This document shows positions 1 through 46,112 of a stretch of DNA of 46,112 bases, piece after piece. Positions within the stretch are counted from its first letter, which is position 1, and each line of letters begins with the position of its first letter. The position numbers were made by a program, and so were the translations under genes. Below the pieces are notes generated by a model that worked only from the letters and a program-made list of their open reading frames with translations, had not been told where the DNA came from and did no database searches. Location: the NCBI GenBank assembly GCA_021157815.1, contig JAGGVT010000168.1, positions 1 through 46,112 on the forward strand. Direction: 5' to 3'. This stretch comes from a bacterium. GTDB lineage: Bacteria > JAJVIF01 > JAGGVT01.

Positions 1-4
1 AATT

Positions 5-195
5 AAGGGGACAGCGCCCTTTTTTACTACTGATTATATATGCCATCTCTGATGCTCTCCTTGACAATCCGCGAATCTGAATCCTGTCTTTTTACAGTTC
101 ATGCATGATAAACTGCTTTTGTGAAGTACTCTGTATGCACTAATCATAGAACTCGAGTCCTGATCTGTCAATAAAAAAAGCGTTGTCCCCTTTTC
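5..195. repeat. MITE-like inverted-repeat element
   Basis: The two ends are inverted copies of each other: 5-26 and 173-194 both read inward as AAGGGGACA, a short GC stretch and a run of T. The roughly 150-base interior holds no convincing gene; the one open frame resembles no known family. The GGGGACA plus T-run core recurs inside the two MITEs of the ATP synthase operon. Between this element and base 394 I see nothing else that can be named. Confidence 0.5.
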
Positions 196-394
196 CCGGG
201 TTACGAATTTAGTGGACATAACTCGCGCCGCAGTAGCCTGCGGCGCTCCCGGCATACCGAAGGCTTGCCGTACTCCAGGATGGATACATTATAAAAAAAA
301 CTACTTAAAAAAACACTAAACGCATGTATAATGTCAAAAGGCGGGGTTTTCTTAATATACACCTATCCTGCATTTTTACTGCAATATATTGAAC

Positions 395-423
395 TTGGAA
401 TTAGCTATAATTGTTGATATAAT
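395..423 (+). promoter_or_regulatory. Promoter of uvrA-ogt
   Basis: TTGGAA (395-400), a 17-base spacer and a perfect TATAAT (418-423) form a good sigma-70 promoter 74 bases before the uvrA start. The leader can fold: CAGTTC-AACCC near 427-438 pairs with GGGTT-GAG-GAACTG near 456-470. No LexA-type GAAC-N4-GTTC box is visible, so SOS control is not supported. Confidence 0.55.
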
Positions 424-496
424 AGACAGTTCAACCCTTATCATTTTTACTTATGGGGTTGAGGAACTGCCGTATTAAGGAGTTATAAGAGACATT

Positions 497-3397
497 TTGT
501 CGCTTAACGAAGGTAAAATAATCATTAAGGGCGCGCGCCAGCACAACCTTAAGAATATCGATGTCGAAATCCCGCGAAATCGTCTCGTTGTGATCACGGG
601 ACTGTCAGGCAGCGGGAAATCATCCCTTGCGTTCGATACGATTTACGCCGAGGGGCAGCGTCGGTATGTCGAATCGTTGAGCTCATACGCCCGGCAGTTT
701 CTCGGCCAGATGGACAAGCCTGATGTTGATTATATCGAAGGGCTGTCTCCGGCGATTTCGATTGACCAGAAATCGACATCGCGAAACCCACGCTCCACGG
801 TTGGGACTGTAACTGAAATCTACGATTATCTCCGATTATTATACGCCCGTGCCGGAACTCCACACTGCACACAATGCGGGAAGCCGATTATGCAACAATC
901 GGCGCAGGAAATAGTCGATCAGATAATGGAACTTGATAATGAAACACGTTTTTATATCCTTGCGCCGGTTGTCCGTAACAAGAAAGGTGTATTTACCAAA
1001 CTTTTTAGGGAACTGGCAAAAGAGGGTTTCAGCCGCATACGCGCCGATGGCGATGTTTTTCTGCTCACGGATGATATCGATTTAAAACGCTACGGCATCC
1101 ACAACATCGAGATCGTGGTGGATCGCCTTGTAATGAAGCCTGAGATAAAGCAACGTCTGGTTGAATCGGTCGAATTGTCACTCAAACGCGCCGATGGGCT
1201 TGTTATCGTTCACCTTGTAGATGAGAAAAAGGACATCATATTTTCGGAGCATTTCTCCTGTCCCGATTGCGGAATCAGTTTTGGAGAAATAACTCCGAAA
1301 CTGTTCTCTTTCAACTCGCCACATGGCGCCTGCACTGCCTGTAACGGTCTTGGCGTGATACGTGAAATCGATCCTGAACTGGTTCTGGATAGAAATAAAA
1401 GTTTATATAATGAGGCGATAATGCCGTGGCGAGGGACATCATCGGGATATCTTACAAGCGTGATTCATGCCGCGGCGGAAGTGCTGAAAATTGATCCATA
1501 TACTCCTTTGAAAGATATTCCAGCAAAAAAAGTCGATGAACTGCTTTATGGCCGTGAAGAGCAAATCATGGTCGAGTTTACATGGGTAAACGCGGATGGC
1601 CATGAGCGATTTGCCACGATGCCATTTTCAGGCGTTATTCCATATCTTAACAGGCGATTCAAGGAAACGACCAGCGATTACATCCGTAATATGCTGGAAC
1701 AGTATATGAGCGCGCGGCCATGCGGTAAATGTGGCGGAAAGAAACTCAAACCTGAGGCGCTTGCGGTTAAATTCGGCGGACAGGATATTATTGAACTTAC
1801 AGATAAAACAATCGGCGAACTTCTTAAATTCCTGTCGAAAATAAAACTGACATCATTCCAGAAGAAAGTCGCTGAGCGGATTCTCAAAGAGATAAACGAC
1901 CGCCTGACTTTCCTCGATAATGTCGGGCTGAATTACATAACACTATCCAGGGGCGCGACAACACTATCCAGTGGTGAGGCGCAGCGAATCAGGCTGGCTA
2001 CTCAAATCGGGTCAAATCTCACCGGTGTTTTGTATATTCTCGATGAACCGACAATAGGGCTTCACCAGCGTGACAATGCAAGACTGGTTCACACGCTGAA
2101 ACATCTTCGCGACCTCGGCAACACTGTAATTGTGGTCGAACACGACGAGGAAACCATTTCAGAAGCGGATTGGATTATCGACCTTGGTCCCGGCGCGGGT
2201 GAGGATGGCGGTGAAATTGTCGCGCAGGGCAAACTCGATGATATTATCAAAAGCAAGAACTCGCCTACCGGACAATTTCTCAATATCAAAACCGGAACAA
2301 ACGGCGAGACTCATCTTTATAAAAAGAAATACCGTAAACAAACAGGCGAACTTGTAATTCGAAATCCAAGGCATCACAACCTAAAGGGAATGGATGTCAA
2401 AATTCCGCTTGGATGCTTTGTCGCGGTGTCGGGCGTTTCAGGCAGCGGGAAATCATCGCTGATTAACGAAACGCTCTACAGGCAGATCGCGCATCATTTT
2501 AACCTTCGAACCGAAAAGCCGGGAGCGAATGACGGCATCGACGGCATGAACCTGCTGGAAAACATCATCGTTGTTGACCAGTCGCCAATAGGCAGAACGC
2601 CTCGATCAAATCCCGCGACATACACCAAAACATTCGATAAAATCCGCCAGCTGTTTGTGCAGACAAAGGAATCGAAAATCCGCGGATACAAGCCCGGACG
2701 GTTCAGTTTCAATGTAAAGGGCGGCAGGTGTGAAACCTGCCAGGGGGATGGCGTCATTAAAATCGAAATGCATTTCCTGCCGGACGTTTATATCAAATGC
2801 GAAGCCTGCGGCGGAAAGCGTTACAATCGCGAGACTCTCCAGATTGAATTCAAGGGGAAAAACATAGCTGATGTTCTGGACATGACTGTCAAGGAAGCGC
2901 TGGATTTCTTCTCAACCGTACCGGTTATCAGGGATAAAATTCAGGTGCTATATAACGTCGGACTGGGATATATCCGCCTTGGGCAACCCGCGACCACACT
3001 GTCCGGGGGAGAAGCTCAGCGTGTTAAACTCGCATTGGAACTCAGCAAGAAAAAAGTGGGTAAAACCCTGTATATTCTCGATGAACCCACTACCGGACTG
3101 CATTATTTCGATGTCCAGAAGCTTCTAAACGTTCTCAACCAGCTGGTTGACAGGGGAAATACAATTGTGATTATTGAGCATAACCTTGATGTTCTCGCCA
3201 GCGCGGATTACATAATCGACCTCGGTCCCGACGGAGGAGAAGCGGGCGGATATATCATTGCCAAGGGAACACCAAGAAAAGTCGCTAAATCAAAAAAGTC
3301 CTATACGGGCAAATATCTTAATACACTTTATTCGCGGGAATACCGCAACAATTCAAAGGTAAATAAAAGCCATAAGGCAATTGAGGTTACAACATGA
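497..3397 (+). CDS. uvrA: UvrA, excinuclease ABC subunit A
   Basis: This is the damage-sensing ATPase of nucleotide excision repair, which loads UvrB onto lesions. The 966-residue protein is slightly longer than usual (about 940) and has every hallmark. The first Walker A is GLSGSGKS at 35-42. Zinc cysteines lie at 255/258 and 279/282, the first ABC signature LSSGEAQ near 490 and Walker B LDEP near 514. The second half has Walker A GVSGSGKS near 645, zinc cysteines 745/748 and 768/771, LSGGEAQ near 835 and a second LDEP near 862. The start is TTG: the conserved family N-terminus ([11 protein letters not shown]) begins about 10 residues in and no ATG fits. AAGGAG at 477-482 lies 14 bases upstream, a rather long spacing. 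The stop overlaps the next start (ATGA). Confidence 0.98.
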
Positions 3398-3975
3398 GGA
3401 TTTATGAACCACCGGAATTTGAATTCTACGCTTATATATTCAAGGATGAAAAAGGGTTTCATGGCGGTATAGCATCCCGAAGAGGATTATGCACCTGCAC
3501 CTTCTCGCAGAAAAAACTCTCCGTCGCCAAAAAGATTCTGAAAGAAACCATGTCCTCAAGGGATGGAAAAACCAAGTGGGTGAAGGATTTAAAGGATATC
3601 GATGATGATGACGTAAGATATATCCTTACTCGATTCCAGGATGAGTTTGAAAAGTATTTTCATGGCAAGCTCAAGCGATTCACACTGCCAATCGAGATTG
3701 GCATCGGCTCTGATTTCGATAGAAAGGTATGGATGAATCTTGAAAAGATTCCATACGGAAAAACTGTGAGTTATAAAAGCATTGCAAACAAAATCGGTGA
3801 CGCAAAAGCCTTCAAAGAGGTCGGTGATTCCTGCAATCATAACCCGCTTCCGATTATCATTCCATGCCATAGAGTAATGGAAACCAAAAAGAAAATAGGC
3901 AAATTCTCAGGCGGTGTGGTTAAGAAAAAGATGCTGCTAAAACTTGAGCGCTCATGGGCTCAGGCAAAAAGTTAG
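3394..3975 (+). CDS. ogt: Methylated-DNA--protein-cysteine S-methyltransferase
   Basis: A suicide alkyltransferase that removes O6-alkyl groups from guanine onto its own cysteine. The 193-residue protein has the family C-terminal domain: YGKTVSYKSIA at 121-131 (helix-turn-helix entry) and the active-site PCHRV at 157-161 with acceptor Cys158, followed by a GGV.KK..LL tail. The residues before the active site (GDSCNHNP) differ from the usual AVG.A...NP. The N-terminal half is weakly conserved, as is normal for Ogt. The start ATG overlaps the uvrA stop by 4 bases, so the two repair genes are translationally coupled. Confidence 0.9.
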   Translation: MRIYEPPEFEFYAYIFKDEKGFHGGIASRRGLCTCTFSQKKLSVAKKILKETMSSRDGKTKWVKDLKDIDDDDVRYILTRFQDEFEKYFHGKLKRFTLPIEIGIGSDFDRKVWMNLEKIPYGKTVSYKSIANKIGDAKAFKEVGDSCNHNPLPIIIPCHRVMETKKKIGKFSGGVVKKKMLLKLERSWAQAKS

Positions 3976-4102
3976 GGCGAATCAGTCTGATACCCGAGTG
4001 CCGCTTGTAGATCCCGAGTTTATCGAGAAACGCGCATATAAGAAGCACGATGCTAAAGACCCTGTTGGGAAAGGCACCGCAAACAAGAAACCCCCACCCC
4101 AG

Positions 4103-4302
4103 CCCTCCCCGCTAGCGGGGAGGGAGAGTATTGTTTCTCCCCTTCGCAAGTATATAGATCAGATATGTTGTTTTTTATAAATGCAAAAATATTTCCCCCC
4201 GCTCGCGGGGGGATTAGGGGGGGAGGCGATATAAAAACAACCTTTTCCGACAGGCTCTAAAGCATGGTGTTAGGTAAAGTTGCAACAAAAAACAACACCA
4301 TG
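4103..4302. repeat. Cluster of GC-rich palindromes and a small hairpin
   Basis: The 387 bases between ogt and tRNA-Glu contain no gene. They hold a perfect 22-base palindrome at 4103-4124 (CCCTCCCCGCT and its complement) and a second one at 4195-4212 (CCCCCCGC-TC-GCGGGGGG). There is also an inverted repeat CATGGTGTT (4263-4271) / AACACCATG (4294-4302). The last motif recurs near 23814-23861. The first palindrome may double as a terminator for ogt, but no T-run follows closely. Confidence 0.5.
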
Positions 4303-4362
4303 ACTTATCATAATGCTGGTGTTATTTAGATTTTCGACGGATAACACTTCTCGATAAAAAAA

Positions 4363-4434
4363 TAGCCCCAAGGGGATTTGAACCCCTGTTACAGCCTTGA
4401 GAGGGCCGCGTCATAACCACTAGACCATGGGGCC
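4363..4434 (-). tRNA. tRNA-Glu (CTC)
   Basis: The minus strand folds as a complete 72-base cloverleaf. The acceptor GGCCCCA pairs with TGGGGCT, with A as discriminator. The D arm contains TAGTGGTTAT, the anticodon stem CGGCC/GGCTG encloses the loop CTCTCAA, and the T arm is AGGGG-TTCAAAT-CCCCT. The anticodon CTC reads the Glu codon GAG. CCA is not encoded. Confidence 0.95.
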
Positions 4435-4447
4435 TTATAACGGATTG

Positions 4448-4476
4448 ATTATATCGCATTTTTACATTTCCGGCAA
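4448..4476 (-). promoter_or_regulatory. Promoter of tRNA-Glu
   Basis: On the minus strand TTGCCG (4471-4476), a 17-base spacer and a perfect TATAAT (4448-4453) precede the tRNA 5' end by 13 bases, the distance expected for a tRNA promoter. Confidence 0.6.
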
Positions 4477-4550
4477 TGCATGTGTGAATTTCGCAATCCA
4501 CGATTGCAGGTTTTAACAAAAACAAATTTGTTTTGTGCTACGGGCATCCT

Positions 4551-4740
4551 GGTGCTGTTGAAAAAGGTTTTATAGACCAGAAAATCATAATAAAACCATC
4601 AAGTATATTCAATGTCATTCCGGGCTTGACCCGGAATCAATCTTCAAGCCTGGAAGACGTGGATTCTGAATCAAGCTCAGAATGACAATTTGCCATCTTT
4701 GAGGAAAGATAAAATTAAAACAGGGTTTCTCAACAGCCCC
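4551..4740. repeat. 190-base MITE with IS1182-like ends, copy 1
   Basis: The ends are inverted: GGTGCTGTTGAAAAAGG at the left and, read from the other side, GGGGCTGTTGAGAAACC. ATCCT flanks both sides (4546-4550 and 4741-4745) and may be a target duplication. A second copy of the same length in the opposite orientation lies at 29088-29277. The ends match those of the neighbouring IS element, so this is probably a non-autonomous derivative. The interior includes a TGTCATTCCGGG...CCCGGAAT palindrome also seen near 11700. Confidence 0.8.
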
Positions 4741-4770
4741 ATCCTGCCTGCATCATATAGCCAGCATCCT

Positions 4771-5765
4771 GGGGCTGTTGAAAAAGCCTATTATTTGAAA
4801 TATACTTTGCAAATGCCAGGCAAAAACGAAAATTGGCAAGAAGAAATAATTACGGTTCCGGGCATGACATCCCTGGTTCCCAAGGAGCACATCCTTTACA
4901 AAGTAAACAGCATTCTCAAGACGAGTTGGTTTCGCGAGGATGTTCGTGAATTGTACTGCGAGACTAATGGCCGTCCGAGTATCGATCCCGAATACGCGCT
5001 TCGACTGATGCTTGCGGGATTTTTGCACGGTATCAAACATGATCGCAAACTGCTTCGCGAGGCTCAGGTTAAGAAACCGAAAAAGGAAAAGCGAAGCAAG
5101 CCCGATCCCGATGCGAGTTTTTCAAGGACGAACAAGAGGCAACGATACAAACTTGGATACAAGCAGCATACAGCTGTTGACGATAAAGCCGGGATTGTGG
5201 TTGATGTTGGTGTGACAACTGACAAGACGAACGATAGCACACAGTTGATAGAACAGATTCAAAGAGCCGCTCAAAACACAGGTGTGATGCCTAAGACAAG
5301 GACTGCAAGTGTTGCCCACTTAAAAATCAATGTGTTCCACCAAGCGGTAGCGCACGTTCAATACTTATTGTGTATGGATACACTTCTCTGTTGAGAGGAC
5401 GAAGACAAACTCAAAAAAGATGGCGGGATGATAAATATTATGAATCATACAAACGTCACAAATGGCTGGTTGAGGGACGGCAGGGTGAAGCGAAAGTCCA
5501 ACACGGCTTGTGTCGAGCGCATCGTCGCGGACTGGAGCAGGTGTCGGTTCAAGTTTATATGACTGCAATTGCGATGAACATGAAACGCCTTGCATCGTTT
5601 TCTTTGCATCAAAACCCCCTATTAAAGGCTATTTTTGGGCTGATATGGCGTCTGTGCGCGATTCCAAGCGATTTGTTTGCTTTTTCATTCTCCAAACTGG
5701 AAAATCGCAAAACAAGATTAGCTGCACTCATTCAGTAAAAAAGAAGGGGGTATTTCAACAGCCCC
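4771..5765 (+). mobile_element. Degenerate IS1182-like insertion sequence
   Basis: A 995-base element bounded by GGGGCTGTTGAAAAAG (from 4771) and, reversed, GGGGCTGTTGAAATAC (to 5765). It holds a single broken transposase gene. Intact members of this family are usually 1.5-1.9 kb, so several hundred bases have been lost internally. The left flank is ATCCT but the right flank does not match it, so the target duplication is gone or one end was rearranged. Confidence 0.75.
4813..5738 (+). pseudogene. Transposase remnant, IS1182-like
   Basis: The N-terminal part matches the DUF772-type start of IS1182/IS5-like transposases (LVPKEHIL..KV, then GRPSIDPEYALRLMLAGFL and HDRKLLREAQV). The frame then jumps to DPDASFSR and YKQHTAVDD, so the intervening central region is missing. 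After about 5290 the frame is lost. The C-terminal part resumes in another frame near 5370 (YKRHKWLVEGRQGEAKVQHG and the RGL.....Q.YMTAIAMNMKRLA tail). With two disruptions it cannot make a working enzyme. Confidence 0.8.
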
Positions 5766-5812
5766 TGGAAACCCGCACCATAACAAAGTTCTGAGTTTAT
5801 CGAAAAGTCATT

Positions 5813-7141
5813 CTATTCAGGATATGGCATCTGACCTATCGATTTCATCATGCGTGAATATGCTATGTGATAATCAGTTAGCGCGACAAGCTTGTTCAAT
5901 TCAGCGGATGTGAACTGGTTGCGAGTCGAAATCAAATCGAGATAAGTAATCACGCCTTCCTTGTATCCGACCTCCGCCATGTGGAGAGCTTCCTGTGCCT
6001 GTTCGAATATTTTTGTCGATGATTCAATTCTCGCTCTCGATTCATTCAACGCGAGGAATGTCGTTTGGACATCAAGACGAACCAAAGCGGAAATATCCTC
6101 CATTGTGCTTTTAAGAGCGTCGCGATTTCCCCTTGCCTCATCGACAGCGTGTTTTGCCCTGCCGCCATCGAAAAGTGGAAGTTCAAATTTCACGAACCAT
6201 GCCCACGAATTTTTCCCGCCGAATGCGGAGCCCTGGTCGGCGTATTTCAGGTTCGCGATGAAATTCAGGTTCGGGCGAAGCTTGTTAATCACAACAAGCG
6301 CATTTTGCGCGGCGACTCCGGCCTCGAGCTGTTTAAGGTCCGGCCGTGAATCAAACGCGAGTTCGATGCATTTGTCGAGAGGGATATTCCATTCCGGTAT
6401 GTCGAGATTTTCCGGGAATTCAGGATGGCAGATTTTATCGGAGCCGAGCAGTCGTTGGAACATCAGTAATGCAGCTTCGGAGTTTTTCTTCGCGCCTACA
6501 AGAGATTCCCTTGCCTGAGCGAGATCAACCTCGCTTCGGATGACATCGAATTTGGCGGTTTGGCCTACATCGAATTTCTGTTTCGCATGATTAAGAGCGA
6601 GCTCGCTTCGATGAACCTCGTCCTTTTTAATAATAACGGAACGTTCAGAGAGAAATACGCCGTAAAAAGACTCAATAACCGAAAGAGCAATGTCCTGTTC
6701 TTTTAGTTTGAGTTCCTCCTTTTTGGCGTTACGGCCGCCCTTTGCGGCTCGGATTGAAGCCGGGATTAATCCGAACGTGCTTATCGGCTGAACGAAAGTA
6801 AATGATACGGAATTTGTAATATCGCTTGATGGGCTGAAGTCCATGCCATAAAGCGGTGACTCCGGAGGAGCGGTTTCGGGGTCGGGGAAAGTGTCCATCT
6901 GCGACATTTCACCAGTTGCAGACAGGTTGGGCATATAGTTCGCGCGCGCGTTTTTCAGCACGGCTTCGGATGCCCGAACCTCGCATCGAAGCGCGTTGAT
7001 TTCATCGTTGTTTTCCATCGCGATTTCGATTGCCTGCTCAAGCGTTATTGTTGCGCAATCCGGTTCGATTTCCTGTGCGCTGATGTATGCAGTGGAAATG
7101 CATATTCCAAGAATGATTATTCCAAATAGTATGTTTTTCAT
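5813..7141 (-). CDS. TolC-family outer membrane efflux protein
   Basis: The outer membrane channel of a tripartite pump. The 442-residue protein has a signal peptide (cleavage near ISA-Q, residue 22). It then shows two TolC-type halves rich in long helices: one starts with LEQAIEIAMENNDEI, the second with LDKCIELAFDSRPDLKQLEA. The repeated E..Y..G..T..D.......L motif appears near the end (VGYKEGVITYLDLIST). It is the last gene of the tetR-pump operon, 28 bases after the RND gene, with GGAG 8 bases before its ATG. Confidence 0.93.
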   Translation of the reverse strand: MKNILFGIIILGICISTAYISAQEIEPDCATITLEQAIEIAMENNDEINALRCEVRASEAVLKNARANYMPNLSATGEMSQMDTFPDPETAPPESPLYGMDFSPSSDITNSVSFTFVQPISTFGLIPASIRAAKGGRNAKKEELKLKEQDIALSVIESFYGVFLSERSVIIKKDEVHRSELALNHAKQKFDVGQTAKFDVIRSEVDLAQARESLVGAKKNSEAALLMFQRLLGSDKICHPEFPENLDIPEWNIPLDKCIELAFDSRPDLKQLEAGVAAQNALVVINKLRPNLNFIANLKYADQGSAFGGKNSWAWFVKFELPLFDGGRAKHAVDEARGNRDALKSTMEDISALVRLDVQTTFLALNESRARIESSTKIFEQAQEALHMAEVGYKEGVITYLDLISTRNQFTSAELNKLVALTDYHIAYSRMMKSIGQMPYPE

Positions 7142-7169
7142 TTAATTTGCTCCGAATTAAATCAATAGT

Positions 7170-10100
7170 TTAACCTGTTGAGAGAACGAAAAACGCTGCC
7201 CCAATAATTATAACTGCCATGCCGAGTCCAAAACCGATTAAAGTGATAATTCTGACAAACTTAAGGAACATGTTATCAGTTTCCGCGTATTGACCCGGGT
7301 GGTACAGCCATTCACTTATTTTATAGAAGGATGGAATTATCAGAAGAATGAGAACGGTTGAGAAGAGCAGTCCGAAAACAATCGCCCATCCCAGCGGTCC
7401 CCAGAATTCGGAACCGCCGCCTATACCGATCGCAAGCGGAAGAATTCCCATAATGGTTGTAATACTTGTCATGAGAACCGGACGGAATCTGTCGCATCCG
7501 CCTTTTACCAAAGCATCTTCAATGCTCATGCCTTTTTTGCGAAGCTGATTGACATAGACAATCAGAACGATTGCGTCGTTGATTACGATTCCAGATAACG
7601 CGACAATTCCAACACCGGGCATGAATCCGAATCTGTTTCCGGTAATAATCAGACCAACTACAACACCGATACACGCAAACGGAATCGCTCCCATCACTGT
7701 AAGCGGCATGTGGAACGAATCGAAAGTAACGGCGAGAATGATATATATGACCATCAAGCCGATAATCATCGCTTTCATCAAGGCAATAAAATCATCTTGA
7801 AGTTCCTTGTTTTGTCCCTCGAAGTTGAATTCGTAGCCTGGAGGAAGATTGTATTCCTCAAGAATCTCATCGTATTTCTTCTTGACGGAATTAGCCGTTT
7901 CTCCTGACAAAGGATCTATTCCCGCACTGACAGTGATTGTTCTTTCACCATCCCTGTGAATTATCTTTGCAATTCCGGAAGTGATTTCAGTGTCAGCGAC
8001 CTGAGAAAAAGGAATAAGCTGCCCTTTCATATTTCTGAAATTGATTCGCCTGAGGTCCTCGATGGATGATCGTTTGTCTTCCGGGAACTGGACGATGATG
8101 TCATACTCCTCACCCTCCATGTAAAACTCGCCGGCATCAACGCCATCGAAAGCCGCGCGTATTTCAGCGCCAATCATGGTGTTGGTAAGGCCGTTCAGCG
8201 CCGCGCGTTCCCTGTCGATTTCAATCTGCACCTCAGGAAATCCGGGATTGTAATTATCCTTGATATCAATAATGCCTTCAACGCCGGACAGGATATCCTG
8301 AACATCCTCGCTGATTTTCTCGAGTTCAGAGAAATCTTTTCCTGTCATCATTATTTCAACAGCGGAACCTTCCGGAGGGCCCATATCTATGCCAACGAAT
8401 TCAATATCAGCGCCTGAGATATCCTTCACTCTTGATCTCATGTCGCCAATGATTTCAGGCGGTTTCCTGCCACCTTTGATCTCAGCAAGGTCACCGAAAA
8501 TTGATCCGAAGTTATCCGAACTGCCTCCAGAGTATCTGTGAATGTTTGTTTCAGAAGCGCCATCACCAATATTTGCTGCGTAGAATTCAACTTCAGGCAC
8601 ATCGGAAGTTCTCTCTTCCACTTCTTTTACGATACGGTTTGTTTCCTCGATATTTGTCCCTGACGGTGTACGAACATCAATTGTGTATTTATAGAAAGGA
8701 GAATCCGGGAAAAGTTCGAATTGAAGCATGCCTGATGCAACAATTACGATAGCCGCGAAGAATAAAAACCAGGCAACCGTAGCTGTTAAAAATGGATATT
8801 TCAAGGTTCGTTTAATGATCTTTTGGTATGTCGGCAGCATTGGTTCAATCCAGCCACCCAGCAGTTTTCCTCTTTTGGATTGGTGTTCTTCTCTTTTAAG
8901 GTAATACCGGCAAAAGACGGGAGTGAAGCCATGCGCGATAAGAATCGCGCCACCAAGCGATGAAATGACCATTATAGGAATGAACTTAATGAACTGTCCT
9001 ATGATTCCCGGCATGAACATCATGGGAGCAAAAGCAGCGAAAGTTGTAAGGCCGGCGGCGAGAATCGCGCCGCTAACCTCGTAAATGCTGTCGTGTGCGG
9101 CGGTTTTATTATCCTTGCCCATTTCAAGATGCCGCATCGTGTTTTCAGTTACGATAATAGCGTCATCGACCAACATTCCCAAAACGATAATCGCGCCGAA
9201 TGTAATAACGTTACTGATAGAATAACCTTGTGTCCAGATAAAAATGTAACCGCAGAAAAGACTCCATGGAATTGTCGGAGTGATTATTATTGCGCTTCTG
9301 AAGCCGAGGAAGAAAAGCAGAATGATGAAAACAAGAAGAAGTCCCCAGCCCAGGTTCTGGAACAGATTAGTGTTGGATTTTCTTACTACCCATGACGAAT
9401 CACCGATGTATGTATACTTCGTGCCCGGTGGGAAATTCTCTTCAAGTTCTGCCATTATGCTTTTTACTTCATCAACTGTCTTAATAAGATTCTCGCCTGT
9501 TTTCTTTGTGACGAGAATATTAAGGCAATCACTTCCGTTCAAACGGGCATACGAGTCGCGCTCCTCAGTTGTGAACTCGATTCCAGCGACATCGGAAAGA
9601 GTTACAATTCGTCCGGCATCCGCTGAAAGAACAAGTTTTCCCATATCATCGATGGTTTCGAACTTCCCCATCGAACGAAGTACGAATTTATTTGTGCCAA
9701 CCAGATTTGTGCCGGCAGGGATGTTGAAGTTTTCCTGCTTTATGATTTGTGCGATGCTGTTGAGTGACACATTGTAAAGCGCGAGCTTCGCCGGATCAAC
9801 ATTCACATGTATCTCCTCATCAAGTGCGCCAACTATATCAACTTTACCCACACCGTGGAGTTTTTCGATCTCATCCTTAATATCTTCCGCGATGCGTTTA
9901 AGTTCGCCGGGGCTAACAGGTGATGTAAGTGAAATGACAATGATTGGCCTGTCGGTAAAAGACCAATCGGAGACATCCGGTTCCTCAATATCGGGTGGCA
10001 GTTCACTGCGGATTGATTTTACCTTATCGCGTGTCTCACGAATCTTTTCCTCAATGTCCGTTCCCGCAAGGAAATTTATCTTCGTAAAAGAGTATCCTTC

Positions 10101-10358
10101 GGAGATGTGACTTTCGTAGTAATCAACCTCATCAAGTTTTTCGATGGCATCTTCGATTTTGTTTGTTACTTCCTGTTCAATATCCTCAGGTGACACACCG
10201 GGATAAATAACCCGTACAAAAGCCATTGGGATTGTTATGTCCGGAGTAGATTCTTTTGGCAGAAACATTGTTGCGGCGATGCCGATGATCGAAAGAAAGA
10301 TAAGGATCATCGTGACAATTCTGGGCCTGTTCAGGAAAAAGTCTGAAAAAGCATGCAT
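7170..10358 (-). CDS. RND-family inner membrane efflux transporter (AcrB-like)
   Basis: A proton-driven pump subunit of 1062 residues, a typical length. The first helix follows RPRIVTMILIFLSIIGIAA. The large periplasmic loop starts with PKESTPDITIPMAFVRVIYPGVSPEDIE. The proton-relay pair of the HAE group is present in the fourth helix (GMLVDDAIIVTEN), and the symmetric second half has GIVINDAIVLIVY in the tenth. It starts directly at the stop of the membrane-fusion gene (TAAATG), so the two are coupled. The substrate cannot be read from the sequence. Confidence 0.95.
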   Translation of the reverse strand: MHAFSDFFLNRPRIVTMILIFLSIIGIAATMFLPKESTPDITIPMAFVRVIYPGVSPEDIEQEVTNKIEDAIEKLDEVDYYESHISEGYSFTKINFLAGTDIEEKIRETRDKVKSIRSELPPDIEEPDVSDWSFTDRPIIVISLTSPVSPGELKRIAEDIKDEIEKLHGVGKVDIVGALDEEIHVNVDPAKLALYNVSLNSIAQIIKQENFNIPAGTNLVGTNKFVLRSMGKFETIDDMGKLVLSADAGRIVTLSDVAGIEFTTEERDSYARLNGSDCLNILVTKKTGENLIKTVDEVKSIMAELEENFPPGTKYTYIGDSSWVVRKSNTNLFQNLGWGLLLVFIILLFFLGFRSAIIITPTIPWSLFCGYIFIWTQGYSISNVITFGAIIVLGMLVDDAIIVTENTMRHLEMGKDNKTAAHDSIYEVSGAILAAGLTTFAAFAPMMFMPGIIGQFIKFIPIMVISSLGGAILIAHGFTPVFCRYYLKREEHQSKRGKLLGGWIEPMLPTYQKIIKRTLKYPFLTATVAWFLFFAAIVIVASGMLQFELFPDSPFYKYTIDVRTPSGTNIEETNRIVKEVEERTSDVPEVEFYAANIGDGASETNIHRYSGGSSDNFGSIFGDLAEIKGGRKPPEIIGDMRSRVKDISGADIEFVGIDMGPPEGSAVEIMMTGKDFSELEKISEDVQDILSGVEGIIDIKDNYNPGFPEVQIEIDRERAALNGLTNTMIGAEIRAAFDGVDAGEFYMEGEEYDIIVQFPEDKRSSIEDLRRINFRNMKGQLIPFSQVADTEITSGIAKIIHRDGERTITVSAGIDPLSGETANSVKKKYDEILEEYNLPPGYEFNFEGQNKELQDDFIALMKAMIIGLMVIYIILAVTFDSFHMPLTVMGAIPFACIGVVVGLIITGNRFGFMPGVGIVALSGIVINDAIVLIVYVNQLRKKGMSIEDALVKGGCDRFRPVLMTSITTIMGILPLAIGIGGGSEFWGPLGWAIVFGLLFSTVLILLIIPSFYKISEWLYHPGQYAETDNMFLKFVRIITLIGFGLGMAVIIIGAAFFVLSTG

Positions 10359-11621
10359 TTAATTTTCCTCCCCTATAACCGCAACTGTATCCCCATCTTT
10401 AAGATTCTTATGCCCCTCAATAATCAAACTCTGTCCCACTTTAAGACCGCTGATTATTTCCGCCTTGTTCTCATCGATAATGCCTGTAAAGACCTCACGA
10501 ATGGATGCCCTGTTGCCATCAGCAACGAACACAAATTTACTAAGGCCGCGATTGACAATTGCATCAAGCGGTATAACGATGATGTTATTGCGTCCGCCGA
10601 ATTGAAATTTTGCGGATGCTGTCATGCCGGGCATTAATCTGCCGTCAGTATTTGTTACGGCTATTTCAGCGCCGAATGTTCCGGTTCGGATATCAGCTTT
10701 GACATCCACTTTCGTAATACTGCCTGTGAAAATTTCACCAGCGAAAGATTCAGGCAGGATTTCCACTTTGCTGCCGACTTTTATGTCTGCCGCTTCCACA
10801 GCATTCAATGAGATTGGAAGTTTTAGCTTGTCCAGTGTAACAACGTTGATTAACGGCATTCCCGGACTGACCATCTCGTTTTTCTCCACATAAATAAACG
10901 CGACAGTGCCGTCGATTGGACTGTGAAAAAACGCTTTGTTGTATTGGTTTCTTAAAAGGTCACGCTGCGCTTTCGCATTTTCAACCGCCGCTTTCACAGA
11001 TTCACGGTCCTCTTCTCTCGCGCCGATATCGGCGAGTTCCTTGCTTTTAAGGGCTGTTTCATATCCGGCTTTCGCTCCAGCGAGTTGCGATTCAGCACCG
11101 TCGAGTTCAGCTTTTGAAATCACTCCCTCATCAAACAGCTCCTGCATCCTGGCAAAATTCGCTTCAGCGTTTTTGAAATTAATTTTCGCGCTTTCAAGCT
11201 GGGCATTAATCTGCGCCATTTTCTCCGGCCTGACTCCGTTTTCAATTGTCTTGAGTGTTTGCTCAGCGCTGATTAGTCCGGCCTCCGCGGATGCAAGCTG
11301 ATATTTGAGAGATGCGTGTTCGATCTCAAGAATCAGTTCACCCTTTTTAACCGGCAGTCCCTCGTCAATATGGATTTTCTCAAGAGTGCCGCCGACTTCG
11401 GCCGTTAGCGTGATATCATCCCAGCCTTCAAGGATTCCCGATGTGGCAATTTGAAGGCTGATTGATCCTTTGGAAACTGCTTGCACTTTAACAGGAAGTC
11501 CGTTTTTCTCAACAGTCTCCGGTTCCGGATTTCCGGTTTTCCCGTTTGGCGCTTTGCATCCGGTAATTGGCAGGATGAGTATCGCGATGAGTGTGATAAA
11601 AATAAGTGTTGCCTTTTTCAT
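10359..11621 (-). CDS. RND efflux periplasmic adaptor, lipoprotein (HlyD/AcrA family)
   Basis: The membrane-fusion protein linking the RND pump to TolC. The signal peptide ends in a lipobox ITGC with Cys22, so the protein is lipid-anchored. A split lipoyl domain brackets a coiled-coil hairpin: the first half is near residues 65-95 (IHIDEGLPVKKGELILEIE), the hairpin about 100-215 (LKTIENGVRPEK..., then ARMQELFDEGVISKAELD), and the second half follows with PIDGTVAFIYVEKNEMVSPG. Beta-barrel and membrane-proximal domains follow (PGMTASAKF, VIPLDAIV). GAGGG lies 6 bases before the ATG. Confidence 0.93.
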   Translation of the reverse strand: MKKATLIFITLIAILILPITGCKAPNGKTGNPEPETVEKNGLPVKVQAVSKGSISLQIATSGILEGWDDITLTAEVGGTLEKIHIDEGLPVKKGELILEIEHASLKYQLASAEAGLISAEQTLKTIENGVRPEKMAQINAQLESAKINFKNAEANFARMQELFDEGVISKAELDGAESQLAGAKAGYETALKSKELADIGAREEDRESVKAAVENAKAQRDLLRNQYNKAFFHSPIDGTVAFIYVEKNEMVSPGMPLINVVTLDKLKLPISLNAVEAADIKVGSKVEILPESFAGEIFTGSITKVDVKADIRTGTFGAEIAVTNTDGRLMPGMTASAKFQFGGRNNIIVIPLDAIVNRGLSKFVFVADGNRASIREVFTGIIDENKAEIISGLKVGQSLIIEGHKNLKDGDTVAVIGEEN

Positions 11622-11683
11622 TTCTGTCCCTCAAGTTGAAACATTTTCAAAAATACTTAATGACCATAAGGCATTTAACAAAG

Positions 11684-11748
11684 AATGGATTCCGGCTTTC
11701 GCCGGGATGACAAACCACTGTCATTCCGGGCTTGACCCGGAATCCATT
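11684..11748. repeat. Nested palindromic repeat in the operon spacer
   Basis: Outer arms AATGGATTCCGG (11684-11695) and CCGGAATCCATT (11737-11748) enclose inner arms GCCGGGATGACA and TGTCATTCCGGGC. The element lies between tetR and the adaptor gene on the same transcript. Its inner core also occurs inside the 190-base MITEs. Confidence 0.65.
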
Positions 11749-11770
11749 TTTTCTCTTTTAAAAGCCTGTA

Positions 11771-12421
11771 TCATTTCTTTTTATTTCCTTTTGTGTTCGA
11801 TATTCCAGCGAACAGAATTTTAAGAAATTCCTTTGATACAGCATCACGATTGAATTTATCGTTAAGGTTTGTCTGCATGTTCATTCCCATGGTCGCACTG
11901 AATATTATTTCTGACACAATCTTAATATTTAAGTTGCGTTTAAATTCACCGTTTTTAATTCCTTCCTTCAGCATGCTGACAATCCCGCCTTTAAATTCTT
12001 CATGCGCATCCGTTAGAACCGCGAATAATTTTTTCGTAATCTCCTCTGATGTTTCAGACGACTTGAACTCCATAATGAGATGAAAGAGATTGGCGTTTGC
12101 TTTTATATTTTTTTTACCGGTCATGACGATTTTTTGATCTATCAATTTTGCGATCTGTTTTTTCATGGATTTGGATTTTCTCTTCTTGTTTTCCTCCTCC
12201 ATAATTGCTTTCGATTTCATGACAAACCACCGGAAAGTCTCGATGAAAAGGTCCGCTTTGGTGTCGAAATATTCGTAAACCGTGCTTTTCCCGATACCGA
12301 CCCTGTCAGCGATATCCGCAATACCAGTGGCGTTGTAGCCATTCCGGGCAAAAGTAAACAATGAAGCTTCCAGGATTTCGTTTTTTCTTTTAAATCTTTT
12401 TTCTGTTTTTCCGGTTGCCAT
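11771..12421 (-). CDS. TetR/AcrR-family transcriptional regulator
   Basis: A 216-residue repressor. The N-terminal helix-turn-helix spans about residues 16-62 (ILEASLFTFARNGYNATGIA, then VGIGKSTVYEYFDTKADLF). The all-helical C-terminal ligand and dimer domain is variable, so the inducer is unknown. The tail is lysine-rich. It is the first gene of an operon with a membrane-fusion protein, RND pump and TolC-like porin, and a perfect operator lies 35 bases upstream. It therefore very likely represses itself and the pump. AAGGA sits 4 bases before the ATG. Confidence 0.92.
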   Translation of the reverse strand: MATGKTEKRFKRKNEILEASLFTFARNGYNATGIADIADRVGIGKSTVYEYFDTKADLFIETFRWFVMKSKAIMEEENKKRKSKSMKKQIAKLIDQKIVMTGKKNIKANANLFHLIMEFKSSETSEEITKKLFAVLTDAHEEFKGGIVSMLKEGIKNGEFKRNLNIKIVSEIIFSATMGMNMQTNLNDKFNRDAVSKEFLKILFAGISNTKGNKKK

Positions 12422-12455
12422 ATTATCCTTCAGGTGAATTTTTTAGCCGCAAAAC

Positions 12456-12473
12456 CGACCGACCAGTCGGTCG
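12456..12473. promoter_or_regulatory. TetR-family operator
   Basis: The 18-base sequence CGACCGACCAGTCGGTCG is an inverted repeat of two perfect 8-base arms around a 2-base centre. GACCGAC-type palindromes are the usual targets of TetR/AcrR repressors. It begins 1 base downstream of the -10 box and covers the expected transcription start, an ideal place for repression. Confidence 0.85.
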
Positions 12474-12474
12474 A

Positions 12475-12503
12475 AATATACTATATGCATTATTTTTTTG
12501 CAA
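12475..12503 (-). promoter_or_regulatory. Promoter of the tetR-efflux operon
   Basis: On the minus strand TTGCAA (12498-12503), a 17-base spacer and TATATT (12475-12480) form a sigma-70 promoter. The repressor operator lies directly downstream. Confidence 0.65.
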
Positions 12504-12793
12504 CCTATTTTTTTAAATATTTTCATTCCATGCTAAACCCGCTTGAAAATATTACGATAAATTTCAAGAGATGTTTGATTGGCGTAAAAGCAGTGTCTTA
12601 ATAGGATTGAATGCTTTACAAGCTAAAAGTGATATGATAGGATTTAATATGAATGATGGAATATTTTCTACCATCAATTGATTATTTTTTGCCATATATA
12701 TTTTGCCCAAGCGGAACGCCTGAATAATACAGGCGTTACCGAGGTCGAATGAGATTTTACTCACAGGGCAATCAGAAATATCAGGAAGGAATT
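12504..12793. other. AT-rich intergenic region with one hairpin
   Basis: No gene is supported here. The only clear structure is a hairpin upstream of the histone-like gene: AACGCCTG (12715-12722), a 7-base loop and CAGGCGTT (12730-12737). It has no T-run, so it may be an operator or a leader hairpin. No convincing promoter pair was found. Confidence 0.4.
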
Positions 12794-13099
12794 ATGGTCA
12801 TCAAAAAAAAAGCAACGGCGAAAAAAACTGCGGCAAAGAAGAAACCAGCCGCAAAAAAAACTGTTGCAAAGAAAAAAACCGTAGCAAGGAAGAAAGCTGC
12901 TCCGAAGAAGAAAGTGGTTAAGAAGAAGACTACGGCAAAGAAGACAGTAGCCAAAAAGAAAGCAGCTCCAAAGAAAAAAGCCGCAGCGAAGAAGAAAGTA
13001 GTTAAGAAGAAAGCTGCACCGAAGAAAAAAACCACTGCTAAGAAAAAAGTGGTAAAGAAGAAAGCTGCTCCGAAGAAGAAAACAACAAAGAAGAAATAA
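12794..13099 (+). CDS. Lysine-rich histone H1-like basic protein
   Basis: A 101-residue protein made almost wholly of Lys, Ala, Val, Thr and Pro, with about half the residues lysine. It repeats KKAAPKKK four times between blocks such as KKKVVKKK and TTAKK. This resembles eukaryotic H1 tails and bacterial Hc2/AlgP-type tails that bind and compact DNA. There is no globular or HU domain. I chose ATG 12794 because AGGAAGGA ends 3 bases upstream; an in-frame ATG 45 bases earlier lacks such a site. Function is inferred from composition only. Confidence 0.8.
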   Translation: MVIKKKATAKKTAAKKKPAAKKTVAKKKTVARKKAAPKKKVVKKKTTAKKTVAKKKAAPKKKAAAKKKVVKKKAAPKKKTTAKKKVVKKKAAPKKKTTKKK

Positions 13100-13183
13100 C
13101 GCCGTTATTTCTTTTTAGTGGGAGCTATCTTCACGTTGGTGTATTCGTAGTCGCAGGGGGATTTAAAATATAAAGTCCTTTAG

Positions 13184-13209
13184 AGGGTGCAAAAGGCACC
13201 TTTTTTTTC
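13184..13209 (+). terminator. Intrinsic terminator of the histone-like gene
   Basis: A 7-base-pair stem (AGGGTGC with GCACCTT, one G-T pair) around the loop AAAAG runs directly into a T-tract. A weaker AT-rich stem (AAATAAC/GTTATTT, 13094-13110) followed by CTTTTT overlaps the stop codon itself. Confidence 0.75.
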
Positions 13210-13217
13210 TCTATAAA

Positions 13218-14018
13218 TCACCGTACACTCTTTCGCGCGGCGATTACAACACCCTCCGCCGCAGCCCATGGTGTTAATGAACTCAGAATTCGTTTGATTA
13301 TTCGTCCAGCTGTGTTAAGGCTGAACAGTTCGCTGGTTGTTCGGTTTTTGAATAATTCTCCCCAGTCAACCCACAACGTGTATGATTTATCCGGTGGGGT
13401 CAATTCGACCCATGAATACTCCATGATTTCCAATCCTGATTTTTCAACGCGCCTGATAATGTCTTTCAATGAAAAACGATATTCCTCGAATTCGAGTTTT
13501 TTCCCAGCAAGGGTCAAAAGGAAATATCGGATGGAGCATAACGGCCTGTGGACAAGCTTTCGCAGGATACTTTCAACGGGAACAATGATAATCATTACGC
13601 CATCCTCTCGAAGCACCCTGTTCATTTCATGAAGCATTTTTTCCGGCCCGTCAGGATCATGTTCAATCACTCCGACTGAAAGGACAGCATCGAATTGGAA
13701 ATCCTCAAACGGCATTGAGGATATATCGCCAACTTCCAGTTTGAGATGGGAGCGCATGCTTTTAAGTTTTTCAATTGCCTGATTGCTCAGGTCGATTCCG
13801 TTCATTGAGTAGCCGAGGTCATCAAGATGAATCATCCACCGGCCGAGCCCGCATCCCGCCTCAAGTATTTCCCATTCCTTTTTGAAATATTTCAAAATGA
13901 ATGAATGAGTGTTCTCCTCAAGAGGGGCAAGTCTGGCGACCGCAAGAGGGGCCAGTCCGCTAAGTTCCTGTTCACCGGCGCCGTGAGTTGATGATTTGAT
14001 TTTCAAAGCGTAAGTCAT
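13218..14018 (-). CDS. SAM-dependent class I methyltransferase
   Basis: A Rossmann-fold methyltransferase. Motif I is EAGCGLGRWMIHL, motif II ends in GIDLSNQAIEKL, and the region around FDAVLSVGVIEHDPDGPEKM followed by RVLREDGVMIIIVP matches the Methyltransf_11 type. The substrate cannot be inferred; this family modifies small molecules, quinones, lipids or sugars. The ATG at 14018 (266 residues) was chosen over a TTG at 14036; neither has a clear ribosome binding site. A 13-base palindrome (GGTTATTATAACC, 14022-14034) containing a TATAAT lies immediately upstream. It follows the pilin-like gene in the same direction. Confidence 0.85.
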   Translation of the reverse strand: MTYALKIKSSTHGAGEQELSGLAPLAVARLAPLEENTHSFILKYFKKEWEILEAGCGLGRWMIHLDDLGYSMNGIDLSNQAIEKLKSMRSHLKLEVGDISSMPFEDFQFDAVLSVGVIEHDPDGPEKMLHEMNRVLREDGVMIIIVPVESILRKLVHRPLCSIRYFLLTLAGKKLEFEEYRFSLKDIIRRVEKSGLEIMEYSWVELTPPDKSYTLWVDWGELFKNRTTSELFSLNTAGRIIKRILSSLTPWAAAEGVVIAARKSVR

Positions 14019-14073
14019 TCGGGTTATTATAACCAAGAAAACGGTATGGTGGGAGTGAACGGGGAAAATAATT

Positions 14074-14583
14074 TTATCGCAGCGGTTGCCATAAAGCCAT
14101 ATTTCTCATTCCCAGAGCACGCTGGAAATCCTCTTCCCTGCCAACATAAACATACGGAGTTTGCCTTGTATTAATGCCGAAAGTTCTGAGCTTGTTTTTC
14201 TGGCTTCTTGGAATCGCAATCACGGTAAAAGTTGAGTCATACGCCGGACACCCCTGGAATGACATCGTCGGCGGGTCAACATCAAAAACAATCAATGAGT
14301 AGTTATCAATGTAGTTGGTTCGAGAGTAACCGCTTTGAATATATTCAGTATCAATAAGCGCCTTAAATGTACCGTATGTATTTTCCTGGGTTGAATCAAT
14401 ATACGAAAGTTCTACCGATCCGATTGATCTCATGGTCAGTTTGCATCTGTTTTCCCATGCGGAACGTCTCGCGTTTAAGAGCTGCGGAATTCCAATCGCG
14501 GCAATGATTCCAATAATCACCGCAATTATCAGTAGCTCAAGAAGCGTAAATCCTGTCTCAGTATTCTTAGGCTGAAAGCCCAA
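14074..14583 (-). CDS. Type IV pilin-like / pseudopilin protein
   Basis: A 169-residue protein with the prepilin signature TG|FTLLELLI, cut after Gly by a PilD-type peptidase, then the hydrophobic helix AVIIGIIAAIGIPQLLNARR. The globular part has an aromatic-rich region with YSLIVFDVDPP and GCPAYDSTFTVIAI. The start is TTG at 14583: GGAAGGAGG (14593-14601) lies 9 bases upstream and gives a normal 11-residue leader. A further upstream ATG would give an abnormal 33-residue leader. No other pilus or type II secretion genes are nearby, so it may be an orphan pseudopilin. Confidence 0.85.
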   Translation of the reverse strand: MGFQPKNTETGFTLLELLIIAVIIGIIAAIGIPQLLNARRSAWENRCKLTMRSIGSVELSYIDSTQENTYGTFKALIDTEYIQSGYSRTNYIDNYSLIVFDVDPPTMSFQGCPAYDSTFTVIAIPRSQKNKLRTFGINTRQTPYVYVGREEDFQRALGMRNMALWQPLR

Positions 14584-14711
14584 GCTAAAATGCCTCCTTC
14601 CAAACTCAGCAGTTGGTTTACTTCTCCACCACCATTTGGTGTAGAACATCCATGCACATTTATTATATCAGCATATCTCGTATTTGTGTAAATCTGTCTG
14701 AACGTTTATCC

Positions 14712-14740
14712 TTGAGCATTGTCTCTGGGGGATTTATAAT
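14712..14740 (+). promoter_or_regulatory. Promoter of the tail-anchored gene and glyA
   Basis: TTGAGC (14712-14717), a 17-base spacer and a perfect TATAAT (14735-14740) lie 35 bases before the start at 14775. Confidence 0.6.
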
Positions 14741-14774
14741 TAAATTTTATATTCAGTCAAAGGTGGTGTTAAAT

Positions 14775-15107
14775 ATGGCTGAAACTGGAACATCCTCGGG
14801 TGGAACATCCGCAACAGATGGCGGATACAATGTAAGTCTCAAGGAACGAGAGCTGGATACTGTTACCGCGGATAATGTAGAGCTAATGCAGTGTTCCGCG
14901 AATTCAATCACGGCGAAAACTGTCAAGATGGAGCAGTCGGCGGGAATTTTTGTCGCTGCCGAGAGAGTCGAGAGTAAAAACTCGGCGACCCTTCTCATGG
15001 TTGCGCAGGAGGTTCACGGTGATGTTCGCCCGATATTTTCCCTCCCAGCAGCGCTGGTTATTGCCGGAGCAATTATTTTTGGCTTGTCTCTTTTTAAAAA
15101 CAAATAA
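14775..15107 (+). CDS. Small tail-anchored protein with beta-repeat core
   Basis: I do not recognise a named family. The 110-residue protein has a Gly/Ser/Thr-rich head (TGTSSGGTSATDGG). It then has alternating short strands with a regular V..A..V.L.Q..A..I.A pattern (residues about 30-80), as in a small right-handed beta-helix or bactofilin-like fold. A C-terminal hydrophobic helix (LPAALVIAGAIIFGLSLF) is followed by KNK, so it is probably tail-anchored with the core in the cytoplasm. ATG 14775 is preferred because AAAGGTGG lies 10 bases upstream. It is 27 bases from glyA and shares its promoter. Confidence 0.75.
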   Translation: MAETGTSSGGTSATDGGYNVSLKERELDTVTADNVELMQCSANSITAKTVKMEQSAGIFVAAERVESKNSATLLMVAQEVHGDVRPIFSLPAALVIAGAIIFGLSLFKNK

Positions 15108-15134
15108 AATTTATACAAGGAAAGGTATATGTAA

Positions 15135-16391
15135 ATGGCTGATCTTGAACAGGTAAAAATTACTGATCCCGAATCCTATGACGCGATTCAAAGCGAAATC
15201 GAACGCGAGAACATGAAAATAGAACTCATAGCGTCCGAGAATTTCGTATCCGAGGCGGTTCTTCAGGCGCAGGGATGCCTGATGACAAACAAGTACGCCG
15301 AGGGTTATCCCAAGAAGCGTTATTACGGCGGCTGCGAATATGTCGATCAGGTGGAGATTCTGGCGCGAAATCGCGCGAAAGAATTATTCCAATCTGAAAC
15401 CGCGAACGTGCAGCCTCATTCCGGCGCTTGCGCAAACGCCGCGGTTTATCTGGCGTTTTGCAAACCCGGCGACACAATCATGGGTATGGAACTAAGCCAC
15501 GGAGGACATCTCACTCACGGGCATCCGCTTAATATCAGCGGTAAGTATTTCAATGTGGTTCCATATGGCGTTTCCAAAGATGATGAGAAAATCGATTACG
15601 CTGAATTGAAACGTCTTGCGCTTGAGTGCAAGCCGAAACTAATCATGGCTGGCGCGAGCGCGTATCCGCGAATAATCGATTTTGGCGCTTTCCGTGAAAT
15701 AGCGGATGAGGTCGGCGCGGTGTTTGTAATGGACATGGCGCATATCGCCGGGCTGGTAGCGACAGGGCATCACCCGAATCCGTGCCCGATTGCGGATGTG
15801 GTTACGACGACAACTCACAAGACCCTTCGTGGCCCTCGCGGCGGGATGATTATGATGAAGAAGAAATTTAGAAAAGCGATCAACAAAGCTGTGTTCCCGG
15901 GGATTCAGGGAGGGCCTTTGATGCACGTTATCGCGGCAAAAGCTGTCGCGCTGGCTGAGGCGATGAAACCTGAATTTACGGAATACCAGGAGCAGGTAAT
16001 CAAAAACGCTCAGGTGTTTGCAGAGGCTTTTAAATCAGAGGGATTTCGTCTCGTCAGCGATGGCACTGATAATCATCTTCTTCTTGTTGACCTGACACCA
16101 ATCAATGTTACCGGCAAGGTTGCCGAGACCACGCTTGATAATGTCGGAATCACGGTCAACAAAAACACGATTCCTTTTGAAACTCTGCCACCGATGGTCG
16201 CAAGCGGAATTCGTGTCGGCACGCCAGCGATGACTACTCGCGGATTCAAAGAGGATGAATTCAAAAAGATAGCTGCCTGGATTAAGAAAGTCCTTGTGAA
16301 CATCGGCGACGAGAGTGTGTACAACGAGGTTCGCTCCGAGGTTCACGATTTATGCGTGCAGTATCCGCTTTATGGGTATAAGGCGGTTTAG
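15135..16391 (+). CDS. glyA: Serine hydroxymethyltransferase
   Basis: A PLP enzyme converting serine and tetrahydrofolate to glycine and methylene-tetrahydrofolate, the main one-carbon source. The 418 residues match the normal length. Visible family blocks are [43 protein letters not shown] and SHGGHLTHG. The PLP lysine is Lys229 in [23 protein letters not shown] lies 9 bases before the ATG. It may be co-transcribed with the tail-anchored gene upstream, a pairing with no obvious metabolic link. Confidence 0.97.
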
Positions 16392-16406
16392 TTTAAGGTA
16401 CTTTCG

Positions 16407-16606
16407 AGGGGCGCAGCGTGGAAAATGTCTCAGAACTCCATTCCAGGCGTGTAAGTTTGTCATTCTGAGCGAAGCGAAGAATCTATATGCTATTGTGTTG
16501 ATGATTAAACCTGATGATATTTATTCCCATATCGAGAATAGATCCTTCGCTTCGCTCAGGATGACAGAAAATTCAGGTTGTGAGACTATTCCAACGTTGC
16601 GCTCCT
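16407..16606. repeat. 200-base palindromic MITE, copy 1
   Basis: The outer inverted ends are AGGGGCGCAGCGTGGAAAA and, reversed from the right, AGGAGCGCAACGTTGGAAT. Inside them lies a second inverted pair: GTCATTCTGAGCGAAGCGAA and its complement around 16545-16575. A nearly complete second copy is at 28833-29031 and cores occur at 23691-23796 and 27148-27206. It lies 15 bases after the glyA stop and could form a long hairpin in the transcript. Confidence 0.75.
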
Positions 16607-16638
16607 GCTCATATATCTTTTTAAACCATGTATTAATT

Positions 16639-17139
16639 ATGACAGATTCCAATCAAAAAATAACACGACCGTCATGGGATGATTATTTCATGGAACTTGC
16701 GTTCGTTATCGCGAGGCGTTCAACCTGCCTGTCACGAAAAGTAGGTGCGGTTGTGGTCAGGGATAAACGCATCATGACAACCGGATACAACGGAGCGCCA
16801 TCCGGAGTCGAGAGCTGCCTTGAACGCGGATATTGCTACAGGCGTAAACTGGGGATCCCATCGGGAGAGAAGCTTGAACTCTGTAGAGGTTCTCATGCCG
16901 AGGAAAACGCGATTGTTCAAGCGGCGAAATTCGGCATCAGCCTTGATGGAGCGACAATCTACTGCACGATTCGCCCCTGTTTGATATGCTCGAAAATGAT
17001 CATAAACGCCGGAATAAAAAAAGTGGTCTGCAAGGGTGATTATCCGCATGAGATGGGTTTGGAAATGTTCAAGGAAGCCGGCGTTGAATTTATTCTATAT
17101 GACAAACCGATTGAAAATATCATAATAGAAGAGAAATAG
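16639..17139 (+). CDS. dCMP deaminase / ComEB-like cytidylate deaminase
   Basis: A zinc-dependent deaminase of 166 residues that probably converts dCMP to dUMP for thymidylate synthesis. Zinc ligands and the catalytic Glu are visible: His86 and Glu88 in HAEEN, and Cys114 and Cys117 in PCLIC. Other family blocks are [23 protein letters not shown] and [12 protein letters not shown] 16639 fits the conserved N-terminus; the open frame extends upstream only through the repeat at 16407-16606. No Shine-Dalgarno is evident. glyA makes the folate that thymidylate synthase uses, so adjacency to it is plausible. Confidence 0.92.
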
Positions 17140-17167
17140 CATTTAATATCCTCGTGGAGATAATCTC

Positions 17168-17899
17168 ATGAAACCTCAAATCGCATTTTCATGCTGCCAT
17201 AACCCCACAGTTCATCAGGATGGCTGGGAGGTTCTGGGGCCTCACTTTTACGTTTACAGCGATTACATCCGCCCTATCGTGGAACTTGGCGGCGCGCCGC
17301 TTATAATCCCGGTTTTGCGCGATGAGGATTATTATCGCGATTCGATGCGCAACGCGCAGGGACTGGTGCTTGTCGGTGGCGGGGATATTAATCCGTTTTT
17401 ATTTGGCCGCAATGTTGAGAAGAACATTGGGAAAGTTAATCCCGACATGGATTATGGTGAAATGGAAATGGCGAAAATCGCCCTTGAGATGAACATACCC
17501 ATTCTCGCGATTTGCAGGGGAATTCAGCTTTTGAATATCGTGGCAGGAGGAACGATTCACCAGCACATTCCGGATAACATCCCGGATGCTTACAATCACT
17601 CGACTCATTTCCCCCCCGCGACACTCGCTCACTGGGTAACTGTAGATCCCAATTCACTGTTATTTAGAATTGTTGAGAAAGAAAAAATAGCGGTAAATTC
17701 AAATCATCATCAGGCTGTGTCGAAAGTGGGACAGGGAGCGGTTGTCTGCGGACGCGCTGATGACGGCGTTATTGAGGCAATCGAAATGCCGCAGAAGAAA
17801 TGGGTGCTTGGAGTCCAGTGGCATCCTGAGATAATCTGGCGCCGGAACGAGGATCACAGGAAAATTTTCGAAGCGTTTGTAAAAGCGTCGCTTTCCTAA
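17168..17899 (+). CDS. Class I glutamine amidotransferase (peptidase C26, PuuD-like)
   Basis: A gamma-glutamyl hydrolase-type amidotransferase of 243 residues. The nucleophile is Cys116 in AICRGIQLLN; His219 and Glu221 in VQWHPE complete the triad. VLVGGGDINP (68-76) and NSNHHQAV (178-184) are typical of gamma-glutamyl-gamma-aminobutyrate hydrolases. The substrate is inferred from family only, and no putrescine pathway genes are near. GGAG lies 8 bases before the ATG. The gene is 28 bases after the deaminase gene and probably shares its transcript. Confidence 0.88.
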   Translation: MKPQIAFSCCHNPTVHQDGWEVLGPHFYVYSDYIRPIVELGGAPLIIPVLRDEDYYRDSMRNAQGLVLVGGGDINPFLFGRNVEKNIGKVNPDMDYGEMEMAKIALEMNIPILAICRGIQLLNIVAGGTIHQHIPDNIPDAYNHSTHFPPATLAHWVTVDPNSLLFRIVEKEKIAVNSNHHQAVSKVGQGAVVCGRADDGVIEAIEMPQKKWVLGVQWHPEIIWRRNEDHRKIFEAFVKASLS

Positions 17900-17930
17900 G
17901 CACATCAAAAGACAAATCCCCGTATTGTAG

Positions 17931-17999
17931 TGCGGGCTTCCAGCCTGCATCTTTTACTTTTCTTATCTCTATCTCAAAGATGCAGGCTCGAAGCCCGCA
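17931..17999. repeat. Long REP-like stem-loop
   Basis: Arms of 24 bases (17931-17954 and 17976-17999) are almost perfectly complementary, built on TGCGGGCTTCCAGCCTGCAT and its inverse. The loop is about 21 bases and T-rich. It lies 31 bases after the amidotransferase stop and may act as a terminator or 3' stabiliser. It is unlike the other repeat families in the window. Confidence 0.7.
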
Positions 18000-18049
18000 G
18001 CACAAATACAGCATCATAAACATGATATTGAATGTAACTTTGTATATAA

Positions 18050-18167
18050 TTAATTTGTACCGGGTACGAATTAGTTTAACCTGCGAAACAATATCCAATA
18101 AGCCCTCTTTTAATCATCGTTTTACTCTTTTTACATTTTCGATTTAATTTGTACCGGGTACGAATTA
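18050..18167. repeat. Pair of identical 24-base near-palindromic direct repeats
   Basis: Bases 18050-18073 and 18144-18167 are identical. Each is itself a near-palindrome centred on GTACCGGGTAC with AATTTG on one side and CGAATT on the other. Start-to-start spacing is 94 bases. The second copy ends 6 bases from the 3' end of tRNA-Cys. They could be regulator-binding sites or remnants of an integration site. Confidence 0.65.
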
Positions 18168-18173
18168 ATTATG

Positions 18174-18244
18174 AGGCGACGACCGGAGTCGAACCGGTGA
18201 TGAAGGTTTTGCAAACCTCTGCCTTACCACTTGGCCACGTCGCC
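18174..18244 (-). tRNA. tRNA-Cys (GCA)
   Basis: A 71-base cloverleaf on the minus strand. The acceptor GGCGACG pairs with CGTCGCC, with discriminator T. The D loop contains AAGTGGTAA, the anticodon stem GAGGT/ACCTT encloses TTGCAAA, and the T arm is ACCGG-TTCGACT-CCGGT. Anticodon GCA reads Cys codons. CCA is not encoded. It lies 38 bases downstream of tRNA-Gly. Confidence 0.95.
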
Positions 18245-18282
18245 GTGATTTATTCCAATTTACAACATCAATAGCCAAAAAA

Positions 18283-18355
18283 AGCGGGAAACGGGATTCG
18301 AACCCGCGACCCTCAGCTTGGGAAGCTGATGCTCTACCAACTGAGCTACTCCCGC
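18283..18355 (-). tRNA. tRNA-Gly (CCC)
   Basis: A 73-base cloverleaf on the minus strand. The acceptor GCGGGAG pairs with TTCCCGC, with discriminator T. The D arm is GCTC-AGTTGGTA-GAGC, the anticodon stem TCAGC/GCTGA encloses TTCCCAA, and the T arm has GGGTTCGAATCCC. Anticodon CCC reads the Gly codon GGG. It is transcribed first, with tRNA-Cys following. Confidence 0.95.
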
Positions 18356-18366
18356 ATCGTAGTTTA

Positions 18367-18395
18367 ATTCTAAATTCCAATAGGGATTTTGTCAA
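18367..18395 (-). promoter_or_regulatory. Promoter of tRNA-Gly/tRNA-Cys
   Basis: On the minus strand a perfect TTGACA (18390-18395), a 17-base spacer and TAGAAT (18367-18372) end 11 bases before the mature 5' end of tRNA-Gly. No other promoter is seen between the two tRNAs, so they are probably one transcript. Confidence 0.7.
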
Positions 18396-18406
18396 TTGCC
18401 GTTAGG

Positions 18407-19699
18407 TTAACGGTCAGGTTTGTTTCGGGGAGCATTCCTTTTTTCCTGTTGGAAACGTTCCCTTAATCGCTTTCTTAACAGGATTTCCCTTTCCTTTTGA
18501 TATCGTTTTATTTCCTCGAAGTTCAAAGTGGCTATTTTCATTGTGATTCTTTTTAAGTCAATTTTTTCCATATCGGCGGTGATAAGGATGAAGCCGTTTT
18601 TGTCATGTTTCATCAGTACGGGATAGGGAAGTTCTGAATCAAGGCGTTCACCGATCTTCTGCGCGAACTGTTTTGTGGGTTTATCCTTTGGCAGCCTGGA
18701 TGTGTCAAAATAGAAAATGCTTAGTGAGTTCAAGCCGTCGGAAAAAACGTAGTGCGTACCGTTGATTAATCGAACAGGCATTTTCCTCATGCTTATCATT
18801 GTGAATCCTTCAACCCGTTTGATTTTGGGCAGTTCAACAAAAGGCTCTTTCTCCATCAGTTCGAGAGGAATCTTTTTCCCCCCACCAGCGTTCGGATCAA
18901 ACACATTCGGCATCGCATCCCGCTTGTTGGCATCCTTGAATGCGTAATCTTCATCATCGACAAACTCAATCTTTTCATATTCAGTGGAGTACCTTATTTT
19001 TCCATCTGTATCGATTCGCACCTTTTTTAGCGGTAGTTTGGTTTCTTTATCAATCCATAACCTTAGGAAATTACCGCTGTAGTTTTTAGCCGAGATTTCT
19101 ATCATCAATGTTTTACGTCCGGCGATTTTTTCCTCGATAGGACCCTTGAAAGAAAGATGAGAATCATCCTCATGCAAAATTCTTGCGGCAACCATCTGTC
19201 CCGCAAAGACAGGTTCGGTATCCGGCCTGTTGAAATCGATGAGCCTTTTAAGCGATTCAAGCGGATTCATCTGGTTTGGATTTGGCATGTTTGGCTGCAT
19301 TCCACGACCGGGCTCATGTCCCGGGGGAGGGCGATTCATTCCGGGAGGGGGGGGACCTTCTCCCGGTCTGGGACCGTGCATCGGACTAGCGTTGCGAGAC
19401 CGCATCAAACCGTGTTCAATCTCAGCGAAATATCCACCGTACTTTTTGCAAAAACCATCGGTCATTTTGAATGTATTACGCATGCCATCCGATTTGACGA
19501 CCGTTACAGTTCGTTTCCCCTGAAAAGTCGGGATTTTGGACTCGTTGGCAAACATTTCAAGAGAGGCTTTGAAAAGGTTGTGTGCCTTTTTGGTTTCTCT
19601 CAGTTCATCTGCATTGGAGATTGAAGAGAAAAAGATCACGGCGCTTAACACAAGAAGCGCTGTGATTATCGGGAATGTTCTTTTACTATTAACTTTCAT
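18407..19699 (-). CDS. RseB/MucB-like periplasmic sigma-factor regulator
   Basis: Third gene of an ECF sigma / anti-sigma / RseB-type operon. The signal peptide ends near SNADE. The first domain has the RseB pattern GRKTLMIEISAKNYSGNFLR, then LWIDKETKLPLKK and a following strand. The second domain has VEGFTMISMRK and HYVFSDGLNSLSIF, close to the RseB GF.......H..YSDGL.S.SVF block. In the model system RseB shields the anti-sigma factor and senses outer membrane damage. The protein (430 residues from ATG 19699) is longer than RseB (about 320). It has a Pro/Gly/Met-rich insert near residues 105-150 (GPRPGEGPPPPGM) and a basic C-terminal tail. A TTG at 19714 is an alternative start. Confidence 0.75.
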   Translation of the reverse strand: MKVNSKRTFPIITALLVLSAVIFFSSISNADELRETKKAHNLFKASLEMFANESKIPTFQGKRTVTVVKSDGMRNTFKMTDGFCKKYGGYFAEIEHGLMRSRNASPMHGPRPGEGPPPPGMNRPPPGHEPGRGMQPNMPNPNQMNPLESLKRLIDFNRPDTEPVFAGQMVAARILHEDDSHLSFKGPIEEKIAGRKTLMIEISAKNYSGNFLRLWIDKETKLPLKKVRIDTDGKIRYSTEYEKIEFVDDEDYAFKDANKRDAMPNVFDPNAGGGKKIPLELMEKEPFVELPKIKRVEGFTMISMRKMPVRLINGTHYVFSDGLNSLSIFYFDTSRLPKDKPTKQFAQKIGERLDSELPYPVLMKHDKNGFILITADMEKIDLKRITMKIATLNFEEIKRYQKEREILLRKRLRERFQQEKRNAPRNKPDR

Positions 19700-19782
19700 A
19701 AATTTGAATGTCAAACCCTTTTAAGACTCAAAAGCCGCTCATAATCCCGGTTAATGAGAAACCGGGCTGCGAGCATATTATA

Positions 19783-20355
19783 CTACCCTCCTGTATGAAT
19801 TGGCGTATCAATAATATTATCGACATAACCCTCAGGCGGTGGTGTCGGATCAAAAGCGAAGACCGCCAGGATTGGCTCCGCGAAAGTTTCATTGCTGCAG
19901 GCGTAAATTCGTTCCTGTTCGAGATAATCGACTATTCCTTCCACAAGCACTTCCTCAAGCATGGCGAATTCAGGCGCGGGAATGGTTTCCAGTTTTGGCG
20001 CCGGTGAAACAGCGTTATTGTTCATGTACAGAAAAGCGATTAGCACAATCGCGGCTACCGCCACCGCAGATACCCATGCGAGTCTGGGAGTTGTCAGCCA
20101 CGGCACAACCGGTTTTGGAGCGGGTTCCTTGTCCATCAGTTCATGCAGGTTGGCGATAAGGCGGTTGCGTTCGCTGATATCGCCCTCGATTTTTCGAAGG
20201 CCGCTCAGCTGGTTTGACATCACTCGCATCGATTCAAGCTTCTTACGGCAACCGGAACATTCATCGATATGTTTCAGCAGAGCTTTCTCCTCTTTCGGAG
20301 TCAGTTCGCCGTCAATAGAAGCGCTGATTAGTATTTCACATTTCTTGCAGTTCAT
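19783..20355 (-). CDS. Zinc-finger anti-sigma factor (RseA-like role)
   Basis: A membrane-bound inhibitor of the adjacent ECF sigma factor. The N-terminal zf-HC2 domain has Cys3, Cys6 and the HX3CX2C motif His29, Cys33 and Cys36. One membrane helix lies at about 93-111 (AWVSAVAVAAIVLIAFLYM). A periplasmic C-terminal domain of about 80 residues would contact the RseB-like protein. AGGA 8 bases before the ATG overlaps the sigma factor stop, so the two are coupled; the gap is 6 bases. Confidence 0.9.
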   Translation of the reverse strand: MNCKKCEILISASIDGELTPKEEKALLKHIDECSGCRKKLESMRVMSNQLSGLRKIEGDISERNRLIANLHELMDKEPAPKPVVPWLTTPRLAWVSAVAVAAIVLIAFLYMNNNAVSPAPKLETIPAPEFAMLEEVLVEGIVDYLEQERIYACSNETFAEPILAVFAFDPTPPPEGYVDNIIDTPIHTGG

Positions 20356-20361
20356 AATGCA

Positions 20362-20967
20362 TCATCCTGAATATATTTCCATAAGTTTGATCTTCAATTC
20401 TTCACGAGCGCGAGCAAGCCTTGATTTGACCGTGCCCATGTTTATCCCAAGCACTTCAGTTAATTCCCTGTAACTTAATCCTTCCATTTCCCTAAGGATG
20501 AGAATCTGCTTGTGATCATCATCCAGTTTCATAAGAGCGTTTCGCAGTGCTGAGTCGGCGTCACTTTCCATGGATTGCGCTTCGGGATTCGCTCTGTTGT
20601 CTTCAATTCGTTCACCTATTGTCGCGACTCCTTCCTCCGATTCCATCGAAACCTGTATAAAGCTTTTCTTTCGCGACCTGTCAATCAGCATGTTTCTGGT
20701 AATTCGAAACAACCATGTCGAGAAAGACGCTTGGAACCTGAATTTGTTGATGTTTTTATAGACTTTGATGAAGATTTCCTGTATCAGGTCTTCTCGTTCC
20801 TCATGGGTACTCACCGAGTGCGCGACCATGTTATAGGCTGAACCGTAATAACGTTTGACCAGTTCATCGAACGCGCTTTGGCTGCCCTTTTGTATCTGCC
20901 TGACCAGAAGATGGTCGTCAGATGAGGATGTGCTGGATGTTCTTCTGGTTCTCTCTTCTGCAGTCAT
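20362..20967 (-). CDS. RNA polymerase sigma factor, ECF subfamily (RpoE-like)
   Basis: A 201-residue ECF sigma factor with regions 2 and 4 only. Region 2 covers about 35-98 (AFDELVKRYYGSAYNM, then EDLIQEIFIKVYKNINKF and FSTWLFRITRNMLIDRSRK). Region 4 covers about 139-195 (ILILREMEGLSYRELTEVLG and GTVKSRLARAREELK). Its first gene position, the downstream anti-sigma and RseB-like genes and an ECF-type promoter directly upstream indicate a self-regulated envelope-stress response. The N-terminal 15 residues are Ser/Thr-rich. No strong Shine-Dalgarno is visible. Confidence 0.95.
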   Translation of the reverse strand: MTAEERTRRTSSTSSSDDHLLVRQIQKGSQSAFDELVKRYYGSAYNMVAHSVSTHEEREDLIQEIFIKVYKNINKFRFQASFSTWLFRITRNMLIDRSRKKSFIQVSMESEEGVATIGERIEDNRANPEAQSMESDADSALRNALMKLDDDHKQILILREMEGLSYRELTEVLGINMGTVKSRLARAREELKIKLMEIYSG

Positions 20968-20994
20968 GGCAAATTACATCAACTATAATACTTT

Positions 20995-21019
20995 GACGAT
21001 TTTCTGTGATGTGTGTTCC
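20995..21019 (-). promoter_or_regulatory. ECF-type promoter of the sigma factor operon
   Basis: On the minus strand GGAAC (21015-21019), exactly 16 bases and CGTC (20995-20998) match the consensus used by many RpoE/SigW-like ECF factors. It lies 28 bases before the sigma factor ATG, consistent with autoregulation. Confidence 0.75.
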
Positions 21020-21031
21020 CCCAAAGGTTAT

Positions 21032-21058
21032 AAAAAAAAAGGGCTTTTATGCAAGCCC
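21032..21058 (-). terminator. Intrinsic terminator of the lipoprotein cluster
   Basis: On the minus strand GGGCTT, the loop GCATAA and AAGCCC are followed directly by nine T. It ends transcription of the lipoprotein genes 37 bases after the last stop and insulates the sigma factor promoter, which begins only 13 bases further on. Confidence 0.85.
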
Positions 21059-21095
21059 GTTTATGGTTAAATCAAACAGTATATCCCCGAAGGAA

Positions 21096-21500
21096 TCATT
21101 TCTTTTTCAGATTGGCTTTGTATCTAAGAAGCGAGCCGCCATCGCTATAGGGTACGATGTTGATAATAATATTCTTGTAATTCACAATCCATTTCTCGCC
21201 TCTTTTATTGCTCGATGCATTCTTAAGGTTTGCCACAAACCACTCAGCGACTTTCTTGGGTGAATCCTTGGATGTGAAATCATATTTAGCGTCCTGGTAT
21301 TGCACCATGCCAGGATATCTAATCTCATCAGTTAAGTTTATGATATCCTTTCCCCTAACATCCTCACCGATTTGCTCTTCAGGCATTGCGAGCCCATGCG
21401 GATTATTTTTCGCTTTGTGCATTTGCTCGTCTTTACCGCCGCAGCTGTAAAAGGATGCTACCGCCATAATTGCGATTAAAATATAAATTAGTTTTTTCAT
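21096..21500 (-). CDS. Putative lipoprotein, paralogue 3 of a tandem family
   Basis: No family recognised. The 134-residue protein has a lipoprotein-like signal ending at Cys20 (SFYSC, an imperfect lipobox). The mature part shares features with both upstream neighbours: MHKAK after the Cys, YPGMVQYQDAKYDF (residues about 62-75), VAEWFVANL, a strand pair WIVNYKNIIINIV and the ending GSLLRYKANLKK. This layout suggests a small compact alpha/beta domain anchored in the periplasm. It is the last gene before a strong terminator. Confidence 0.7.
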   Translation of the reverse strand: MKKLIYILIAIMAVASFYSCGGKDEQMHKAKNNPHGLAMPEEQIGEDVRGKDIINLTDEIRYPGMVQYQDAKYDFTSKDSPKKVAEWFVANLKNASSNKRGEKWIVNYKNIIINIVPYSDGGSLLRYKANLKKK

Positions 21501-21547
21501 GTTTACCTCTTTTCTGAATGATCTATTTATATCATATGTGGTGCTGC

Positions 21548-21967
21548 TCAGTTTTTAATATCATACTTGTATCGAATAAGCGAACCGCTACCACTATAAA
21601 ACACAATGTCGATAATATACTTCTTATAGGTAATAATCCATTTTGAATCCTCTTCCTGCTGAGCCTGGTTCTTTTTCAACATTGCCCCATCCAGATTCGC
21701 CATAAACCATTCGGCAACGACCGGAGGGGGATCACCGCTTATGAAATCATACACTGCATCCTGGTATTGTATCATGTCGGGATATTTTAAATCCTCTGTG
21801 ATATCGATTACAGCTCTTCCTCTAGCGTCTTTGTCAATCTGATGCACCAGTTTTGGCAATCCCTGCTCGTTTTTTATCTTGCTCTGGTGCATTTTTACAC
21901 CCTTGTTGCATCCAGAGAAGACGGCAAACAATATTAACAAACTGATAACCACAGCTATTTTTCTCAT
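21548..21967 (-). CDS. Putative lipoprotein, paralogue 2 of a tandem family
   Basis: No family recognised. The 139 residues have a lipobox FSGC with Cys20 and the shared motifs MHQSK, YPDMIQYQDAVYDF, VAEWFMANLDGAM, KWIITYKKYIIDIV and GSLIRYKYDIKN. It is closest to the copy at 21096-21500. A Gln/Glu-rich loop (NQAQQEEDSK) replaces a shorter basic loop in that copy. The gene lies 47 bases before the third paralogue and 15 bases after the first. Confidence 0.7.
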   Translation of the reverse strand: MRKIAVVISLLILFAVFSGCNKGVKMHQSKIKNEQGLPKLVHQIDKDARGRAVIDITEDLKYPDMIQYQDAVYDFISGDPPPVVAEWFMANLDGAMLKKNQAQQEEDSKWIITYKKYIIDIVFYSGSGSLIRYKYDIKN

Positions 21968-21982
21968 TTCAAACCTCGTGTG

Positions 21983-22423
21983 CTACTCAGATTGCTTCTT
22001 GTAATGAATATCCTTCTTATATCTGATAAGTGTATTATCACCTTCAGGCCCCTGAAGAACATCAATAGTTAGATCATCCAGAGTGATTATCCATTTGGCA
22101 TTTTCAGGTTTATTTCCTGAAATCTTTTTCACCATGCATCCCTCCAGATTGATCTCGTACCAGTGAGCGACTTTCGCGGGGGATTCATCGGCGATAAAAT
22201 CATATTTGGCGCCCTCGTACGGCTCACTGCCGGGAAAGAGAATGTCCTCGGTGATTTGAATTGCTTCCTTGCCGCGCTCATTAACCCCAACCTTCTTTTC
22301 AATAACAGGCAAATCTCCAGGAGTTTTTTCCTTGGGTTGATGCATTTTCCTGTCTTTATTACAGCTTGATACAAGCGCTGAGAACATGACTGCAACAATA
22401 AGAATTAATTGCCAGTTTCTCAA
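21983..22423 (-). CDS. Putative lipoprotein, paralogue 1 of a tandem family
   Basis: No family recognised. The 146 residues begin with a lipoprotein signal ending VSSC (Cys21). It carries the shared MHQPK, FPGSEPYEGAKYDF, VAHWYEINLEGCM, KWIITLDDLTIDVL and TLIRYKKD motifs. It is the most divergent of the three copies and has a second Cys in the mature protein. It is probably transcribed from the strong promoter at 22769-22797 together with the short lipoprotein gene, 82 bases upstream. Confidence 0.7.
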   Translation of the reverse strand: MRNWQLILIVAVMFSALVSSCNKDRKMHQPKEKTPGDLPVIEKKVGVNERGKEAIQITEDILFPGSEPYEGAKYDFIADESPAKVAHWYEINLEGCMVKKISGNKPENAKWIITLDDLTIDVLQGPEGDNTLIRYKKDIHYKKQSE

Positions 22424-22505
22424 ATTATACTCCCGATATCATGTGTTATTTAACTCTCCGGATATTTCCAGAGATGATCAATCGCGTTATCTTAAATAAC
22501 GATTA

Positions 22506-22736
22506 TTACTCGGTTCCCTCATCTGCAGCCGGTTCCTCAGCGGGTTTTTCTGCAGGCTTCGCAACGGGTTTTGCAGCTGGTGCATTTCCTTCCCCTACTG
22601 GCTTCGTAGGTTCCAACTGAGAGGAATCATGGTCTCTTGGCAATTTGGGATTTTCCTTCGGCATCATTGGAGCGCAAGCCAAAAAACTCGTCGAAACATA
22701 TAGTCCTAAAAAAAGGGCAATAAGCAACCTTTTCAT
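22506..22736 (-). CDS. Short lipoprotein with Pro/Ala/Glu-rich tail
   Basis: A 76-residue peptide. A lipoprotein signal (KRLLIALFLGLYVSTSFLAC, Cys20 from this start) is followed by an unfolded, low-complexity tail of alternating Ala-Lys-Pro and Ala-Glu-Pro units. Such tails usually span the periplasm or cell wall layer; no enzyme fold is possible. ATG 22736 is preferred over the GTG immediately before it because AGGTG lies 7 bases upstream. It sits directly behind a consensus-perfect promoter, so high expression is likely. Confidence 0.7.
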   Translation of the reverse strand: MKRLLIALFLGLYVSTSFLACAPMMPKENPKLPRDHDSSQLEPTKPVGEGNAPAAKPVAKPAEKPAEEPAADEGTE

Positions 22737-22768
22737 CACATAGCACCTCGATATTTTGATTGAAATAA

Positions 22769-22797
22769 ATTATAAACCTGCCTTATTCCACTGTCAA
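22769..22797 (-). promoter_or_regulatory. Consensus-perfect sigma-70 promoter of the lipoprotein cluster
   Basis: On the minus strand TTGACA (22792-22797), exactly 17 bases and TATAAT (22769-22774) match the ideal promoter at all twelve positions. Transcription would start about 25 bases before the short lipoprotein gene. In the rest of the spacer (22798-23003) I note only a 14-base palindrome, AGGGTTTAAACCCT, near 22937. Confidence 0.8.
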
Positions 22798-23003
22798 GAA
22801 ACTCGCGCTGGCATCGACAGCTGTTCATCCATCAATGTTATACTATATATGTCGGCTTTCATTTATTTCAAACGCTGGAATCATCGTTTTGGTTCAATCA
22901 TGACTTGAAATCGGTCGATATCTTTTAGGGTCACATAGGGTTTAAACCCTCTGTTAATCAAAAGCGTATTTAATTCGGTTAATTTTATTTAAAGGATATA
23001 AGG

Positions 23004-23498
23004 TTGGCTTTGACACTTTTAAGAGAGAGAAAAGTTATCGCGGTAATCGGTGAATCGGAAGCGTCCGATGAAACAATCAAACTCGCGCATGAGGTCGGTA
23101 CGTTGATTGCCGAGAGAGAGGGAATTCTAATATGCGGCGGATTCGGCGGTGTGATGAAAGCCGCGGCAGAGGGCGCTCAAAAAGCGGGCGGATTGACTAT
23201 TGGCGTTTTGCCGAATTACGAGAAGGATTCCGCAAACGATTTCATTGACATTGCAATCACATCAGGAATGGGCCATGCCCGTAATGTGATTATCACATCA
23301 AGCGCGGATGGTGTAATCGCGATTGGCGGAAGGTATGGCACGCTGAGCGAAATCGCCTTCGCGAGAAAACTCGGCAAGCCTGTGATGACACTGTCATCCT
23401 TTGAGATCCACAAGGACGGGAAACTCCAGGGCGATATCCTTTCCGCTGACACACCAAGGCATGCGGTGTCCAGATTGTGGAAGATTATGGAGAATTAG
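23004..23498 (+). CDS. LOG-family / TIGR00725-type nucleotide-binding protein
   Basis: A Rossmann-like SLOG protein of 164 residues. ILICGGFGGVMKAAAEGA gives the N-terminal phosphate loop, GMGHARN the conserved Arg, and GGRYGTLSEIAFA the GG.GT..E motif typical of lysine-decarboxylase-like/LOG proteins. Relatives cleave nucleotide monophosphates or bind nucleotide signals; the exact reaction is unknown. The start is TTG at 23004, with AAAGGA 7 bases upstream. The stop TAG overlaps the first unit of an 8-base repeat array. Confidence 0.85.
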   Translation: MALTLLRERKVIAVIGESEASDETIKLAHEVGTLIAEREGILICGGFGGVMKAAAEGAQKAGGLTIGVLPNYEKDSANDFIDIAITSGMGHARNVIITSSADGVIAIGGRYGTLSEIAFARKLGKPVMTLSSFEIHKDGKLQGDILSADTPRHAVSRLWKIMEN

Positions 23499-23641
23499 TT
23501 AGTAGGTTAGTAAGTTAGTAAGTTAGTAAGTTAGCAGGTTAGCAGGTTAGTAAGTTAGCAAGTTAGCAGGTTAGTAGGTTAGCAGGTTAGTAAGTTAGCA
23601 GGTTAGCAGGTTGGCAGGTTGGCAGGTTGGCAAGTTGATAG
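23498..23641 (+). repeat. Tandem array 1 of an 8-base unit (18 copies)
   Basis: Eighteen uninterrupted 8-base units follow the pattern GTTAGYAR (GTTAGTAA, GTTAGCAG, GTTAGTAG, GTTAGCAA, then GTTGGCAG variants). The period is exact throughout. The first G is the last base of the preceding gene's stop codon. The array decays into GT-rich sequence by about 23655. Two similar arrays follow the next two genes. Confidence 0.95.
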
Positions 23642-23690
23642 GAGTGGTAGGTTGGTGTCTCTGAGGTTATGTCATAATCTGCAATTTTTT

Positions 23691-23861
23691 TCATTCTGAG
23701 CGAAGCGAAAAATCTATTCTCGATAATGTGTATTTTACTCATCAGACGTAATCATTAACACTGAAGCAAATAGATTCTTCGCTTCGATCAGAATGGAAAT
23801 TCTACTTAAAATAACACCATGCTTCAACGTGGTGCGTCCTAAAAAAAACAAAGCATGGTGT
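23691..23861. repeat. Core of the 200-base MITE plus a small hairpin
   Basis: TCATTCTGAGCGAAGCGAAA (from 23691) and its inverse around 23776-23796 form the inner palindrome of the MITE family; the outer ends are absent. It is followed by ACACCATGCTT (23814-23824) and AAGCATGGTGT (23851-23861), a hairpin sharing its core with the one at 4263-4302. The 387-base gap between the LOG and YfhO-like genes is thus all repeats. Confidence 0.7.
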
Positions 23862-23885
23862 GTTTGAAAAACCAAAATAAAATAA

Positions 23886-26306
23886 ATGTCATCGCATCCA
23901 CGGCATAAATTCTTTTTAAAATGGCTTCTGGTAATTCCGTTCTTTCTGTTTTTCCAGATAACATTGGGACGCGCGGTTTTCAGCGGCATTGATATTCTCA
24001 AGCAGCATATCCCGATGAAATATTTCAACGCCGTTTCCTTCAAGGCGGGACATTTCCCGCTTTGGAATCCCCTGGTATTCCAGGGATATCCGCATTTCGC
24101 CGAGGGGCAGTCAGGTCCGCTTTATATCGGGAATCTGCTGATGTATATCGAGTCAATCGACAGATTTATCAGCGCGTACAGCATGACAGTCATCCTTCAT
24201 TTTGTCCTTGGCGGATTGCTTTGCTACATCTTTTTCCGTAGGAAAAACCTGAGTCCGCTCGCGTCGTTTTTTGCGAGTATCAGCATTACCTACAGCCCGT
24301 TTATAATCATTCACGCGTCGGCGCCATCGCTTCATCAGGTCGCGATTTATTTCCCCCTGATGCTTCTTCTCTATGACGCTGCCATGAAACGCCCGTTGAT
24401 AAACACTATTCTGGGTGGGCTTTTATGCGGGATGCTTCTTCTAATCGGGCATGTCCAAATGGTAGTTTACGCTTTAATCGCTTTGTTCATCTACGCGGTT
24501 TTCATAGGCATACTGGACTTTGAACGGAATGAAATCGCTGGCAGGATTAAAAGAAGCATAGGATTTTTTATCGGGCTTGTTATCTTCGGCGCGGGACTTG
24601 CCGCGATTCAACTTCTACCAACGATGGAACTAAGCGCGCTGACTGTTCGAGGTGTCGGCTCAATTCCGTCGAGTTTTTATGAAGAGGGGACATGGTTCAC
24701 ACTTCCGAGGCTGGCATCGATTTTCGTCTGCCCCGCGCTGGATAACACATCCAACCTGCGGGATTACGGAACATCGATTATCTACTTCGGAGTCCTGCCG
24801 GTTTTACTTTTCCTCATTTGCTGGCGCGATGAAAACTTCAAGCGTAAATCATTGCCGTGGCTGTTTTGCTTTGGAATCCTTTTTCTCCTCTCAATGGGGC
24901 TGAACAATCCGGTTAATTACCTGCTGATAAAAATCCCGCCGTTCAATCTTTTCAGGTACATCGGACGATATGCGTACTTTGCCGGATTTTTCCTCGCTTT
25001 CCCGCTTGCCCTGTCAATCGATGTCGCAATCGGGCATGGTCAGGAACTAATCAAAGAGGGCGGGTTTTTCAAAAACGTCTGGCGCGAGTGCGTGATTTTA
25101 TTCGCGCTGATTATCATAATGCTTCTCTTTTCAAGCCCCGGGAAATTCCTGCTTCTTGGGCTGGTTCACTTTGCGGTTACATTCGTTATCGCAATCAGCC
25201 TGATTGCGCTTGCAATGCGCCGCAGGAGCAGGGAGATAATTAAAATCGCTGTGTTTGCGCATATTCTGATGTTCCTTGCCATGAGCTTTTGCGCATCTAA
25301 TCTTACACAGATCTATAAGGAAAAGCAGGATGAATCGCTTTCGGTGTATCGTGAAATAGCGCATCACAAGTACAGTAACAAAGCGACATATATCGCGTCC
25401 GACAGGATGTTCATCTCCGCTGCTGATATTGACAACTATCTTCTGACGCCGCAGGATAAAATTACGTTTGACGCATCCGGTTCGGCAGGACTGTATAAAT
25501 GGGGCGTTCCGAATGTGAACGGCTATACCCCATTGAAACTTTTCAGGCGGGAAATGCTGAATAATTACATCGTTAAAACATTCACAAATCCGCCTGAAGC
25601 AATTGATTTGCCGTTTATGGAGTATTTGCTCTACGATATTCTCGGAATCAATTTCCTGATAATATCCGGAAAAGAATGGCGATTTTCAAAATACCAGGTT
25701 GCAATTGGCCCTTTGAAACAGGGTTTCGATGATGATACCTATCTGTACATCGCGCGCAGTGAGCATCCGGGATTCTATCTGCGGGAGAATGATTCAAAGG
25801 GAATTTTCGATCTGAAGGATACAAACAATCCGGTTGATTTCTATCTCGCTTTGTATAATCAGGAGAGGAATGCGATTGGGTTAACATCAGAGCAGCGATG
25901 GGAATATCGACATCTCGCACTGTTGGAAACAGGCGATGGCGCATATAAATCCTCAATGCACCGCAGCATGAAACCTGCGTTTCCTGAATATGAAATCCAC
26001 TGGGACGGTTTGATTGAACGTTTCACAATCAGCGATCCGCTTGACGCTTACGATGGCCTTCTCATTCACGAAAGCGTTTATCCCGGCTGGGAGGCTTATG
26101 TGAACGGGAATCCGGTTGAAATTCAAACAGGCGATGGTCTGTTTAAGTTCATCGAACTTGGAAAAGGGAAAAATTATGAAATCGAAATGCGATATTTCCC
26201 TCAGAGTTTCAAAAATGGCGTCTATATCTCTCTAATCACACTAGGCTTGTGGATTCTGGTTTTCATCCCCGTATTGCTGAACTACAGGCGAAGAGAAGCA
26301 AGTTAG
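23886..26306 (+). CDS. YfhO-like multi-pass membrane protein
   Basis: An integral membrane protein of 806 residues with about a dozen helices and a C-terminal extracytoplasmic beta domain. FPLWNPLVFQGYPHFAEGQS near residue 57 matches the first-loop signature of the YfhO family. The C-terminal YPGWEAYVNGNPVEIQTGDG, then YEIEMRYFPQSFKNG and a last helix, is also typical. YfhO proteins have a GT-C glycosyltransferase-like fold and are linked to teichoic acid or polysaccharide glycosylation; the substrate here is unknown. No Shine-Dalgarno is seen. The last codon (AGT) and stop (TAG) come from the repeat array that follows. Confidence 0.85.
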   Translation: MSSHPRHKFFLKWLLVIPFFLFFQITLGRAVFSGIDILKQHIPMKYFNAVSFKAGHFPLWNPLVFQGYPHFAEGQSGPLYIGNLLMYIESIDRFISAYSMTVILHFVLGGLLCYIFFRRKNLSPLASFFASISITYSPFIIIHASAPSLHQVAIYFPLMLLLYDAAMKRPLINTILGGLLCGMLLLIGHVQMVVYALIALFIYAVFIGILDFERNEIAGRIKRSIGFFIGLVIFGAGLAAIQLLPTMELSALTVRGVGSIPSSFYEEGTWFTLPRLASIFVCPALDNTSNLRDYGTSIIYFGVLPVLLFLICWRDENFKRKSLPWLFCFGILFLLSMGLNNPVNYLLIKIPPFNLFRYIGRYAYFAGFFLAFPLALSIDVAIGHGQELIKEGGFFKNVWRECVILFALIIIMLLFSSPGKFLLLGLVHFAVTFVIAISLIALAMRRRSREIIKIAVFAHILMFLAMSFCASNLTQIYKEKQDESLSVYREIAHHKYSNKATYIASDRMFISAADIDNYLLTPQDKITFDASGSAGLYKWGVPNVNGYTPLKLFRREMLNNYIVKTFTNPPEAIDLPFMEYLLYDILGINFLIISGKEWRFSKYQVAIGPLKQGFDDDTYLYIARSEHPGFYLRENDSKGIFDLKDTNNPVDFYLALYNQERNAIGLTSEQRWEYRHLALLETGDGAYKSSMHRSMKPAFPEYEIHWDGLIERFTISDPLDAYDGLLIHESVYPGWEAYVNGNPVEIQTGDGLFKFIELGKGKNYEIEMRYFPQSFKNGVYISLITLGLWILVFIPVLLNYRRREAS

Positions 26307-26405
26307 TAAGTTAGTAAGTTAGTAAGTTAGTAAGTTAGCAGGTTAGCAGGTTAGTAAGTTAGCAGGTTAGTAAGTTAGCAGGTTAGCAGGTTAGTAAGTT
26401 AGCAA
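26302..26405 (+). repeat. Tandem array 2 of the 8-base unit (13 copies)
   Basis: Thirteen uninterrupted units, mainly GTTAGTAA and GTTAGCAG. It begins inside the final serine codon of the YfhO-like gene and provides its stop. Its unit order resembles that of array 1: four or so GTTAGTAA-type units, two GTTAGCAG, then alternation. This suggests a shared origin. Confidence 0.95.
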
Positions 26406-26464
26406 GTTGTTGTGCAGTTTACGGATAACAGGTCAAAATGCTTGAAGACTAATTAAAGTGACGG

Positions 26465-26502
26465 CTGCGTCTCGCAGACAGTATTGAAAGCGTCCCGCTT
26501 TC
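26465..26502. other. Two short hairpins between array 2 and the PNPOx-like gene
   Basis: CTGCG-TCT-CGCAG (26465-26477) and GAAAGCG-TCC-CGCTTTC (26486-26502) are compact inverted repeats with 3-base loops. No T-run follows. The rest of 26406-26601 shows nothing recognisable. Confidence 0.4.
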
Positions 26503-26601
26503 CCCGATAGTAAATTAAACAATCCCAAACCATTTCACTTTTACATCTTCAGTGTTAATATTCTCCATCCATGAGAAAAGCAAATCACCGGGAGATGATT
26601 T

Positions 26602-27018
26602 ATGGATAAAAGCGAACTTCTTGGCATAGTAAAAACTGAATTGGAGGATGTGGATATATTTGCGCTCATGACACTCGAATCGGGATATCCTGTCGCGCGG
26701 CCGATGAGCGGATTGATTTTCCATGATGACAAGACGATTCTACTGTCAACATCCCGCAGCAGCCGTAAGTTTCAACAGATTGCTAAACAACCCATCGCGA
26801 CACTGTTTATACATGAGGGGGAGCGTTATTTGAACATACGCGGGAAGCCATCGCTGGAGAACGATCCCGAACTGAAGGATAAATACTGGTCTGACAAGTG
26901 GACTGAGTATTACCCCGATGGCAAAAAGAGCGATGACTATGTGTTTTTCCGCCTGGATATCGAGCACATATCATTTAAGGATTTCTCGAAGAACATCGAT
27001 GTGGAAATGAGTTGGTAG
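26602..27018 (+). CDS. Pyridoxamine 5'-phosphate oxidase-like (split-barrel flavin-binding) protein
   Basis: A 138-residue split beta-barrel protein of the general stress protein 26 / PNPOx-like group. Visible features are FALMTLESGYPVARPMSGLI, LLSTSRSSRKFQQIAKQPIA, the RYLNIRGK strand and WTEYYPDGKKSDDYVFFRLD. Such proteins bind FMN or F420 and reduce or sense small molecules; true vitamin B6 synthesis is unlikely because the PdxH C-terminal motif is absent. GGAG lies 7 bases before the ATG. The last codons (AGT TGG) and the stop are formed by array 3. Confidence 0.85.
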   Translation: MDKSELLGIVKTELEDVDIFALMTLESGYPVARPMSGLIFHDDKTILLSTSRSSRKFQQIAKQPIATLFIHEGERYLNIRGKPSLENDPELKDKYWSDKWTEYYPDGKKSDDYVFFRLDIEHISFKDFSKNIDVEMSW

Positions 27019-27130
27019 GTTGGGAAGTTAGTAAGTTAGCAGGTTAATAAGTTAGTAAGTTAGCAGGTTAGTAAGTTAGCAAGTTAGCAGGTTAGCAAGT
27101 TAGCAGGTTAATAAGTTAGTAAGTTAGCAG
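27011..27130 (+). repeat. Tandem array 3 of the 8-base unit (15 copies)
   Basis: Fifteen uninterrupted units: GTTGGTAG, GTTGGGAA, then GTTAGTAA, GTTAGCAG, GTTAATAA and GTTAGCAA. The array starts inside the penultimate codon of the PNPOx-like gene, so part of the serine codon, the tryptophan codon and the TAG stop are repeat-derived. GTTAATAA occurs twice here and not in the other arrays. Confidence 0.95.
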
Positions 27131-27147
27131 GTTGGACTGAACCGAAT

Positions 27148-27206
27148 TTCTGTCATCCTGAGCGAAGCGAAGGATCTATTCTCGACAGTATGGATTAATT
27201 TCATCA
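27148..27206. repeat. Half copy of the 200-base MITE core
   Basis: TTTCTGTCATCCTGAGCGAA and the following bases match the inverse of the right half of the copy at 28833-29031, including the ATTCTCGACAGTATGGATT region. The other half is missing. Confidence 0.65.
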
Positions 27207-27213
27207 GAATTAC

Positions 27214-27352
27214 CCCGGCAAAGGGATGCCGGGTTACACGGAGATGATTTTACGCTTTCCCCGGCAAAGGGATGCCGGGTTACATAGAGATAAACCTGGC
27301 GAAGGAATTACATGGAAATAACCCCGGTGAAGGGACACCGGGTTGCATGGAG
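27214..27352 (+). repeat. Repeated hairpin plus Shine-Dalgarno units before pepD
   Basis: Three hairpins with a shared AAGGGA-type loop occur at 27214-27233, 27260-27279 and 27323-27342. A degenerate copy without its right arm starts near 27295. Each hairpin is followed by TTACA/TTGCA and a GGAGATGA-like tail. The arms are CCCGGCA/TGCCGGG in the first two and CCCGGTG/CACCGGG in the last: two pairs changed and pairing was kept. The GGAG after the last hairpin (27349-27352) is the ribosome binding site of pepD. Confidence 0.75.
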
Positions 27353-27358
27353 ATGAAC

Positions 27359-28834
27359 ATGAGCAAAAAAATCACCGAGTACGAACCGAAAAATCTGTGG
27401 AAATACTTTTCCGCAATATCCGCGATACCGCGTGAATCCGGCAATGAAACGCAAGCGGTCGATTTCCTTGAACAACTGGCGAAGGAAAAAGGGCGGGAAT
27501 ATCGCCGTGATGACGCCGGGAATATCGTAATGAAAATTCCGGCATCTGCCGGCTTCGAAAATGCACCGACTGTCATTCTGCAGGGGCATATCGACATGGT
27601 CTGTGTCAAAACCGCCGAAAGCAAACATGATTTCATGAAAGACGGAATAGAACTTCAAATCGATGGCGATTGGCTTACCGCAAATGGCACAACTCTGGGC
27701 GCGGATAATGGCATCGGCGTATCAGCCGCGCTTTCTATTGCTGATGAAACCGATGTTGTCCATCCGCCGCTTGAAATCCTCATAACAGTCGATGAGGAAG
27801 TGGGAATGACCGGCGCGAACAGGATGCCGTCCGATATGGTTTCAGGGAAAATCCTGATTAATCTCGACAGCATGGATTTGGGGCACTTCTATATCGGCTG
27901 CGCTGGCGGTGGAGATTGCGTCATTTCATGCCCGGCTGCAAGAGTTCCATTTATAAATGGCTCGCATTCGCGGTTGCGAATATCCGGTTTAAACGGCGGA
28001 CATTCAGGACTGGAAATTCACAATAACACCGCAAATTCCAATAAACTTCTCGCTCGAATTTTATATCGCGCGCTGGATTTGGGAATCGGGATTTCATCAA
28101 TCAACGGCGGCACCAAGCGAAATGTCATTCCGTCTGAGTCTATTGCAACTGTAATAATTCCAGATGGCAAAATCGATGAATTCAAACAGATCATGGATGA
28201 GGAGGAATCACTCGCGCGTCAGGAGTATTCAACAACTGATCCGGGAATGAAATACCAGCTTGATGATTTGAGCTCAATCGCTGGAGAACATCCGGTTGAT
28301 ATGATTGAGTCGGATGCTGCAATCCAAATTGTGCTTCTGCTTGAAACGCTTCCTCATGGCGTTCTCGCGATGAGTCGGGATGTCGATGATCTGGTGGAGA
28401 CATCGAATAATGTCGGGGTTGTAACTGACAAAAAAGATTCAATCGAAATAATCTGCACACATAGAAGCAGCGTTGATGCGTCGAAGATTGCGGTGAGGAA
28501 TCAGATTATCGCGGCATCGAAGCTGGCTGGCGCTGATGTTGTTGTCGAGCATGATTATCCGGGATGGGCGCCGAATCTCGATTCAAGGCTTTTGCAAATG
28601 GTCAATGAAGCATATCAGGAGAACTTTGATGATATAGGCATTCCCGAGGCAAAACACGCGGGACTTGAAACAGGGCTTCTTTTGAAGAAAATCCCCGGGC
28701 TGGATTTAATCAGTTTCGGGCCTGATATCCGGGATGCCCATTCGGTTGATGAGCGCGCGCATATCGGTTCAGTAGTCGATTTTTATAAGCTGTTAAAAGC
28801 AGTGCTGGCGAAAGTGGCAAGGGAGTATGAGTAG
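27359..28834 (+). CDS. pepD: Aminoacyl-histidine dipeptidase (peptidase M20C, PepD)
   Basis: A cytosolic di-zinc dipeptidase of 491 residues, as for known PepD (about 485). Metal and catalytic blocks are visible: ILQGHIDMV, TTLGADNGIG, TVDEEVGMTGA, LINLDSMDLG and the late HAGLETGLL. The lid domain has LNGGHSGLEIH and INGGTKRNVIPSE. I chose ATG 27359 because GGAG lies 6 bases upstream and the family N-terminus follows at once. The open frame upstream (to 27272) is encoded by the hairpin repeats. The TAG stop shares two bases with the MITE that follows. Confidence 0.93.
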   Translation: MSKKITEYEPKNLWKYFSAISAIPRESGNETQAVDFLEQLAKEKGREYRRDDAGNIVMKIPASAGFENAPTVILQGHIDMVCVKTAESKHDFMKDGIELQIDGDWLTANGTTLGADNGIGVSAALSIADETDVVHPPLEILITVDEEVGMTGANRMPSDMVSGKILINLDSMDLGHFYIGCAGGGDCVISCPAARVPFINGSHSRLRISGLNGGHSGLEIHNNTANSNKLLARILYRALDLGIGISSINGGTKRNVIPSESIATVIIPDGKIDEFKQIMDEEESLARQEYSTTDPGMKYQLDDLSSIAGEHPVDMIESDAAIQIVLLLETLPHGVLAMSRDVDDLVETSNNVGVVTDKKDSIEIICTHRSSVDASKIAVRNQIIAASKLAGADVVVEHDYPGWAPNLDSRLLQMVNEAYQENFDDIGIPEAKHAGLETGLLLKKIPGLDLISFGPDIRDAHSVDERAHIGSVVDFYKLLKAVLAKVAREYE

Positions 28835-29031
28835 GGGCGCTGTTTGGAAAGTGTCTCAGGACTCCTGATGAGCGAAAAAATTTGTCATTCTGAGCGCAGC
28901 GAAGAATCTATAAGTTGCGGTGTTGATGATTAAACCAAGTGAAATTAATCCACACTATCGATAATAGATCCTTCGCTTCGCTCAGGATGACAGAAAATGC
29001 AGGTTCTAAGACAGTTCCCTTGCTGCGACCT
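28833..29031. repeat. 200-base palindromic MITE, copy 2
   Basis: The outer end AGGGGCGCTGTTTGGAAA begins inside the pepD stop codon, and its inverse ends at 29031. The inner arms carry GTCATTCTGAGCGCAGCGAA and CTTCGCTTCGCTCAGGATGA. It is similar over its whole length to 16407-16606, and both copies sit directly after a plus-strand gene. Confidence 0.75.
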
Positions 29032-29087
29032 GAAATCGATGTCAAATAAAGCTTCTTCGCGGTGATTTGTCGTAGGGTGGATTTAAA

Positions 29088-29277
29088 GGGGCTGTTGAGA
29101 AACCCTGTTTTAATTTTATCTTCTCTCAAAGATGGCAAATTGTCATTCTGAACTTGATTCAGAACCCACGTCTTCCAGGCTTGAAGATGGATTCCGGGGC
29201 AAGCCAGGAATGACATTGAATATACTTGATGGTTTTATTATGATTTTCTGGTCTATTAAACCTTTTTCAACAGCCCC
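29088..29277. repeat. 190-base MITE with IS1182-like ends, copy 2
   Basis: It starts GGGGCTGTTGAGAAACCC and ends with the inverse of GGGGCTGTTGAAAAAGG. It is the reverse of the copy at 4551-4740 and has exactly the same length. It is inserted in the centre of an older palindrome: CGTAGGGTGGATTTAAA precedes it and its near inverse follows (to about 29296). The 500-base gap between pepD and murA consists mostly of this element and the MITE before it. Confidence 0.8.
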
Positions 29278-29335
29278 TTAAAATCTACCCTACGAATGAC
29301 TCATCATTTCTGGAATTTGAATAACATCTAATTGA

Positions 29336-30751
29336 CTAATTCGTGGAAACAACAGGAGAGTCGTCATCGGATTGCGGATGTTCTGAAACAGTTGCTTCAT
29401 CTGAAACTGGCGTTTTGTCAGGTTGCGTTGTATCGGTTTTTGTGTCCAAAGTTTCTTCTGTAATTTTCAAATCAGCTCCGAGCGCTGTTAATTTTTCAAC
29501 CGGATTTTCATAACCTCGCAGAAGGTGTTCGAGGTTGCTGATACGAGTTTCGCCATCAGCTTTCAATCCGGCGATTACAAGCGCCATTGCAGCGCGGATA
29601 TCGGGAGCGGCTACATCACAGCCTGTAAGATTATCAATTCCTCTGACAAGCGCGACACGTCCGTTGAATTCAATGTCAGCGCCCATTTTTATCAGTTCCT
29701 TAATCTGGTTGAAGCGATTTTCGAAGATTGTGTCCATGAAGATATTTTCACCATCCGCGATAGTCATTGCCGCCATAAGCATCGGCTGGACATCCGTGGC
29801 AAATCCGGGATAGGGGGTTGTTTTCGCTCCTACCGATTTTGGCCGTGGAGGCGATTTGATTCCAACTTTTTCCGTATCGATGATTAACTCACAACCGGCT
29901 TCCTCGAGCTTTTCCAGAATGACAGGCAGATGCCACGGTGACGCGTTTACGCAGGTAACATCACCGCCGGTTATCAAACCCGCCATAAGGAAACTGGCGG
30001 TTTCAATGCGGTCGGGAATGACGCTGTAATTCACCGAGTGAAGATCATTAACGCCGCGAATTGTAATTGATCTTGTTCCAGCGCCGTTGATTTCAGCTCC
30101 CATCATGTTGAGGAATTCTGCAAGGTCAACAATCTCAGGTTCGCGCGCGGCGTTTTCAATTACAGTCATGCCTTTTGCGAGAGTGGCAGCCATCATCAGG
30201 TTTTCAGTCGCTCCAACACTAGGAAAAGGAAGGTCGATTATTGTTCCTCTCAAACCTTTTGGAGCGTAAAGTGAAATTGTGCCGTTAATGTCGCTGATTT
30301 CCGCGCCGAGCAGTTTAAATCCGAAAAGGTGATAGTCAATCGGGCGGGGCCCAAGTGAACATCCGCCTGGAAGCGGCACTGTAACCTCGTTAAACCGAGC
30401 CAGCAGAGGGCCCATGACAAGGACACTCGCGCGCATTCGTCCGATTAAATCAGGATTTAGAACGTTGTTGCCCAGTGAATTTGTGTCGATATAGCATCGT
30501 CCGGTATTGAAATCGGTAACGCAACCGAGATCTTTCAACACCTCTTTGAAAACGCGAACATCGGCAAGATTCGGTATGTTGGTAAGGGTGAAATCGCCTT
30601 TTGCAAGCAGGGATGCCGCCATAATCGGGAGGGTCGCATTTTTACTTCCGCTGATGACAACCTCGCCGGACAAGCGGTTTCCACCGGTAATGCTTAATAT
30701 TTGAGATTCGCCATTTTGCACTATAGGCTTTTTATTCAAGAATCGTGCCAT
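29336..30751 (-). CDS. murA: UDP-N-acetylglucosamine 1-carboxyvinyltransferase
   Basis: The first committed enzyme of peptidoglycan synthesis, adding enolpyruvate from PEP. The 471-residue protein shows SGSKNATLPIMAASLLA at the start, RASVLVMGPLLARF and the active loop LPGGCSLGPRPIDYHLFG with the catalytic Cys, so it should be fosfomycin-sensitive. DRIETASFLMAG and the ending DIRAAMALVIAGL follow. About 45 extra C-terminal residues form a Thr/Asp/Ser/Pro-rich acidic tail not needed for catalysis. AAAGGA sits 3 bases before the ATG. Confidence 0.96.
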   Translation of the reverse strand: MARFLNKKPIVQNGESQILSITGGNRLSGEVVISGSKNATLPIMAASLLAKGDFTLTNIPNLADVRVFKEVLKDLGCVTDFNTGRCYIDTNSLGNNVLNPDLIGRMRASVLVMGPLLARFNEVTVPLPGGCSLGPRPIDYHLFGFKLLGAEISDINGTISLYAPKGLRGTIIDLPFPSVGATENLMMAATLAKGMTVIENAAREPEIVDLAEFLNMMGAEINGAGTRSITIRGVNDLHSVNYSVIPDRIETASFLMAGLITGGDVTCVNASPWHLPVILEKLEEAGCELIIDTEKVGIKSPPRPKSVGAKTTPYPGFATDVQPMLMAAMTIADGENIFMDTIFENRFNQIKELIKMGADIEFNGRVALVRGIDNLTGCDVAAPDIRAAMALVIAGLKADGETRISNLEHLLRGYENPVEKLTALGADLKITEETLDTKTDTTQPDKTPVSDEATVSEHPQSDDDSPVVSTN

Positions 30752-30930
30752 AAATCCTTTTGAAATACGAAAATCTACTCCTGAAATATTATGATAGCAG
30801 AATTGAAGGCGTAATTAAAGGATATGGCAAGAAAAGCACAGGGGGAGCAGATTATTTTTTGGGGGAAGAAAACAAATCAGATACCTTGTATAATCATCAA
30901 TATGATGAATCCAGAAACGAGGTTGCCAAA

Positions 30931-32358
30931 GTGAAAGTAAAACTGATTTTCATTATCGTGATGTGCTCATTCTTAATCTCCTGCGATCTGCCAGGTATCC
31001 CACATCGTTCTGGTCAAAAGTATATTTCATTTAACCAGGTGCTTCGAGATAAGCTTAATAAACCAATTGGAACTATAACAAAAGCTGATTACGAAAGCGT
31101 GAAACGTTTATTTTATAGTACTTCTGGTGGAGCATTATTAAAGTCAATAGATGGAATCCAGAAATGTACAAACCTTGAAGGGCTGAGTATTCCGCGAAAT
31201 CATGTCAAAAATTTAGCTCCTTTAGTACATCTAAAAAAATTGAGAAGACTGAATCTCGACTCACAGAGATTAGATGGTGGGCATAATCGCAATAATCAAT
31301 TGATAGAAAGTCTGGATCCACTTTCTGATTTAACGAATCTGGAATATCTTAATTTGGGGAGCTGTGCTATTTCCGATATTCAGGCTCTTTCATCTTTAAC
31401 AAATCTACGAGAATTAAATCTGTCAGGGAACCTAATTACAGATTTAAGTCCATTAAATAATCTACAAAAACTTAGGAAACTGAATATTTTATTCAATGAC
31501 GAATTAAGAGATTTCTCACCTATAGGCAACTTAATAAATCTGCAGGAACTGGATATTTCAATGTCTCATGAACCCGGAAACCTGTCTGGTTTTGAAAACT
31601 TAAAATTAATAAGGGAATTAGACCTTAATCTCTATTATTTTGGATGGCCCAGAGATGGGAATAGGGAAGACAGCAGGCTATACTATGAAGACAGGGAAGC
31701 ATTTCAAAAAAAATACCCAATCAAAGAGCTAAATATCGAATCAGTTACTCGTATGCCGAATCTTGAGGATTTTACAATATCATCATATAATGCAATAGTT
31801 GATCTTTCTCCACTCCATCAATTTGAGAAGCTTCAAAATCTAAGACTTAATATAAACAAAGCTGAAGATATTGAATACATATCTCAGATACCCTCTTTTT
31901 TAAAATCATTACGTATTAATATTAAGGTTGATTCAGCAGACCTGTCTGCATTTAGCAAACTTAAATATCTTAGTAGTTTATCAATTTCCGTTGGCGCTAA
32001 TGTTGATCCCCCATACATCCCTGCATTGACTAAACTTCAACACCTACGTGGATTATCTTTGAGCTATGAAGGGAATACAGATGTTTGCTACGATTCGATA
32101 GGCCAAATTGAAACCCTTAAGACGCTGTATCTGGGCGCTCAATCGCTTACATCACTGGAGTTTCTTGGAGGAAATACACGAATCTGGAAATTAAGAATAG
32201 GGCAGAACAAAATCGCTGATTTGGCACCACTATTGGATATGCAAAAACTGGCTCATCTATATATATATCCTGTTTGTCTTAGTCTTGAAACTAAAGATGT
32301 TATTCTGCCAGCGCTTGAAAAGAAGGGTGTTCAAATACATATTATTGATTCACGCTAA
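30931..32358 (+). CDS. Leucine-rich-repeat lipoprotein (internalin-like repeats)
   Basis: A 475-residue lipoprotein. The start is GTG at 30931: ACGAGG lies 8 bases upstream and a lipobox LISC (Cys18) follows. An upstream ATG at 30760 would hide the signal peptide and leave only 8 bases to the divergent murA. The mature part has repeats of 22-25 residues such as LTNLEYLNLGSCAISDIQAL, LTNLRELNLSGNLITDLSPL and LQKLRKLNILFN, then more divergent ones to the end. It is a binding scaffold with an unknown partner. Asp at +2 after the Cys might favour inner membrane retention. The gene is clearly more AT-rich than murA, suggesting transfer. A TATAAT lies at 30889-30894 without a good -35. Confidence 0.8.
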   Translation: MKVKLIFIIVMCSFLISCDLPGIPHRSGQKYISFNQVLRDKLNKPIGTITKADYESVKRLFYSTSGGALLKSIDGIQKCTNLEGLSIPRNHVKNLAPLVHLKKLRRLNLDSQRLDGGHNRNNQLIESLDPLSDLTNLEYLNLGSCAISDIQALSSLTNLRELNLSGNLITDLSPLNNLQKLRKLNILFNDELRDFSPIGNLINLQELDISMSHEPGNLSGFENLKLIRELDLNLYYFGWPRDGNREDSRLYYEDREAFQKKYPIKELNIESVTRMPNLEDFTISSYNAIVDLSPLHQFEKLQNLRLNINKAEDIEYISQIPSFLKSLRINIKVDSADLSAFSKLKYLSSLSISVGANVDPPYIPALTKLQHLRGLSLSYEGNTDVCYDSIGQIETLKTLYLGAQSLTSLEFLGGNTRIWKLRIGQNKIADLAPLLDMQKLAHLYIYPVCLSLETKDVILPALEKKGVQIHIIDSR

Positions 32359-32385
32359 TAAATTAAAGCTGGTTATTAACTTTGG

Positions 32386-32418
32386 AAAAAACCTGACAGG
32401 AAGTTAATCCTGTTCAGG
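32386..32418 (-). terminator. Intrinsic terminator at the end of the ATP synthase operon
   Basis: On the minus strand CCTGAACAGGA and TCCTGTCAGG pair with one bulge and are followed by six T. The stem overlaps the last codons of the WD40-like gene. No terminator is seen earlier on this strand after atpC, so the WD40-like gene appears to be the final gene of the atp transcript. Confidence 0.7.
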
Positions 32419-34596
32419 CCCAATATTAATCCTGTAAATCCTTATTCGACCATATCCGCTGATCGATGCAAAAATGTTCTCAACCGGACTCCAGGCATGT
32501 TTAATGAATACATTACTGGCTCTCATCATTTTATCGATTTCCGCATCTTCTGATGAGATAGTGTAAATTGGGGACTTGCTGTCTGTTTTGTGGAAACAAA
32601 CATCACGAAGAAATTGAGAATGGGCTAGAATGCTGTCATCATGATTTAAACACAATCCCCCATCTAACCAGGTTATTTTTGTGATTGTTTCATCAGGCAG
32701 ATGTAATATCCAGGTTGCATCATTACCCCTCCTGTTGTCGCCGGAAAATGCAATAAAGGATTCATCATGGCTGACACTAATGCCTAAAATTGAGTCAGCT
32801 TTAGTATGTATTGTTGAAATGATTTCACCTGTTTCAATAGAAATAATATGCAAATCAGCTAATTTACTTTTCTGTTGTGTGCGGCGCAGCCTTGAGTTAT
32901 TACTTGCTGCAACCATCCGCTTTCCATCGGGGAATAGAACTGTACGGCTGACGAGTATATCCAGTTTAAATTCTCTCAATTTCTTCCCGGATGGCAAAGA
33001 CCATACTTCAAAGAGGTCACCTGGGAAATATGGAGATCCCTGTTTAATACATGAAACAAGTGTATGGCAATCCTGGCTCAGATAGGCATAATGGATTTCC
33101 TTTTCCCCAAGCTTAACCGTTCGTTCAAGCTTACCAGTCTTGGCATTAAGGTATCTGCAGGTATTGTCATTACCAACAGATATTAAACTCTCACCATCAG
33201 GGCTGAATTTTAAATCATGGATTCCCCCAATTTCGCTTTTAAAAGAATGAATAACTTTCTCGTTTGTTATATCAATCAGGTAATAATCGTAGAAATCCAT
33301 GTGAGGATTAGCACGAACATCACTCAGTTTATCACTTGCCACAACAACGGTGTTTTTAATCGGACCAAGCTTGAATGATTCACTAATCAGTTTGTCGCTT
33401 ATGTTTACAAGTTTTTCACCATCCCAGTTTAAAAACGTCGTGTCGATTATTGATTTCGGGTAGGAGAAATACTTAACTGATATATCCCCAGTATCCGGAT
33501 TGTATTGAATAAAACGTGGTGTTTCGTGCAAATTACCTTCACTAACAGTCTGCCCATCAGATATTCTTTTCACTAAAAGCCTCATCTTGAGTTTATCTTC
33601 AGTCTTGTTACAAAAGACAATGTGATTGTCATCAAGGAGTTGAAATTTCGATCCTGATTCCACAAAATAAACAGTCTCTTTTTTAGTCAAATCCCATACA
33701 TTAAATCCAATCTTCGGATAGGTGGACATGATAAACAGCAGTTTGTTGCTCCTGCTTAATTCAACTGCACCAGGATAATTCACGCCTTTTAACGGAAATG
33801 AATATAGTTGTTCTCCAGATTCAAGTGACCAGAGGATTAACTCTTGTTCTCTATAATCAGTTGTGCAAAGAAGACTACCATCATTACTTACAGCAAGAAT
33901 TTTGTTGTTCGTTTTGATCCTGGTTAAAATCTTGCCGGTCTTGATTGACCACATTACGACATAACGTTCTGCACCTCTAATATCCTGTATATACTTATCA
34001 CCAGGTGCAAACATTCCAGTATACCAGGACGGACACCAATTTTCATCACCAGCTGGGGACACGGATTCGAGCTCAATAACCTGCTCCGAGTTAAGTGTCC
34101 AAATGAATATTTTGCTGTAAAGCTTATTTGTCGCGAGATATTTGCCATCCGGGCTGAATCTCCAGAACCTGTGTATTTCAGGATTTACTCCCAGATTACG
34201 AACTACCTTTCCTGTTTCTGTAGACCAGATTTCAATATCCTTTCGAGCATTTGAGAAGGATAGAATATACCTTCCGCATGGGCTTACCTCCATGTTTTTG
34301 ATGTACTGCTTGTGTGGATCGACCCTGAACTGCAGTTCACCTGATGCTACGTCCCACATTGATATTTCATTTGATGCCGTTGCGGTTGCCAGATTTCTGC
34401 CATCAAGCGAAAACAGCATTTCAGTTGTTCTTGTGCTTTTAGGGCGGCCATCATAATCGATTGTCTGTATGAGAGATTTTATTTGCTTATAATCATGATG
34501 CAGCAATTCCGGGGGAATACATCCGGCAATCATCATTGTCAGCATTAAAACGCTGATATACAGGTATGGCTTTGTAATCAAGATATCTCCTCGCAT
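32404..34596 (-). CDS. WD40-like beta-propeller lipoprotein
   Basis: A lipoprotein (lipobox IAGC) of about 730 residues with multiple WD40/PQQ-like blades. Examples are FSLDGRNLATATASNEISMW, SPCGRYILSFSNARKDIEIW, FSPDGKYLATNKLYSKIFIW and FSPDGESLISVGNDNTCRYL, enough for two propellers. Such proteins are periplasmic interaction scaffolds; the partner is unknown. The start is uncertain: ATG 34596 has AAAGG 7 bases upstream, and TTG 34581 has AGGAG 5 bases upstream. It begins 13 bases after atpC and no terminator intervenes. Base composition is more AT-rich than the atp genes, like the neighbouring LRR gene. Confidence 0.8.
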   Translation of the reverse strand: MRGDILITKPYLYISVLMLTMMIAGCIPPELLHHDYKQIKSLIQTIDYDGRPKSTRTTEMLFSLDGRNLATATASNEISMWDVASGELQFRVDPHKQYIKNMEVSPCGRYILSFSNARKDIEIWSTETGKVVRNLGVNPEIHRFWRFSPDGKYLATNKLYSKIFIWTLNSEQVIELESVSPAGDENWCPSWYTGMFAPGDKYIQDIRGAERYVVMWSIKTGKILTRIKTNNKILAVSNDGSLLCTTDYREQELILWSLESGEQLYSFPLKGVNYPGAVELSRSNKLLFIMSTYPKIGFNVWDLTKKETVYFVESGSKFQLLDDNHIVFCNKTEDKLKMRLLVKRISDGQTVSEGNLHETPRFIQYNPDTGDISVKYFSYPKSIIDTTFLNWDGEKLVNISDKLISESFKLGPIKNTVVVASDKLSDVRANPHMDFYDYYLIDITNEKVIHSFKSEIGGIHDLKFSPDGESLISVGNDNTCRYLNAKTGKLERTVKLGEKEIHYAYLSQDCHTLVSCIKQGSPYFPGDLFEVWSLPSGKKLREFKLDILVSRTVLFPDGKRMVAASNNSRLRRTQQKSKLADLHIISIETGEIISTIHTKADSILGISVSHDESFIAFSGDNRRGNDATWILHLPDETITKITWLDGGLCLNHDDSILAHSQFLRDVCFHKTDSKSPIYTISSEDAEIDKMMRASNVFIKHAWSPVENIFASISGYGRIRIYRINIGPEQD

Positions 34597-34609
34597 TCTT
34601 AGGCCTTTC

Positions 34610-35020
34610 CTATTTTTTCTGCGCGACATCCAGACGATTTACCGCGCGTTCGTAGGCTGTCCTTGCACGGTCGATATCGATGTTTGTTCTGCCTGCCGCC
34701 AGATATTCACGCGCTCTTTCGCAAGCCAGTTTGGCGCGCTCGACATTTATCTCATCCTGCTGTTCAACTGAATCGGCGAGAACAATCACTTTGTTGTCGG
34801 CGACCTCGACAAATCCGTTGGATACCGCGAGAACCTCACGAACTCTGCCTTCGGTTATGTATTCAAGACAGCCGATTCGCATGGATGTCATTAACGGGGC
34901 ATGATTAGCCCAGATGCCGATGTAGCCATCCGAGGATGGCACAATAACCGAAATCACATTCATGTTAATAGCGGTTTTCTCGGGTGTTACGACTGATAAT
35001 TCAAAAGGTGTTTTTGGCAT
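34610..35020 (-). CDS. atpC: ATP synthase F1 subunit epsilon
   Basis: Rotor subunit that couples F1 to the c-ring and can inhibit ATP hydrolysis. The 136-residue length is normal. The N-terminal beta-sandwich shows FELSVVTPEK, DGYIGIWANHAPLMTSMRIG and NGFVEVADNKVIVLADSV; the C-terminal helical hairpin follows (RAKLACERAREYLA...). It is the last ATP synthase subunit gene, 18 bases after atpD. Confidence 0.95.
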   Translation of the reverse strand: MPKTPFELSVVTPEKTAINMNVISVIVPSSDGYIGIWANHAPLMTSMRIGCLEYITEGRVREVLAVSNGFVEVADNKVIVLADSVEQQDEINVERAKLACERAREYLAAGRTNIDIDRARTAYERAVNRLDVAQKK

Positions 35021-35038
35021 TGTTACTTTCTTATATTC

Positions 35039-36508
<1,470 letters not shown>

Positions 36509-36551
36509 TTAATAAAAACCCGGGCTAAAAAGAACTTCTCTCTATTTAAAT

Positions 36552-36760
36552 GGCGCTTCAATAAATTGTGTGGGTTATTTGTCTCCCGTAAAAAAAGGGG
36601 CATTCCCCGATAACGGGGTACGTCCACATGATGCTTCAAATCTGATGTTATCAATATACTATACTGTAAACCCTTATTTATACTGTATTTATTCATCTTG
36701 TTGGGACAGTCCCTTTTTTTACTCAATCTAAACTCGACCCACTCGATTTATTGAAGAGCC
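36552..36760. repeat. TTTAAA-flanked MITE, copy A (between atpG and atpD)
   Basis: Terminal inverted repeats of about 25 bases (GGCGCTTCAATAAAT... and, reversed, GGCTCTTCAATAAAT...) lie next to TTTAAA on both sides (36545-36550 and 36762-36767), a likely target duplication. An inner pair of GGGGACAGTCC-type, T-run motifs lies inside. It is similar over its whole length to 42475-42665, with 18 extra bases near 36600. Confidence 0.85.
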
Positions 36761-36771
36761 TTTTAAATAAA

Positions 36772-38031
36772 CTAACCTTTTAAAGCCTCGGCGCCGCTGA
36801 CGATTTCACTTAGTTCCTTGGTTATCATCGCCTGCCGTGCCTTGTTACGCTCAAGGGTTAAATCGTCAATCAGTTCACCCGCGTTGTCTGTCGCGTTTCG
36901 CATAGCTGCCATTCGAATCGTGTGCTCGCTTGTAAAGGAATGTGCGAGCGCCTGAAAAACCTTGTTACGCGCGTATGCGGGAATGAGACTCATGAATAAT
37001 TCACCGGGTGACGGTTCGAAAATGTAATCCCGTCCCGCAGCTGGTTTTTCGTTAGCAGACTGGTCTGCATCATCCTGGCCTGCGTGTCCGAGCGGCAGGA
37101 ATTGTTCGATAATCGGTTTCTGCCTTGCCGCTGATGTGTAGCGCGTGTACAGCAAACAAACACGGCTGACATGCTCCAGAGTATAAAGGCGTGTCAGCTT
37201 GTAAGTTATATGATTCAACTGCGAAATCGGCATCGTCTGGTCGAAATCTATTTCCGGTTCAAGCAGTCTGAGCCGGGGATTTGTTTCCTTTGAAAACTGT
37301 TTGAATATTTTTTTACCAATGGCCAGCATGAATACCTTCTTGCTGGTGATATTTATATCTGTAAGAAGTTTCGCAAGTTTGAGCGTTCCAGAGAAAATCA
37401 ACTCAAGGTTTTCAGCGTAAGACCACAAACGCCTTGGGGTTTCACCTGTCGATGTGTCAGTCCTGATGGAAAAATTTAACACACCATGGATTTCATTGCC
37501 ATCTGCAGGTTTGTACCTGTAATCTATTTTATATTGCCCGTCTTTACTGAGTATTGGGTCGTTTAATGACGGGTTTACAATTCCTTTTGAATCAACAGTT
37601 CCTTTGAACGTTATGGATTCATCCTCGGGGCCAGTCAGCGTAACATCAATCTCACCACCGGCAGGATCAAATCTGAACGTGAGCTCATCGGATAATTCAT
37701 CCCGGATGAATTTGTTTGCATTTTTGATGATATTTGAATTGTAGCTTGAGCAAAGGCCCTTGTCGGAACCCATGGCGACCAGCAGGACATTACCGGATTC
37801 AATGCCGGGTTTCATCAGCGGATGAAGCAGCTCATCCGAATCATCGAATGAAATGGACGCCATCAGGTGCGCGATAATCTGATCCATGCGATCGAAATAC
37901 GGCCTCGCGTTTTCGACTCTCTGCAACGCTTTTTTCAGTTTCGTTGCCGAGACCATTTCCATCGCGCGTGTAATCTGGCGGATTCCGCCGACACTCTTGA
38001 TTCGTCTTTTTATTACTCTCAGGTTTGCCAT
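36772..38031 (-). CDS. atpG: ATP synthase F1 subunit gamma with a large central insertion
   Basis: Central rotor shaft. Both ends are ordinary: RIKSVGGIRQITRAMEMVSATKL at residues 10-33 and NATDNAGELIDDLTLERNKA at 379-398, the coiled coil that enters the alpha3beta3 ring. The length, 419, far exceeds the usual 285-300. The extra part is mainly residues 113-226, after GLCSSYNSNIIKNANKFI. It is beta-rich and Ig-like in pattern (ITFKGTVDSKG, DGQYKIDYRYKPADG, GVLNFSIRTD). It sits at a different place from the short regulatory insert of cyanobacterial and chloroplast gamma. A smaller acidic loop is at 318-333. The ATG is 4 bases after the preceding stop. Confidence 0.95.
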   Translation of the reverse strand: MANLRVIKRRIKSVGGIRQITRAMEMVSATKLKKALQRVENARPYFDRMDQIIAHLMASISFDDSDELLHPLMKPGIESGNVLLVAMGSDKGLCSSYNSNIIKNANKFIRDELSDELTFRFDPAGGEIDVTLTGPEDESITFKGTVDSKGIVNPSLNDPILSKDGQYKIDYRYKPADGNEIHGVLNFSIRTDTSTGETPRRLWSYAENLELIFSGTLKLAKLLTDINITSKKVFMLAIGKKIFKQFSKETNPRLRLLEPEIDFDQTMPISQLNHITYKLTRLYTLEHVSRVCLLYTRYTSAARQKPIIEQFLPLGHAGQDDADQSANEKPAAGRDYIFEPSPGELFMSLIPAYARNKVFQALAHSFTSEHTIRMAAMRNATDNAGELIDDLTLERNKARQAMITKELSEIVSGAEALKG

Positions 38032-38035
38032 GTGA

Positions 38036-40828
38036 TTAATATTCCAGCCGTTCTGATCTTATTGTCATCCTGCTTGCCATGAATCTATTTTTCCCTTTTG
38101 CGTTAACTCCCTTGACGAAACAACTGATTTCAATCACATCCATCGGATCTCTCATATCCAGGTTAGGGATATCCTCTATGATTTTCGGGATGTTTATTGC
38201 AATTTCAAAACCGTTGCCCTTGAATTTAACTGAATCCTGAACTATCAATTCTCCGTTGAATTCAAGAGTGTAATTCGCGGTACCCTCAGTATAGGCATCT
38301 TCAGGGAATACCGATGCAAGAGTCAGAGGTTTGTTCCGCGCGATTTTATGTCCGCTTTTGATGTTCCATTCAAAACGGTTGGAGCCGCTATTTTTTATCA
38401 CATAAAAGGGGAACTGAACACTGCCGACTCCCGGTCCCATTTCCTCCAGAGTTTTAGGGTCTGTCTGGTTCGGATAGAATGAGTGTTTAACCTCATACAC
38501 CCCTTCCTGCCACAGTTCGATTGGCGGATCAATCATTTCCGTTGAGAATCCTCTCTCATCAACTTTGCATGTGAAAAAAGACTGTTCTCCGTTTGGGAGT
38601 GCCAATGTGATTTTCACAAGTCCCGGAGTCGGCGGGAAAACGTAAAAGCGGGGAACAAACGCTTTGTCTTTTGTAATCAGCGCGCCGGGATAAAAACTGA
38701 ACGAGTGCATGAACGGAGTTCTTTTTTCATACATGCTCACACGCCCGCCGGAAAACGGAACCGATGTTGGATTCAAAATTCCCTCCTTTGGAAATGCGCC
38801 TGTGGAAATCGCGCTGTAGTAGAATTTGTCGAGCGGATAATCCCGGAAAACCATGGAGCCATAGACCTGATAAAAATCACCCATATCAGCATCCATCAAC
38901 AGCCTGATTTTTTCGAGTTCGTCTGTCATGGGGCCGCCATCCTTGACAACGAACATAGTGCGGCCATCCGGAGCGCTTGCCGCGACATAGGAATACATTT
39001 TTCTATCGATTTTCTCCGGGTAGAAATGAGCCGGATTGGCATCCGCGGTTGAGCGTGGAAGCACTCCTATTTCGCCATCCGCAAGTTCATAAGTCCTTTC
39101 GCCCATTAATACTCGATTATCCCGTAGAGAATCCGTTAAAACAACCTTCATGTCGGGATCGAAAATCATGCAGGTGTCGATTGGAAAAGCGATCAATTCA
39201 TCGTTTCTTGGAGGAATTGTGAATACCTTGTCGCCTTGTGGATATGTGCTTCTGAACGCCGGGTCTTCGCCGCGCAATTCAATTGAATTCTTTGCGACAA
39301 CCACTCCCGCAAGAGTTTTCGCGCCCATGTAAAGCACACCGCGGCTGTCGTGATATTCGGCAATCAGGTCGATTCGATATTCCCCCTCTCTGGAGAACCT
39401 GATATCTTCCGTTTTTGTCCATCGTTTTTTCTTATATGTCGCAGGTGGCGTGTAAATGCCCCATCGGTTGCAGAAGATATTGAAACTGTCATCCTCAATT
39501 TTGCCCTTGATTGAATATGGATTGAGAGTTTTTTTCACGCTGATTTTTGCCGGAACAGGCGGGATTACACTCAGCGAGAGATCAAGGTTTTCCTTCGGTT
39601 TTAACGGCATTCCGGGTTTGAGCACAGGGCGCAGTTCAAGCGGTTTCGCGATATAGATATCGTATATTCCGCCGCCGTGGATTTTCACTCCGTTTTTATC
39701 CATCACATATCCGGTTATTTCGATTTCGTGATGGCCATACGCCGAAAACGCGAAAAAGAAACGCTCGTTTCCAGCGGTGAGATATGGCCCTTCCCATTCT
39801 TTAATTGGCGTATCGCCAAGGTCAATCATGTGGCCATCCGGAGTTTTAATGCTTACGGAAAACTCGCCCTTTGAAACATCAAGCGATAAAGGTGACTTTG
39901 ATAGCTTCTGCAAAAACGGAAGCGATGGTTCAAGGCGGTATGCAATCTGCCCGCCGTCCGGTGATACCGGCGGCAGCACAGCGATTGGTGAAAATCCACT
40001 TCGATTCGTAAGCGCGAAATTATCCTTTTCATGCCTTGAAATCACTCCACCGCATTCAATGTCGTCAGGAAGCAATACCCATGGAAGATGCGGGACAGAT
40101 GGTTTCCCTACCGGCGCGATTCCCATGCTGGCAAATGAACCGTTGTTTATATCGATATCCTCGTTGTTGGGATCAATATTTCTAAGCGTGATGAAATGAG
40201 TGTCATCCAGTTGTATGCCGACAAGGAGAGTGAATTTGTAATATCCCGCCGGAACGGTATCCTGATTGATGTTGTAATCAATCTGGAAATCTCCTCGAAC
40301 GAAACCGCCGTTCTTGTCAAGAACTAAATCGTCAGTTGGCACCAGGATTAATTGGTTAATTGGATGGCGTGATTTTCCGCCGAAAGTGTCAGTTGGGAAA
40401 TTCTTCAGGATACCCTCGACCGGAAGTCCTGTATCTGTGAGGTAACTGGAGGATAGAATGTGCTGGCCATAGCGGTAATCGCCGTTTGCATCAAAGATGC
40501 GTTCTCCGACAAGCAGTATAAAAATGCCCTTCATGATTTTTTCGCTGGCGTGATAACAGAGTCCGGGAGAGTGCATGTTAAAAGAACCTTGAACGTTAAT
40601 CTCCTGCGTGCTGCTCGTTGTATCTTCGATTGTCAGTCCCGCGGTTAGTTCCCATGTGCCATCCTCAGCCATAGCGCCGCCGTAACGGCTTTCCTCGATT
40701 GTAAATGTACTCGGCTGGAATGGTTCGCCTGAATCCGCTGCTGTCTCTGTATCCTGTGCCGAGACAGGCATTTTCAGAATCATGAGTATGAATACAAGCA
40801 GAGTTATTTTAAGGTATCTGGTTATCAT
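38036..40828 (-). CDS. Large exported beta-rich protein inside the atp operon
   Basis: I do not recognise this 930-residue protein. It has a signal peptide (cut near residue 24, PVSAQ) and no lipobox or later membrane helix, so it should be periplasmic or outer surface. The body looks like a chain of Ig-like beta-sandwich domains: PAGYYKFTLLVGIQLDDT, YGHHEIEITGYVMDKNG, REGEYRIDLIAEYHDSRG, GVYEVKHSFYPNQTDP and an ending MDVIEISCFVKGVNAKGKN. No catalytic motif is evident. It has its own Shine-Dalgarno (GGAG, 7 bases before ATG), lies 38 bases after atpA and ends 4 bases before atpG, so it is co-transcribed with the ATP synthase. Confidence 0.8.
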   Translation of the reverse strand: MITRYLKITLLVFILMILKMPVSAQDTETAADSGEPFQPSTFTIEESRYGGAMAEDGTWELTAGLTIEDTTSSTQEINVQGSFNMHSPGLCYHASEKIMKGIFILLVGERIFDANGDYRYGQHILSSSYLTDTGLPVEGILKNFPTDTFGGKSRHPINQLILVPTDDLVLDKNGGFVRGDFQIDYNINQDTVPAGYYKFTLLVGIQLDDTHFITLRNIDPNNEDIDINNGSFASMGIAPVGKPSVPHLPWVLLPDDIECGGVISRHEKDNFALTNRSGFSPIAVLPPVSPDGGQIAYRLEPSLPFLQKLSKSPLSLDVSKGEFSVSIKTPDGHMIDLGDTPIKEWEGPYLTAGNERFFFAFSAYGHHEIEITGYVMDKNGVKIHGGGIYDIYIAKPLELRPVLKPGMPLKPKENLDLSLSVIPPVPAKISVKKTLNPYSIKGKIEDDSFNIFCNRWGIYTPPATYKKKRWTKTEDIRFSREGEYRIDLIAEYHDSRGVLYMGAKTLAGVVVAKNSIELRGEDPAFRSTYPQGDKVFTIPPRNDELIAFPIDTCMIFDPDMKVVLTDSLRDNRVLMGERTYELADGEIGVLPRSTADANPAHFYPEKIDRKMYSYVAASAPDGRTMFVVKDGGPMTDELEKIRLLMDADMGDFYQVYGSMVFRDYPLDKFYYSAISTGAFPKEGILNPTSVPFSGGRVSMYEKRTPFMHSFSFYPGALITKDKAFVPRFYVFPPTPGLVKITLALPNGEQSFFTCKVDERGFSTEMIDPPIELWQEGVYEVKHSFYPNQTDPKTLEEMGPGVGSVQFPFYVIKNSGSNRFEWNIKSGHKIARNKPLTLASVFPEDAYTEGTANYTLEFNGELIVQDSVKFKGNGFEIAINIPKIIEDIPNLDMRDPMDVIEISCFVKGVNAKGKNRFMASRMTIRSERLEY

Positions 40829-40866
40829 TGTATTTCTCCAGTATTTGCGGATATCCCCATGTTATC

Positions 40867-42438
40867 TCACTCTTCAGATTCCTTATATGCTTTGCCAAGC
40901 GCCGGATGGTCGATTGTTTCCAGTTTCTTTTCATTGACAAAGCTGTCCTTGAATTCTCTCACAGCTTTACTGAGAAGTTGTTTGATATCATCTGTTATCT
41001 TGGGCTTAGCTTTGAGCGTAACTGTTATCTGCTGGTAGTTTTGATCAATGAAATCAAGAAACCCTTTTTCAAAATCCTTGATGAGACTACTGGGCAGGTC
41101 ATCAAGAAGACCTTCTGTTCCCGCGAATATAATTGCGACCTGATGCTCAACCGTCATTGGAACATACTGGTCCTGCTTGAGCACCTCAGTCATTTTTTCA
41201 CCGCGAATGATTTTTTTCTGCGTTGACACATCGAGTTCGCTTCCGAATTTCGCGAAAGCCTGAAGTTCTCTATACTGCGCGAGGTCAAGGCGAAGCATAC
41301 CGGCGACCTGTTTCATCATCTTTGTCTGGGCGTTTCCGCCGACACGGCTGACCGAAAGCCCAACGTTGATTGCCGGTCGAACACCCGCGTTGAACAGGTC
41401 GCTTTCCAGGTAAATCTGGCCATCAGTAATTGAAATAACATTTGTAGGAATGTACGCGCTCACATCGCCCGCCTGCGTTTCGATCACAGGTATTCCGGTC
41501 AGTGAGCCTTTACCCTCATCATCTGAAAGTTTGCATGACCTTTCCAGAAGGCGTGAATGGAGATAGAAAACATCGCCCGGATATGCCTCCCGTCCGGGAG
41601 GCCGTCTGAGCAGAAGCGCGAGTTCTCTATATGCCACAGCGTGTTTTGACAAATCATCGTACATTACAATAACGTGCTTGCCGTTGAACAGGAAATATTC
41701 ACCCATCGCGCATCCGGCATAGGGAGCGATATACTGCATCGGTGCCGGGTCTGACGCGCTTGCCGCGACGATGGTCGTGTACTCCATCGCGCCATTTTCC
41801 TCAAGAACCTTGACAACCTGCGCTACAGTTGACTGCTTTTGCCCAATCGCCACATAAATACAGTACAGGTCAGTGTCTTTCTGGTTGATTATTGTGTCAA
41901 CAAGCAGAGCTGTTTTTCCAGTCTGGCGATCTCCAATGATTAGCTCGCGCTGGCCTCGCCCGATTGGAATCATGGAGTCAATAGATTTCAAGCCTGTCTG
42001 GACAGGCTCTTTAACAGGCTGTCGCGCGACAATTCCCGGCGCTATAAATTCCAACGGGCGTGTTTCCTTAAATGCAATTTCGCCCTTGCCGTCAAGCGGT
42101 TCGCCGACAGGATTTACAACTCGCCCGATTACTGATTCACCGACAGGGACCTCGCTGATTCGCTGTGTTCTCTTTACAATGTCGCCTTCCTTGATGTGGT
42201 GCGCGTCGCCTAAAAGAGCCGCTCCTACATTATCCTCCTCGAGATTCAGCACCATTCCCTTGACTCCACCTGGGAATTCAAGGAGTTCTCCAGCCATTGC
42301 ATCCTCAAGGCCGTAAATACGCGCGATGCCATCACCGATTTGGAGAATCGTACCGACTGACTCCATCTCAAGCGGTATGTCATACTTGGATATTTCCTGC
42401 TGGATTATCGAACTTACTTCTTCTGGTCTAAGCGACAT
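40867..42438 (-). CDS. atpA: ATP synthase F1 subunit alpha
   Basis: Non-catalytic nucleotide-binding subunit, three per F1. It has 523 residues, slightly longer than usual because of a C-terminal Lys/Glu-rich end. The P-loop GDRQTGKT is at 169-176. [11 protein letters not shown]-type strands ([20 protein letters not shown]), [11 protein letters not shown] and [20 protein letters not shown] follow. The N-terminal delta-binding helix ([10 protein letters not shown]) is present. AAGGTGG lies 7 bases before the ATG. A MITE and an exported-protein gene separate it from atpH. Confidence 0.98.
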
Positions 42439-42474
42439 TATCTTTCCACCTTGACACTGGTTGTTATTTTTTTA

Positions 42475-42665
42475 GGCGCTTCAATTAATTATATGGGTTA
42501 TTTGTCCCCCGTAAAAAAAGGGGACAGTCCACATGTATCTTTAAATCTGATATTATCAATATACTACGCTGTAATCCCTTATTTATACTGTGTTTATTCA
42601 CTTGGCTGGGACAGTCCCCTTTTTTACTCAATCTAAACTCAACCCACACGATTTATTGAAGAGCC
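42475..42665. repeat. TTTAAA-family MITE, copy B (5' of atpA)
   Basis: The same family as 36552-36760 (GGCGCTTCAATTAATT... to ...TTTATTGAAGAGCC), 191 bases. Both inner motifs (GGGGACAGTCC and T-run) are intact and could pair into a long hairpin. It lies 36 bases before the atpA start and just after the 273-residue exported protein gene. It is flanked by T-rich sequence, so a target duplication is unclear. Confidence 0.85.
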
Positions 42666-42688
42666 TTTTTTCATATATGGCGGGAATT

Positions 42689-43510
42689 TCAATTGGTCCG
42701 CCATGCGATTTTCTGTTCGTTTACAAACAAAAGGTAATTCAGTTCTTCCCCTCTTTCCTCAATGATATCCGAATCGGGCATTGCCAGTATTGCGTTTGCC
42801 TGCGCCACAAGCGCATTGTGATCGACATCATAAATCCTGCCCATGTCCGCGACTCTGATTCGACCGCCATCCAGAAACGCCACTACGCTGTGAATGTGGT
42901 CCCAGTCAACATAAACAATATGAACATCCCCGTCTTCACCGGCGGACGGGTCTTTTAACGGTGTGAAACACTGCCAGTTTGAGTATTCCGAGTAATCATC
43001 GAGAACGTCATCGGATGAATACGCCACACTTAGAATCACGGGCCCTCTGATTAAATTAAAATACAATTTCTGTAAAAGCCGTTCCAACTCTTCATGGCGT
43101 GGATATTCAATCCTGACAAGCGCGGCGTTGCCATCAAGTTCTTTGTAAATATGCCCCTTTCGCCTTGATGTCAAATCCAGCGGTTTTAGAAACACTTTGT
43201 CGCCATGGCCGTTCAAGCTTGGCCTTAGCATTTCATGGAAATAATCATCCGCGTAAAAAGCCCACTCTCCGAAATCAAAATAACCGGGGTCCATTAAAGG
43301 CATCGGAAGAGCTTTTGGCATGAATTTATCGTTGCTGCGATGTTCAAGATAGTTCATGCCGATTTTCAAAGCTGTAATGCTCGATTTTGTATCCAAAAGA
43401 GGGCCATCGTCCTCTGATGTCATTTCAAATCCGTAAACGCCTGAGCCATATCCAAGCGCCAATGCAAAGCAGATAACGCAACATGTAACAAATATTGATA
43501 TTTTTTTCAT
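42689..43510 (-). CDS. Exported protein of unknown function inside the atp operon
   Basis: I do not recognise a family. The 273-residue protein has a clear signal peptide (to about residue 27, GVYG). The central part reads RGPVILSVAYSSDDV, and later DHIHSVVAFLDGGRIRVADM. This G-P-V-I...H-S-V-V...D order is loosely like C39/papain-fold proteins, but the catalytic Cys context is not convincing. It lies 31 bases after atpH with AGGAAG 10 bases before its ATG, and is followed by a MITE and atpA. Operon position suggests expression together with the ATP synthase, but the mature protein would be outside the cytoplasm. Confidence 0.75.
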   Translation of the reverse strand: MKKISIFVTCCVICFALALGYGSGVYGFEMTSEDDGPLLDTKSSITALKIGMNYLEHRSNDKFMPKALPMPLMDPGYFDFGEWAFYADDYFHEMLRPSLNGHGDKVFLKPLDLTSRRKGHIYKELDGNAALVRIEYPRHEELERLLQKLYFNLIRGPVILSVAYSSDDVLDDYSEYSNWQCFTPLKDPSAGEDGDVHIVYVDWDHIHSVVAFLDGGRIRVADMGRIYDVDHNALVAQANAILAMPDSDIIEERGEELNYLLFVNEQKIAWRTN

Positions 43511-43541
43511 GGTATAAAAACTTCCTGAATTAAAAGATAAA

Positions 43542-44114
43542 TCAACTGGCGATCTCCTCGCTGGGAAGATGCGTTTTTACTTCAAGCAGGTCTCGCCGAA
43601 TGGAATCAAGCCTGTAACGGATGGAACCGTCTATGACATGATTGCCTAACCAAAGGACAATACCGCCGATAAGCGATGGGTCAACTTCACGTTCAAGAGT
43701 GATTTTCCGTCCGCTGAATTTCTGCACTTTCGCTTCAAGCAGTTTGAATTCATCGTCATGCATCTTGACAGCGGTTATGACCATGCCGGCTTCAACGCCT
43801 TTCAGCTCATCAGCGAGCGCGCTGAATCGATTGGCGATTTTCGTTGTTATATTCTCGCGATGCTTGTCTATTATAAGGAAAATAAGGTTGAGAACATCAT
43901 CACAAATCAATTCGGAAAACACTTTTCTGATGAGCGCTTTCTTGTCTGATTGCGGCACGAGCGGTGATAGAAAGAAACGCCTGAAAGTATCATCGGTTTC
44001 AATAAGCCTGCCGACAAGGTTGATCTCGGCGTCAATTTTGTCGAGTTCATTCAGATCGGAAATTGTTCCAACCAGCGCCTGCGCGTATCTATCTGCTACA
44101 ACACTGTCAGTCAA
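43542..44114 (-). CDS. atpH: ATP synthase F1 subunit delta
   Basis: Peripheral stalk cap joining the alpha N-terminus to subunit b. The 190 residues show the usual start VVADRYAQALVG and the C-terminal PSLIGGIVLWLGNHVIDGSI, the best conserved block of the family. The start is TTG, 3 bases after the atpF stop. Confidence 0.95.
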   Translation of the reverse strand: MTDSVVADRYAQALVGTISDLNELDKIDAEINLVGRLIETDDTFRRFFLSPLVPQSDKKALIRKVFSELICDDVLNLIFLIIDKHRENITTKIANRFSALADELKGVEAGMVITAVKMHDDEFKLLEAKVQKFSGRKITLEREVDPSLIGGIVLWLGNHVIDGSIRYRLDSIRRDLLEVKTHLPSEEIAS

Positions 44115-44117
44115 GAG

Positions 44118-44639
44118 TTACAATTCACCTCCGGAGGTTTCAACTATGTCGAGGTCCTCGACATAGCGGCGGAAAATCCTGCGGTGATCATCATCAGTAA
44201 TGCTCTCTTTTAAAGCCAGTTCAGCTGAGCGAATTGAAAGTTCAACCATGTAGTTGCGCAATTCGAGTTTCGCCTGCGCGAGTTCCCTGGCTGTGGATTC
44301 CTCTGCCCTGTGGATAATGGCTTCAGCTTTTTTGTGTGCCTCTTCCTGAATACCCGCCGAAAGTTTTTTGGCTTCCTGCAAGCCTTCCTGAAGCTGTTTG
44401 TGGCGTTCATCCTCGATGTTTTCAATCAGCGCTTCATATTTATCACGCTCATTCGCGATTTCCTTTCGCTCCGATTCGAGACGGGCGAAAGTTGACGTGA
44501 TTGTCTCACGACGGTCATCCAGAAGCTTCATGAATGGGCCAAACGCAAACTTTTTCAGAATCCAGTAGAAAATTCCAAAACCGATAATGGTTGTTATGAT
44601 TTGGCGTATGTCGATGCCAAGTGATTCGAAAATAGACAT
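44118..44639 (-). CDS. atpF: ATP synthase F0 subunit b
   Basis: Peripheral stalk. From ATG 44639 the protein has 173 residues: a short N-terminus, one membrane helix (IITTIIGFGIFYWILKKF), then FGPFMKLLDDRRETI and a long charged coiled coil. This start is preferred over an ATG 69 bases upstream because GGAG lies 8 bases away and the helix then sits at the normal distance. There is a single b gene; no b' paralogue is present. Confidence 0.93.
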   Translation of the reverse strand: MSIFESLGIDIRQIITTIIGFGIFYWILKKFAFGPFMKLLDDRRETITSTFARLESERKEIANERDKYEALIENIEDERHKQLQEGLQEAKKLSAGIQEEAHKKAEAIIHRAEESTARELAQAKLELRNYMVELSIRSAELALKESITDDDHRRIFRRYVEDLDIVETSGGEL

Positions 44640-44754
44640 ATATCTCACTCCCCGCATCAGGGATGAAAACAAACGGATGGAAATCCGTGTTCCAACAAAA
44701 CTGATCAAGTAAAACCGGACAACAGGCTTAAGCCCATTGTCGAAAGGCTCTTGC

Positions 44755-44979
44755 CTAAGAAATACTGTCTTTCAGGACAAAAATGGCAACCAGAGCGTAG
44801 ATTGTGAGCGCCTCAATGAAAGCACATCCAATCAGCATGGCGGTCTGAATTTTACCGATTGCCTCAGGCTGGCGGCCCATTGCCTGCATCGCGCCCTCGA
44901 CCGCTTTTCCAAGCCCGAGTCCGCTGCCTACAGCCGCGATTCCAAGCGCTAATGGAAGTGAAAATCCGAGATCAAGCAT
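44755..44979 (-). CDS. atpE: ATP synthase F0 subunit c
   Basis: The 74-residue rotor ring hairpin. The glycine-rich first helix ([18 protein letters not shown]), the polar loop RQPE at 36-39 and the ion-binding Glu56 in [11 protein letters not shown] are clear. The neighbours of Glu56 (EALTIY) match proton-type c subunits of cyanobacteria and chloroplasts rather than the ES/ET..Y pattern of sodium types, so protons are the likely ion. AAGGAG lies 8 bases before the ATG. Confidence 0.96.
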
Positions 44980-45015
44980 TTTTAAATCTCCTTATCGTTG
45001 TTTGATAGTTCAAAG

Positions 45016-45903
45016 TTAATGAGCCTCATACACATAGCTGAAACTCTGTATATAACTGCACGCTAAAAGCGTAAATACCATTGTCTGAATAAACGATGTC
45101 AAAAGCGCGAGGAAATAGAACGGCGTCTGAAGCGGAATGAACGCGAACGCTCCAAGTCCCACAAACACCGCGAGAAGAATATCCTCGCCAAAAATGTTTC
45201 CAAAAAGCCTCAGTGATAATGATAACGGTTTGATGAATTCGCTCAATACATGCAGTGGGAACATAAGCGGCACGAAAATGTATTCAAGCACGCTTCCCTC
45301 CTCAATTCCCGCAAGATGCTTAATCCAGCCGAAAAAGCCCAGTTCGCGAATACCATGAATCTGCACCGTGAAAAATACGATTAACGCGAGTCCCACTGTA
45401 ACGTTCAGTGAGCTTGTGGATGATTTCAATAACGGTACGACTCCGAGAATATTATTCAGCAGGATGAAAAGGAACAGGCTTCCGATGAACGGGACGAAAA
45501 CCAGTCCGCGCTTGCCTAATCCCATTCCCTGCTCGGTGAAATCAGAAAGCCCCTGAACGATTAACTCCATGAAATTCTGGCTGAATCCCTTTGGAATCTG
45601 CTTTCTCGCTTCGCTGTCAGGGCCTCGTATCACCTGGTTGTGAGTCCTGATTGCCCATATTGAGATTGGAAGAATCACAAGCACGCTGAAGAAAATTGTG
45701 TTTTCATAAACGTGAAGAAACTCCGCGAGTCCCTCGTTACCATATGTGGCAAGCCCGTTGCGCAGCATGTGAATCAAGTTGGCAAGTTCAGGATGCTCAT
45801 CCCCGCCGTTAGAGGCGGCGTGTTCAGCCACGCTGGCAACGTGATTCGATGCCGTAACGGCAAACTGGAAAAAGGAATGTGTGATAGTGTCGAATCCGTT
45901 CAT
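45016..45903 (-). CDS. atpB: ATP synthase F0 subunit a
   Basis: The ion-channel stator subunit. The 295 residues include several membrane helices and the essential Arg232 in KPLSLSLRLFGNIFGEDIL. The last helices contain FIQTMVFTLLACSYI. The N-terminal part before the first helix (about 65 residues, with HAASNGGDEHPELAN) is rather long. It is the first subunit gene; no atpI or further atp gene lies upstream before the IS-like end at 46060. Confidence 0.96.
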   Translation of the reverse strand: MNGFDTITHSFFQFAVTASNHVASVAEHAASNGGDEHPELANLIHMLRNGLATYGNEGLAEFLHVYENTIFFSVLVILPISIWAIRTHNQVIRGPDSEARKQIPKGFSQNFMELIVQGLSDFTEQGMGLGKRGLVFVPFIGSLFLFILLNNILGVVPLLKSSTSSLNVTVGLALIVFFTVQIHGIRELGFFGWIKHLAGIEEGSVLEYIFVPLMFPLHVLSEFIKPLSLSLRLFGNIFGEDILLAVFVGLGAFAFIPLQTPFYFLALLTSFIQTMVFTLLACSYIQSFSYVYEAH

Positions 45904-45992
45904 TTATTATCTGCTCAAAGTGTTATCAGCCAGAATAATTGCCAAAACATACCTCGATAATTGCATCGTAAAACCACGCAATTGAATAAGTT

Positions 45993-46035
45993 ATGATAAT
46001 TGTTAAAGAAGAATTAATCAACCTTAATGTTGATT
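45993..46035 (-). promoter_or_regulatory. Candidate atp operon promoter with operator-like inverted repeat
   Basis: On the minus strand TTGATT (46016-46021), 17 bases and TATCAT (45993-45998) form a possible promoter 90 bases before atpB. The -35 box is part of an inverted repeat, AATCAAC (46016-46022) and GTTGATT (46029-46035), a possible regulator site. This is weaker evidence than for the other promoters listed. Confidence 0.4.
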
Positions 46036-46059
46036 CATCGACCTTAAATTTGAGATCCT

Positions 46060-46112
46060 GGGGCTGTTGAAAAAAACTTATTTATACCGTAACCCGATCA
46101 TGCCGTCCCGAA
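46060..46112. mobile_element. Left end of another IS1182-like element or MITE (cut by window edge)
   Basis: GGGGCTGTTGAAAAAAAC at 46060 matches the terminal repeat of the elements at 4551, 4771 and 29088, and is again preceded by ATCCT. The bases after it differ from those elements, so it is another family member. It runs off the window. Confidence 0.55.

Follow-up and report, generated by a model that had tools for sequence, protein, structure and literature searches.

The window, a 46,112-nucleotide stretch of bacterial DNA, contains three consecutive genes on the forward strand, each of which runs directly into a tandem array of one 8-bp unit (Table 1). A first-pass annotation had placed these arrays correctly and counted their units correctly, and the period is strictly 8 bp with no indels, both on inspection of the sequence and in TRF (spans 23498-23636, 26300-26408 and 27010-27133; 0% indels). 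The commonest units in the window are GTTAGCAG and GTTAGTAA, and GTTAGTAG and GTTAGCAA are also present. The description of every unit as GTTAGYAR holds for array 2 and needs amendment for the other two. Array 1 comprises 14 such units and then closes with three GTTGGCAR units (GTTGGCAG twice, followed by GTTGGCAA) and one GTTGATAG, and array 3 opens with GTTGGTAG and GTTGGGAA before continuing as GTTAGYAR, including two GTTAATAA.

All three arrays overlap the TAG with which the preceding gene ends, and thus they start on the stop codon and do not merely lie behind the genes. The G of the gene 1 stop (23496-23498) is the first base of the opening unit of array 1; the gene 2 stop (26304-26306) is the TAG of the opening GTTAG unit of array 2; and the gene 3 stop (27016-27018) falls within the opening unit of array 3, GTTGGTAG. 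Pfam domains extend close to the C-termini of the SLOG and PNPOx-like proteins. At another array the upstream protein is PurH, which ends in RHFRH, a sequence that we take from general knowledge of the PurH family to be the native C-terminus. The upstream proteins therefore look complete and the arrays appear to sit behind native gene ends. The native-looking C-termini, together with the fixed phase of the overlapping stop relative to the array, led us to reject the idea that the arrays truncate genes.

Table 1. Genes, octamer arrays and neighbouring repeats in the window.
Feature	Position	Strand	Description
Gene 1	23004..23498	+	SLOG cluster 4 family (PF18306), 164 aa
Array 1	23498..23641	+	18 units x 8 bp
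MITE-like palindromic element	23683..23799		arms 23688-23718 / 23769-23799, TCATTCTGAGCGAAGCGAA.AATCT; 3' of array 1
Gene 2	23886..26306	+	YfhO-type membrane protein (PF09586), 806 aa
Array 2	26302..26405	+	13 units, GTTAGYAR throughout
Gene 3	26602..27018	+	pyridoxamine 5'-phosphate oxidase-like (PNPOx-like; PF01243), 138 aa
Array 3	27011..27130	+	15 units
Second TCATYCTGAGCGAAGCGAAGGATCT-element copy	27145..27208	+	one arm; directly behind array 3
REP-like hairpins	27210..27354		three, CCCGG-N-CCGGG

Several other repeats share this neighbourhood. The MITE-like element, with arms TCATTCTGAGCGAAGCGAAGAATCT, is found in the window at 16465-16559, 23683-23799, 27145-27208 and 28881-29005, and in many copies its arms have a start-to-start spacing of 76 bp. 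It forms a family separate from the octamers; its arms match 82 times (43 + 39) in the source genome, and a search of seven other genomes gave no match. REP-like hairpins of the form CCCGG-N8..11-CCGGG number about 311 per genome and are roughly five-fold denser in array-bearing intergenic regions. A third dispersed element, some 200-270 bp long with ends AGAGGGTTTAAGAG...CTCTTAAACCCTCT (L158, about 190-470; L031, 7482-7711), has dozens of copies in the source genome at 80-98% identity, several of which adjoin octamer arrays. An Rfam scan of the window returned tRNAs only. The window also contains, at 12749-13099 on the forward strand, a 116-aa small ORF made up mostly of Lys/Ala-rich repeats (AAKKKAAPKKK) that is histone-H1-like.

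Genome-wide distribution and placement of the arrays

The source genome (G000) is a 3.2-Mb draft in 221 contigs. A three-unit pattern finds 1,583 matches in it (714 + 869) and the reversed control pattern finds 0, so the window arrays are not a product of chance. The further copies by which the first-pass annotation proposed to judge these arrays are thus abundant, and what it called unusual for intergenic DNA is a genome-wide family located at gene ends. We surveyed the arrays in 100 stretches plus the window, which together make up 1.22 Mb or 38% of the genome and were picked non-randomly, by contig number, with mechanical ORFs serving as gene calls. This portion holds 57 arrays, with a median length of 13 units and a range of 3-40, from which we extrapolate a total of about 150 octamer arrays in the genome. 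Three genomes of the same class have no arrays, even when 3 mismatches are allowed, and the family must accordingly have been gained recently in this lineage or lost elsewhere.

The arrays are positioned at the 3' end of a transcription unit, be it a stop codon, a terminator or a tRNA end, with the G-rich strand coding and the 5' end of the array against the gene. Between co-directional genes, 23 arrays are in the sense orientation and 1 is antisense (two-sided sign test, 3e-6). The earlier claim that the G-rich strand is always the coding strand is correct for the window arrays and is supported at gene ends by this ratio; genome-wide, "always" is too strong, since 13/57 arrays (~20%) lie behind a gene on the opposite strand. 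Thirty-three arrays are the first to follow a gene on the same strand. Of these, 29 overlap the stop codon or begin at most 13 bp beyond it, compared with the 5.3 predicted from uniform intergenic placement and a maximum of 15 in 200,000 simulations. Three of the remaining four are found behind an intrinsic terminator (L107, L120 and L185; the background terminator rate is 46/370), and the other is behind a tRNA, beginning 22 bp past the tRNA-Phe gene (L177). Irrespective of the strand of the neighbour, the gap on the 5' side of the array is smaller than that on the 3' side in 39 of 44 cases (p = 7e-8).

The junction between gene and array has a preferred register. When the stop codon falls inside the array, it coincides with the TAG of the opening GTTAG in 9 of the 13 overlapping cases, a preference that hints at a rule of joining more than at tolerance alone, and the base before TAG is T at 16/21 array-bearing TAG ends versus 60/220 other TAG ends. 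Stop-adjacent arrays are present at 29 of 830 gene ends. Adjacent intergenic regions both carry arrays in 10 pairs versus 2.4 expected, a clustering that may reflect local spreading of the arrays. Arrays often face one another across a single intergenic region, and each gene of the convergent pair at L201 has its own array.

The orientation of the arrays shows no association with GC skew, on which ground we rejected a replication-strand origin. No shared function was seen among the array-bearing genes that we read, and the small unannotated ORFs that we sought ahead of arrays away from stop codons were mostly absent, so that overlooked ORFs do not account for most of the 13 arrays behind an opposite-strand gene. 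At array-free stops we found 3 exact units in 801 ends, and loose matches were at the level of shuffles; growth of the arrays from chance seeds already in place at stop codons is therefore not in evidence in G000.

Unit order and changes in array length

The first-pass annotation had seen a similar order of unit variants in the three arrays and had taken it to indicate copying between sites. This interpretation fails against both of its controls, and we do not retain it: 41 array pairs have a six-unit word in common, versus 40 when the order is reversed, and Markov simulation gives 45 +/- 12. Nor do neighbouring arrays show any extra likeness in unit make-up relative to distant ones (P = 0.33). 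Units inside the arrays recur with a period of 16 bp, or two units (lag 2, z = +4.7; lag 1, z = -6.1), which points to local duplication or slippage.

A second assembly of the species allowed individual arrays to be compared directly. The IMG/VR contig L031 is 99-100% identical to contig C167 of G000, and its arrays occupy the same sites. On the basis of mismatches in the two flanks (29 per 5,301 bases and 4 per 5,155 bases) we treat the two as different strains, whose samples of origin may be the same. One site has 5 units in L031 and 10 in G000; at a second, the L031 array is clearly shorter and the G000 copy contains a duplicated multi-unit block; and three further arrays are identical. In other words, arrays gain or lose whole units in place once they are present, and the variation in unit number that the first-pass annotation had envisaged does occur. 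The octamer arrays are also fast length markers of strains, and they break assemblies of such genomes.

A comparable site exists in Pseudoalteromonas (the cultivable P. shioyasakiensis group), where the unit is GTTAGCAA. At one orthologous position four species have 7, 11, 11 and 21 units and three others have none, and homology between species with and without the array breaks off at the stop codon. The region comprises either an array with a short tail or a longer array-free segment (L248-L250 compared with L054, L075, L246 and L247). The array-free state begins with GTTAACGAGTAATG, which resembles two decayed units.

Origin and possible role of the arrays

With moderate confidence, we propose that the arrays are a lineage-specific satellite-like repeat, recently expanded and unstable in length, nucleating at the 3' boundary of a transcription unit and growing away from the gene. 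Most probably they are filler DNA that spreads fast; they are not a proven control element, and no observation requires that they have a function for the host. An array would nucleate at the last constrained base of the gene and would extend away from it through slippage during replication and through unequal recombination, frequently by two units (16 bp) at a time. It may be tolerated at that position because the downstream DNA is unconstrained up to the next promoter, and also because every reading frame of the array contains stop codons. The fixed orientation could arise from the polarity of transcription, for example through the displaced G-rich non-template strand; we ascribe it to transcription since the orientation goes with the gene and we saw no signal of the replication strand. 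This proposal has difficulties. Neutral filler alone does not account for the orientation, and the stop adjacency, the sense orientation and the separate arrays of the two L201 genes fit a selected 3'-UTR element equally well. The lack of partial seeds at array-free stops, the preferred register of the stop TAG in the first unit and the 13/57 arrays behind opposite-strand genes also count against it.

We considered how such a 3'-UTR element might work. Transcribed as the beginning of the 3' UTR, the array would fold into a long G.U-rich hairpin that protects the mRNA 3' end or binds an RNA-binding protein, an arrangement that would explain why arrays begin at the stop codon in the sense orientation. 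GUURGY is self-complementary if wobble pairs are allowed, and from the sequence the variable positions R4 and Y6 would preserve wobble pairing. The sense RNA of array 1 has a predicted folding energy of -34.4 kcal/mol versus -18.7 for dinucleotide shuffles (z = -7.2), the antisense RNA of array 2 is nearly unfolded (-3.6 kcal/mol), and in 56/57 arrays the sense strand gives the better fold of the two. However, when the letters of the unit are permuted, 14-38% of the resulting octamers fold equally well. The folding is therefore not exceptional and provides no evidence of selection, and the asymmetry between strands follows from G/U composition and repetition. A 3'-UTR element is further disfavoured by the small share of gene ends with a stop-adjacent array and the absence of arrays from the same-class genomes, by the three arrays that lie beyond an intrinsic terminator and thus outside the expected transcript, and by the lack of a common function among the genes read. 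We regard it as unlikely. A quite different possibility, to which we assign a low probability, is that a reverse transcriptase, repair polymerase or integrase-like activity places ready-made arrays at transcript 3' ends in the sense orientation. All 33 first arrays behind a same-strand gene sit at a plausible RNA 3' end, and the missing seeds, the phase lock and TTAG enrichment at the junction, and the clustering in neighbouring intergenic regions would all fit such an activity; against it, neither conserved outer ends nor target duplications were seen, and unit order is not common between arrays. To our knowledge this kind of addition has no precedent. Its more specific form, an RNA-linked appending of GTTAGYAR to mRNA and tRNA ends by reverse transcription or repair, fixed in the chromosome in sense, strikes us as highly improbable; if true, it would be a bacterial counterpart, at gene ends, of telomere-like repeat addition.

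A further possibility is that the arrays are putative binding sites for a chromosome-organising or regulatory DNA-binding protein, with G-rich octamers spaced 0.75 turns apart; their dispersal between genes, conserved unit and constant period would fit this. We think this very unlikely, given that array length ranges from 3 to 40 units and differs between strains, that strict sense orientation and stop adjacency are unexpected for a site recognised at the level of duplex DNA, and that no replication-strand bias was seen. The fragmented state of the draft, in which 7 of the 57 arrays are at contig ends, raises the question of an assembly or binning artefact, the outcome that the first-pass annotation had attached to a lack of further copies together with loss of the arrays from raw reads. 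The IMG/VR contig of the same species has the same arrays at the same sites, arrays of this kind also occupy an orthologous site in isolate genomes of Pseudoalteromonas, and an artefact would have no reason to line up with stop codons and gene strand; it is barely conceivable as an explanation. For arrays of this kind, the question that G000 makes testable is whether the polarity comes from transcription-linked mutation or is maintained by selection on mRNA 3' ends.

Comparison with known repeat systems

As variable-length direct tandem repeats, the arrays differ from REP and MITE elements, which have inverted-repeat ends or a palindrome and defined ends. The unit has no T-tract, unlike an intrinsic terminator with its G+C-rich hairpin and T-tract, and head-to-tail 8-bp units without spacers are not the longer repeats and unique spacers of a CRISPR locus. 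They are many arrays of one short unit dispersed through intergenic DNA, like the GGGAATC and TAACTGA heptamers considered below. They also resemble the cyanobacterial STRR heptamers and long prokaryotic SSRs, which are lineage-specific intergenic tandem repeats with 5-11 bp units (reviewed in PMC4679880 and PMC4692102).

Octamers with the GTTRGYAR consensus occur in named matches from Bacteroidetes MAGs, Pseudoalteromonas, Moorena, Chloroflexi and Gemmatimonadota, with at most 102 matches per genome among those counted versus 1,583 in G000. In a broad sample, the true pattern was found in 1/384 genomes outside G000, with few arrays, and the reversed control in 4/385; because the control is as frequent outside G000, homology across phyla is not supported. 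The GTTRGTAR arrays of Bacteroidales AS08 have the same period and consensus and a similar placement (14:1 sense, 9/20 no more than 20 bp from a stop), and the placement rule recurs in Moorena (7:0 sense). The arrays of the LacPavin Bacteroidetes and of Chloroflexi (GTTGGTAG) share the period of 8 and the consensus but lack the placement rule. The Pseudoalteromonas arrays likewise have the same period and consensus, and in all these genomes the unit flavours differ from those of G000. The complete genome G347 (L280-L299) has about 14 dispersed short (AATGGTTG)n arrays, mostly intergenic and 20-230 bp from stop codons, and thus represents an octamer family without stop anchoring.

Two heptamer systems are closest in behaviour, and the G000 arrays share with them a non-random placement and polarity relative to genes and a change in length by whole units between strains or species. 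The TAACTGA direct repeats of Beggiatoaceae, Cyanobacteria and Bacteroidetes form about 170 dispersed intergenic sets, are patchy across phyla, and show whole-unit indels between strains and a consistent orientation to genes (MacGregor 2015, PMC4679880). They differ from the present arrays in being heptamers in two to six copies and in lying just upstream of Maribeggiatoa start codons, whereas the G000 arrays lie downstream of stops. The nearest known case is that of the GGGAATC heptamers of Xanthomonas and Nostoc/Anabaena, whose arrays number about 185 per genome, dispersed in intergenic DNA (Rehm et al. 2015, PMC4692102). The 5' end of their G-rich strand is nearer the neighbouring ORF, sense arrays lie no more than 50 bp from the stop codon or overlap it, facing pairs occur, length differs between species, and neither a replication-strand preference nor a common gene function was found (PMC4692102). 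Polarity, stop-codon proximity and convergent or facing pairs are therefore common to both families.

Short tandem arrays placed by gene polarity thus exist in several unrelated bacteria, and G000 is the sharpest case among the sources that we found. In the literature on the literal repeat and on octamer arrays, we found no description of stop-codon-anchored, sense-strand octamers. GGGAATC arrays most often have 4 units, and between co-directional genes they are 30% sense and 35% antisense (PMC4692102), in contrast to a median of 13 units and a 23:1 sense ratio in G000. The GGG runs of that heptamer are capable of forming a G-quadruplex, for which four GGG runs are needed in successive units; GTTRGYAR contains no GGG and has at most GG at the unit joints. 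What is new relative to GGGAATC-type arrays is therefore the octameric unit, the longer arrays, the lack of a quadruplex motif and a much stronger sense bias.

What the first reader, a model, noticed from the sequence alone, without database searches (positions are those of the whole stretch)
38036..40828. A 930-residue exported beta-rich protein encoded between atpA and atpG
atpA and atpG are normally adjacent. Here a gene for a signal-peptide-bearing protein lies between them with 38- and 4-base gaps and its own Shine-Dalgarno, so it is a true operon member rather than a disruption. The F1 part is cytoplasmic and the product would be extracytoplasmic, so a link to F1 would have to be indirect, for example matching envelope or motility components to energy supply. 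I know of no described ATP synthase partner of this kind.
Basis: partly seen in the sequence, partly recalled or inferred. Interest (0 to 1): 0.75.

Follow-up and report, generated by a model that had tools for sequence, protein, structure and literature searches.

The report
Exported cytochrome-partner relative in atp operon
In a little-known group of bacteria the genes for the ATP-making machine contain, in the middle, a conserved gene for a large exported protein whose distant relatives elsewhere are paired with electron-carrying cytochromes, which hints at a link between electron transfer in the cell envelope and ATP synthesis that nobody has tested.

Summary
A 930-aa ORF (40828-38036, - strand) with a signal-peptide-like N-terminus lies between atpA and atpG with gaps of 38 and 4 bases. 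Of the 3 other held genomes of its class, two (one other family) have a 29%-identical homologue at the same place; in the third the atp operon is split and the homologue lies about 5.5 kb downstream of atpA. A second exported gene, between atpH and atpA, is conserved in the same two genomes. The protein has no Pfam or NCBIfam family. Profiles find it in 7 genomes of four families outside the class, as lipoproteins; 13 of 14 copies seen are fused to or beside a homologous three-haem cytochrome c, the 14th running into a contig end. The class lacks that cytochrome at E<=1 and the lipid anchor. Best reading: a periplasmic beta-sandwich protein of a cytochrome-linked family, captured by the atp operon in the class ancestor and co-expressed with ATP synthase. 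Contact with F1Fo is unproven. Gamma here also carries an inserted Ig-like domain that resembles a domain of this protein.

The parts
38036..40828 (-). protein X: 930-aa exported beta-rich protein between atpA and atpG
   Evidence: homologues; signal peptide by eye
40867..42438 (-). atpA (alpha subunit), gap of 38 bases to X
   Evidence: used as query
36772..38031 (-). atpG (gamma subunit), 419 aa, gap of 4 bases from X
   Evidence: PF00231 5.9e-82; TIGR01146 1.7e-75
37345..37686 (-). in-frame insert in gamma (about residues 116-229), Ig-like, resembling X residues 731-787
   Evidence: approximate limits
38468..38644 (-). Ig-like domain of X that the gamma insert resembles
   Evidence: (E 0.048 in the whole own genome)
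42689..43510 (-). second exported ORF (273 aa) between atpH and atpA; no Pfam family
   Evidence: homologues at the same place in G001 and G003, none in G002
43542..44114 (-). atpH (delta subunit)
   Evidence: PF00213
44118..44708 (-). atpF (b subunit)
   Evidence: PF00430
45016..45903 (-). atpB (a subunit)
   Evidence: PF00119
35039..36463 (-). atpD (beta subunit), no insert here
   Evidence: sequence
34610..35020 (-). atpC (epsilon subunit)
   Evidence: sequence, by eye

Best explanation
X is an exported, soluble, multi-domain beta-sandwich protein of an undescribed family whose other members are lipoproteins working with a dedicated three-haem c-type cytochrome. In the ancestor of this class the X gene came to lie between atpA and atpG, without a lipid anchor and without the linked cytochrome, and has since been kept as a co-transcribed member of the atp operon. 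Its likely role is on the periplasmic side of the energy-coupling membrane, as a binding or scaffold partner in electron transfer or envelope bioenergetics whose amount is tied to ATP synthase. It is not an F1 subunit. Shown: the gene, its neighbours, conserved synteny, the family, the haem linkage elsewhere, purifying selection. Inferred: export, co-transcription, and every statement of function.
For: Same position in 2 of the 3 other class genomes, with short gaps and 28-29% identity. The third keeps X on the same strand about 5.5 kb downstream of atpA, where its atp operon is broken. X of the class is one clade at 100/100, with G000 grouping with G002 (98/99), so the atp location is most simply ancestral. 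G001 versus G003: X 72% identity, pN 0.159; atpG 73%, pN 0.175. Outside the class, 7 genomes in 4 families, 14 copies seen: 3 fused to a C-terminal three-CXXCH cytochrome (G259, G122, G389), 10 with a cytochrome of that kind within about 0.5 kb (G317 x4, G183 x1, G390 x1, G393 x4; the neighbour of one G393 copy is frame-broken with 2+1 motifs), and 1 in G390 undetermined at a contig end. All 4 G317 pairs overlap or abut. Ten of the cytochromes align as one family with all three CXXCH invariant. In G002, two dihaem peroxidase genes (PF03150) lie between atpA and X.
Against: No three-haem cytochrome of that family is found in the 4 class genomes at E<=1, so the partner elsewhere may say little about the role here. 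The lipobox is absent in the class (by eye). Invariant residues of X are mostly Gly and Pro, with no invariant Cys or His, so no catalytic or metal site is visible. The structure model is poor (mean pLDDT 42.3). Only 4 genomes of the class are held, and synteny rests on 2 families; G001 and G003 share a genus and count as one lineage.
Confidence: 0.5

Rival explanations
1. Passenger with growth-linked expression: X is a general envelope or surface protein that fell into a highly expressed operon and stayed because co-expression with atp genes does no harm. It has no functional tie to respiration or ATP synthase.
For: Exported-looking genes sit in an unrelated atp operon too (G056: a 114-aa lipoprotein-like ORF between atpA and atpG and a 368-aa outer-membrane-like ORF between atpG and atpD). 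Other ORFs fill this gap in G019 and G051. X is far more divergent between families (28-30%) than atpA (71-72%).
Against: The position survived between two families while X diverged to 29%; a second exported gene at atpH-atpA is conserved in the same two families; X is as constrained as atpG inside one genus.
Confidence: 0.3
2. X and the 273-aa protein are clade-specific periplasmic accessory parts of ATP synthase itself, binding the outer face of Fo (a subunit or c ring) to stabilise, dimerise or regulate it.
For: Two exported genes interleaved with F1 genes in two families; large inserts in gamma (G000) or beta (G001, G003) show that ATP synthase of this clade is structurally altered (beta of G003 seen).
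Against: G002 has a split atp operon without the 273-aa gene at E<=1 and with X not adjacent. The inserts differ between families, so none is a common feature. X relatives exist without atp linkage. No direct evidence of contact.
Confidence: 0.12
3. Assembly error or recent disruption of the atp operon.
For: The window's genome is a fragmented draft (221 contigs, 90.88% complete).
Against: The same order occurs in independently assembled records (JAPKYR010000138.1 and DAOVJF010000214.1), with intact frames of X.
Confidence: 0.02

Closest known systems
Standard bacterial atp operon (a-c-b-delta-alpha-gamma-beta-epsilon; PMC5709465, passages seen)
   Same: Gene order of all identified subunit genes is the common one.
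   Different: An exported ORF is interposed at delta/alpha and another at alpha/gamma; gamma is about 119 aa longer than in G001.
F1-like X0 ATPase clusters of mollicutes (PMC3369863, abstract and passages seen; gliding-motor papers PMC8406192 and PMC11864180, search listing only)
   Same: An ATPase gene cluster that includes unrelated proteins, some at the membrane or surface.
   Different: Those clusters are additional to a normal F1Fo operon and lack recognisable Fo genes. Here it is a full F1Fo operon with one atpA match in the genome at E<=1e-70. X was not compared with the mollicute proteins.
Phototroph-specific beta-hairpin insert of gamma (PMC8390522, abstract and passages seen)
   Same: An insert in the Rossmann-like domain of gamma.
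   Different: 30 or 39 residues there; about 119 residues here, around residue 116 instead of about 198-222, and Ig-like.
Quinohaemoprotein amine dehydrogenase alpha subunit (PF09098) and other c-type cytochromes
   Same: The haem-binding partners of X relatives match PF09098, PF13442 and PF10643.
   Different: X of the window matches no Pfam model at E<=10 and carries no haem motif.
Alpha-2-macroglobulin / complement C3-C5 MG domains
   Same: Residues about 704-927 of the X model align to MG-domain pairs, Z 9-10.
   Different: The rmsd is about 7-8 A or more over two domains, the model is poor, no Pfam MG domain was found, and no thioester motif (recalled) was seen by eye. Treat as an arrangement of beta-sandwich domains only.

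Membership tests
atp operon member | same strand, short gaps, no terminator between | tested here: met
   gaps of 38 and 4 bases; no - strand terminator-like site in either junction, though the scan found no more sites than chance (13 versus 13.0)
atp operon member | position conserved in relatives | tested here: met
   2 of 3 other class genomes; the third has X about 5.5 kb from atpA
atp operon member | shared transcript | not testable with these tools
   no expression data held
X lipoprotein family paired with a three-haem cytochrome | full-length sequence homology | tested here: met
   profile of the 4 class proteins finds G259 at 2.0e-90 and G183 at 7.2e-80; 11-member alignment
X lipoprotein family paired with a three-haem cytochrome | lipobox cysteine at the signal peptide | tested here: not met
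   present in all 7 outside members of A3, absent in the 4 class members (by eye)
X lipoprotein family paired with a three-haem cytochrome | linked or fused three-haem cytochrome | tested here: not met
   none beside X in the window or the atp loci of the class and none in the 4 class genomes at E<=1
F1-like X0 ATPase of mollicutes | no Fo subunits in the cluster | tested here: not met
   a, b and delta genes present
Alpha-2-macroglobulin | MG-domain chain | tested here: inconclusive
   no Pfam hit; fold look Z 9-10 on a model of mean pLDDT 42.3
CopC domain (gamma insert) | Pfam gathering score | tested here: inconclusive
   23.8 bits for the insert alone against a cut-off of 23.3, 20.3 bits for whole gamma; copper ligands not tested

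The most novel reading that the evidence does not exclude
In this class ATP synthase has been physically remodelled around X. X and the 273-aa protein act at the outer face, and an X-type Ig-like domain came to sit in the rotor subunit gamma in the window's lineage while beta gained another insert in the sister family. This would be the first case of an exported relative of cytochrome-partner proteins acting as a partner of F1Fo.
Probability: 0.1. Interest if true: 0.88.

Novelty: new variant of a known kind. Interest (0 to 1): 0.6.

Why it matters
The atp operon is among the most conserved in bacteria. An exported protein held between its alpha and gamma genes through deep divergence, from a family that elsewhere travels with a three-haem cytochrome wherever the neighbourhood could be read, points to an unstudied envelope component of energy metabolism. 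It also gives a concrete, testable family (X plus three-haem cytochrome) with no name in Pfam or NCBIfam as searched here, and a gamma subunit with a large inserted domain that tests how much the rotor can carry.

Tried and rejected
Structure of X: AlphaFold with 3 sequences gave mean pLDDT 42.3. The aligner look at PDB found complement and macroglobulin MG domains at Z 9-10 with rmsd of about 7-17 A for most of the top rows; no function is drawn from it. Structure of gamma with its insert: mean pLDDT 37.4, not used. PDB by sequence: nothing for X (best E 0.15 with A1, 0.22 with A3) and nothing for the gamma insert. The beta insert of G001 matched only through its flanking beta-subunit residues, apart from one E 1.8 row. 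Promoter and terminator scans were at chance level. In one search the G002 beta row was read in a wrong frame and is ignored; the G002 beta shows no insert.

Disruption or misassembly: rejected by synteny. DNA similarity between the gamma insert and X: none beyond 12 bases, so a recent copy is excluded; only protein-level resemblance remains. X of G001 and G003 does not resemble the insert (scores 38 and 31 against 74 for the window's X), which weakens the copy idea.

Rows left out of the gap survey: atpA was found in 49 of 59 genomes and atpG in 49 of 59. 44 were counted. G002, G005, G015 and G031 were dropped because the two genes are not neighbours, and G039 because only the C-terminal part of atpG matched. 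The coordinates were copied by hand into; they are match limits, so gaps are approximate (the G019 atpA match is partial). The profile searches scored only the 2 best candidates per genome, so copy numbers are lower bounds. The same genomes recur. The literature searches listed no paper whose title or abstract start describes an exported gene between atpA and atpG; this library misses most subscription journals.

Full report
What is there. The 930-aa ORF is at 40828-38036 on the - strand with gaps of 38 and 4 bases to atpA and atpG. The order on the - strand is atpB, atpF, atpH, a 273-aa ORF, atpA, X, atpG, atpD, atpC, then a WD40 lipoprotein-like ORF whose start overlaps the end of atpC (Pfam; I did not look for atpE between atpB and atpF). 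X and the 273-aa ORF both start with signal-peptide-like segments (by eye). Neither has a Pfam family at E<=10 or an NCBIfam family at E<=1. X has no second copy in its own genome at E<=10.

Relatives. Three other genomes of the class are held. G001 (its contig appears as JAPKYR010000138.1, a Lake Pavin sediment MAG by its title) and G003 (DAOVJF010000214.1, labelled Planctomycetota CSMAG_1386) are one genus; G002 is another family. In G001 the order is atpH, 280-aa exported ORF, atpA, X (966 aa), atpG, atpD, atpC. In G003 the two contigs read give atpH, 280-aa ORF, atpA start, and atpA end, X (960 aa), atpG, atpD. In G002 the operon ends at atpA. X follows about 5.5 kb downstream on the same strand, past two dihaem cytochrome c peroxidase genes and an ORF on the other strand. 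atpG and atpD are on another contig, apart from each other, and no homologue of the 273-aa protein was found at E<=1. The three other X proteins are 28-30% identical to the window's while atpA is 71-72% (the G003 fragment 64%).

How unusual. Among 44 genomes with neighbouring atpA and atpG, 38 have gaps up to 159 bases. The six larger gaps are G000, G001, G003, G019, G051 and G056. The last three hold other ORFs, and in G056 two of the extra ORFs look exported. So extra genes in this place are rare but not unique to the class.

The wider family. A profile of the 4 class proteins hit 8 of 385 genomes: the 4 class members and G122, G183, G259, G317. With the 11-member profile, G389, G390 and G393 were added (7 of 385 and 8 of 385 genomes, overlapping sets), making 7 genomes in 4 families outside the class. 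In the stretches L058-L062 I recognised no atp gene by eye. All 7 outside members in alignment A3 have a lipobox cysteine; the 4 class members do not (by eye).

The cytochrome link. G259 and G122 end in cytochrome c domains (PF13442). Counting CXXCH motifs in ORFs of the loci, the X ORFs of G259, G122 and G389 hold three each, at the C-terminus. Each of the 4 copies in G317 abuts or overlaps a three-CXXCH ORF (PF10643/PF09098 for the one scanned). G183 and G390 have one at 468 and 295 bases on the other strand. Two G393 copies have intact three-CXXCH neighbours. A third has a frame-broken neighbour with 2+1 motifs, and the fourth a homologous ORF at the edge of my stretch, found but not motif-counted. 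One G390 copy runs into the contig end without a cytochrome in view. That is 13 of 14 copies linked. Ten of these cytochromes align with all three CXXCH invariant. In the class no member of this cytochrome family is found at E<=1 in 4 genomes, while the same search recovers those of G183 and G390, which were in the profile.

Selection and history. Class X is one side of a branch at 100/100, and G000 pairs with G002 at 98/99 (G002 is a long branch). With X at the atp place in G000 and in G001/G003, the simplest history is a single capture before the class diversified and a later operon break in G002. Within the G001/G003 genus, synonymous sites are near saturation, but pN of X (0.159) is like that of atpG (0.175), atpF (0.169) and the 280-aa ORF (0.185), so X is under purifying selection comparable to the atp genes around it.

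The gamma insert. Gamma of G000 is 419 aa against 291-300 in six others aligned; the extra stretch is about residues 116-229. Alone it passes the CopC gathering score by 0.5 bit. In its own genome the only other hit at E<=10 is in X, E 0.048. Its alignment score of 74 against X was reached by 0 of 2000 shuffles of the insert and 1 of 2000 shuffles of X. The same domain in G002 X scores 54 (4 and 6 of 2000). There is no DNA-level match. This is suggestive of shared ancestry of Ig-like domains; a copy from X is possible but not shown. G001 beta has a different insert of about 87 residues near the catalytic loop, seen also in G003 up to its contig end; G000 beta lacks it.

Reading. The operon membership is well supported. 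The functional reading rests on two independent kinds of context: atp genes in the class, and three-haem cytochromes elsewhere. Both belong to chemiosmotic energy conversion, and X looks exported in all cases where the N-terminus was seen. I therefore favour a periplasmic or envelope role in electron transfer or its coupling, co-expressed with ATP synthase, over a subunit role. Confidence is moderate because the cytochrome itself is missing from the class and no structure of quality could be obtained.

Noticed in passing
window 42689-43510: Second exported ORF (273 aa) between atpH and atpA, conserved at that place in G001 and G003 (41% identity over the matched part), not found in G002.
   Followed up: partly
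window 37345-37686: In-frame Ig-like insert in the gamma subunit, resembling a domain of the neighbouring exported protein.
   Followed up: partly
L036 about 10930-11200: Insert of about 87 residues in the ATP synthase beta subunit of G001 near the catalytic loop (also G003, L035); absent from the window's beta.
   Followed up: partly
window 32404-34629: WD40 lipoprotein-like ORF whose start overlaps the end of atpC. WD40 propeller ORFs also stand among the X-cytochrome pairs of G317 (L061 9013-10065, L062 5668-6954).
   Followed up: no
L064 5369-5710 and 6990-8093: In the unrelated genome G056, a small lipoprotein-like ORF lies between atpA and atpG and an outer-membrane-like ORF between atpG and atpD.
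   Followed up: no
L065 4089-4646; L063 2740-3580: Other unrelated ORFs between atpA and atpG in G019 and G051.
   Followed up: no
L061, L062: G317 holds four X-plus-three-haem-cytochrome gene pairs within about 28 kb, a family expansion.
   Followed up: partly
L084: Two X copies and a cytochrome of G393 are broken over several frames (pseudogenes or assembly errors).
   Followed up: no
L058 1160-7734: Two CHASE2 adenylate/guanylate cyclase ORFs directly upstream of the X-cytochrome fusion in G259.
   Followed up: no
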